A stretch of DNA of 64,000 bases from Sipunculus nudus (Eukaryota; Annelida; Sipuncula; Golfingiida; Sipunculidae): positions 15,064,001 to 15,128,000 of the forward strand of contig CM049308.1 in assembly GCA_026874595.1 (NCBI GenBank), read 5' to 3'. The position numbers and the translations under genes are program-made. The notes under the pieces were generated by a model. The model was not told the origin of the DNA, made no database searches, and saw only the letters and a program-made list of their open reading frames with translations. This document shows positions 1 to 64,000 of this stretch, piece by piece. Numbering within the stretch: the first letter of the stretch is position 1; every line of letters begins with the position of its first letter.

Positions 1-760
1 GCAGTAATTTTTAACAATTTTATTGTACCAGCTTAAAGCCATTCTTATATTAGAGGTTTTCAGGTTGATCCTGGCGGCATATTTTCGCAAATGGTTGATT
101 TGTTTTGTCACATGTCAAAAGCGTTTTCGTCCATGATTTAGCTTTTTCAGTGCAAACATGACCCAAGGTGTATAGAATTGACGAGAAAAATAAAGAAACG
201 TTGAAAAGCTGCCTGCACATGTTTTAAACAATATCCTCTTTCTTCAGTCACTGCAAGGAAGATAATATCATTTGTGGGAAAACCCAAATCTCAGTCAGTA
301 ACCAAGGTAACAGACACACTATTATATGATTATGCAAGTGTCAGTTCCTGTATATACTCCCTCGTTCGTTCTCTCATTTTTTACAGTTAAGCTTTGAATA
401 TTATTGTTATTTCTCATCAGGAATTCGTGTATGAGCAAAACGTTTCAATTAATTAAAATATTGACCTAAGACCTAATACTCAGCCTAATAAATAAAATCA
501 TTTCTTGTCGAGAAAACCAATTAGCAGCTGGCTTCCTTGCCAGGACAAAGTACCTTATAGGTGAAAATGTCCAAGCCGGTTGTCACTTGGAGATACTGTA
601 AAATATGGTAAAATAAGTAAAATAGGACAAGAAGAAAATAAGAAATCGTGAGTGAGATGACCAACCAAGGTAGTGTGAATATAAAGTAAAGACCTATTTT
701 GCATGAAATTAAATAGATTTCTGTTTAGGAGTTTATGTTTCGTTGTGATATATTGTATCA

Positions 761-1098
761 CTAGAAAAGCACTCAGAGAGCCCAGACCTCCTCCAAGGCT
801 GCTCATTACCCCCATAAAGCATTGTCAGAAATGTAGCAATTTTTCTTTTTAAAAATCCTGGATCCAGATGTTCATCCGGATCACCCTCAAAAGTCAACCA
901 GTTGTTCTTTGTATCATTTCTTAGCTATCCTGAAAAATTCCTTTAAATTCCGTTGATAACTTTATGAATATTGTTCCTAATCGCGCTGCTGTCCCCGGAA
1001 CACCACGGATTAAGGTCCTGTATCTGTGAATGTGTGAAAAAGACTTAACAGACAAACCAACGCTTGCAAAAACATATCCTCTCCCCATGGGGGAGGTA
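761..1098 (-). mobile_element. MITE-like repeat, copy A
   Basis: The minus strand reads tacctcccc...gcaagcgttggtttg, then ggtgatccggatgaacatctggatccagg, then tatgggggtaatgagc.gccttgg.ggaggtctg. The ends are near-inverted (tacctcc / ggaggt). It aligns along most of its length with copies at 12969-13240 and 34206-34484. It has an extra segment around 1000-1040 compared with copy B. ORFs over it are chance. Confidence 0.75.
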
Positions 1099-4000
1099 AA
1101 TATATATATACGGAATATACTCCAATTCAAAGTTACTTTTTTGCTTTTACGTTTGATTATTATAAAACTGTCGCATTGTCCCCTAACCTTAACCCTCAGG
1201 GTCTATACATGCTTTCTCAAATACATAGCGGATATCTTTATATAGTAATTTATATAGGTAATGACTCAATGGCATAATGGGATAATCTCGTTGAACCTCA
1301 GACATTCGCTCTAATGTCTTAACGACACGTTATAACTTCTGGATTTTTCCATTAAAATGTGTTTCATCTAATGCGGCATTCTAGTATGGCATTCGACAGC
1401 CAGACACCAATTACTGATCTAAAATAAAACTACACGTTATAGCATATTTAACCAATGGCATATAAAGAAATATCACATAAACCAGTCCAATAAAGAATTA
1501 AGCGTTTTGTTTAACTTTTTTTAACAACGCCCAATAGGTTTGAAAGTCAAATTTCTGTTTTATATTTTAGCGGAGACACTCAAACTTTTTTGAGTGTGTT
1601 AATAACAAGATTGTGTTATTACATTATTTCCTGTGAGACTGGTGTTTTACAGAAATAATGTCAAATTATCTCTTTCAACCAGAAAAATCCTGTTGAGAGC
1701 ATGTTTCTCTTAACAGCGGAATAAGTCAAGAAAAAATAAAATAAAATTAAGCAAAATTTACGCGGGCATAAGGGCCAGAAAGTGTTAAAGAAATCTACAT
1801 TGCCCTTAGAGGTTTAGTGACGTCATCCATAAACCACCTGTGACACTGAAATTAACCAGCTAGCTTGAACGTAATACTTGTGACTTGATGTTAGTTTCTG
1901 CCAGTTTTGAGTCATTCTGGACTCTGCAAACGATACAAAGCTTTCATACTCGCCTCATGAAAAAAAATAGATGAATATCTCGCATTATTATCAAGGAATG
2001 CATAAATTATGCTGCAATATTTAGGAAATACATTGCTAATGCAGCAATAGGGAGGAACTCTGAAACCTTGCCCCAATATATCAAGGAACTCTGGGACAAT
2101 GCCTGATTATTTAATAAAGGAATATAAATACACGAACATTTTGAAAATATTCAAGGAATACTGATTATTCCATGTACGAATATACAGCTTATTCTTCCCG
2201 GGCGCATTTATCTTCCGAACTGTTTTCAGAACAGGTTGTTCAAATTGACATTATTGTTCTATCTGTCTTATTATTCCGGATGTATGCTTTCAGGAATATG
2301 TACGAACAATGACAGGTAATTAACGCACGTGAATGTCGCCTAGCAGCGCATAATGTCAATTGCAAATGTAAGTACGTGTGTCCGCATGCTAGCCAAGTTA
2401 GACAGTTTAACAAAAATATCCGTTCAATATCGCCGACTGACTGATTGGAAATAATATCTTACCTTGCACTGAATGAGACAAAAATTCCAAAATATGAAAA
2501 TTACCTTACAAAATCTCCTTGAACGCTGTTGCCAAGGTTTATTTAGAATATGTCATTGTACGATGTCCACAGTTGCTCGAATCACTATTTGTGGGGTTGT
2601 TTTGAAATAAAGCAACCTATAAAGCCGTTTCTACTACACACAGGTCTTTATATATTACAATATAAACCCTTTTTACCTGATTAACAGTTTACTAACTTGA
2701 CATCTACATAAACATTTGAAGTCTGAGTTATTGCTAAAATTATAAAATACTTTATCAAATCAGGCCTATATCATAACCAAATAAACAACATTTCGGCACT
2801 TTTATTTCTATGTTCATCTATGTCACTTTAAAGTTCCATGATCATAAACTGTTCCACAATGGGGCCGATTGAAATGTGTGATTTTTTTTTCAATTGACAG
2901 ATCAGTTCCCTTAAGTAAATTAGGATGAAATACAGGAATGAGGCATATTAATGATGATAAAACCAAAATATTTAATTAATTTATTAAAATCAATATCTGA
3001 GACAACGGTCTATTTCTTACATCTCTTTCCCTTGATGTACATTTCAACATGGGCGAATTTTGTTCGACCATGTATATGTAAAAATAAATTGGCGCAATGC
3101 CCCCCCCCCCCCTGTTTCCCCCACCCAAATGCGCCCATACATATTAATAATACGTCAGAGATTTTTCTATTAACATAACAACCTGTTTTTACTACTTAAG
3201 CGCATACGCCTTGAAAAGAAAAGACCATTTTATCGTAGGTTTATTTGAATTCATATATGCCATAAATCTAGACTATTCCATTAGTACAAAAAACAAAAAG
3301 TTAATTTAAAAGAGACAGACATATGACATCGCAGAAATAATATTTAATCACTGAACAATAATTATGATCATGCCTATACAAATTTAAACTTTAATTATAT
3401 TGAATTTTTACAACGTCGTCTGCCCAGGTTGGTTTTATCAATCAGAAAAGGTCAAACTTTTCGAGCAAGTCAGACAAGTTCCAAAGGAAAACATTGCATA
3501 GCTACCGAGGACGCGCTTTCTGATTGGTTGATATGTCTACAACTGGAGTCTTCAGATGGTGACACCGCTGAAGTAACAATGGTTCAGCCAATCACGCATG
3601 TACTTCAAATTTAGCCTGAAGACGATGTGCCATGGCTGTCGGGTCTTACAACGCGAGCCTCTTGCCTGCCTTTCTCAAATATTAAGTGAATAATAAAGAG
3701 ATGGACCATGTAGTACGAAAAAACGCTAGTTAAATGTCAGATAAGTAATAGTTATATGGAAATGACCCAGAATAGTAACAAATTTAACCGAAATCTACAC
3801 TAATAGCAATTCAAGCGCCTGTGATTATATGCAATACTTTGGTCTACAGGTCTGGAGCGAATACAGAATCCTGGAAAAGGGGTGAGAACACCCTGGCACA
3901 GATAAACAAGTGTGTCGGAACTGCTAGTATACTTGATATTCAGCGTACATCATTCTATTTTCCAGATATTTGCCCTCTGCCCCCCCCCCGGTAAATCCGC

Positions 4001-5424
4001 CCCTGCCCTTGATTCTTGCACGAGCAAACATTTTTTTTTTACTTGGGATTTTATTCTTCCTGTTTTCAATGTAGGTTTACAATTCTATCGGTCTGACTAA
4101 GCTACATATGTGCTTAAAAGAATACACGACGGAATACCGGTTTCCGCATGTTTTTCTTCATGACAGTTGTTTATACAGATAATCTTTTGTCCATTCCATT
4201 ACCTCTTAAAAGTTTTGATTGCCATGTTACACCGTCAATTTCATATGCAGCTTTCCTGATAATTAAAAAAAAACATGGACGTTAAAGAAAACTATCTCTA
4301 AAACAGGTGGATAAAGGTTGGCTGAACAGACTTAAATATGAAAAATTATAAAAGTTGCTCGAGATATTTTTTCCATTATTTGAATGCAAAATGGTATCTT
4401 ACTTCTCCCAGTAGGAGAAAAATAATCCAAAATGTAAAAAAAATGTAGCGTGACAGTGATGAGTATTTGGGTGACAGACTGAATAAACACGCTACCTTTA
4501 CTCTTTATTTTTCTTTCTTTTAATGTAATGTACCCCACCTATATCAGAACCTGGCCTTTCGAGCTGATGACGTCATTCAATGCCAAGTCATACGCGACCG
4601 AACTCTCAGACGTCACTGTGAAGTCCTTAAAAAGTCTTTGAATGGTAATGGTACTCGAAGACAGTACAGCCCAATAGAGAGTATAGCTCTATAGACAGTG
4701 CACCTCTATAGACTAGAATGTATTATCTTAAATAGTGCAACAGAATCGCAAACTGAATACTTTTATAAACTTTCCTTAATGAGAGTCTTATTAACTGGTT
4801 TTCCAGTTATCCTCTCAAAAATGCATTTGATATAACTTTCAAACATTTCGAATCGTCCGATAAGGAAAACCATTTTAATTAAAGATAAGGTATGCTAAAA
4901 TGAAGTTTTTTGGGGAGGGGTCCTCCAGTGCTAATTATATCGAACCCCCCCCCCCCCCCCACACACACACACATACCTACACAAATTATGTTAAGTACCT
5001 GTGGACGGAGGGGACATGATTGGACTGGACCAGACTAAGAAAATCCCAGTCCACCACCACCTATCCCTCCAGCCAGACCTTTCCTACACAGATTGCACAC
5101 AAAGCTGACAAGACCCAATCGGACCCGTTTTCCCTGGTACCCTTCATGATTTCCACCGGCAAGTTAAAAAAAGAGGTGTTTTGAACAAGAGTTGAAAAAA
5201 AAACATGAAACACATTATTTTTGCACTGTTGTGGCATGAATACTCCTAGATCACGATATACGAGAAAGACTTATTCCAATATCTGATATCTACTTACTAA
5301 AAATTTTGATGAACCTTCGTAAAAATAGGTCATAGGTTCATTTTATAACAAACGACGATCCCATCGCACATAAGATGTTCCTTTTGTTTATATCCACGTG
5401 TTAATAACGCGGGGCCAACCAAAA

Positions 5425-5580
5425 TGGGGGGGGGGGGGGGCGGATCCAGGATTAAGGTAAGGGGTGGGGGGTGCAACCCAGGAGGACTCATGACATAGCC
5501 TAAAAAAAGGGGGTCCAGGCCGCATAAATTGGTCTGATACCCTTAAAAAAGGTTGCGGAGGCTGAATATAAAACAAACAC
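5425..5580 (+). repeat. G-tract dispersed repeat, copy 1
   Basis: A poly-G run, then aacccaggagga, a tcatgac segment, gggtccaggccgca, ttggtctga and aaaaaggttgcgg.ggctgaa. The same order is found at 28965-29130. Noncoding. Confidence 0.7.
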
Positions 5581-6795
5581 ATACAATAATTTCATCTTGC
5601 GGAAAGTCAGACGATGCAGAATTTTGCTATAAGCGTTTTAAAATTGATGACCTATCAGAGTCCGCATGTATGCAACCAACTGCCTTAGAATACCTGTTTT
5701 TTTTCTGTTTGTTAGCATTGGAGCATGTAACCTGTGTTAACAGATAAGCATAATCATACATCAATCACAGAGGCGTAATAAGAAGTCTTGATAGGTATTA
5801 CCTACAGTAATTATTATGTACGCAGAGTAAATACGTCTATCAAATGTACGGTAAATTTGAGGTATATAATGTATGGGGGTGTAATCAATATTATCTGAAT
5901 GCCTTTGATTAGAACTCAACAAATGCTTCCAATGCAGTGAAAGCATACTTAAGAAAGTGGTGACATCTCAATAATACTGCAGAGATCAGTGATTGCCTTA
6001 AATACCTTTGGAACTTTTTTCTAGCCATGTGGAAGAAAATCTTAAACCCAGAACCATTTATAAATATATACCATTTTTATTTTACATTCATCTTATATAA
6101 ATCTTGATATAGAGTACAATAAAAAGGTAAACGGTTAATTTGACGGGGCCAAGGAATTACTATTGTAAAAATAATTATTAATCCATGAACACTGATTACT
6201 GCTACGTCCACATGAGTTTATACTCATTTTCCGTCGTTTCTTCACGAACGGTATTATTAAACCGGAAAAGGTCAAAGTACCAAACTTCAGGCTTTTTCAA
6301 AGGAAGACCACTGTTCGAGGGAATGATTTCCTTGGTAATCTGGTATTTATGTTAAATGAAATATGCATGGAACATTTAATACAAGATACCATCCCCAACA
6401 GGTCATTTGGCATGAGAAGACATCTATAACATACACGACATGGTCCGCAACTATACGGAGAAGTTGTATCTAAATATTTTAACCCAGAAGGAGAAACTAA
6501 ACTTCCTTTTTTCATTAAATTTAAATGTGATTCAATGCTTTTAGCTGGAGAATTCTGTATGTATTTTGATAAACGTTTTGTCTTCAAACAGAAATTTGCT
6601 CATTTAAAATATACAACCACAGATATATCCAATCATGACTTTATCAATCCTTACCGGAAGAGTTGTTATTGTTATTGGAACACCAGGAAGAAAAGAATAT
6701 AATTGCTGAAGCTCAACATTATGATGAAAAAAAATAAAATAATAAAACCAAATTACATAAATAGGAAAAGACACATGCAAGGTAAATACCACCGT

Positions 6796-6970
6796 CTCCT
6801 CAAAGCAATTTGATGGAGAGAAATTCTGTCTGGACATTTATAAAACTATCTGACTCTCGTCAAAGCAATTTGTTTGAGAGAAAGTCTGTCTGGACATTAA
6901 TAAAACTGACTCTCATCAAAGCAATTTGATTGAGAGAAATTCTGTCTGGATATTTATAAAACTATCTGAA
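6796..6970 (+). repeat. Tandem repeat, three copies of about 60 bp
   Basis: caaagcaatttgatggagag recurs, with minor changes, from 6801, 6861 and 6917, each followed by aaattctgtctggacattta and taaaactatctga. The copies are near-identical, so the expansion is recent. Noncoding. Confidence 0.85.
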
Positions 6971-8169
6971 GCACGATTACTACACATCTGCTGGCCTATG
7001 AAACGAGAACACCAGCTAGAATTAATAGTGTCATGATGTCAGAGGTGAAATGTCCACACGACAAGAAAACTGCTGTGCTTTTCTGCATACGTTACTGCAT
7101 GCCTTCTTGTACAAATACTGCACATCAAGATCCGGTTTGCAAAAACTTATCCGCAGCCGCACGCCGGATTGTACAAATAGATACAGTCTTTCTTAGTTTA
7201 ATGTGTACGTTTTATCGTGGAAGATTCCGTACAAAAGAGTCCTAGTTTTAGTATCCTTTACTATCCGAAATTTTGAACGAATTGGAAAAAGACAGAGGCA
7301 ATGTACAGGATTTCTACCATCAAAGTTCATATATACCGCCCAATAGACAGAATGTATGGGGAAGGTAAAAATGAAATTTGAAAAGTAGAGAAATTAAATC
7401 CGAACAAAACACTAGGAATTTGTTTTCAACCTCTTAGCTGATATGCATATTTATATTTGCCATGTCTTTTAAAAACCCTACCATGCGGTAGTCGACATAT
7501 TTGTTAGAACATACATCCATGACCATATCGATTTATCTATATACATATATAGATGTATGCATTTGTGCCTTTCTGCAGACTACGTAATCTTCAATTACAA
7601 AAAAAAGTCATATGGTCATAATCACAGCATGATATCACGAACTAGACATTTTCCGTTTAAAATCAATCAACAGAGTTAATCACAATGCATAATTATAAAA
7701 ATTGGCATATGATAATTAAACATTTTGTGCTGGCAGAGATATTTAAATAGATGATTTCTTTGAATAACACAAGAAATGATCAGTGATGGTCTTCATAACG
7801 TTAGACGCTTCAAGTAATAAATAGCCATATTTCTAGGAACTCCAATGTTATTTTTTTATCATTAAAACCCATACTTTCCTAAATCATGTGGTATAATCGA
7901 TGTAACCATGGTGAACACCAAGTTCAACGCTCAGACTGAGCATATACAGAAATAAGCATTCGGTCGCAAATTAAATGTTATTAAACATTCCATACAGCTG
8001 TCATTTAAGTTTTTCAAAGTAACAAAGAACATTTTTCTTTCATGGGGCGCTTCGCGCGCGTGTGTATTGGTGTGTGTCATTGTTTATTAGTATGAGTTTG
8101 TTTTCTTTATCAGAAAAAAATGTTCGCTATATATGCACTGACAAAACATAAATACACTTATACATATTT

Positions 8170-8785
8170 CCAATGTGTTATTATTTTTAATTTATTTATG
8201 TATATTAACGTGCCAAACTCACTGTATTAAAATACAATAGCTCTAAGGCACTGTACACAGTAAAATGCATGAAGATGATTAAAAAAGAATATCAGAGACA
8301 GTTAATACAATTATAATTAAAATGCCTAAAAAAGTAGATGTGCAGAAAACTAAATATTCGAGAATCCAAACAAAGTCGATGACAACGGCTTATAATATGC
8401 CAACTAGAAAAGGTGTTTTTAGCAGTCTTTTAAAACACGGAACACTTGAGGCATCCTTGATATGTTGAGGAAGATTATTCCAGAGGATATCGGAGGAGTA
8501 TCTAAATGATCTCTTTCCGAATGTGTCCTGGCACTCGGCACCTCAAGGAGAGATTTATTGGCTAACCTTAGTGCACGCACCGGACGATACTCCTTAACCA
8601 TGTCAGCGAGGTATGAAGGTGCTAAGCCAAGGAGGGCTTTGAAGGTAAGCAGCAGCATTTTAAAGCAAGGTCTGTACTCCACCGGCAGCCAATGTAGCTC
8701 AATAGGTACTGGTTTGATGTGTGCTCGCCGCTGGGTGAGTGTGATAAGCCGAGCACAATTTTGTAGGTCAGTAAGTCTGTTTCAT
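8170..8785 (-). pseudogene. 3' end of a decayed non-LTR retrotransposon (RT C-terminus plus 3' tail)
   Basis: Conceptual translation of 8785-8390 gives the C-terminal signature of CR1/L2/Nimb-type reverse transcriptases. It runs LQNCARLITLTQRRAHI, then ELHWLPVEYRPCFK, then LLLTFKALLGLAPSYLADM, then RSFRYSSDILWNNLPQHIK, with a TAA at 8390-8392. The frame changes by one base between VPSARTH and FGKRSFR, near 8518-8530, so the copy is frameshifted, and it is truncated on its 5' side near 8785. Beyond the stop, the minus strand carries a line-tail motif (TGTACAGTGCCTTAGAG ... ATAAATAAATT ... AATAATAA), typical of the 3' end of such elements. The domain match is clear; the exact clade is not. Confidence 0.85.
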
Positions 8786-9343
8786 CATATATTAATGAAC
8801 GTCTAACTTAAACATGAACATGTATATATTTGTGTGCCTGCGAATCTTGACCCGGATTACAAAAATCCCATATGTGACGTACTTTTAACCTATAACGGCC
8901 TACCTCCTCCTGAGCACTACGCCAAAGGATGGGGGGGGGGGGGTTGTTATACTCCCAAAAGGCGTATACATTGTTGAATATTTGTGGCGTACATACAGGT
9001 TGTCACCTTAAAGAAACAGTGTTGCAAACAATGAACACAATTTACAAACCATTGTCGGAACAATAACGCTATACACTATACATTGTCATGGAGCATTGCA
9101 CTTACAATCTGTGTAGTGGTATTTGTAAATGCGATCGTCATTTTACCCCCTTATCTTCACTCGAGGGAAAACAATAAAACAATGATCTCACATCATGTAG
9201 TCAATATAAAGATATTTTGGGGTATTCTCCCTGCTGCATGCAAAGTCGCTGTGCCGACGCATGTAGTGGGTAGCACTCTGACGTCACGGTAGTGACGTCA
9301 CTTCGCTGGTTCCTATAACAGTGTGCAAATACACAGAGGGGTC

Positions 9344-9412
9344 GCGGATCTGCTGTAGCATGGGATAGAGCAGACGACCGGCAGAGGTCATGGGTTCGAT
9401 TCCTATCCACAT
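9344..9412 (+). repeat. tRNA-like SINE head (putative)
   Basis: A pol III B-box-like GGGTTCGATTCCTATCC at about 9391-9407 follows a weak A-box-like segment (TAGCATGGGATAGAGCAG). It does not fold into a convincing complete tRNA and has no recognisable anticodon arm, so I read it as a SINE head or tRNA-derived relic rather than a tRNA gene. Confidence 0.4.
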
Positions 9413-9515
9413 TGTTAACCGAATTTTCTTATCCATGTTTCATTTCGATATTTCATGAGCCAGGATGGTTATTCATACATTTCCTCATACCATATATGCC
9501 GCACACTGTATATTA

Positions 9516-9860
9516 TGGAGCGTTGTGACGTAATGGTTAAGGCGCTGGACTTGTGACCGCAAGGTAGTGGGTTCGCGTCACGATCTGACCGCCGTCAGAC
9601 TCCTAGGCAAACTCTTTACCATAAGGATGCGCTCTCTCGACCCGGAGTGAATGAGCACTGGTCATGGGAGGAAGGAATATGTAGAACGAATATTCTTCTA
9701 GCGCTTGATGTGGCTGCTTGGGTTGTAGGCTCCCCAGGGAGCCGAGAAAATCTACAAGAATGAACAAGCCCGAAAGACCAGGAAGGCAAAGTGTAAAGTC
9801 TGATGAGACGGACATCGTCGGTGATATCCGACTATAAACCTCCACCTTTACCTTTACACC
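9516..9860 (+). mobile_element. tRNA-derived SINE
   Basis: The head has an A-box (TAATGGTTAAGGCGC, 9531-9545) and a B-box (GGGTTCGCGTC, about 9568-9579) at normal pol III spacing. A roughly 230-bp body follows, and then a short repetitive tail (cctccacctttacctttac) near 9838-9858. Size, promoter boxes and tail are those of an invertebrate tRNA-derived SINE. ATAT-like sequence flanks both sides, but it is too short to call a duplication. An ORF on the minus strand (9603-10013) crosses this element and is not a gene. Confidence 0.75.
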
Positions 9861-10377
9861 ATATAAGGCAACCACTCCTTCCTCATTGCATGCAAAGTCG
9901 CTGTGCCGAAGTGAAATTCTCGTAGTGATCCCAAAAGCAAACTGAAGACTATAAAAAATCCATAACAAATATCGAAGAAGATCTATAACTGCTGCAGTAT
10001 CGGAACGGCCCACAAACTGACTCGATCACACTCTTTCGTGTACGCTGGAATATTCCTCTCTCCTCTCTCTCGGCTCTAAACACAGCCCCCTATTTATAAC
10101 TTTTCATCGGAAAAATCTAGAAACTTCTACTTCACGAACAATCTAGAGAACCCAACAATATACATAATACACACGCCCAAAGAACATTACAAGACACGCG
10201 CTCATACAGCGCGACCAGCCAAGAATATTCCAGATGAACGCTGTGTCTTTACACGCCAGGGTTCACCAAGCACGGATTAAACCGAGCGCTGTGTAGAGTT
10301 CACACGTGGGCCACACGAACCAAATGTCAACAACACACTGAACACCCCTGCGCACAATAAAACAGACATCTGTAACA
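9861..10377 (-). mobile_element. LTR-like block, related to the solo LTRs at 27.7 and 59.1 kb
   Basis: Read on the minus strand from 10377 it begins TGTTACAGATGTCTG and has a TTTTATTGTG segment and a TTGTTGACATTTGGTT segment in the same order as the two solo LTRs. It also carries a TATAAATA (10098-10091) followed by GGGGGCTGTGTTTAGAGCC, matching the position of their TATA box and GGGGCTGTTTT. The 3' end is not clear and may be interrupted by the SINE. Primary similarity is low outside these landmarks, so this is a divergent relative at best. Confidence 0.55.
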
Positions 10378-10668
10378 GTATTTATGTATATGCATGTATA
10401 TACTTGTTGTGTATATTAAAGAGCGTTTGTTGGTGGGATATGAAGTCAAGAAAAACATTTATTTAAAAAAATAAAAAAGCAGCACTGGAAAAGTAAGAAA
10501 TTTACCAAATCTGGGAATGGTTACAAGACACATACTGACTACGTTATAAAATATTAACAAAATCTTTTTCACGTAATTCCTACGAAAACCATACATTTTT
10601 TAATTTTATTTTATGTCATCTAATGTTGACTCAGGTCACTACACACCAATTGTCATGCAGACGTTTAA

Positions 10669-10782
10669 ATACATATTATATACTTCAAAGGAAAAACTGC
10701 AAAGACAATAAATAGGAAAATACATATTATATACTTCATAGGAAAAACTGCATAGACGATAAATAGGAAAATACATTTTACG
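10669..10782 (+). repeat. Tandem repeat, 51-bp unit, two copies plus a partial third
   Basis: atacatattatatacttca begins at 10669 and 10720, and a third unit starts atacattttacg at 10771. Each unit carries ggaaaaactgcaaagac and aaataggaaa. Noncoding. Confidence 0.8.
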
Positions 10783-12968
10783 AGTTTATAGCCAAACCTC
10801 CAGCTATCCAATATAACCTGTTGTCCACATGGTCATGATTTCCGACGGAAAATCTGATAAAAAAATTTATTACAATTTATTCTTAGAATGGGAAACATTA
10901 TACGTAGAACCCTGAAACAACCATGAGTGCACTTTCTAGAATTCTGCCTTCATAAGTGTTTACATGGATGAAATGTCTACACCTTTTTTTCAAAATCAGA
11001 TAGCCAATCTAAAAAGCATAATCCTAAAAAAACAGTACTCATCATGTTGTGGCCGATCCTTAGCACACCGGGAGATCGGTGTTACGATATTTATTAATGA
11101 TGACCTTTATGAGTCCTTTAATTGCTTCTAGCTGATTCCCTAAGCGAACATATAGGGACCCCATGCCGGGTTGAGTCTTTAAAAGTCCCCAATGGGTACC
11201 CGGTAATGAGCACACTAAGTATCGTATCTATAGCGACCATTGGGTCGAGGCATCATTTAATGCTTCCTGCCAATGGGTCATAACATTTAAATTTCACGAC
11301 TCTTTTTTACGACATTAATCTATATTTCAAGATCTGTATATTTTTTTCCCATTTCGTGTTAACCTACACCATGCGATGTGGTACTTAATTTGACCTATAA
11401 ACAGCAGTGTCTACATAAAAGTTAAACCAGATGAATATTAATGTTCTTAAAGACACAGACCAGAATACTGGTTATTTTTGAATTTCTGTGCATTTGTACA
11501 GTCTGAGGTATACCTTCGCTGGGAATTACCCCATTCATTCAAAATCAGCAAAAAAATCATTTAGAATGAATATGACCCTTAAAATTATGTATCATATTAC
11601 TCTAGTACAGTATGTGTGCTGATAGTTTACTAAACATCACAGTAGATGAAAACATTTGTGCTCCCTTTACCATGTGTCCATGATAATCACAAATTTCCAT
11701 TATTTTTTTTTTTAAACATAATTTTTTGCATTTAAACGGGGCGTGCACTCGGACTCAGACCTTGTGAACTCGACTACAACAATGCTGTCAGGGTACGTTT
11801 AAACGTGTTGTTACCCCCATTTGTGCAGTTGTAAATAAAAGATGTGAAGTTTTAATTCTAGATTATGTAGTTCTAAACTTAAAGTTTCCTTGCTAGTTAT
11901 GGAATAAAAAAAAAAAACACTGTTATGCATGACAATGAATAGACATGAATTTAAACGATCACTCATAGAAAAACTATACACCTTATAACTGGCCCTGCTA
12001 CAAGTTTGAAAACATCTGTCATAATTCTGTAGTAAATTTTGTACCTGCCATGTTTACATCATATCTCCTCACTGACTCATGATAATCATATTGCATAAAT
12101 AAGCTATATCATATATATACACAAACTCGATCTCACACATTTATGGTTTAACCTTAAAATCAAAAGGACATCAAAAATGTTCCTTGGCATTCAACTACTA
12201 AATTAATTTAGGTGGGACTTAAGAACTCATTTTATGGTGATGGGGCGCGATCGGTTACATTTTTGTGCAAATTTCCATAAATAGATGATCACTGTTAGGC
12301 TAAAAGAGTAAAAGGTATGGTTCTCAGGCACCGCGCGCGTCAAGTTTAATCCCCCGCATCAAAATTTTTTATTTTGAATTTCAATAGAAACTTAACAATT
12401 TTAAACTTAAGCCGCTCAGACATACCTTTAAAGAAGATAAATTAATTCAATTTTGATAAGATTTCCTTCGTTATGTTGTGCTTTTACCTGTTTGACCTTT
12501 ATATCGAAACTTATAAAAAGTTAAAACAAAAATCGCCCGACTGATTTCTGAAAAAAATGCATTAGAATCAAACCCTTTTTGGGACTTAAAGGAATATGTA
12601 TGTATATGTGAGGTAGGCTTGGTGTCTCCACTTCCTAAACTCCTATAGGAGCATTCAGTCTGACCCAAGCGAGGTAAGTGAAAAATAAGCTTGTAAGGAG
12701 TGTTTTTTTTTATTAAACAAGGACATTCATGTATATTGATATACCGAATACATTAACATAGGCATTACCTTTTACAAAACAGTAACAAATCGGATCCAGA
12801 AAATAATATACATTGTCCAGTTTTAAATAAAGAAATATTAAAAATACAAACAAAACGATCACACTTTTCTAGAAAACCTATAGGAGGGTTAAGGTTTATG
12901 GCTTATCAGTTCTAATCAGAACAAGTTAAAGACTGACACTCAGAGAATTTTTTTTCGTAATATCGTTA
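10783..12968. other. Intergenic AT-rich region
   Basis: No supportable gene. It contains a short GACTCG motif fragment (11745-11775) and otherwise unremarkable sequence. Confidence 0.55.
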
Positions 12969-13240
12969 TTACCTCAGCCAAGGGGCGCGGGAAATGTTTT
13001 TGCCAGCGTTGGTTTGTGTTAGAACATTACTCAAAAAATTCCTTCGGAATTTGAGGAAATTTTTAAGATAGCTCGGCAATGATACAACATGGAACAATTG
13101 GTTAAATTTTGGGGGTGATCCGGATCGCCATCTGGATCCAGGCAAATTTTGAAGGGAAAATGCTGCATTTCTGACAATGCCATATGGGGGTAATGAGCTG
13201 TTTTGGCGGAGGTCTGCGCCCTCAGAGTGCTTTTCTGGTT
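12969..13240 (+). mobile_element. MITE-like repeat, copy B
   Basis: Same family as 761-1098. It shares gccagcgttggtttgtgtta, gctcggcaatgatacaa, ggtgatccggatcgccatc, the tatgggggtaatgagctg stretch and the terminal ttggcggaggtctgcgc. A cctcagccaa end and a ttggcggagg end form the inverted terminus. A long AT microsatellite starts 80 bp beyond it. Confidence 0.8.
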
Positions 13241-13320
13241 TTATCTGAAAAAAAAAAATCTTCTCGCCTAAGATTCCGAGAGCACGGCTGCGAGCACTGG
13301 ATTTGCGACAGCACATGAAC

Positions 13321-13321
<1 letters not shown>

Positions 13322-13390
<69 letters not shown>
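13322..13390. repeat. (TA)n microsatellite, 69 bp
   Basis: A pure TA run, which creates the YIYIY ORFs on the minus strand (13222-13456). Not coding. Confidence 0.97.
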
Positions 13391-17620
<4,230 letters not shown>

Positions 17621-19969
17621 TACATACATACATACCTGTGCGGCCATGTGTGTATGCTTCATCAATCATTTAACTAACCATTCACTCCCGAGGGTTTTCC
17701 CGTGGCCCTGTGGTTCAAGTCTTTAAATATTCACGAAGACACTGCCAAATGAATAAGCCTTTAACAGAAAATATTGTTAACCCCAACATGGCCTAATATT
17801 GGAATTTTAATGGCTGATTCACATTGAATGAGTGGTTTTATGTTCAAATTACTGATTATATTGAACAGTTTCAGGAATCTGTGAATAATTTATCGCTGTT
17901 GATGTAGGGCCATTGGACCAAGTTTTAATTTCATTACCAAGTACAGGCTGTTCTGCATAACCTAACTGTGGCTCTCTCTGGAGTGTATCCCTTTGGAAAC
18001 ACGAGTAGAAACACGATACAGCAGGTTCAAGCCAGCCTCCTAAATTAATTTCTTGTCATCATTAATATGATTAAGGGAACTCTCCAGTAATGATAGCACG
18101 ATTTATAAACGTATATTAAAAGACTAAAATACGTCCAACCCATGCTCTTCCACAATTATAATCATTTTATTGTTTCATACCCTCAGTGAAGTATTTTAAC
18201 CTGGTGTTCATATTTTCCTATTTGTTGTGGTAAATATAAATAAAATATATATAAAAAATCTGCTTAAAGAACATATTTACACAAAATCAGCACACTCTTG
18301 TCGAAATCTAGTGTATTATATATCTTTCGGCAAAGGATCTTGTTCGGGGGGGGGGGGGCACTCCATGAACAGGCTTAGCTGGTTTTACAATATTATGGCT
18401 GGTTAGATTTATCACGTGTCTAGTGAGTTGGCTGAAGTAACATCTGCTCTTAGCAAAACATAAAACAAGAATCGTCTCAACGTGTATAGACTCATAAAAA
18501 AACCTTAAAACAATGTTCTACTTTTTTTACTGTAAGAACGCGAGTCAGAGCCTGGTCTGAGCCTCTTTTTTGAGTCCATAACTAAGTTCTATTTATTTTG
18601 TAATTTGTTGTAGCTCATGTATTCGAAATTATAGAAAACTAAAATTTAGAAATATAAAGAACAAGATATGAGTGTATATTTATATATGCTCGATTCGTGT
18701 TTCTTTTCGAGAATGCGCTATGTTCATTTAGGCTAAATATCCTTGTCAGTTTTCGGAAAATAGAGAAGCTCAGAGGTTAAGATTAGAGACATAACATGAT
18801 CCAACGATCGAACTCCTTCGAGTGAACATCTATCAGGCTGGCCATATATATAAACATATTCATGTGGGAGATGCACGTTTTTGTGGGTTTACGTATTGAC
18901 ATTTTTAGATAAACAGATATCATGTATTACAAATTAAACATTAACATAAAAAAGAATGAATGTTAATATGGATTGAAACGTTTATATTTACCAAATGTGA
19001 CGGGTTACAAAGCCCTCAATAAAATCTATGTATTATATAGGAGATATACACGTATATTAAGTATATTCGAAGTTAATTAGACGTATTAAACGATATATAT
19101 CATAAAAACCAGTTTATCAAGGTGATTATAGATTAAGCTTACTTTCATACAGGTGACAGATTCACGTTGAAAGCAATGTTTGTTGAGACCTGTATATTAT
19201 TGATTTATTCCTGCATAACATTGACAGCCTCAGACAGGATATAAAATACGCTGACAATTAAGATGGATCATTTTAAGCTGTAAGTAAAATAAGTGTTCCA
19301 TCCACGTGTACTGCATATTTCTTATGTTGAAGAGAAAACAAAATTTCATGTATGCTTCACCGCCTGGTTCATGCGGTATATAATTTAATACTATACCGAC
19401 AGTGGAGAGAACACGTCCCCCAGTGCAAGACAGTCCCACTTAAGTCGCCAGCCCCCCCCCCCCCCCCCGCACCAGAATTGAAAGCCAGCTATTCGCCTAC
19501 CATATGTTTTTAAGTTATGTGCCTTCTGGCTAAGCCCCCCCCCCCCCCCCTTTTCCATGATTGCCTTTCCATGGGCTGTACTCTGTGTAATTTCTGATAG
19601 GAAATCTGTCACTGTGATGAATGTATGAGTGTGTTAATCTATGAGCAATTAGTAAACAGGGCACATTGTTGACAAACAAACAACTCATGCATAACAGAAG
19701 GTGGTTGTTGGCATTAACTATTTAGCCGGGGGGGGATGGTCAATGTTCCCCCCCGATATTTTTGAGAATACTATATATATAATGGAAATAAAATGTATTA
19801 ATAATTATTATTTTAGACTTTGGATCCATTTCTGAGTTGGCTGTGAAATATCTTATATCTTAACCTGGTTTAGAATTAACAAATACTGGAAACATAAGAC
19901 CGTATGTTATAAACCCTTACACTTAATTGTAAATTTTTTTAAATGTGTCACATAATAAGACAATAAAAC

Positions 19970-20019
<50 letters not shown>

Positions 20020-20050
20020 TCATACATATATATGCGTATGTATATATGTT
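19970..20050. repeat. (TA)n microsatellite
   Basis: A TA run, interrupted after 20014 by ttattcatac and related AT-rich sequence. Confidence 0.9.
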
Positions 20051-20382
20051 TATAAAAACATATATAAAACATTATATGCTTATAAAATACGTGTTACGTG
20101 TTTAAGCGTGTGTCGTCACCACCGCCCCCCCCCCCTACACATACCCTTGGAGATTTATTGACACCACTATGTGTGCATAATTTCGCTGATAACACCGAAC
20201 AAAACAAACTAACAAGCAAACAGACGCTGGGTGAAGATTACCTTTTTGATGAGGTTGAAAATCGACCTCATTGATTCATGAACAAAACTGTGTTGCCTTC
20301 AGTTAAATACAAGGAAGTCCTGTTGTTATGAACATGCCCAGACAATACGAACAACATGTATGAATACATAGTTTATTTGCGT

Positions 20383-20387
<5 letters not shown>

Positions 20388-20443
<56 letters not shown>
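20388..20443. repeat. (TA)n microsatellite
   Basis: A TA run with one interruption (ataaatata) near 20410. Confidence 0.9.
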
Positions 20444-20447
<4 letters not shown>

Positions 20448-20957
20448 GCCGAATGCCATGACCACATTTCAACTTTTCATAATGCGCGTCAATTAATTGC
20501 GTCCATATAAATATGAAAAACTAGATATGCCGAATATTGACTGCGGTGAAACACAAAGCCTTTAAAGATTTCCATTGGAATACTCTGAATTCCCTTCAGG
20601 AGCTGTATAATTATATGGACTCTCAAGGGAATATCTTTTATTGTGGAGTAAATATTTGATTATAGAGTATCTGAAGTCTTGGCTTAAATGAGCCTTTTAA
20701 TTATATAGACAAATTAAATCTTTACATAAGTTGAAGTCCCTCAATCACAAAACAAAGAATGTCTCTTTCTTTAATGATGACGTTGATATATTATACTCAC
20801 AGTACTTCTCATCAGTCAGTTGATTATTTGAATGATTACAATGGATTGTGGGGAGGGTTTTTTTTTTCAAGAGATTCGCAATGCGGTTCAAGGAAACTGC
20901 AGAAAAACACCAAATCTCTTCCTGCAAGTTTTCACCTTTTGATCGACAGTTTTGTGC

Positions 20958-21238
20958 GGACTTCCGGCTTCACTCACCGGACTTCCAGCTTCACTCTCCG
21001 GACTTCCGCCTCCACTCTCTGGACTTCCGCCTTCACTAGCTCTCATGACTTCCGCCTTCATTCTCCAGACTTCGCTTTCACTCTCTCCGGACTTCCGGCT
21101 TCACGCTACGGACTTCCGCCTTCACTCTCCGGACTTCCGCCTTCACTGTCCGGACTACCGCCTTCACTGTCCGGACTTCCGCGAATTATTCTCTGCACTT
21201 CGCCTTCACTCTCCGAACTTCCGCCTCCACTTCCCTTG
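20958..21238 (+). repeat. 21-bp minisatellite, about 13 copies
   Basis: The unit is ggacttccgccttcactctc (20 of 21 bases shown) with point variants; one region near 21040 and one near 21180 break the period. Because 21 is divisible by three and the unit lacks stops, three plus-strand frames stay open (e.g. GLPPSLS repeats), which creates ORFs at 20759-21280, 20848-21039 and 20952-21269. I see no start context or flanking coding sequence, so I call it noncoding. Confidence 0.85.
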
Positions 21239-21424
21239 GATGTTTACATTGAAACTGCACACACTCTAGTCACATTTTAATGATAAAGAGTTGCATGTAA
21301 AATACATTATAAAGTGTAATACTTTGATACACCGAGCACCTTTTGATATAGGCGTTTGAGGAAATACGCAAGCTTGTAATCATACATTGACTGTCAGCAT
21401 AAAATTAGGCCTAAATATAGGGCC

Positions 21425-22130
21425 AGTAATGGAGGACTCGGAGTCCAGAGTAGAGTGCACTTTTTTTGGGACTTGGACTAGAGAGTCGAGTTCACTTTTT
21501 TAGGGACTTGGACTAGAGAGTCGAGTGCACTTTTTTTGGACTTGGACTAGAGAGTCGAGTGCACTTTTTTGGGACTTGGACTAGAGATCCGAGTGCACGT
21601 TTTGGGGACTTGGACTAGAGAGTCGAGTGCACTTTTTAGCGACTTGGACTAGAGAGTCGAGTGCACTTTTTAGCGACTTGGACTAGAGAGTCCTGTACTC
21701 GTACTCGGGGTTCAGGGCTCGAGAAATCATGGCGAGTCCATCTCAAGTCAAGTGGATGTCCCTAATACATATTATAAATTCATTTTAGATACATGCATGT
21801 GTAATATATTGTGTGTATATACATATATATGTGTATATAAATATATATTTTATATCATATATACACAAACATAATATACCAAGTTTTAGCTCAACATCAG
21901 AAGCTTAATAATATTAAACATTCAAAGTAAAGTGCATTTGTAAAATAACATAAAAATAGTTAATGTAATTATCAATTTTTAATTTTAATTGTCTTTTTGA
22001 GAGATTTTATTGGACTCAGACTTGGACTCGAACTCGAAGAACTGGTCTCGGACTCAGACCACTATAACTCTGACTGACTCGAGTGTCCTGGACTCGGACT
22101 TGCACTCGGACTCTGATGGTGTGGACTCGA
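21425..22130. mobile_element. GACTCG-rich nonautonomous element, copy 1, with expanded left end
   Basis: Both ends are rich in GGACTCGGACTTG-type repeats (21430-21740 and 22012-22130), flanking an AT-rich core with acatattataaa... and ...gtattggactcggactt-like borders. The same arrangement recurs at 32955-33335. In this copy the left end has expanded into a 34-bp tandem array. It is noncoding; ORF 22010-22279 reads through the right end. Confidence 0.6.
21440..21722 (+). repeat. 34-bp minisatellite, about 7.5 copies
   Basis: The unit is acttggactagagagtcgag followed by tgcacttttttggg. Successive acttggacta starts lie at 21471, 21506, 21540, 21574, 21608, 21642 and 21676, i.e. one 35-bp step and then 34 bp. 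Variation is mostly in the T-run length and the ggg/agc junction. Confidence 0.9.
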
Positions 22131-22921
22131 ATATATCACTGTATATGGTGCACCTAAAAATCAGTTATATGCCAAGGGTACAGGGTTATCAGAGACAGAT
22201 CCCTCTTTATTTTAAGGCAGAATCATTACCTGCTGATATCTGCTTTGTATATAGAGCTATGAATTTATTTATATTGTGAAGTGAATTATGAATGAAATAT
22301 TACAAATTATATGAAATAGTTAAAACATATGACAGAATGTTTGCAAACTCATACCAGATTCCAACTTGTAATAAAAGCCTGATATGAGTGATAAATAATA
22401 ACTACACAAGGCTCACTTGCATGTTGAAATGTTCCCTTTGCCGGTAGTAGTGAAAGCTAAGAGTATTAATTGATGCAGGTGGTATAACGCATTCTTCACT
22501 ATTTCTATGCGTTTCGTTAGTTTTCTTTTTTATGTGTATTATAAAGATGAATTTTAAATGGTGGAAAAGTGAGCATTTTATAAATTAAAAATTGTTATAA
22601 TACCCGTGTGGCAATTATTATACTATTAATTAGATTGGATATAATAACTGATAAACAATAAACACTTCACTTTTTTCAGTGTTGTAAATCGGGAGTATTG
22701 CGCACTGGTTGAACATGAAAGATATCATTTATTGTCAAGAGTGGATTACGATATGTATCGAACCATCATACTAATATCAGGGGATGATACCAAGCTCTGA
22801 CTGTGATATTATTAATGTAGAATACAAGAGTTTACTGATCCATGAAAGTAGGTTGAACCTTCAAAATAACCACTTTTATCATGAGTAAGTGAAGTAGATA
22901 TATGATACCTTTACGTAGACT

Positions 22922-22976
22922 AGCTGGTGTTGTCACCCTTGACACAAGCTTTCGGGGGTGCAGCCCCTTTCTTCAG
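22922..22976 (-). ncRNA. Hammerhead-ribozyme-like core in a Penelope-like element 3' region (putative)
   Basis: On the minus strand CTGAAGA (22976-22970) is followed by a GGGG-CTGCA-CCCC hairpin, then GAAA (22953-22950), then a CTTG-TGT-CAAG hairpin. The order CUGANGA, stem II, GAAA, stem III is that of hammerhead ribozymes, and Penelope-like elements are known to carry such motifs. I could not find a convincing stem I, so activity is doubtful. Confidence 0.4.
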
Positions 22977-23230
22977 GTGTAAATGAAGCCTGGTAGTAGT
23001 TTCCTGGTGGGTGTTACTGGCTTACAGGATTTGTTCTCTATGGTCTTTGTAATGCCTATTGTTCTTGTAGTCCATGTATCGTTAGGATCAGAGGATTACT
23101 TCTTGGTGTCTGAGCAGAACTTACTAATCTTGGACGGGTCAATCAGTGTACACTGTGCTTATATTACAGAATGTGCAAGTGTAAACATTAAGAAAAGTAA
23201 AATTTGTACAAGCATTTTGAATCTAGTGGC

Positions 23231-23463
23231 CTAATTTTTATAATGGGTGAGGAACCCACTGTTCCTGTTTAGTCCTTCATGAATGCAGTTGAATTTTTCA
23301 ATGAATTTCAGCTCCCAAATTCTTCTTAAGTGGGAGTCTGGGAGGTGTCCCTTTAGGACACATATTTTCTTGTCGGAAGCTGTGTGTCCATCCTTTGAAA
23401 AATGGTTTCCGATTGGTACATAGGTGTTCTTAGAGTTTATAGTTTGTCTGTGGCCATTTATGA
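23231..23463 (-). pseudogene. Penelope-like element fragment, C-terminus of the GIY-YIG-type region
   Basis: The minus-strand translation starts INGHRQTINSKNTYVPIGNH, passes GHTASDKKICVLKGH and RRIWELKFIEKFN, and ends GLNRNSGFLTHYKN before a TAG at 23231-23233. This is the familiar C-terminal part of reverse-transcriptase/GIY-YIG ORFs of Penelope-like elements (INGHR..., VGNHF, WELKLI.KF, GLN...F..HY). It is open across 75 codons but lacks the reverse transcriptase and the catalytic GIY...YIG core upstream, so it is a 5'-truncated copy. About 255 bp of 3' sequence with a conserved hairpin region follows (22922-23230). Plus-strand ORF 22983-23234 is a shadow. Confidence 0.8.
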
Positions 23464-26400
23464 GTTGTTATCATGGGAATTATAAATCGAGAATATAAAA
23501 TAAATTTTACCTGCCCTGACCATCTTTAAATGTGGAATGATTTCCAATGACAAATGTTTTTTTTACAGTGATTTCTGTATCATAACCTAGTAAACCTTAC
23601 ACAAGCATTAAATGTTGGATATAAATTTGAAAGATAACTAATTAACTCTAGTACCTGTAAATAGAGAATTGATACCTAAGTCCGACTGGATATGTTTATA
23701 TAATCGGACTATTCTACGGCCCAAATTAACGTTGTCAAAATCTATAAAAATCCCCTCAAATGGAAGTTTCATAGTTTCTTCATAAGATCAAGATATTTTT
23801 TCTCTGCATTTCTTACCTGCGTTATCAGCATAAAAGGACAGAACGGTAAATTTGATTTTAAACAATGTAAACAAATTATGGCACTGTTACTATCTATAGC
23901 TAATGCATCCAAAATTCAAAATATATTACTAGAATAATTTATAAGGACCTGAAAACCGACGCTTTTAATATTCCGTATCTATTTTGTCAGAGCTTAATTT
24001 ATAAGTGCAAGAACATCACTTAATAATGGGCTTTACAGCTAAAACAACGTTAACAATATTATAAAAGTTAGCTTGTGTCGTGCTTTTTGGGGCATGCGCA
24101 CAGGTGCTTTGCTCGTCGTCAAGGAGATAATCACATGACTTTGATAAGTCAATTAAGCGTTTTTAAACCCTCTGAGTTGAAACGTGATGCTTCTGAAAGC
24201 TTTACTGAAGCATATCATTTACTTCTCCTGTTTCACAAATACTGACATGCAGCATATCTTATATTCATGCATGCTTTGAGAGGAATCAGTTTAAGAATTA
24301 ATGGAAATTTTGGATGATCATATTTTGGATGATCATCTTATGGCTACGCACACATGATAGAAAATGCGCTCATTTGTTCGGTTGAGCTAAAGCTCGTAGC
24401 AGAAGAAAATATTATAATGACTTTGGCTTTTAGTAACATGACGTCATCTATTACTTATTTAAATAAAATCAGGAATCAAGTTTTCATTCCGTTAATTCAG
24501 GCTGTCGTATTCTTCATATGTGAACATGATATTTGCGGTATCAGGGCCCATAATATGTGGAATATGGAATGTACATGGAAATTTAAAATTTGCAACGTCA
24601 CGCTTTCCAGGGGAGACAGAACAGCCCGAATATCGCGTCTTAATCTCGTACATATATTTCTTTGTTCAACTTATTCCCGGAATCATACAACACTGATAGA
24701 AAATGTGTTATTAATAGGGATTTTTATTGTAGTCCTTCCTACTCTAACAGTTAGGGCAGGAAGGTGTAATCTAGGGGTGCCCTAACAACACCCCTTCCTG
24801 TCCTGACAATTAGGGTACGAAGGTAATCTTTCTTACCCCAAAACACTTCAAACGCTTTCAATGCTCCTTTTGTTATGGTACTGAGACACAATTAACTGAA
24901 TATTCCAAATATATATCAAGATTTCAATAATATTTATATTTATAGGAGCGAAAGGGCAAGTTTCTACTGTTATTTAGTGTCCACTATTTGGTTTTTGTTG
25001 CATAGTTCGGTCAATGGAACAAGAAGGCTTACGTATTTCAGAATTTTATAATATAAGCTAAATAAATGGATGACTAGCTTTGTAATAAATACCTGTCCAT
25101 ACCTGTAAAACACATATTTATCTTTAAATTTAGGTATTTTTGCAGATACAAAAATTGCTCATTACTCACATTTTACCAAGTCAGATAAACCATCTTATAT
25201 GGAGAGGTTTCTGGAAATCTTGTAAAGATTTACTATCTACTTAAATAATCAAATGATTGAGAGACAAATTTTTCCTCAAATCAAAGATCAATTATTCCCC
25301 TGAAACAAAATTCATTCTCAAATGAAATCGAAAATAATCAACAGTAGGGCTTTTCCGATTCTGTACTGGTTTAATATTGATATTGATTTTAATATAGTAT
25401 ATTTTGGACTTCATGGGCAACCAACGATTACCACTGTCATCCAAAGTGAAAGACTCACTCTGCAAAGTAGCATCATTTCATCCTTCATTATATTTAAATG
25501 AAAGTCAAGCACCAAAATGCTTGACTGTAAACCTTATAAGTTAAGTGTGGATTGTTTCCGGATTAATTTGTTTGAATCATCTATATCCGATGAATTCTTT
25601 ATTAATCAAGCCTCTGCATCATAGGGTTTCAAATTAACCTAAATCTTGTAACTAAGTAATTGCTTTTTAATTTCAGGGTAAGTGGTATTTACCGACATAT
25701 TTAGATTGGAATAACGCTTTTATTCGACCACGGCCAAATCTTCAAATTATAGTGGGATTAATGCGAAGTCAATAGCTTAAACTACAGCCAGCACCCAAAC
25801 GTCTCTTAGACATTAGTTTGGCCATAATCTGCTATGTTTTTCTTTCTTTGTCACAGTGCTATTTCAGTGTTAGTCAACCTAACTTATGTAGGCGGCGATA
25901 TATGCATTACATTACAAACAAACTCCCACGAAAACATCAGCCGTCCAGACAAGAAAATATAAACGCTGTAGAACCCGACCACGTTATTCACAGTAACAAA
26001 GGAGACTCTTACTCCTGACGACATAACCTGACAGTTAATTGTAAAACAGCCGGAACCAAACAATAGTGGCATTTGAACCAGGACATAGCGAAATAACCCT
26101 GAACCCATTTGGGCGTCTCACGCCTGGACTGGTAAATACCATATGCCAAAGCCTTCAATCTGGCTTAATGATTACTTGGTGACTAATACCCTTTGAAAGA
26201 CAAATATATTTATTTTTGCTAAAGGACTTTTTCACCAGTCCATTGTAGTTTAAGACATTAAACAATGCGAAACTGAGCCTTATTGCGGCCATATATGACA
26301 CATTTTTAATTTTAAATGTTAATTTTAATTAGATAATTGTAATTAGATTGTTGAAATTAGATATGATAATATTTAGATTTTTAAAGGTCAGTATTAATTT

Positions 26401-26852
26401 TAAGATTAGAAATGACAGATGTCTGCTTGAATGCTATGCCTTTTATACTTAAATGCTTCAACATTATAAGAAAAATCCTAAATAATACAACCTTAATAGA
26501 AAATCCTAAAGATTATATTCAAATAAAAGTAAATTGAAAGGATAATGCGACTTTATTATTGTTTATATATAGAATATCGTTACAAAACGGTCGCCCGTCC
26601 CTTAATTCTTTATACGTAATTAACTGAATTATTTTTAATTTTATTATTTTATTTTATTAAGATGATATTAATAAAATTATATTAAATATACCATATTATT
26701 TTGGTAACATTAAATATGAAGATATTCAAGTGACCTATCACTTATGGTATCGTATTCAAGTGCTGACGATTAACTATTTAACTCTTCTCCAGTCTTCTCC
26801 ATTTATATTCCAGGGTGGGGGATGACTCGCACATACACAAACACACACGAAG

Positions 26853-26859
<7 letters not shown>
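23464..26859. other. Intergenic AT-rich region
   Basis: The longest ORF (24354-24785, plus, 143 codons) has no recognisable domain and AT-driven composition. I see no repeat family member and no splice-supported exon. Confidence 0.55.
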
Positions 26860-26900
<41 letters not shown>

Positions 26901-26947
26901 TCTGCATGTTACATTTAAAATATATTAGCACCGGTATGACACATTTC

Positions 26948-26979
<32 letters not shown>

Positions 26980-26993
26980 ATACATATATACTT
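26860..26993. repeat. (TA)n microsatellites, two runs
   Basis: Runs at 26864-26898 and 26948-26990, with a (CA)n-like stretch just before the first (26832-26864). Confidence 0.9.
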
Positions 26994-27280
26994 AATTACA
27001 TTTCAAATATATTGCAATAAAGTATAAGGTTTTAGAAAATTAAACACTAGGTTTAGATATAATATTTCATATTAAACTCACAAATGAAACCAGAGTCTAC
27101 AATTCTATTTAATAATATTTTTCATTTACTTAATTACATATACTTAATTACATTTCAAATATATTGCAATAAAGTATAAGGTTTTAGAAAATTAAACACT
27201 AGGTTTAGATATAATATTTCATATTAAACTCACAAATGAAACCAGAGTCTACAATTCTATTTAATAATATTTTTCATTTG
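26991..27280 (+). repeat. 152-bp tandem duplication
   Basis: The block starting cttaattacatttcaaat at 26991 repeats from 27143 with essentially no differences visible, including aaccagagtctacaattc near the end of each copy. It follows an AT microsatellite. The lack of divergence implies a very recent event or an assembly duplication. Confidence 0.9.
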
Positions 27281-27610
27281 CAACATATAAATTTTATCCT
27301 CTGAATAGTGGGGGAGGGGGGTGATTACATTGACCATCCCCCCTTGCCAAAAAGTGGTGGGGGGGGTGATATAAACCCCCATCCCGCCTATACTGACGGC
27401 CCTGCTCTTATCATTTTGTACAATACTAGGTACGTTTGAAATTATTTCTAAGGCCGTTGTTCTCCTTTGATTTCAAATAAACATTCACGTTAATGTGTAT
27501 TCAAAGATGACAACATCACAGTTTGTAGGAGCTAGTGCAATGAATCATATTCATAATATACATATTCCTTTGTTTTTGGCAAAAAGTCAATATTGTTAAA
27601 TAATTTATAA

Positions 27611-27656
<46 letters not shown>
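27611..27656. repeat. (TA)n microsatellite, insertion site of the solo LTR
   Basis: The run ends exactly at the LTR terminus (27657), and short AT sequence resumes on the other side (28111). Confidence 0.9.
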
Positions 27657-27660
<4 letters not shown>

Positions 27661-28110
27661 ACGGAACCTAATATAAACAGATCACGTATGCGTGATGAAC
27701 ACAAATTTTGGGGAATGAATAAAGAAGCCGGGTTTTTTTTTAACAAATAACTATAATTTATTCTTAAAACAACCCTAACAATACAATACACTAAATTAAT
27801 ACAATTAATACAATCTGCTCTGCTGTCTGCCCTCCGGTAAAAAAAAAACAGCCCCTTTTTATACCTTCACATCCCAAGCCGGGAATTTTTCACTTCTCGA
27901 ATAGTCAATAAGTTCTTGCACAACACGCGTTTCAGGAATTATCGAGAAGACATCGCTGTGCGTACCTCCATATTCCAGGGCCATCACGTGACCCACGACC
28001 AGGCGTGAAAACCCAAGGCTCACATGACAACGAGAGTACGGATTAAACATAAAATGTAACAACAACACGAGTTACGCCCGTTTCACACAATAAAAAGAGC
28101 ACTTGTAACA
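27657..28110 (-). mobile_element. Solo LTR (454 bp), inserted in an AT microsatellite
   Basis: On the minus strand it starts TGTTACAAGTGCTC and ends CCGTAACA, with TG...CA termini and a TATAAAAA promoter box (27863-27856). It has an AATAAA (27762-27757) and ATAT on both sides. It aligns over its length with the 59058-59841 element in opposite orientation, but lacks about 265 bp between the promoter region and the polyA region. No internal retroelement sequence, primer-binding site or polypurine tract adjoins it, so it is a solo LTR. Confidence 0.85.
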
Positions 28111-28964
28111 ATATATATGTATATACACTTACAAGGTTAACCCCAGATTTGACCCAACAACAGTTTCCATTTCAATTTCTAACATCCTTTACTCTCGTCA
28201 TGGTAACGCTGGCACATTGAAACTTAAGTTGAATAATTTTGAGCTTTCTACAGAGAAAAAGTATGTTTAGGAACAGTTTCTTTCATTTCCCTTTTTAATC
28301 AACTGGATTGGTTAAACCCGGATCACTAATAAGAAGTTAAGATGATTTCTCAATATTTTTGGACAATTATGCTTCTGTGATCATCTTCCTATCACCAGTA
28401 TTAATCCTTTTCACTTCCTGGTGAGACGTCCAGACATCCGTACAGTAGGTTATGCTATCACAGGAGCATGTTCTCTTCCTTGTTTGTTTGCTTATATGTT
28501 TGTTTGTTTGTCTTTTACAGGAATATGGAAAAAAACACCGATCGATTTTAAGAAATTCATTGGTGGAACATGGGCCAGGGATCCTTATGCGGATCCTGAT
28601 AAATAAGGGGACAGGTCTGGTAGAAAATGCGGACAGTGCTTGATCACGGACAGGGGCTTCAATACAGGGGGGGGGGGGGGGTTGCAAATTTTTTTTGCAA
28701 TGTGGGATGGTCAGTACAATCATCCCCTAAGATTAAGTGAATAATATTTATATATTGGAAATAAATTATATTAATAGCGAAAGTCTTAATTATATATGGA
28801 TTATTTCTTCTTGGTGTTTAATTCAAACCCATGTTAGCTGACATATGCGAATTTACGTATGCAACTTAACAACGAGGTCAGACTGAAATTGTTATCCACA
28901 TTTTCTACACACACACAAACACACACACACACGGTATCTGAGAAAAGTATCTGAGAAAGCAGAC

Positions 28965-29130
28965 GGATTTAGGGAAAAGCGGTGGGGGGGGGGGGGGTCC
29001 AACCCAGGAGGACAAATGACCCCCCCCCCACCCCAAAAAAAATTCAGTTCGAGAACAGGGGCGGTCCAGGCCGCAAATTTTGGTCTGAAAAACTTACAAA
29101 AAGGTTGCGGCGACTGAAACAGGGAGGGGA
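28965..29130 (+). repeat. G-tract dispersed repeat, copy 2
   Basis: Shares ggggg..tccaacccaggaggac, ggtccaggccgcaaattttggtctga and aaaaaggttgcggcgactgaa with 5425-5580. It ends about 20 bp before the target duplication of the hAT-like element. Confidence 0.7.
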
Positions 29131-29158
29131 AGAGTGTCACTGGACACATTGTTACAGA

Positions 29159-31043
29159 CAGACATTGGGTATTCGTAATCAGTTATGGTAATAGATTACA
29201 ATCGATTACATTTTTTTAAAGTAATCGTTATCGTTATCGATTACATTTATTTCAAAAGGAAAGTAATTGTAATCGTAATCAGAATAATTAGATATGATTT
29301 CATTGATAACTTTTGTATTTTCCAATTTTCCAACAACTACAATTGTTGTTAAATGTTTCCTAAATCACTTAACTTTCATGTTTAACACTGATTAAAAACA
29401 TCATTAAGAGTGAGGTATGTAGCTTCTGAGACTCCTGACAGCCATCATATCATACTTAGGCAGTAGATGTATCTAATGGAAGCTAGGAGGATTGCTTGTG
29501 TGAGCATTTTGAGATGAAATAAGAGAGGAATGAATAAAACAGCATTTGAAATTTAATTTCTATCATATTAAGTATGGTCATCATAACTATGTTCAAGACC
29601 ATGGTGAAGTGCTCACTATAATAGCTCTTAGCTTTTCTTACTTTTGCAATCAGTACTGCAAAAATGAGTCTTTATAGTACGCCAGGTGATATTCATCTTC
29701 CAGTAACCTTCTGAGCGAATCACCTCATAAGTATAAGAGCAAAGACTTTAAACCTAGTCATGATTAATTGTTCACACATAACCATAAACAGTTACCTTTG
29801 TATAACATCTTGACCACAAATATATTCTTTCATGGCTAAAATGCATTAAACAACATATCATACCTTAAACGGTCAGATTTAACATTTTAAAGGGGAAAAT
29901 AAACAGACTTGGCCCTATGTCTTCCATGTACATGCATCTATACTGAAATATAAAACAAAAACTCCAGGATAAAGGGATCCATTACTATTAAGTATGTATG
30001 CCCAAAGCCACTAGCTGCTCTAGCTTGAGGACAGTATTGGCTGATAACATTTCAATTATATTTGACAAAGATACGGTCAGTGGTCAGGTTAATCCCGTTA
30101 AGTAATACTAAGCCAATTAGCTGAAAGGGGGAGGGTATAGGACTTTAATGGAGATAGAATTAGATTCTCAATGGAACTACAGGGGAAGTCAAGCTCTTAT
30201 ATGCAGGAGTAGTACACAGAGATAGAAATTAAGAGTGGATGGCTTCTTTGTTGCGCGCGGTGTTTGCCCATGCAATGCCATTGGTCTTTGGCAGATCAAT
30301 GAGGAGAACACCTCAGGCTTTGTGGGTAATTATGTAAAGATATATCCAGTTGGTGACAAAGCCAGATGCCGCCCCTATAGTGGCTTATATTAGGTCACTC
30401 TGGGCCATGTTAAAAATCAGAGAATTCAGATTTCATGAGCTCAACACTTTATATAAAGTAAACTCTCTCCAGAAAATGGAATAATCGAAGGATCATGAAC
30501 AGACATGGGCATTATATACTGGTTAAGGTGATCACTGTTACTTAAACCATATTTTCAGCTCGCAGAAACCCCATTTTAATAATGTAGCCCTCCATGTCCC
30601 GCATATGCCATCGTGTAGCCCGGACCTCCCCAATCCGCGGTTGAAATTTCTTTGACCCACATTGCAAAATCATCTAAGCAAGACTTATGTTTATAAAGTG
30701 CAACAATCATTTGAAATGATATAAATCATTTCTAGTTACTCTTCCGAATATTTTATCTATCTCATATCTTGATGAGACTAACTATTGGATCTGAATACTC
30801 TAAGTTTTCTTTTCTTTTATGGATTTGAATAAAGGTGAGACTAGGGTATATAATTCTTGGTATCTTTTGACAATATTCAAGTTTGTTATCGTGGTTGTAA
30901 TCATGATTACTTTTTGGAGTAATCATAAAGTAATCGCAATTGATTAGATAAACTTATTTTGGAAATCATAATTGTAATCCTAAATTTACTTTCAAAGTAA
31001 TCGTAATCGTAATCGATTGTATCAAGTAATCACCCCATGTCTA
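29159..31043. mobile_element. Nonautonomous hAT-like DNA transposon (1,885 bp)
   Basis: A perfect 8-bp direct duplication, gttacaga, lies at 29151-29158 and 31044-31051. Just inside, the ends are CAGACATTGGGT and, read inward from the right, TAGACATGGGGTGATTAC. Both fit the hAT terminal rule (C/T)AG..., and 8-bp duplications are the hAT hallmark. Both subterminal regions are packed with inverted TAATCG/CGATTA motifs (29190-29290 and 30895-31020). The interior has no transposase ORF or hAT dimerisation motif, so mobility would need a transposase from elsewhere. Confidence 0.85.
29190..29290. repeat. Left subterminal TAATCG-rich repeats of the hAT-like element
   Basis: Multiple copies of gtaatcg / cgattac in alternating orientation, mirrored at 30895-31020. 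Subterminal repeats of this kind are commonly transposase-binding sites in hAT elements; that role is inferred here. Confidence 0.7.
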
Positions 31044-32757
31044 GTTACAGACGGTATGCGGATGTTGGCAGTACCTGCCAGAAGAAATATTCCAAAATTA
31101 AGCATTATACAGCGAAAAAGGTCAAGTGTTTGGAAATCATGAAGTGTATGGAATATATAAGTTCGAATCAAATAGTGTGACAATCGGTTGTTTAAACACT
31201 CGTTCCTCTCCGAGAGTGGGTGGTTGGCCTAGTAGCCCGTACAAGGTTTTCTCTGGGTACACGTAGATTTTCTTCTAATTGACAGACTTCAGTACGGCAC
31301 TATCTGTGTTATGGAGAGTTTTTAGTCTTATTGTTATTACAACTATTTGTAAATTTTTAAAAATCTATTTTTCTTTTTAATATTCAAATCTCAATCTCAA
31401 TAAAAAAAAATATGTTGGGAGCTCCCTTGTGGTGAAGACTTTGGCCAAGAGTCTTTATGACGTTGTAAGCAATCCTAATGGGACTCCTGTCCACATTCTT
31501 GCCGTTCCAAGTCCAGGCCACCATTGAGCGAATACGCTTCTAAGGTTACAATGATTTTTACAGACAGGTATACTTCTCAATGTTTTTGTATTAATGTTTT
31601 GATCAAATAAAAGTTCAAAAATGGATACATATATAGCACTTTATGACTGTGCTCTCATAATTTTTTATGGCCTTGCCTTCTCCTTCATACACCGAATAAA
31701 ATTTGCCGTTCGTTTGCTGTTTATATTCAAGGATAGGTAAACATTATAGCACCTGCTGGTTTTTCATCCAGAACAGAGAATATGTCCTGATGCATTTGAA
31801 AGTGGTGCAAAGTGTGACGGCACTGGCAACATTTAGAATTTACTTAAATCTAGCAATACATGTTGTTTTTATTCTTCTCTGATCATTTTGGGCTGACAGT
31901 GTCAGAAATACTTATTATTTGATGAGATCTTGAAATTTTAGTCACAGGAGACTTCCCTGAGGCTTTTGAAAAAATCACACAACCTCATGCTTTTTGGTAG
32001 AAAGATAAATAGAAACATGTTTTTTCTCCAGGAATTGGGTTCAGTTTATGTAAAATCTTTATTTATATTTTACATAAGCAATTGTGTTTTATGATAATAT
32101 AATGAGATTTTGAATACGTTTGCTTGACCTTCAGGCCGCAGAGGACATATTAAGGTCTGACTACCAGAGTTACGACAACCTCTGAGAATGGTGGTAGTCT
32201 GCCAACTGAAACGATTGCTGGAAATTCTGGAGGGAAAATAAGCACGGGGATTGAGTCTATGAAATCTATGATTATATGTACATTTTGGTGAGGGGAGTTG
32301 TTGATTTATTATCAAAATGTTAAAAGCTACCTAGCCAGGGTATATTTGATCGAAGAGCCAAGGTCTCTCAATACATCAAGTGTTAACACCAGTAAAATGC
32401 TTTTACCAGAAAAATAACATTGTATGCATTTCTTTTATATTGATTCATTATATTTCGTGCTTATTTAGGTCCGGAAAGGTTGAACCCATAACTAAGAAAG
32501 AAAAACAGTGGGTAGACTGATTTGCTTTTTGTCATAGAGTATAATAGCGAAAGTTAGAATTATTATACTATTATACATGGCATACTTGCGCGCAGCAATA
32601 AGTTCATTTTGTCTAGGACCTACAAAGAAAAAAAACACGTTGAAAAAACACATATTAGGAATAAATAAATCTCTTAACATATCACATGTAAAGTTAGTCC
32701 TTGAAGTCACATAAAACAGTTGTAATAGAGATACGGCTATTGATTAAACATATAGCA

Positions 32758-32905
32758 CTCGCTGAGCGCATACCTCCGCCAAGGACAATTTGTACTTCAA
32801 ATCACGGTCAAAATTCTTTTGTTGGGATGACCCATCCCTTCACAAATTAAAACTGAAATCCTTTAAAATCAAATTTAAACAAAGAGACAGACGCATACAC
32901 GAAAA
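32758..32905 (+). mobile_element. Fragment of a related CCTCCGCC-ended repeat
   Basis: Cactcgctgagcgcatacctccgccaagga resembles the terminus of the MITE-like family, but the interior (gatgacccatcccttcacaa ... acaaagagacagacgca) differs from copies A-C. It is probably a truncated member of a sister family. The right end is undefined. Confidence 0.4.
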
Positions 32906-32954
32906 AAAAAAACTCGCAGACCCATGTTATTTAGAACACTTGGAGAGATGCAGG

Positions 32955-33335
32955 TCAGTGATATAGGATTCGAGTCCGGACTTTGAGCACTTTTCCAGAG
33001 AGTCGGACTGATATTTGCACTCGGATTTTGACGTAATGACGCCAGAAATCAGATCGAGTCCAGCTGAAAAAAAACTCTGTCACATATTATAAAAGCTCAT
33101 ATACATGCGCGAATTACCAACAAAATATATTTGGCATACAAAATTAGGCTTATTTAACCAAATTTTAGTTTTCCTCGGGAGCTAATGGTAATTAAACATA
33201 AGATTAAAACTAATTTAAAAATAAACATGATACTCTAAAATATCCACCTTAAAAGAGATGTGTATTGGACTCGGACTTGTAATCGGTTTCCAAGTGATAT
33301 GGACTCGTAGAAGGTGGACTTGTACTGAAGGGAGT
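32955..33335. mobile_element. GACTCG-rich nonautonomous element, copy 2
   Basis: It starts with a gagtccggactttgagcac and gagtcggactgat region. Its core has cacatattataaa...acatgc, as in copy 1, and it ends with gtattggactcggacttg...ggactcgtag. There is no tandem expansion here. A further short fragment of the same motif is at 11745-11775. Confidence 0.55.
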
Positions 33336-34205
33336 TTAGATTCAATCTAAATTTGACAAGGTATTGTTTGGACCATATCTAAATAAGATACCATTTTAAT
33401 AAACTTGTTAACTAAGAAGTCTTGGTTTAAAAACAGATAATATTCTAGTTATACGCTACCCTGCACTATAATTAAGGATGTTTTTATTCTAAACATGAGA
33501 CCAAATGACGTCATGAAATGTGAGAATTCAAAAAAAGGAATACACGTAGTATCAAATTACCTTTGTTGCGAGTTGGACATAATTGACTGTGATTACGACG
33601 TTCTAATTTGTCTCACAAATTTTGAAATGAACAATATATTACAGACAAATACAACCATAAACTGATAATTATAACCTTTTTTTCGCTAACTTGTTAAAAA
33701 GGAAAATATCCCTGGAAACGATATAATTTATCTGGATCTTTAAGAGAAAAATATATAATACCTATAATAGTATCTCCCTTGGTTAATTATTTTTTTCTAA
33801 TTTCGTGATTAATGAAGTTTTTTTCTCATTTAGGAAACCATGCCCATGAATATTTTATTTGAAAAGAAAAAAAAATCGAATTTTAGTTTTAATTGGGTTA
33901 TTTAAAAAAACATATTTAAGAGAAAATTGAAAGTAAAATACAGAATTTAGGGTTTCCCTTTCAGATACAAAGAAATTAGAAAATAAATTAATAATTCTTA
34001 ATAATTTAATGACGTAAAATTTCACTTAATATTAAATGATTATAACAAGAGATATGTAAAACAACACACATGTATGAAGAGAAAATATATCTCTACCGCA
34101 GCCTTAAACTTTATGATCTGATAAAACGAACGAAGGATCACTACTTCAAATCATCAGTTGTAAGGTCTACTGCCCTAAAGATTGTCCATTAAAGAAGCCC
34201 ATATT

Positions 34206-34484
34206 TACCTCCGCCAAAAGCGGGGATTAAGCTTTTGCCGGAGTTGGGACATCTGTTTTTCTGTTAGCAACATTACTAAAAAAAGTTTATTAACTGATTT
34301 TGATGAAATTTTCAGGATAGATCGGCAATGATACAAGAAACATTTGATTAAATTGTGGGGATGATCGGGGTCACCATCTGGATCCAAGAATTCTTTCAGG
34401 AAAACTGCTGCAGCTCACAATGCCATATGGGGGTAATGAGCTGCCTTGGCGGAGGTCTGCGCTCTCTATGTGCAAATTTCTAGT
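34206..34484 (+). mobile_element. MITE-like repeat, copy C
   Basis: The best-preserved termini: tacctccgccaa on the left and ttggcggaggtctgcgc on the right, an inverted pair. The interior shares gatagatcggcaatgatacaa, atctggatccaagaatt and tatgggggtaatgagctg with copies A and B. It is noncoding. The ORF called on the minus strand here (34205-34387) is just this repeat. Confidence 0.8.
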
Positions 34485-36007
34485 TAAATGATACAACTAT
34501 TGACTAAAACACATAAAGGTAAATTAAGGTAATTAACTCATATAATATCTCACGTATCAAATCGTTCACCATGAAATTAATGAAACAATACATAATGAAC
34601 ATAGATGAACTTATGGGACCTTTATGACATTGAGGTATGTCGTTGACCTTGTTTTTCATCAATACACAAGAGAGAGCTGAGAGCTGGGAACAAGGGTGTA
34701 ACACAGATATAAAAACAGGGGTTTGGTGGAATGCTAAATGTCATGGCCATTATGTGATTGTTTTGGACTACGCGGGGACCTGTCTTTGTCCCCTGCAGGG
34801 GTGTTCGATAACCAGTCACTGAACAAGAACTGCAACAAGGCTGGGCTGTCAGCAAGCTGCAGGGACAATCAGCCTGACACGACGAGCCGTGTGTTGCTTC
34901 ACAATGAATTAGTCTGTAGGTCTCTAATACACGAATTGTCATAGGAGCTCTGTCAATTCAGCACCGTTGCCGAAATACGATCTGAAGTGTGTCCTGTTAA
35001 TATCAGGTCAGAGATTTATCTTCGGTTTTCTTATCAACATGTGGACATGATTTTCACACTATATACTGTGGCTGATTTCGTATTCCACGGAGAATTTTTC
35101 ACGTATTCTCTTTTCAGGGTTCAGTTTTCTCGATGTTACAATAGAGTAACCTTTATAAAGTATATATATTCATTATTAAATCAATTATTCAGTTTATGCT
35201 AATCAGTTTGATCAGGACAAAATGGAACATCACACAAGTGGACATTCATGTTCATTATTATCATTTAATATAAAGATCTGATAAAACAAAATATATATAA
35301 TGTGATTATTTTTAATATTAATCTTTTGTCTGCCGACGTTTGTCACTAGATACACGGATAACCTACACAGGATTCCACTAAGGTGACAAATTGACTGCTC
35401 ATCTGTGTAAATTGAGCGCCGAATTTGTCTTTCGCGAATATCCCGAATTTGAACCCTTGAGAACTTCGAAATACTATGGATGAGAAGAGTTCTATTTTAA
35501 TAATGACCAGACTTTCTAACACACATGTACACGAGGTATTGATTACCTTTCAGTATGGGTTCGTCGTTGTTACCAACTGAAATGGTTTCAATATTTATAT
35601 ATATATCAGGAAATGTTTTACCACCCCCCCCCCCCCAAGATTTTACTCATAATAATCCCTTTTTTACTGACCAAAAAGTCATTTTGTCGCTAACCCCCCC
35701 CCCCCGCCCCCATTTCTAATCCCCCCCGGGAGCAGCCTGTACCTGTTTTAAGATTACCCCGACACTGTTGTGATCACTGTAAGGGGGGGGGGGTCAAATT
35801 ACCTATCGCATAATATGTTAACCGAAAATATTTGAAATACTTGAAAGATATAAGATTTATAGTTAAATCCATAATAAATATCCCATAAATAAAAAAAAGT
35901 GGCAAAATGTTTTAACATATAATGGTTGCCATCTTCATTTCTCATTCAACAGACCTATCCTTAGAAAATTAAACTCCCAGGTGACTTATTTAACAAGATG
36001 ACCCTCT

Positions 36008-36008
<1 letters not shown>

Positions 36009-36065
<57 letters not shown>
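36009..36065. repeat. (TA)n microsatellite
   Basis: An uninterrupted run of about 56 bp. Confidence 0.95.
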
Positions 36066-36068
<3 letters not shown>

Positions 36069-37792
36069 TGGAATACACAAGCATGCACATATACTGGAAG
36101 ACCATATTTACATGAGTATTAACCCAGCCATGTTGATGGACGAGCCAAGCCGAAATAAGTGCAAAAGTATTGACCCCACAGGTATATTAAGGAACAAGAA
36201 GGCCGTGTAATCTTTTATCAGATATAGTAACGACCACGTGACCACAGACCACCTGGTGCATCTTACCGTAGGTGTCAGAATAGAACCAAGTACAAACAGA
36301 TGGCCAGTATCGTGACACAGAACACGTGACCCGATCAATCAGGATATGACGTTTCAGACTCTGCAAGCAGGAAACTTTATACTAGTATGTATATTTTTTG
36401 TTCGTTTATCTTCAGATATCGTGCATGTTCATTTTCCGGTAGTAAATCTCATGAAAAAAAATCAACGACGGGGCGAATTTCATGAGAGTAATTCACTTCA
36501 TTTACTTCCATATCGGGAAACTTCATATTCTTCGGGACTGGTCGGTAGGACTAGTACGGAAACCCAAAACGCTTCCCAAAAAAATTGTGGCCTTGTCATG
36601 AAGTGGAGGATATCGTGTCAAAGATTTTGGTAAAATTTTGCGGACGGTTAGGAAATTTGGAGGTAATCTGAAATACAATTATGTGTTTTTAATTCATAAG
36701 CTTCATTTTGATTATTTCTGTTTTCTCTCGTGGAGGGTTAAACAGTGAAATGAACTATGACGGGCGTTTCCGGAGTTGCTGTGTAGTTTGATAAGGATCC
36801 TGGCGGAGGTCGCTGTGGTCGTTAACCACTATTTGTTTTTGTCTATTATCATTAAATACAAACCAGATATATTTATTTGGAAGCCTTTAATTAGTGAGAG
36901 TTCGAATGTAGGAACTTTATTCATATACAATACACATTTCAAACTTGAATACTCTAAATAGTGCATGTAAGGCATTTTCATGGAGGTTCAAAGTTTCTTT
37001 TAGTTCAAATCCATCCTCAGGCTGTTACACATAGTGCGACAGGATTTTGAACTTTAATGGGTTTGGTGAATTAGCCGAAGAATTTTAGTCAAATTTTGCG
37101 GATGGGATAGGGTTCTATTGAGGAAAAGAAATATGTTGAAGTTTTAGAAGTAACCTGTTACATTGTATCATACGTTTTTTTAAGGATTCTTTGCCTTTGC
37201 GAGATTCTTTATTAATCCCGTGGAGGGCTAGAGTCCTTATATCTGGTATCAGTTCTAGCAGGTTGAGCTGACCTGTGATGCAACCGTCTAGTTATGGAGC
37301 TGTGACACACATGTCTCTGCCTTGGCTTCTTGAGCTTATGCAGCAAGCATCAAAGTCTGATCAGGATCCGGGCACAATTCTTGATTTTGTAATTCAGAAT
37401 ATTTGCGGAGGTGTTAATGCGGGTTCATATCATTTAATATATTTAGGTCAATGAATAAACTGTTACTATTTTATTCATATATTATTGCATCACATATCAG
37501 CCGCAATTGGCAGACTTGAATAGTGTTGAAATCAATAACCATCTGAAACTGCAAGGTTTCGCGTGTGTCCCACAAACAGCTGCGGCCGTTTACCAGTGAT
37601 CGCGTATGATTTAATAAAAATACACCGCTGTTATTGTACAGCAAAACTTTCGATATTCATCACTGTCTGATACATTAATGTCTGCTTTCGAATAATGATA
37701 GATAAAGTCAGTTACATTTATATTTAGTAATGGAGAATATCTAGCCATTTATTTCTATAAAAATCAATTGACTTATCCTATTCATTTGCAAG

Positions 37793-37795
<3 letters not shown>

Positions 37796-37850
<55 letters not shown>
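37796..37850. repeat. (TA)n microsatellite
   Basis: A run of about 54 bp followed by AT-rich ttatatttatac. Confidence 0.95.
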
Positions 37851-37856
<6 letters not shown>

Positions 37857-40225
37857 TTATACTTTTTATATTTTTATATATTTACACAGCTAACGGCTGC
37901 GTTTGAGGATGCCGGTAATGGTCATTGACTGCTACAAGTTCCTAAAGTCAGAAATTCGTGCGTCCATCAAACGCTTGTGCCCTCAAAACCGAGGGTCCGT
38001 AAGAGATTTCGAGCTTGAGAGACGCTTACCCTCGCGTTCCTGAAAGCCCTGTATATTATATATATATAATTTTAATATACAGTCAGAAAAAAGTATAACA
38101 ATAGATAGGACAACATTTTTAGCTGACTCGATACTAAGCCGATTACTATTTTTGAACATTTATAATCAATTTCTTTTAAAAAAAAGTCAGCTAAAGGTTA
38201 CGATTTCACCAGTAAGCGCGTGTTTGTCTGTCTGTTTGTCTAACATTATTTTTGGTTCTACCAAGGTGAATATGTTTTCACTTGTGCTGGTTGTCTGTGT
38301 TTTTTTTTTGGTTGATAGCGAAAGTACGAGGAAACACTGCGGGACCGATTCCCATGAAGCTGAATATGTGTAGATGTGAACATATGTGTAGATGTGAAAA
38401 TTGCCAGGTGTGACCATATATTTTCATCTGGGCAATGGGTGTTTTCACTTATATTCAAAATTCTAAATAGAATTTAGAAAAAGTAAATATGTAACAAAAT
38501 ATAATAGTCCATTTACCATTTGTAAACTTTTTTTCTGTCGTGCAGACATTTGTGAAGATCCTGTGTTTGCAAAGACAAAAGTTTATCAAAACTGTCATCC
38601 TGATGCTTCCCCTATATTTTATTAATATCTCCTTAATTCGGGTTCTGACAGTTAAAGACTTCCTTAAAAGGAAGGGCACATGTCATTGGAAACATGAAAT
38701 AAGGTTACCGTGACCTATATTCTGAGACCTATAGGAGAAAGATGTCGTATGAGCACCCTGAATGTCAGATGTGCGACCTGCTCCTTAACCATTTTCTTCT
38801 TGTGAACTGACTTCCCTAGCCCCATATATATATAAATGTGCTACTAAAGCACGGGTAATCATTCCTTCCGTTTTGTAGGTTCATGTGTGCTCCAGTGTAT
38901 AATTCGTTTCCTCAGTAAAACACCTACTATGGGATTTTTAACCGATGAATAGGCAAACGGTTTATGATAAATGGAAAGAAGTGTTCTCTGGTCAGTACTT
39001 CTTCAAATAAATCATATAATAAAGTATTATCAATTAAAAAATGTTAACATATTAAACCATATCCAGCAAAATGAAAGGCAAATGTTCGCCAATTTCCGAC
39101 GTTAACTTTATATCTAGTGCCTTTATAAATAACAACAACGTGATAAATGTATAAAAAAAACAATGGGAAACCTGTAATAAAACTAGAAATCGATAAAAAT
39201 TTATATATGGGTTCACAAGGAGAGGATATTGAACCTACAGGCATTGAACCCATATTTTTTCTTAAATTGTTGCTATATCCTCCAGAGATGATCCCATATA
39301 ATGCACCTATACCAACATACCTACCCAGTTAGTATGCAAGAACTGCAATTACCACACAAAGCAAGTCAGTTCAATGGGGTCTCCTTGCGGCAGGGCCCTG
39401 GCACTTGATGTACTTAACCTAATCTTAGGGTAATTGGCTCTTGTTGAACGGCCCGAGAACAAAGCTCCCGTTCTTGGGAGTAATTCTTTACGAGAGACAT
39501 AACCATTGGACAGATTTTTTTTTGTAAAACTCGTAATTAAGACTGAGCTGTAACGTGCACATTCACTCATTGGCCTTCGTTTTCATTGCCATGACGCCTG
39601 CTTGGTACTTTAGCAAAAAAAATAAAACGGGAAGAACATAGTTGGGATAGTTCATAGTTCTGTTGAAACTGAGACGTGCATGAAAACCACAATGAAAAGT
39701 TGTTGATGACAATAATGACTTTAGGTAGTCACAAAGGGGTAATATCAACAGTATTCTCATCAAAGATCGGTTCATTCTGCATTTCACTGTCAGATGGCCT
39801 ACTTTTACAAAACATAGCGTATTGACTAATGAAAATGAATTTTCTGGTTTTTAAAAGGCGCCAATGATGATAAAAGAAAAAAACCTCCCCGGAATGATTG
39901 GATTAGGTGTCAATAATGTTTTAAACTACGTGGTTGGTACGCATTTCCATCAGTGCCTGAGGACAACAATGCTTGTAATATCACCAAATATGTTAGTCTT
40001 ATAACTGCACATTTCTCGTTTTGGTTTTATGACCTTCAAGTAGCTCTTCTCATTTTCCTGGGAAGAAAACAAGCCCTTATTATTCCCATAGGACATTATT
40101 CTCTCTACATTTGCATGAAATACAGGGCCAGTAACTCCTTAAAGAGGATGGCGCCTATCTGTGGTAAAGACTTTGGTCTTAGGGTTAAAACAGACATAGG
40201 ACTCGGTATCGCCTACAAATTTCGC

Positions 40226-40358
40226 ATTGCAATATATTGCGATACGTATCTCGATATTTTCATTGTATTAAATTTATAGAAAATGAGTGCATGTGTTTTC
40301 TGTATTACACACACACATATATATACACACATGTATATATATACGTATACGTATCTCG

Positions 40359-40430
<72 letters not shown>

Positions 40431-40769
40431 GAGAGCATATTCATAAATGACTAATATTTTATGACCATGTTCAGCACTTCTTTCTTTTTGCTGTATTGGA
40501 ATATTCTCGAACAAACATCCATATTTCCTGTCTATGGTATATTAGGCCTACTTGAAATCCTACAAAACGTCTGAAAACACTTTTAGACTGTTTTTAGTTC
40601 CAACCCATTTAGAAGTCTAATTTAGTAACAGAAACATAATTTTTCTACCAAAAAATATCACTTATAGGCACGTTTAAAAATAATATAAACGAAAAATGTA
40701 AATATTTGGAAAAAAAAGGATCGCGATAAACAAAATACGAATCACGTATCGCTATATATTGATAATATC
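40226..40769. mobile_element. Inverted-repeat element with GCGATACGTAT arms (putative MITE/hAT fragment)
   Basis: The left arm (40226-40261) and the reverse complement of the right arm (40734-40769) align over about 36 bp around TATTGCGATACGTATCTCG and TATAGCGATACGTGATTCG. A third partial copy of the arm (TACGTATCTCGATATT, near 40347-40363) abuts a 65-bp AT microsatellite inside the element. No target duplication could be defined and no coding capacity is present. Confidence 0.55.
40363..40427. repeat. (TA)n microsatellite inside the GCGATACGTAT element
   Basis: A run of about 65 bp immediately after a partial copy of the element arm. Confidence 0.95.
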
Positions 40770-43219
40770 CATATCCATAAAAGACAATCAGCCTTACATT
40801 AAACTTCCATATGTGTTATATAAGGGATTCAGTCTAAAACGACTCTAAAAGGTGCACGTTAAATGTGATATCTGGTTGAAAACTGTGATCAGCTTCATAT
40901 TCGCGGGGTTACATTTACGTTTTCACGTTTTCACTTTTTGCCAGGGTTCCACTTTCGCGATCTCGCCACACAATAGTCCGTATGAATAAATGATTTGATT
41001 GAAATGAATTATTAATATACACGCAAAGCCTTTACAGTTTGACGAGAACCCAAGTGTACATCGAAAAAGCCAACCACTATATCTATATATGGTGGTCCAG
41101 ATGTACATCTGTCCGTCTGTTCATCTGTCTGTTTGACAAAATGTTTATAAATGACGTTTTTCTGGATTGGTAGGTTTTCCCTTGAAAAGGTGCTATGGTG
41201 ATTATTTTAAGTATTATAACGGCTCTTAAAAGTTTGTGCCGCTCGCTGAGATTTACGTATTGGTCAGTTATGTAATTTGGATTATCATGCCTTAGGCATC
41301 TTTAATACAGACGGACTATTTATTTGCTGATTTCACTTGTCATAATTTCTTTTTGTGCAGGAAAAATAATATATTCCCTGAAGCAAGATACCGTCTATCA
41401 AAATTTAAATGTTTTTAAGGGTAGGCTTTTTTTAAAAAGACATAACGATCATTGCATTTCTTTTCATTTCAAGTTGAATTAAAAGCTGTAAAAAATATAC
41501 CTCAAGTTCATATTTTTGTTATTTGACATATTTCATTGAAGGCAATGATAGGGTTTAGTTCCTAGCACAACTGATAGTTTTTTATAATCACATGACCGGG
41601 GTCTTTTCAGAGTCACGTGATCAGGATCCTGTATAATAACGTGAACAAATATGTTACACATAACTCCACAGGGGTAGGAAAAAACCTGGCGCCACGTTCT
41701 TAGACTTTAAAGCTGCCCATTCACCTACTTTTTGAAAAAAAAAAATGTAAGTGATTTCTGACTTCCTCTGTATATATTAATGATCTAAGGGTAATGTTGG
41801 TTGTGAAAAATTTTTTTAACGCCTTCGTGAACGATATATGAACTTGTTTATCAAACAACCTTTTAATGTAAACACAGCAATGTTGACAAACGGAAAAATA
41901 TGTAACCTAAGGTTGTAGGTTGCATATATGCGGAGATAGACAGGTCACTTGTTCCTAAAAGCCATTTGCAAAGCTCTGGCTCATCTTGCTGCCAGATGCG
42001 ATCCTGTTTGATTTTTTTTTTTTATTTATGTCGATCCCCATCATATTCTAAACACATTGATATAAATAAAACTAGCAGCCTGCGCGTGGTGATATCCACG
42101 TTTTCTGGCCTATTTTTAAAAAAACTCCAAATGGATTACCTTTAGTTTATATAGATCAGATAGGTGATTGGGCCCCTTTTAGCTGAAAAGTTGCCAGTGT
42201 AGCGATTCAAGATTACCCCCACCCCCCCCCACCCCCCAGTTAAAATCCAACTTTCGTATTTCGTATCTTTCATTTGTTTTATTGAATTAATATAACATGA
42301 CGTAAAAGCAAAATACGTAATTAGCATCTGAATAGTGAAATTATGTTCAGACTACTCGGGAGGATTCTTAAATCGATTTCAGATTATCATGATGTTACCT
42401 GAAATGTCTTTTCACCGATTCAAGTCTTGCCACTAACTCAAGGACAAACGTTGTGAATTTTCATTGAAACAATCGGCAGTATCACAAGCAAACCTTTTTG
42501 TTTAGAAAACAAAATGTTAATATAATAAATAAATTCACTTATTTTGTTTCGTAACGAGACAGTTTGGCATTTCTGCAATCGGTCATGTTTTAACTGGTGT
42601 TATTAGACCTAAACCTAGAGCCATGACAGGCTTCCACAGAACAGCGAATATTGTACCCATTTTCACCTGTACCAAGCAAGGTTATCCATTTAATTGGTTT
42701 TGCAATTATTTAAAACATATTATTTATGTATTTGTGTTTTTCCTGCATGCAACGCGGGACTTGATAAATAAGACATGGTACATTATATGAATATTAATCA
42801 CTTGTCCGCCCTCTATTCTAAAGAAGTTTTATACTGTATTAAAAAAAAAAATTTATAAAACACACCAGGTTTAAATAATTCATGGTCCACTTTAAATGTA
42901 AATATCGCCCACTTTTAATAATTTTTTATATTGGCAGTTTACGCTCGTTTGCTTTGCGAAACAAATACGACTCTATTTTTCTAACATTTATACGTATTGT
43001 TAGGTCTGTAATTTTACCCACGCCTTCAAGGTCTACCTCAATATGAGTGGCAGCAATAAATATTGACTTACATCCATGCACAGGCCAAATCACACACGTC
43101 CACTGAAACATATAACACATGCCACATTCTGTCTGATTCAGCTGATTCAGCATAAAATATTAATGTAAAATTCCTTTGATCTTTAAAGCGCTCCTCACGC
43201 GAGATTGTCATTAATGTAG

Positions 43220-43223
<4 letters not shown>

Positions 43224-43276
<53 letters not shown>
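43224..43276. repeat. (TA)n microsatellite
   Basis: An uninterrupted run of about 52 bp. Confidence 0.95.
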
Positions 43277-43278
<2 letters not shown>

Positions 43279-43679
43279 CAGTGTGCCCCTTGATATTATA
43301 GAAGAATTTAGATATCAGACATGGCAAAAATCTTTTTTCGTAAAACCCATCTCGCTCTCAGGATCATTTACTTTGTAAAAGCGTAAATTTTTTTAAAATC
43401 TCTTTCAATTTATTTTTCAATTTTGCCGATTTGGTGTGTGGATTTTCTGATGAACTACAATGAATTGCTTTTGTTATTTATTCTGTTTTACCAATGTTTT
43501 GTTTGTGCCTGTGTGTTTGTTCACAACATGTTTGTTCTCACGCAGCCATGAACGGTAACACATGAAATTTTCAGGGCATTTGGGGAAAGGGCTAGTAAGG
43601 AAACGATTAGATTTTGATGTGGATCCGACATAAGGAATACTAACAAAATTACAGCCACTTATGCTCGAAGTAACCTCGG

Positions 43680-44025
43680 AATATGGCCTGAATGGATGCC
43701 CGTGCGATTTTAACGCCTACTCGAGAGACGTACGGTGTACCTGCGGCTGTCGTAAGGGGTCTTTACGGCTTCCGCAAGGTTAGACTGCGGCGACCGCAGG
43801 GTTAGCTAACTTTACCGTGCGATGGCCGTGAGAATGAGAAAGACACATTACCGTTCGCGCCCGTCAGCCGCATAAGTATTCCTGCGGTTTCAAAAACCGA
43901 ACAGTGATCTACGGTATGCGGTGTCCGCAGCGGGTTGTGACCGAGTCTTAAGTATTCCTGCGGTCCCCAAAACCGCACGGTACTCTACGGTTTGCGGTGA
44001 CCGCAGCGGGTTGTGACTGATGCAT
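43680..44025 (+). repeat. GC-rich repeat with a 76-bp tandem duplication
   Basis: Within an AT-rich setting this block is full of ccgcagg/cctgcgg and cgtacgg motifs. The unit starting taagtattcctgcgg at 43873 repeats at 43949 and ends cgcagcgggttgtga both times. Upstream (43700-43820) carries inverted versions of the same motifs, so it may be part of a palindromic mobile element. Confidence 0.7.
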
Positions 44026-45267
44026 AATAAGTGAATAGCGGAGACAGAGTTAATGTTTTATTATATAGTAATGATAATATAATAAATCATATATTATGTA
44101 GAAGATAAACTATGTCAAAACATGGTAATTTGTGTATATTTTGATTTTTTGTTTAAATTTATAACATCTTTTTAACATCGTGTCTGTAATGAATGGACGT
44201 TGTAAACTAGTCCTGAGACTGTAAACACCTGCCCCGATCACATGACCCCTTGGATAAATAGGACCAGTCTCATTCCTCATAAACACTGTTTTCTTTCCAT
44301 TATTGAATAATTCCGGTCTCATTATTATCATTCACAATAGGCCCTCATTCAAGAATCTATGTAGCAATGTCGATTTTTACAAAAATAACCTTAATTTGTT
44401 TGATTCTCTGCTTTCATCTCTCATTGTACACAACTGTACTGGAAAATATTTTCCAAGATTAAAAAAGATAAAAAAATTGATGTGATAGGGATGAATAAGA
44501 AAATAATTAGAATCCAAATAATTAACTTCTAATTAACCTTTTGAGCTGTCAGAGAGCAGAGAATGTTTTGGACTTTTTGTGTGTTCATTGTCCTTTTTCG
44601 TCATTATGTTATTTAATGTTATGTTATTAAGGAACTAATAACACCATGATGCCGAAAGACCAATCAGTTTATTCAAGAGTAATACCATCTTGACAGCAGT
44701 ATTGACACCAGGCTGTACAGAGCGTCCAGTCAGTTGCAGTATAGCGTATTCTGCAGAACATAATAATAATTGAATAAATAAACATAAACATGTAAGTGAC
44801 AGTGCACAATGCCGAACAATATGAATAGTCTATTCGTTGAACTTCATGTACCACGGAGCAACCGGAAGCTACATGGGGCACGCATGCGCATGGAATTTTT
44901 TTTCCAAAACGAAACAAAGACGTACTTACTAAACAGGAAGGATTAACACAGGGGTTATCAAGACACTAACACGTGTTTTAACTAACCGTTTTCACGGTCC
45001 GAGGGGAAAAGGATTTTTAAAAGACAGCTTCAGAGACAAATACGCTAAACTTCACGTGACGCATTTTTTTCGTTCATCAAAGAAGAATCGTTTGAAAAAA
45101 TGGTCGGCAGTGTGCGCCTGTCACACGTGACTTGTGCGAGTAAATCCAAAAGAGCAGATACCACGTGGGTTTCTGTTCATTCAGAATTTATGGAAAAACA
45201 CCTTGACTTCCAAATAGTAACTTAGATGGATAAATACACATACAGACCTGAAGCTTTGGTTTAACCA

Positions 45268-45273
45268 TTTATT
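45268..45273 (-). terminator. Candidate polyadenylation signal AATAAA of the prohormone-4-like gene
   Basis: AATAAA on the minus strand, about 185 bp after the stop codon. It is followed by a GT-rich stretch (GGTCTGTATGTGTATTT), as expected downstream of a cleavage site. The implied 3' UTR (about 45255-45457) is unusually GC-rich for this window. A later AATAAA at 44668-44673 could serve as an alternative. Confidence 0.55.
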
Positions 45274-45457
45274 TATACTAACAAATTGACTAACAGATTG
45301 TCCGGTTCATTGTAGGTCAGCGATGTTTATGAGACATCCAGCGTGCAGCCCCGTGTGACATGTACATGCAAGTCCAACAGTGGATGGACTCAGTGGAAAT
45401 ATCTTGCAGGCCAGATCATTTGGGTGGTGGCTCTTCCGTGGCGCCCCCTTGTGGGGT

Positions 45458-45648
45458 TTAGTGGAAGCCGCTCTTGATGAGCTGTTTGAAGATGTAGGTG
45501 ACCTCCTTCCAGGCTTTGGGTGGCATGCCGATCCTCAGAAAGAAGTCTTCCTTATCGTGGGCCACACTGCCCAGCGCAATCTTCAGATTACGTGCGATCT
45601 GTGGAGGCAGGTTCACGCGGCGACGAAATTCGTTCACGTTGCGGCTCA
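45458..45648 (-). CDS. Prohormone-4-like neuropeptide precursor, terminal exon with stop codon
   Basis: The last coding exon: acceptor tatatttgtag, phase-1 entry, 62 whole codons and a TAA stop at 45458-45460. It begins (V)SRNVNEFRRRVNLPPQ and ends KQLIKSGFH. The C-terminus matches the conserved prohormone-4 tail, which in honeybee ends KLVKTGFLD after a run with the same spacing (IGMPPKAWKEVTYIF here, IGIKDSELGDVKFF there). A tribasic RRR at exon residues 8-10 is a candidate prohormone-convertase site inside an otherwise helical, presumably disulfide-free tail. The exon is GC-rich relative to its surroundings. ORFs on the opposite strand (45380-45738) are shadows of it. With the other two exons it gives about 146 residues of the precursor within this window; the missing N-terminus should add the signal peptide and first peptide. 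Confidence 0.9.
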
Positions 45649-46314
45649 CTACAAATATATACGAAACAATTAATGAAAATTTTAAATTTAAGCGGATTTA
45701 AACATTTTTGTAGCAAAAAAATACCTAACAATTGCTAAAGATACTTAATTTGGGCAGATTAATATATTTTGTAGCAAAAATATACCAAACAACTGCTGAA
45801 GATTTTTAATTTAGGAAGAGTTATATAGATTTGTAGCCAAATGTATCAAACAATTGATGAAGATTTTAAATTTAGTCAGGTTAATATATTAATGGAAGCA
45901 TTCTTGAACCATTCCTATATATTTTCATTTACATCATTGCAAATAAAACAAACTACTACACCATGTAAATATGAAACATTGAGCAGCCGCTACTTTCAAT
46001 ATCTCTTAATCGCTATCCCGTACCACTAAAAACTTTGGATATTTTAACAAATTTTGTTCATTTTAGTAGTGTTAATAATCTTTTCTGCAGAGGGTGACCA
46101 TTAGATTATTTAATTTTAAATTAACAAATGATTTCCAAAATTGAGAAGTAAGCAATTAATCCATGAGGCATATACTACATACTTAAAATAAAACCAGAAT
46201 CATTTTTAACTACTTAGAAAATTCAATTAAATCTAGATTTTATAAAAAAAGTCTAACATTTTCATAAAATTAATTACAAGCATCCTAGTTGTACACACAC
46301 ATATATATATAAAT

Positions 46315-46346
<32 letters not shown>

Positions 46347-46352
46347 GTATGT

Positions 46353-46404
<52 letters not shown>

Positions 46405-49400
46405 TAATGCACTGCATAACAATAATTGGATCTATGTATACATTTCAATTTTCACTCAACCTAGTCCACGACAAAAGAAGTCACAGAAAACTAGATTATT
46501 GCTATAATTTTGATGCAAGAATTAACGTTGCCATTAAAGAACGTAAGAAATCCAAGGAAATGATTATATAGTGTGCGGTCCAAGTTGTGGCAATCCTCAA
46601 TCAATTATAAATAAATTATGGCTACGCGACGTGACGAGATCTTTGCATTATACCTCGACAAATTAAAAATAATTGACTTTCCTGACCATCCTAAGTCCCG
46701 CCTATTACTACCTATCGATGTCGTTTGCTGTGACCGGATTGGCTTACAACAAAATATGATTAAGATAAATGACAGCGCGCAATTATCAACCTACATGAAT
46801 TCCCGGCATGTCACATTTCACGTCAAGCTGTGTGCGTCTGTATGGCATTGTCTCAGTAAAATGCTATCACATGCACGATGTACGCTCTCCAATGGGCTAT
46901 TTCTTTATTTTAATCAAACTTCAAGGTCTTTTTTTTCTGTTAACATTACTGGAATGTAAACATTTATGCTTCCCAGGAATACATAAAGTTTGGGGCCATT
47001 ACATAATTCCTTAATTTGTCTAAATGGCGATTTCGGTCTTTCAAAATGAGTAAGCGACAATATTGTTAAAAAAATCTAAAAATGTATCTTTTATATCAAA
47101 TACAAATAAATTATATCTACATTTACGGAAGGATAATTCGGTAATATGAAGAAAAAAAAACATTATTTGGCTAGATTAAAAATGCTGTATTATATATTCA
47201 TCTATTTATATTATTATCTTCAGATATAATGTAAAGATGTAAATATATGTAACTGCAAAAGAACCAACATCGAAATTCGTGTAAACACAGGATATTTATA
47301 GAATAATATATGAGTGAGACTGCCGTAAGGTTTAAGCACGGGGATCGTATAAACGTTGTCGGCAGACGCGGCATCCATCAACTACCGATGTCGCCGGGAG
47401 ACTGACCACGGGAGGACTATAGCTATCAAGGCCCGAACAACTGCTGGAGATGCATATATGTATGTCCCAGCACCGTGACCTGATCACCATGGTAACAGCA
47501 TCTTAACCTCCGATTGGTGGATCCAGATGGGTCTGGTCTAGACGCATATAGCCTCATCCGTTGTAAATTGATGTATGCCCGTCTCTTTATTTATTTGATC
47601 TTACGCTGATTTTGTGGGTGTTGTTCGTCTGTGTAGCCCTTAAACACGCATACTTCTGTCAAGTTTTGTTGATAACGTGGACCTGTTGATTTAATATAGA
47701 AATATCGGCCAGGGTATGAGACTGGCTGGCTTAAGCCGAAGCTAGCTACATTTGTATATGTGAAGCATGTACAGACGAAGATTTATAAAAATATAACGTC
47801 TGACAGAGTCGTAGTTTGTCTGTGGCACTAAGTATTTTCTAAATTTGATAATCCCCAGGGATATTAAGTTGATCATCATGTTACGGCTATGGATTTATGA
47901 TTGTTCAGAGATGGTCAGTTTGATAGTTCAGTGGCTTCAGTCTGATTCATACAAGCTAATGTGATTAGCGGTTATGGTTGAGCCCTTGGTGGGCCAGCGG
48001 CTTTTTACGAATGATCCAGTGTTTGAGTTTTCCATTACCAATTAGCTTCTACTTTGGGACCGTCGAACCTCCAATTAAACGTTACCCACGAGAGAGGCAT
48101 GCGAGTATGTTGCATGGACCACCAGCGCCCCTCGCGGTGCGAGCTAATTCTTCAAGGCGGCCGACGCCAGTGCGATCTCTCCCCACGTGGGCTCCGTTAA
48201 TGGACCGAACCCTGCGCCACATTTGGTGCGAGGCGGCTTTCTTGCTTGTACTGAATTTACCAATTTACTGCTTACTAATACTTCCTGCACTGACTTAAGA
48301 TCTCCCGGGACATCCCATTTCTGAGAGTTTTTACGTCCAGGTTCTTACTAGGGAACTTGAGGCGACTTATTCGTCCACATTTTAATTAAATTCAGCAAGA
48401 TATAAAAACACCTCCCGGGAGTTGGAAATGAGGATTGCTTCTCCAAACATCTGCAAAAGGTTAGCGGTATTACAAGGTTCTTTCCTGCAGGGTGACTATC
48501 CCGACATATAAACCAAACACCAAATGTTGAGGCGACCTAAACGACACCAAGAACGTATTGAGACAACTGGTGTCGCTCGATTAAAGGTTAAAAAAAAATG
48601 TTGGACAGGTTTTCTTTTGTAAAGACATTGCTTAGTTTTAAAGGAAAATACTGAGTTTTTTTCTAAAATCTGCATATATTATAGTGATTTTAATGAAATT
48701 TGTAGGTGACCAACCAAACTTGAAATTTACTTAACATCCTTAACAGCCTATGAAATAAATCCTTTATTTAATTGGTAACTAACTATTTTTACAATATAAC
48801 ATTAAAATATTATAAATTATGTGTTGCTTCATTCAGATTCCTTTTAGAATTATTTTTCGTCCATAAAATTAAGGTTTATTGAACAGTATTAACTAAAAAT
48901 ATGCGTTAAATGCAACATACGATGTAGAGATGAAAAATTATAACATGATGGGATAATTCTTATTCTTATAGGACCTTAATTATGCACATATGACCAGTAT
49001 AAGGTATAAAGAAATGAAGTAAAAAATCCGAATACTTTATAAAATTCTATATCTAGCAGTGTTTTTATACAATTATGTGCGTGGTTCGTGCAAAGAGACA
49101 AGATATCACATTATGGGAGCTATTTTATGCCGTCTATGAACGTTGGCTGTATGATATGTAATAATTAGACATTTTGGTTTTTTAAGTTTCACGTTACAGA
49201 GACTGGATAAACATCTTAATGCCACATGACTTAAGAAACTGGAGGTGCCGCGGTCACCATTAGCTACAGTGAAAGTGTGAAGTTTGCGGAAAAAATAAAA
49301 CGCAAGAGTACGTATTACATCACACGTGCACTTATACCATTTAGCGATGAGCAAATATCGAGTTCACAAATGATGGACCATTTGTCAATTTTAGAAGTTT

Positions 49401-51607
49401 TTTTCCCTATATTTTCGCAGGCCATATAACAGATGAAACTCGCTAACAATTTCTGACAGGCCCGCCATGCTCAGGCTCCCGACATGATGGAACACACTCT
49501 CTTTGCGTGCTGAGTTTGTCGCCCTTCCATCAGCTTTTGAACGATATGGCTCCATTCCTGTGTTGAACCAATTTCTTACTTATTCGCCACACACCCCCTT
49601 AAATCCATCTTCTTGTTATGCGTCGTTAACTCCGGCCAATGTTATATTAACAGTTGATTTACTGTAAATGTAACGTTCGTTGATAAGTCTTTTTGCTTTC
49701 AAATACACAGTACCTCGTGATCCGTAAGCTTACCTCCAGGAAATTGATATTTCTAATACACGGATTGTAAGCGAGTTGGTTATTTTAATATTTTTTCCTT
49801 AGTTTTTTTGCAAATTTTAATTCATAATTTACAGTATAAAATAATCTGGCTACTCCGTAACTGCTCGGCGTAATCGTTTATATGACTTTCCAACACAATA
49901 CACATCTGATTACCTTTTAATTGTCATATTTGTCTCATAAGTTAAAACAATAAAGGGTTTCCTTTTCAAGTAGTAGCTTTCAAGAGAATCATTATCATAT
50001 GTTATAAAATTAATGATCAACTTGCAAGAACTGTTGAATTTTAAGCATTGTTTACTACTTTAATCGTTGTTGTTATCTCTATAGTAAAATATTTAAATGT
50101 GTCAGTGATTAAATGTTTTATTTAATGTACTTTATTTTATCTTTTATCTTAATGAGTTAAAATGCTAAATCCACAAGCAAACACGATGTACCAACATGAA
50201 CCACTATGTATCCGTGCCTCAGCTCCACAAAAACCTGTTAATGGTCCACGTATTGATTTCATCCACATATATGGTTATTCTATCTGTCTGTGCTGAGGTT
50301 TATTTAGATTAAGCTATTAATGATTAATATATGCCAGAAGGCTGTCCTGGCATTTAATGTTATTGTTAAAATAAGTGCAGACATTATCGGCATTTGACGC
50401 GCGGGGCCGGTGGTTGCTAACCAGGTACTGCGAGAATTAATTAGTAAATGGAACGTCCAGTTTGTAGAGGGGATACCCCTTTTGAATAATTCGTGAAGGT
50501 GAAGTCCTCTTCATGACCTATTGGGCAGTGGCTTTTGATCCCATTAGATTTCACAACAAAGTGGCCGGGAGGTGTCCATTATAACGTGTGCCCATTTGGT
50601 CAGTCATTAATGGCGAAACCCGCCCTGTGACAGAGGTCCCTGACCCTTAGAAACATAATGGATATGATCCCGCTTAATTCATTGTCCCTCGATGCTGTCT
50701 TAGTGCTGCAGGCTTAGTGATCCTAATAAGAGTGAACCCAATGACCTCAAATGTCTGGTACAACACAGGTGTTGAGTATATGTTTGGGATTCTGTGATTA
50801 ATTAGAAAAAAATAGATGGCAGGTACTGTATATAAATATGAACAGGTTACTGAAAAGAGCTCCCACCCTCGACTTTTTCTTCTCACCCTATCACCTCTCG
50901 TGAGATTGATAAGGTCATACAAATAAGAAGTGTCTAAAAGAATTTCCTATAAATAAATCCATTTAGTTTCTCAAAATATCACACCTGCGCCTTTGCAACC
51001 CTCCTTTTTATTTTTTTTATTTATTTTTTAAACCTCCTTTGCACCTCCTTCCACCAGATCCCTTTTCCACGATATTAATATAAATGTTTTGATATTTGCA
51101 TACTCATTGGGCCACACCTTTCGTAGCTTTCAAAAGGTTCTGGTCTGGTAAGTTTCGTTTTAAAAAGTTTTGGACTGAATTGCGCAGAATATCTTTTGTT
51201 TCATAAACTACGTTTGTTGCTAAATCAATTTCAGGTTTAACCTGTGGTGCTGCGTTTGTGGCTGCAACCAAGAAACCTCATCGGAAATGTATCACAGTTA
51301 TCAGGATGGTCCAGCCAACGTATTGGCACACAATTTTCAGTATTTTTATCGAGTTTATCACAAAACTAATCTCCAGTAAACATTTAATTTTGCAATGTAT
51401 GCCCGCCCCCACTATAGTTAGGATAAATTCTTAAATAAAAAAATGCCGAAACTCCTACACTGACAAATACTACATGTCATCAACCTCGCTCCAAAACCTC
51501 CCATTGCATTGGTGCCGAGTTCAACAGCTCTCACTCGTACTAGGTTTGATTGTTCCATCCTTAGTTTATCTCCAATATACCGGAATAAAAATAATACTTT
51601 TATTCAC
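45649..51607 (-). other. Last intron of the prohormone-4-like gene (5,959 bp)
   Basis: A phase-1 intron with GT (51607-51606) and AG (45650-45649). It holds the AT/TA microsatellite at 46300-46402, a mixed-composition block at 47330-47570 (tetranucleotide-diverse, GC above background, no long ORF), a lone mixed block at 50380-50690, and otherwise AT-rich sequence. I see no second gene on either strand; ORFs such as 46618-46959 and 47978-48298 have no recognisable domains. Confidence 0.8.
46297..46403. repeat. (TA)n microsatellite in the last intron
   Basis: A short interrupted run and then a pure run from about 46357 to 46402, preceded by a CA-rich segment. Confidence 0.95.
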
Positions 51608-51721
51608 CTGCGAGGGCGTGTGCGATCTTGGAGACGGGTTTGCCAGCGAAAAGGGGCTTCATGATCCAGCCTCGTTCTCGGTGCAGGAAGTTCATCATGT
51701 CGACCACTGGTGGTCGGCTGG
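51608..51721 (-). CDS. Prohormone-4-like neuropeptide precursor, middle exon
   Basis: A 114-nt exon, too short to stand out as an ORF. The acceptor is ttttttccag and the donor CAG|gtgaat, and both junctions are phase 1, so it joins the LDLa exon upstream and the terminal exon downstream in frame. It encodes 37 whole codons starting SRPPVVDMMNFLHRERGW and ending PVSKIAHALA. In honeybee the same place reads KRPPV..., followed by a helical FLQSLL-type segment and an LFG/LKPLGG stretch; the order of hydrophobic and proline positions corresponds. The dibasic KR after the LDLa module in honeybee is SR here, so convertase cleavage at this point may not be conserved. It has no recognisable domain of its own. 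The exon is supported by frame, splice sites and colinearity together; any one alone would be weak. Confidence 0.85.
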
Positions 51722-54700
51722 CTGGAAAAAAGATATAAAATCACATGAAATTCATACAAATTAATATATGAATTGAAAAAATAACTTTTTTTTATCGTCG
51801 GAATAACAAAACGAAAATATACAAATGATTAATACATCTGTCCAGGTAGTAAAACGTGACGCTAAACCAATGAGATGTATATTATTTTTTATTTTATTTT
51901 CATTTTTTTTATTTGCTTTTCAATTTTTGCTCTGGCTTCAGACCACTTATAGCTTTTACATGTGACAGATATCGTCCGACGAATTCGAGTAAGTGGATGT
52001 TTTATTTCTACAAGAGGCAAGTAATATCTTGCGTCTTTCTTTCTGTTGTATGTGTAATTGTCTGTTTGTTTTCCAAGGAGTTTGTATATTTACAGTTACG
52101 AAAAATTTCATTTACGGTGTACGTTTAGCTTTTATAATCGATGATGTTAATCTTTTTTTCATCTTCAGTAATGAAGGGAAGGTATTTTATATAATCTAAT
52201 ATATTTTCACCGTCTTTTTTCTCCCAGAGTTTCAGGAAAAGTTTTTTTAATCATTGACATAAGCTTCTTTTTTCTATCAGTAATCCGTGAATCGGCGCTG
52301 AAAGACTCTTACTGTAGTCTGTAGGGAGTCAACTTTTTTTCTGACTGCGCCAGTGCTGTCGTTCTAAGAGCACTGAAAGAACAGCGTGGGTCTACTCGCT
52401 CTGCTGGACTTGTCCTGGCGTTGCTTTCACAGCGTAGTGCCTGCTAAGCCCGGACGCATTATTCTTTGATGGACTGAACCAGCCGGACAGGTGGCATGGA
52501 GGCACATCAAAGAAACCAATTGGAAAATAGTTCGGGTTTTATCCGTGTGCTTGTGAAAGTGGGGCGTAATGGCCGGCCGGTGATCGTGGCTGGGCTCGCC
52601 ACAGCCCCGGCTGGCAGCAGAGGCACATCATCGGGCATTTAGTTAAGTTCTTCATTTCCGAACAATCACATACATCAATACACGCAAACAATGATCCTTA
52701 CTGGAGCCACACTACTCTTCACTCATGCATAATGGAGAACTGCATATGGCAATTAAGTGTTCGCGAGAGACCCGGCCTGTCTCGTCCCCGGGAAAAATGA
52801 AAACCATCCCATAATGCTCTGTTTAAACTACAGTACAACAAAGCAGGCATAGTCCCTGTCCGTGGTCCGTGTTTAACGCTTGACCAGGTCTGGTTATATC
52901 TGCCTCATTTCAAGTATTGTTGTCACCTTTTTATAGTTATTACCACCTTTGGTGACGTCTATATTATCATTATTATTCATCAAATCATATCAATTCCAAG
53001 CGAATAAATTTCTTCCTTTTACTTTGTTATATGATTTTCAGGAGAGTGCATGGTGTTAATGTTTGGGGAAAATGTCAACAGAGTGTACCATGGCTAATTT
53101 CGCAACCTGTTTGGGTTCTCCTAATAATAACCTGTAAAATTTGCACTATTTGTTTTGGCTGCAGAAGGAACAAGTTGAATGGGTGCGAATTAATCACGCC
53201 TGAGCAGGCGCCCTACGCCGGAAGTGACCAGGCGTATTGTTCGATATGGTTTCAAAGGGGATTTTGCCCACCAAAAGGTTGACATTAATTATTACAAATG
53301 ACCAGTTATGGTTACTCACCCGTATCATACAAAGGAAACCAGCTAGCCAGGGAATAACCAGTACGTTCCACTAATTTTTAAAATGTATGGTCGCATCGTG
53401 AGGAAAATAGGCCGTGGAAGGATAAGTATTAACTGGCACGTCAGCTTATCCTCACAGCAGTGGAAAATTTACCAGAATAATTATAAGTTTATTCTTCAAA
53501 GGGTAGTATAGTGTAACCTTTCTGGTTAAATGAATTTTCACTAAGTTTTATATTTTATTTTATCTTTATGTACACATTGAATCGGTTTCGTCAGTTTTAT
53601 GAGGAATTATCGCCAAACGATTATTTGTTGAAACTTAATGCTGCTTTATTTCGAAAACTCTGCGTGGTTCGAGTAGTAATATTATGTTTTATCCCATCAG
53701 CGGACTGTATCAGCTGCTGTTGAGATGATGTAACCATGACGATTACATAATCGTGTTTTATGGTAAATGTCCTGGTAAAACTGATTTTCAGCCCATATGA
53801 TGTATATCTCAGCGGAAAACTGCCCCAAAGAGTCAAATAAAGACATAAAGAACAACTGTTTTCCTACTTTTGTTACGCTGAGCTCTATCGTGCGCGGGGC
53901 AAATATGACGAGATACGGTGCTCAAATGGAATCTGATAAAAAATATATAATGGCCCAACGTCGCCTAATTCAGTTAGGTATTACACTGGATGGTTCCGAC
54001 ACAGGCATTATCAAAACCTGTTTTATCTAAAAGCAATGGCTTTACCTTGGAATAATTTATGTATGTTCAATGCTTGTTCCGCGTTCTACCTTTTTCGGCT
54101 AGAAGGCTGTTTAGATCTCCCTGCTAGTTTGACCCAACATCTAACATGGGGCTATTCTTAAATATTTTACTCGCAAAAAATTTACCTGGGTATCGTTACC
54201 ATGCCTACTTTGGGCTATATCAAAATATCATAGAAGCCATGATTCGAATGCAATGTATCGTTAATTTGCTTTCATTATACACGTACTTAGGGCTATTCTG
54301 GAATATCCTTAAAGCTATAACTGAAGCTGTGATAGATACCCTTGATTGATACCCTAGTATTAATTTCTATAAATAATCGTTAATTTGTATTTATTCATGA
54401 AGCACTGATGCAAATAACACCATGGAATCACCGTGATTGTAACACAACAAAGGAAATATGCTGAACGTAGGTGGATCATTTCTAACTGATGGCTACCTTT
54501 TATTCAAGAACGAGGCTCTGGATATGATAACAAAGATTGTGAATTGAACACAAACCTCAAAGTTATTGTATGACGCGAGGGAAGAATTGTTCCAGTGTTC
54601 AAATGGTGATGGAAGAACAAAAAACTTCCCATACACCGTTTTGTTATCATTCCAATTCCGCGTAATGCGAAAGTGATGTCCTCATATATGAGGGGCATTT

Positions 54701-55425
54701 GGAATTGAGCAAAGGACTCTCGCGGGGCTTAATCCACAACACACAAGCTCAAGTTCCTGGTCTTGTACACTCTCCGCTCCGGGACTCAACACAAGTGACT
54801 CGCTTTATCTTCCCCCGAAAGCCCATTCCCAATTGAAAGCAGAAAGCAATTTGATAAATCATCTTTCCTGCTCTGCCATATCTCAGCAGTTAAATAAATC
54901 TAGACGTCTGGAAATTCTATAGGTATGAAAACCAATGAATCAATGAAGTCGTGATAGGCAATGTTGAAAAAACACTCTTTATACGCCCGCTGGGTCTTCT
55001 CTACTTTTTAAGCGTTCTTATGGCGAAGTGACTTTAGGTTAACTAATAAAGACTTTTTTTGCCTTAGGATCGAGGGTTTACTTCTTGTTTATTATTTGCA
55101 TTGAGTATGTAAGGTACCATATTTCATAAATTATGTTTATAACTATTTTTATGTGAAAGTAGGAAAGTATATTTCAATAATCAGTTTGTATTGTCCAACA
55201 CAACATAGGGGTTATCCTTCCAGTGTGATTTTTTTTTGTCAATTGTGGTATGCGTAAAGGTGTTATGTTATGGAACATGTATGTGTTATGTGTGTAGTAC
55301 TTGGTGCTTCGAATGTAAAACAATGCAGTTAATGAGAAAACATGGTGATGTAAATGGGGCATTGGTTGGTACAGTTAATCATAGAAACATTGCTTTTAGA
55401 TGAAATGTGATTATTATGGAAACTG

Positions 55426-55525
55426 AGGCAGTGTGGTTTTGGGTAATGTGGTAGTGAGGTTGTGGGAAATGTGGTGGTGAGGTTGTGGGTAATGAGGAGG
55501 TGCGGTTGTGGGTAATGAAGTGGTG
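55426..55525 (+). repeat. GT-rich minisatellite (about 22-bp unit)
   Basis: Repeats of gaggttgtgggtaatg with ggtggt/agtggt variants, about four to five copies. It lies in the long intron of the prohormone-4-like gene; the corresponding minus-strand ORF 55329-55544 is an artefact. Confidence 0.75.
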
Positions 55526-55869
55526 CGGCTGATGTGGAGCTCACTGATGCTATATTGACCTCTGCGCTTCATTTGAAACACTATGGTGCAGTGTGGAAGA
55601 TGGCGCTAAATGTATATTGTTGCTGTCAACAGCGATTGTAAAGTGTTATTCTTATTCCATGTATTAATGTGGAAACGGTACTAAATGTGGGAGACGGGTG
55701 TTTCCCTGTAGAGCATTGTGTAAGTTTGAGGATTGTTTACAAGCTACCAATTCTAGAGTTTAGACAAACTGTGACAGAGTTAACAGATAAAATCGTCCAA
55801 TCAATGAGTAATGGTAATGTATGTCCGACATTTGATGAATGTCATGATGTCTAGAATTGATACACGAAT

Positions 55870-56475
55870 TACAAATCAAATTCTTTGAAGAAATTTTGCC
55901 GACGTCCCTCGGTCCGAGGTCAAATTGTCCCACAGGTGCGTGGTTACATGGTCCGCTTCCGCAGTAAAGTAGCCGTTCAAATGCAGTTCCGCTTCAAACT
56001 TGCTTTGAAGTTCCGCGGCTAAACTGCCCTGACGTTCGAAGGTCAACTTGGGTTGAATCCCAACGGTAAGTTGTCCAGAAGCAATTCAGTTAAATTGTAC
56101 TGGAGTTCCGCGGTTAAAATAGTCTTGATTTAAAACGGAGAAAATGTCCAGAAATCAAACAGATAAATTGTCCTAAGGCTTCATGGTGAAATTGTTTTGA
56201 AGTCATACGGTAATTATTTATGAATTTTTCTTTTAAACTGTCCTGACAATCCACAGTGAAATCGTCCGAAATTCCGTTAGTGAAAATTCTTAACTTTTTA
56301 CCTGACGTCACTGGGTATTATTGTTCTGACGTTCCATGACTCGTATTGAATTCACACTTTACAGTTGTCACTCGGTAAATTGCCCTGAAGTGCAACGGTA
56401 GAATTGTCCGGAATTCCAACGGTAACTTGTCCAGATGTTGTTTGATAAATTGTCTTGAAGTGCCGCCGAAAAAAT
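55870..56475 (+). repeat. Degenerate short-period repeat (aaattgtcc / gaagttcc / cggt)
   Basis: About 600 bp in which variants of aaattgtcctgaagttcc and acggt recur roughly every 28-40 bp (e.g. near 55922, 56010, 56092, 56147, 56232, 56380, 56405, 56447). It is strongly diverged, so an old satellite. It has no coding potential. Confidence 0.65.
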
Positions 56476-59057
56476 GGCAACATGAATATAGCGATAACGA
56501 TAAGACAATATCAGAGTATTTGATACAGTTAATTATTTATGGAATCCATATAATTTACAAACACAAGTGGCATTTTTGCTACCAGTAACACATAGAACTA
56601 GAATGTAAGTTATAAACATTTTCTTGGTAAGAAGGCACAATTTATTATTATTTCTCAATGATAGCTGAGACTCTTATTTTGCGATGCACACGGGTAATAG
56701 CATCGGAATATCGAATAACATTCGTATGATAAGCTTATAACTCTGCATGATTTGTTTTGTTGTTGCTGCTCTTGTCGTATTGTTTATATACATGTGCGAG
56801 CTTATTCCATGGTTACGGCTGCTGATGCCTTTCTTTTATTAATGTGAATTTCATGAATGTTCCTGGGTTTGGAACGCCTAATATAGATATAACAAGATAG
56901 ATGATCAAAAACAAGTTCCATTCCGGTTTCGGACAACGTGACATGGGCTCATACTCGATTATCCTGGTATCAGCAAGGTTCGTTGTACAGCCCCTGCGGG
57001 TCGTGGGTGTGTGCCTTCCCCATTGCTGGGTCATAACCCTGACGAACCCCCAAAAGGTGCCCCATTAAGCCTGCAGCCTGCGCTCACCATTGGTGGGGGT
57101 CCGATCGTGAAAAATCTCACCGCCTCGTCTGGACTCGAAGTCCTAAGCTCCTCCCATTCCCATTAATATTTGTTTCCTTTTATGGCGTATTTTTGGGATT
57201 AAAGAAAAAGAAATTTATTAACATCCAATTGACGAAAGCATCACGTATGGCGCAATTCAACCATTATCAATGCTGAGAGCAGGAGCTGCAATCAACATAA
57301 TCTCACCGTATTTTGCCGCCTCTAAATAAAAAGCGTGAAAAAAAATGCAAAACGTGCTTCCTGGGAGGGGGATTTAGTTTTTACGACCTAAGGTTTATTG
57401 GAGCATTATGTTCAAAGACTTTTGTGTGAATATATCATACAGAGCAAGGTTGGCGCAAATTCCGCACTCCCCAAAAAACAATAACTTTCCGGGACTTGAA
57501 ATAAATGATGCATGCTGGGTCAGGCTTTATACCAGCCTTTTTGTCCGATAAATACAGTTATGTCAGTAGCCAGTTAATCACTGGCGGATTCCCTTAAGAA
57601 AAACTCTGCATGAACGCCCATGTTGCCATGGTTACAGCTAAATTAGGGCTTTCCCTGTGGCCCAGTGTACGAAACTGTGATAACTGCAAATAAAGTCGGT
57701 GAGAGGTGCCTGGTCTTGTGACTTTACACGACAGATTTACGACGTAATACATGACTGATTCATCCGAGATGGGCGTTTCATGGAGAGCCGGGCCGGCACG
57801 GGATAATGAACGCAGGCGCAGCGAGACCACAGCGGATGTCTCGTAGGGCCGGCAGACCTGACCAATTTACCTTTAGCACCAAGAGTCTTATCTACAGTCG
57901 GGCCCTATCTCTTTTCAGCGGTTCAGCGCTCCCGGCTTGTATCAGTTTTATAAAGGCTGCATAAATACCGCTGTGTCACATTATACGGTGATAACAATAC
58001 CATGGCCGCATACATGTGTATTGGAATCGATGTGGTTCTGATTTTAATCATACAACAAAGCGTCTTCCAGCCACCGCGACACGCTAGGTCTACCTTTATC
58101 ATACACGAGCTCTGGGTGCTTAAATGGATCCTTTGTGCGCGCGTTATTGTTTGCAGCTTTTTGCCTGTCGCGCGTGATATATTGTCACTGAACTAGCTTA
58201 AGTTGTCACCAGGGTCTGACATATAATGATTTTACTAACAGCACTAATATCAATATTTAATCTACCGATGGCCAGACACAATGCTTTTATGAAAGGAGTT
58301 CAGATTGGTCCCATCCAAATGGGATAATTCCAAACAACTGCCGATATCAAAGAAAAACACAAGCCATTGCATTAAGGTGACACCTGTGAAAATAAATTCT
58401 AACTGATATGACTGCGGCCTTTACACCAAAAATATTACATATCCATCAAAGTTATTGGTTCTTTGAATGGACATTAGACACTGCGTATGGCACCTGTCAA
58501 TTAAACTGACGGCATCTATTAACAGAAGGAAAAAAACTTATAAAAATATGGAATTTAAAAGTTTGCTTAGCGCATGTTTTCAGGCTTGTTTACGTCAATG
58601 AATAATTTTGCATCTTAAATATTTATGTTAATTACAGGTAAGCAGGTGTTTAACTGTCGGAATGTTGCAAAACTGAATGTATATGTGTATAAATTTATAA
58701 AGATTTTTATACGCAGGGAGTAATAAAACATGTAACTTACAGCAGTTTAACCATGTGAATAAATGGTACTTTCGGCGTTCGACTTGAAAACTTTAATACA
58801 TTTCACGGTTAGGTTGTAATAAATGTCTGATATCAACTGTATCTCATATAATGTTTCTTTCTCTGTTGATTACATATAATACCATGCACCTATAACAAAT
58901 ACGATTTACATAACTCGTTGATTATTTATAGGCATTCTCCAAAGAAATCCATTACTCCCCTAAAACTTATTAATTTAGTATCTAATTATAATTTAATGTG
59001 CTGTCTGATCCTTTACATTTTTTAAGGTAAAATAATATTTATTTTTTTTACTCATAT

Positions 59058-59841
59058 TGTGACAGGTGCTCTTTTTATTGTGTGACACGGGCGTAACTCG
59101 TGTTGTTGTTACATTTTATGTTTAATCAGTACTGGTTGAACTCTCGTTGTCATGTGAGCCTTGGGTTTTCACGCCTGGTCGTGGGTCACGTGATGAGCCT
59201 GGTATGTGTAGAGACACACGGCTACGTCTTTCTAGATAATTCCTGAAACGCGTGTTGTGCATTATCTTATAGACTGTTCGAGAAGTGGAAAATTCCCGGC
59301 TTGGGGTGTGAAGGTATATAAAGGGGCTGTTTTCTAGAACCAGAGGGCAGACAGCAGAGCAGATACCAGCGGACGCAGGAGCGTATGTCAGATTCTAAAA
59401 CCTTATCCGACGAATGCGGCAATTATACATTTTCAAAGATTTTCTCTTGGATTTTATACATTTGGACTTCAGTTTACTTTCTGTGTTGTTGCAAGAACTT
59501 TCGACTGGACTGTCATTCTCCGAGAGATTACATTCAAAGGAATTATCGTGGTGATGGTGTTGGTATCGAGGTGCTGTTCCATTATCTTTCTGTGTGATTG
59601 TATTGACTTGTTGCTATAACGCTGTTTTACTGTATAATTGTATTGATTTGGTGTATTGTATTGTTAGGGTTGTTTTCGGAATAAATTATAGTTATTTGTA
59701 AACAAAAAAAAAGCTGACTTCTTTATTCATTTCCCTAGACATTTCACGGTGCCTAGTGTTACAAAATCTATTTTTTTATCTCCATTACAAAATTTGTGTT
59801 CATCACGCATACGTGATCTGTTTATATTAGGTTCCGTAACA
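59058..59841 (+). mobile_element. Solo LTR (784 bp) inside the prohormone-4-like gene intron
   Basis: The termini are TGTGACAGGTGC and CCGTAACA, flanked by ATAT at 59054-59057 and 59842-59845 (a probable 4-bp target duplication). It contains TATATAAA at 59315-59322 and AATAAA at 59680-59685. It is the longer relative of the 27.7-kb copy; the extra segment is about 59365-59630. An ORF at 59385-59597 lies within that extra segment and has no known domain. It is antisense to the host gene, so its promoter would drive transcription opposite to the gene. No internal region is attached. Confidence 0.85.
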
Positions 59842-60274
59842 ATATTCATTTAATTGAGCCAAAACAAATTACTATACGATGATATATGTGCATAATACGT
59901 CACTTGTTTTGCCTACACACTGCAACGTAAAAAATGGTTTGCGCAGTCAGCTTATATTTATTCCAGGCATAGTATGAAGAGAAACGATAAAGTCATTACA
60001 TTATTTATTCTACAGACAGGAGATAACCTTTTCTTGAAAAGTAATAGCAAGAATTAACCTTTCCTCAAATGTGCCCATAGTTCATTTGACGAATGATCAA
60101 CAAAAAAGGCTTTGTTTAATATTAAAGATTTGTTAATACATGCATGTTAAAAAAATGAATTTCTCAGTCAAGCAACAATACGCACATGGTTTGCGTGTTT
60201 TTTTTTTTTAACGAAATACATGCACTTTGAATTATGTCAAATAACCTCATAACCTGATGACGTAATAGACTTAC

Positions 60275-60409
60275 CGGCTGTGCAGACTGCGGTGTCTTCG
60301 TCATAGCCATCGGCGCAGTCTGTGTTGTGGTCGCACACGTACTTCATGGGTATGCACCGACCGGCGGTCTTACACGGGAACGGGGCGTCTGGTGCCGGGC
60401 ATGGGTTAC
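60275..60409 (-). CDS. Prohormone-4-like neuropeptide precursor, LDL-receptor class A exon (partial gene)
   Basis: This exon encodes one complete LDL-receptor class A module, 44 whole codons plus split codons at both ends. Six cysteines lie at exon residues 3, 12, 18, 25, 31 and 42, with the calcium-site pattern CDHNTDC...DGYDED (acidic residues D26, D30, D36, E37). The usual SDE is YDE, as I recall it in honeybee prohormone-4. The acceptor reads ttttccttgcag and the donor G|gtaagt; both junctions are phase 1. The following exon continues as CTA-A-SRPPV, closely matching the CTAAKRPPV of the honeybee ITG-like peptide precursor. The family is a secreted neuropeptide precursor in insects and lophotrochozoans, with an N-terminal IDLSRF-type peptide before this module. 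That part and the signal peptide are not in view, so the start is unknown. Family assignment rests on domain order and both flanks; an unrelated LDLa protein is unlikely. Confidence 0.9.
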
Positions 60410-63400
60410 CTGCAAGGAAAAAACCACTAATTAAGCATTCATACACCATGCTTTTACATTCAAACAACTTCATCCTTACGGTAAGGGTATGAATATTCAT
60501 GAACCAGGCTGGCCCGTTGTCGGCTAGTTATCAAACATGTCATGATCCTGTAACCATTGAATTGATGTGTCTGTCCGCATGCACAAACATGTAATATGGC
60601 TTAAATGGTTTTCATACCAAACTGGCTTCGTGTGTTCAACATAAGACCGGGTATTATGTCTTATAGGGACTGACTCATCAGCTAACTTGTCACCATGTAA
60701 TTGTCAGAATACATAGCGAACTTGTCGAATATTACAGATTTACTTATTTATACAGATTAATACATTTAAGGTTAAACATTTAATCAAAATGTAAAATTAA
60801 TTCACTTACATAATATTAAATAAAAAGTGAACCATAGAAACTTAGACAATATTTATTGAAAGGTTTAATAAATAAAAATAATATTTATATAAATACAGCT
60901 TTTACCAGATATATTCTTAGTATACCAAACATGCATCTATATCTTATATTATACACGTATCAATACATATATAATTAAACACTACATTGTAGACACGATC
61001 AAATTCGTAATGGTGAAATAACGTTTAATGTCAGTAGAATCAATATTTTCTAATTATTTTGCATTTTTAAGATTGAGCATGTGAGGTTTCATGATACATT
61101 TAACCAACAACAATTCAGTCATTGTTCTTGACAAAGACTAATACTCCTGTCTGGGCGTCAATTGTCTCGTGTGAAGACAACGAGAACTTTATCACTAGAA
61201 AAAGAGGCGTTATTCCTACAATAACGCCCCTTGTGTCTGGCCCACCAATAACTCTGCGTGACATGTCAAAGTCGTATGCATATAAGTGTCAATTATCCTA
61301 ATGACGTCATCATGCACGAAGGCCACATAAAAAAGCCATCTACGGAAACAAGACATCAGGTTATTATTCCAAACCCTATAAATCGTGACCACCAAAAACT
61401 AATTTCTCAATAAACCAATAATCTGGTCATCTCATACAATTGTAATTTTATTAATATTTCCATTTGTTTGGGATTCTTGCCCTGGTGTATCAATAATTTC
61501 TATAGGTCTTCCGCATGTCTGAATTTCCAGGAGACAGAGATGACAGTCATAAATTGTGTGACTGTTTATTAAGCATTCTTTAATAACCATATTTACTTAA
61601 TGGGCTATGCGCTGACGGATATCTTCCAGACCTTATCGTTCCACGGATCTGTGCTAAGCCTGACGACCATACAAAAATGCCACATTGTCTTTGGCCTGTG
61701 GTCTTCATGTTTTTTCCCACATTCTCTCTTCCTGAAGTTTTCTTCTTCGCTCTGATCTTAGATTCGTCTTTTACCATGACTAATCAGTAACCGAGATTAT
61801 GACGTACAACTCAAGCAGCGGCCTGCTCTGGTTTCTTATAAAAATCTAGCCTTTTTTCCCCTTCTTTTCATGAGATCATTTTCCGGTCAAAATGACAAAT
61901 TGCCATCTAAATGACGATCGTTTCCGTAATCTTGGCTGACAACCTTGCCAACATAAAACTCATTGCCGTGCCTTCATAGCAAGCATTAATCTGACCACGT
62001 GGTCCCATGTATGCTTCTTCAGTTGATATTTTATCAAGTTTTTCAGCATTCCCCTGATTGTATATTTTTAGCGTCTATCCCCGCAGAATATGTTGATGAT
62101 TGGATTAATAATTGAAAATACTTGCGTTATAACATTGGATATCCTTTTGATAGCTGTTTTCAAAAGTCGGTTAAAATTTCGAACTATAAGATATGGTAAT
62201 CATAGGGAAATTTGATCATTCCATGTATGTGTATGCATTATAAATGTTGAATGTAGATATTTTATTTATATGGTTTACACTTTTATTTTATGAATAAACA
62301 TTGTATATCTGGACTCTGTAGAAGACAAACACTGCAGATGATAAATATACATATGGTAAGTTGAACTTAAAAGTAAAACATAGAAGCAAATATGAGGAAC
62401 ATGTGAAAGAAATTAAATCAGTTCATTAATTGGTCTGTCATGTAAGAGATGAGAAAATATCCTAAAATCCTACTCCGGCCGTGGCAAAACATTCTTTAGA
62501 TTAAGTTTAGCACAGCTGATTCTTATCTTCAATGTTTTCTTTAATTTCTTGTTAAAATCATATTTGAAATTGAGAAATGTATTGACAATGTCAAGCATAA
62601 AGAACACAACAGAAAAAAAATCATCATATTAAAATATTTATAATGCATTACTAAAGATCACTCAGCGCGGTTATAATGACTTGGTAATGAACCTGTCTTG
62701 GCATATTTTGGATGACAAATAATGCTTTAAAAATGGTCACTTAAAGGTTTTATAATATACCAATAGAATCCCTAAAGCATGAGGCGGGCAATATCAAAAA
62801 GAGGGCTCGCTTAATATTACCCTTCACAACAGTTTGGGATCACATTCGTTCGTCACAGATGCGGTTTTTTTAACATTCATAGCCTTGCCTTTATAGGTGT
62901 AATTCCTATTAATAAGTTGTAATTTCAACATTCACAGGCAATGAAACGGATTGGTTTTCATAACTACTGAGCTTTTACAAATTTTGCAACCTGTTTTATA
63001 CTCATTGTAGGATTGCTTCTGTATTGGATTAGTGACACTAGAAACAACCTTACTGGATTCCCATAATACCGTCATATCTAGTCATTGAAAATCTCTGACA
63101 TAAATTGAAAGATGTGGTCTAATAATTTTTCAAGCAAAGTGTTATTACTGAAATACTGGGATTTATACCGTATGTACGTGGAATAAAATCCACACAAGAA
63201 CGTGTACTGAAGGCATCAACCGCAAAAAGGGTTTTCCTAAGCAATCTTGATCCATAAATATTTAATGGCGCTTGATTGTAAAGCAAACTGGCCTGCTGAT
63301 GGATGTTAAAATACAAGATACTATATGTAAATGGTCTACATCATTATATGAGCATGAACTGCTACGTCACAAAGCTAAATGCTTGTTTTACATGCATGTT

Positions 63401-64000
63401 TTACATGCTGTATTGTAAACTCTTAATGTGTATTGCAATACATATTATAGATGAACAGGTTGACCTGTATACCAGGTGTACGGGTGTGGCTATATGTTAG
63501 AGCCAGTTATTTGGCCACCTCTTCTGCAGTATTTATATGATTTCTCTCTTACTATTCTTACATATTAAGGAACTGTAAATAATTTCTGTTAATAACAGTT
63601 CCTATAACGAATCTGTGACGGGTGTATAAGCTTGTTTATCTACAAGCTGTTAGTAAACACATAACATGCGCCAGTGCTAACAGATACAGAAACCTTGCAA
63701 CCTGAAGTGGTTAGTTGTAAATGTACGGAACTTAAAGGTTACTTTTTTCAATACGAATTTTGCAAAAGTCTAGTTAATCTGGCTTGCCACCAGGTGTCTT
63801 CTTGAATGTGTTTGGATTATTTTGGCGGCCCCCATATATTATAAACTCATGAATATAAGCAAAACGATCTGCCTGTGTACCGTGAGATCGGTGTTTTCGG
63901 GGCCTTTTTTATAGAATTATCAAGGAATTATCTTTAGTTAATAGACTTCGGATATCGGAATAGGTACCTTTAAGAGTATATGTATATAAAGCCTTTGCTT
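60410..64000 (-). other. Upstream intron or 5' flank of the prohormone-4-like gene
   Basis: The LDLa exon begins in phase 1, so an upstream coding exon must end one base into a codon. I looked on the minus strand for a signal peptide and for an IDLSRF/FYGHF-type motif and saw neither, so this stretch is probably intronic and the first coding exon lies beyond the window. One perfect hairpin (9-bp arms, GGCGTTATT) sits at 61206-61228. The remainder is AT-rich with no domain-bearing ORF. Confidence 0.6.

Follow-up and report, generated by a model that had tools for sequence, protein, structure and literature searches.

A prohormone-4 family gene of Sipunculus nudus and its likeness to an NMDA receptor auxiliary protein

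Does the prohormone-4-like locus of Sipunculus nudus make a peptide hormone, or does it make a secreted protein with a role at glutamate receptors? Prohormone-4 has reportedly been classed as a neuropeptide precursor ever since the honeybee brain peptidome. We analysed a window of 64,000 nucleotides (contig CM049308.1, positions 15,064,001 to 15,128,000); positions below are those of the window, and those with the prefix C3 are those of the contig.

Three exons were identified on the minus strand. Exon 1 (60409-60275, 135 nt, with AG before and GT after) contains the whole six-cysteine LDLa domain and is in phase 1 on entry and exit. Exon 2 (51721-51608, 114 nt, with the same borders and phase 1 at both ends) encodes (A)SRPPV and the initial portion of a cysteine-free C-terminal domain, and the terminal coding exon 3 (45648-45458, 191 nt including the TAA, preceded by AG) encodes a mostly helical tail with the end KSGFH. 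Intron 1 (51722..60274, 8,553 bases) and intron 2 (45649..51607, 5,959 bases) are both of the GT...AG type on the same strand, in agreement with the three exons 8.55 and 5.96 kb apart described in the first-pass annotation. Its phase-1 junctions were likewise found at the incoming border and at both inner borders of the joined exons. The joined frame was recovered on translation, where just one of the three frames stays open up to the final TAA and yields 145 aa. For the terminal exon, AF2 without an alignment predicted four helices (mean pLDDT 70), and an AATAAA at 45273-45268 on the minus strand, spotted by eye, is a candidate polyadenylation signal. A 61-bp tandem repeat at 45652-45890 lies within intron 2 and stops 3 bases short of exon 3.

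The GC content of the exons is 0.62, 0.60 and 0.54, compared with 0.31-0.35 in the flanks, and exon GC3 is 0.73. In exon 1, Pfam LDLa (PF00057) was detected with E=6.9e-8 and 33 bits (cut-off 24.1). Additionally, the 145-aa protein aligned with the prohormone-4 of the cone snail Cylinder ammiralis, as printed in the review PMC10892987, with 43 of 137 residues identical, no gap and E=6e-27, across both inner junctions. Because of the base composition, the Pfam match and this ungapped alignment, the exons stand above chance level. By its sequence, the locus is a split three-exon gene for a predicted secreted protein with predicted splicing. Elsewhere in the window, no Pfam match was obtained in the five other ORFs scanned, from 11 listed; no tRNA was found, and no Rfam family reached its gathering score.

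The same alignment places the gene in the prohormone-4 family. The cone-snail C-terminal domain alone scored 31.1 bits against that of the window, a value reached by none of 5000 shuffles. The published architecture consists of a signal peptide, short peptides, a six-cysteine LDLa domain and a cysteine-free tail (PMC8398477). The LDLa domain and the family proposed in the first-pass annotation hold for this gene, as does the cysteine-free tail; the motif and the end given for it were too narrow. The linker, described as CTAA-(S/K)RPPV, has to be loosened, with CTAATRPPV in the PDB entry 8v14 and CAAVLRPL in the cone-snail protein, where RPLE stands in place of the RPPV of the window protein. 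The end described as K(S/T)GF is seen in the KSGF of the window protein, and the cone-snail sequence has KLGL. In the name "prohormone-4-like neuropeptide gene", the family stands and "neuropeptide" is not settled: two loose matches in the window gave no convincing IDLSRF-like motif, nor was such a peptide recognised in 79.6 kb of upstream sequence, the minus strand of the 80-kb stretch C3:15124001-15204000 giving ten loose matches. A DLSRF at C3:15150695 lies in a 34-codon open stretch whose printed part has no dibasic site, and it was taken as chance.

Upstream of the window, a candidate first coding exon was identified on the minus strand at C3:15146866-15146733. It contains a signal-like stretch, a short peptide, a KR site and a phase-1 donor, and it is likely, as predicted from these features, to be the first coding exon of the gene. 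When phase-1 exons were ranked with a weight on GC3, this exon took third place, behind two rows of low complexity by eye, and it was the sole passer among 189 donors of a filter whose criteria were drawn up after it had already been seen. The candidate short peptide ahead of KR is RVMDDLVNYFKNKEMESA, and no clear IDLSRF-type peptide was found in the exon.

These features bear on the classical reading, in which the short peptide before KR would be the signal, acting on an unnamed receptor, and the LDLa domain and tail would serve folding or sorting or be by-products. The KR site behind a short peptide fits this reading, and several family members point to a peptide product: honeybee IDLSRFYGHFNT is the founding peptide of the family and the oyster peptides MSVDFSRL and PYLLS were detected by mass spectrometry (both PMC8398477), and PH4-Vc1, IGFPGFSTPPR, was reported from injected cone-snail venom (PMC5100318). 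The mature peptide varies in the family, IGFPGFSTPPR being one example (PMC5100318). However, RVMDDLVNYFKNKEMESA is by eye unlike the oyster, honeybee and cone-snail peptides, one Conus prohormone-4 class apparently has no mature peptide, and the conservation sits in the LDLa-RPPV block. We regard the classical reading as rather unlikely, with perhaps one chance in five in its favour.

The block itself was compared with the PDB. Outside LDL-receptor-family proteins, the top match of the window protein was 8v14_A (E=2e-13, 53.7 bits), from an entry titled "NMDA receptor auxiliary protein", which we take to be C. elegans NRAP-1. Over the LDLa-RPPV block, 22 of 41 residues are identical, and the alignment passes the exon 1/exon 2 junction ungapped. 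When the query was shortened by the first part of the LDLa domain, 8v14 was the first PDB row (E=5.9e-11), with the match running through CTAATRPPV, and a query from Cys5 onward again returned it first (E=0.00094). In the converse search of the 1.43-Gb genome with 8v14 residues 33-167, the LDLa exon was the first of five exon-level matches (E=0.003, next 0.03); the other four are LDLa repeats without an RPPV block in frame. The two proteins are each other's best match, outside the LDL-receptor family on the PDB side and at exon level on the genome side. The window protein searched against its own genome recovered the exons of its own gene, all three of them, with the LDLa exon at C3:15124270-15124407. 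A further LDLa exon (C3:49424670, E=2.8e-4) came up as a candidate paralogue and was set aside; its gene has a second LDLa-like exon. On these comparisons, the LDLa-RPPV block is the most conserved part of the predicted protein and is common to the NMDA receptor auxiliary protein.

The secreted LDLa protein could instead have a different partner (a lipoprotein, a metal ion or a non-NMDA receptor), in which case its likeness to 8v14 would reflect shared LDLa ancestry only. LDLa domains are promiscuous, with 85 distinct PDB sequences matching the window protein at E<=1, and the C-terminal domains are unlike in direct comparison. Nevertheless, with the query shortened by the first part of the LDLa domain, 8v14 scored 45.0 bits, where the highest-scoring single LDLa repeats reached 14-15, and CTAA(S/T)RPPV, which lies past the domain, is common to both proteins. 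We therefore consider another partner highly improbable.

For the C-terminal domains, direct comparison of the window protein with 8v14 gave scores reached by 1645 of 20000 shuffles (local) and 378 of 20000 (global). With an 8v14-only profile on the window domain, 175 of 5000 shuffles reached the score; when 8v14 was scored with a mollusc-only profile, the figure was 77 of 5000, and 8v14 was not among the PDB matches of that profile at E<=10. An approximate, unverified version of an arthropod prohormone-4 C-terminus was used as a bridge. This sequence matched 8v14 over residues 57 to 167 (E=1.3e-23), and a profile of the two gave the window tail 12.0 bits, a score reached by none of 5000 shuffles. 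Downstream of exon 2, 198 tails of 45-90 aa follow a phase-1 acceptor; of these, exon 3 scored best against the approximate arthropod tail (30, with 3 for the runner-up) and came 26th against the 8v14 tail. The two C-terminal domains thus appear to be joined only via the approximate arthropod sequence and not directly.

Because no IDLSRF-like peptide was recognised and the LDLa-RPPV block is the most conserved part, the gene may act through its LDLa protein rather than through the short peptide. NRAP-1 is said to be secreted from neurons, to bind NMDA receptors and to enable their gating. The gene product is somewhat more probably than otherwise a secreted neuronal prohormone-4 protein, homologous to NRAP-1, that acts as an NMDA receptor auxiliary protein. 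The precursor would comprise, in order, a signal sequence, a short N-terminal peptide, a KR site, the LDLa domain, the CTAA(S/T)RPPV linker and a cysteine-free helical domain. Cleavage at KR would release an LDLa-helical protein of about 150 aa, which, by analogy with NRAP-1, would bind postsynaptic GluN1/GluN2 and ease their opening. Of this account, we infer the upstream exon, the cleavage and secretion of the product, its expression in neurons, and its binding to and gating of the receptors; GluN1-like and GluN2-like exons were found in the genome.

Cleavage at KR could also free two products with separate targets: an LDLa protein of the NRAP-1 type and, beside it, the short peptide. Such a dual output would be in line with the oyster peptides seen by mass spectrometry (PMC8398477) alongside the conserved LDLa-RPPV block. 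In 8v14, a GKR site also precedes the LDLa domain at the same spacing as the KR of the candidate first exon, with KR, six residues and then PCP in both precursors, but this match is weak (E=1.1). The spacing counts in favour of the link to NRAP-1 as well. We hold two products to be doubtful, less probable than the classical precursor.

Extended to the whole protostome prohormone-4/IDLSRF family, the auxiliary-protein reading would make it the NRAP-1 family, a secreted presynaptic NMDA receptor gating factor in which the LDLa-RPPV-helical part works and the short peptide is either a product in its own right or a propeptide that is cut off; we give this an even chance. The effects of prohormone-4 that have reportedly been described on honeybee foraging, and its occurrence in cone-snail venom, would then come down to action on glutamate receptors. 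The target of prohormone-4 is called undetermined in reviews (PMC5100318). The likeness to NRAP-1 offers this "hormone" without a known target a testable role at glutamate synapses, and, if prohormone-4 represents NRAP-1 in molluscs and arthropods, the target question could be put to the GluN1/GluN2 of this animal. If true, this would also hint that a released protein controlling NMDA receptor opening is old in protostomes and no nematode oddity. In open-licence papers, no statement of the link was found; since the search covered those, it may already be in print in the subscription literature, for example in the NRAP-1 paper.

Among known systems, the window protein shares with the prohormone-4 of honeybee, oyster and cone snails a six-cysteine LDLa domain followed by a cysteine-free C-terminal region, whereas no counterpart of their IDLSRF/DFSRL peptide is recognisable upstream of its LDLa domain. 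With 8v14 it shares the LDLa domain, the linker, a cysteine-free tail of similar length and the end (S/T)GF, and also, by its candidate first exon, a KR site at equal spacing; in the alignment, a single run of 9 residues is missing from its exon 2, and it has 5 extra residues towards the end. The repeats of the LDL-receptor family (LRP2, VLDLR, LDLR) have the LDLa domain in common with the window protein, but the latter contains a single one, and those repeats are without the RPPV linker and score far lower per repeat.

The gene model on the minus strand comprises the LDLa exon (60409-60275), a second exon carrying the RPPV block (51721-51608) and a terminal exon (45648-45458) that ends at the final TAA. 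All three exons are preceded by AG, the first two are followed by GT, and the introns measure 8,553 and 5,959 bases. The incoming and both inner junctions are in phase 1. Through the joined exons, a single frame reaches the final TAA open, giving a product of 145 aa counted from the first whole codon. The exons, introns, splice sites and phases proposed in the first-pass annotation were thus all confirmed. Exon GC content was 0.62, 0.60 and 0.54, against 0.31-0.35 in the AT-rich flanks, with a GC3 of 0.73. In a Pfam scan of the joined protein, LDLa was the sole family above cut-off, with a single domain (E=6.9e-8). A 61-bp tandem repeat (45652-45890; 3.9 copies, 75% matches) stops 3 bases short of the exon 3 acceptor boundary, so that the acceptor region resembles the margin of a repeat copy. 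Elsewhere in the window, a 21-bp array (20957-21231, 12.9 copies) yields a long repetitive ORF (20735-21280) and has as its neighbour a 34-bp array (21447-21692, 7.2 copies). A 120-aa minus-strand ORF (8419-8781), without a Pfam match at E<=0.1, presumably resembles the terminal part of a LINE-type reverse transcriptase.

Prohormone-4, first obtained from honeybee brain and described in arthropods and molluscs, comprises a signal peptide, short peptides, a six-cysteine LDLa domain and a long Cys-free C-terminal peptide, according to passages of PMC8398477; an excerpt of PMC6425005 places it among the families that originated in the stem protostome. In a single pairwise comparison, residues 8-144 of the joined protein aligned with the prohormone-4 of the cone snail Cylinder ammiralis, as printed in PMC10892987, at 43/137 identities with 0 gaps (E=6e-27). 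This bears out the family assignment made earlier for the joined frame. No evidence supports the exon assembly more strongly than this alignment, which stays in register through both inner junctions. On its own, the C-terminal part scored 31.1 bits against a cone-snail profile, a value reached by 0/5000 shuffles. The gene model and its family membership are close to certain. The earlier observation and its family call both hold; the label neuropeptide precursor is one reading among others.

The window occupies C3:15064001-15128000 of the searched genome (1.43 Gb, 153 contigs). A first coding exon was sought among exons ending in phase 1 over 79.6 kb lying 5' of the LDLa exon. The candidate, C3:15146866-15146733 on the minus strand, has a hydrophobic start, a KR and the donor GTAAGA; it encodes MRGMELQALLFAALMAVSSARVMDDLVNYFKNKEMESAKRTQND and then shares a split Gly codon with the LDLa exon. 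It was the sole passer among 189 GTRRG donors under a filter devised post hoc (Met, hydrophobic stretch, dibasic site). With this exon, the protein would reach 190 aa and the first intron 22.3 kb. No IDLSRF-like peptide was evident in the window or the 79.6 kb upstream.

In a search of the whole PDB, the joined protein matched many LDLa repeats, as anticipated, but the 168-aa 8v14_A, "NMDA receptor auxiliary protein", also appeared (E=2e-13), ranked under four LRP2 rows and one VLDLR row. From its entry name, we take 8v14 to be C. elegans NRAP-1. The alignment extends past the LDLa domain. With the query starting at the third cysteine, 8v14 ranked first (E=5.9e-11), CIPMKYVCDHNTDCADGYDEDTAVCTAASRPPVVDMMNFLH of the window matching CVPIKYLCDGSPDCSDEYDENKSMCTAATRPPVEETQAFLK of 8v14 at 22/41 positions; single LDLR and VLDLR repeats scored about 8-15 bits. 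It again ranked first from the fifth cysteine onward (E=0.00094). The order KR, six residues, PCP is common to the candidate upstream exon protein and 8v14, a weak match (E=1.1) and only suggestive. In the reverse search, residues 33-167 of 8v14 against the whole genome, the window LDLa exon ranked first (E=0.003), and the four weaker matches were LDLa repeats without an in-frame RPPV block; this search works at exon level, so a diverged second gene could escape it. At L004 (C3:49424670-49424777), an LDLa exon precedes a second, LDLa-like one; the locus probably belongs to a multi-LDLa gene related to the window gene by that domain alone. Homology with 8v14 outside the LDLa is likely.

For the C-terminal domain, the evidence from sequence comparison is mixed. 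In direct comparison of the window C-terminus with the 8v14 C-terminus, neither the local score (reached by 1645/20000 shuffles), the global score (378/20000) nor the profile score (175/5000) was significant. A window plus cone-snail profile scored 8v14 at 2.6 bits (reached by 77/5000 shuffles), and 8v14 was absent at E<=10 when this profile was searched against the PDB. An arthropod prohormone-4 C-terminus served as a bridge; the sequence used is provisional and may hold errors or NRAP-1 admixture. It matched 8v14 over residues 57 to 167 (E=1.3e-23) and the window protein at 4e-11. A profile of this bridge and 8v14 gave 12.0 bits for the window tail and 17.6 bits for the cone-snail tail, with 0/5000 shuffles as high in each case. 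In the alignment, VSKIAHALAVSRNVNEF of the window stands opposite VDKVAVALSQTPTADLF of 8v14 across the second junction, and (S/T)GF ends both proteins. Through the provisional bridge sequence, the predicted C-terminal link to 8v14 is strong; such an end-to-end match with 8v14 would be improbable for an invented sequence.

The genome contained 44 Lig_chan matches, 36 of them above cut-off, and a SYTANLAAF-type motif occurred in 16/30 loci extracted. Two motif-bearing loci were compared with the PDB: L028 is GluN1-like (best match GluN1, 9e-24; 56/56 rows NMDA type 1) and L021 is GluN2-like (best match NMDA 2D, 6e-20, among the best 60 of 127 rows), so a putative receptor is present. Ionotropic glutamate receptor exons are numerous and several are clustered, on C10 (L014, L017-L019, L022, L024, L025), C4 (L023, L030, L033, L037, L041) and C8 (L027, L031, L038). 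Seven of the eight weak Lig_chan matches score almost identically and lie within 77-80 Mb of C2; they may represent a repeat.

C. elegans lacking NRAP-1 reportedly loses NMDA currents, which recombinant protein is said to bring back. KR cleavage would free an LDLa-RPPV-helical protein from the precursor, and by analogy with NRAP-1 the freed protein would act on NMDA receptors. Given the GluN1- and GluN2-like receptors, we take it as the probable NMDA-receptor-acting product, and we lean towards this whole account. The peptide evidence speaks against this account: MSVDFSRL and PYLLS were detected by mass spectrometry in oyster (passages of PMC8398477), PH4-Vc1 has been reported from injected cone-snail venom with its target unknown (PMC5100318, in part), and Profundiconus precursors carry several copies of the peptide (excerpt of PMC6891753). 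A short peptide may thus matter as a product alongside this protein. No tie of prohormone-4 to NMDA receptors was found in the partial texts searched, mostly non-subscription papers and so weak evidence; in the available prohormone-4 passages (PMC5100318 and PMC10892987 among them), NMDA concerns conantokins or is absent.

Cone-snail venom components include prohormone-4 proteins whose target is unknown, according to portions of PMC10892987 and PMC5100318. If the NRAP-1 link is true, these venom proteins would be related to a protein that assists NMDA receptors. The present gene is a further member of the known prohormone-4 family, and it is notable for the proposed tie of that family to NMDA-receptor auxiliary proteins.
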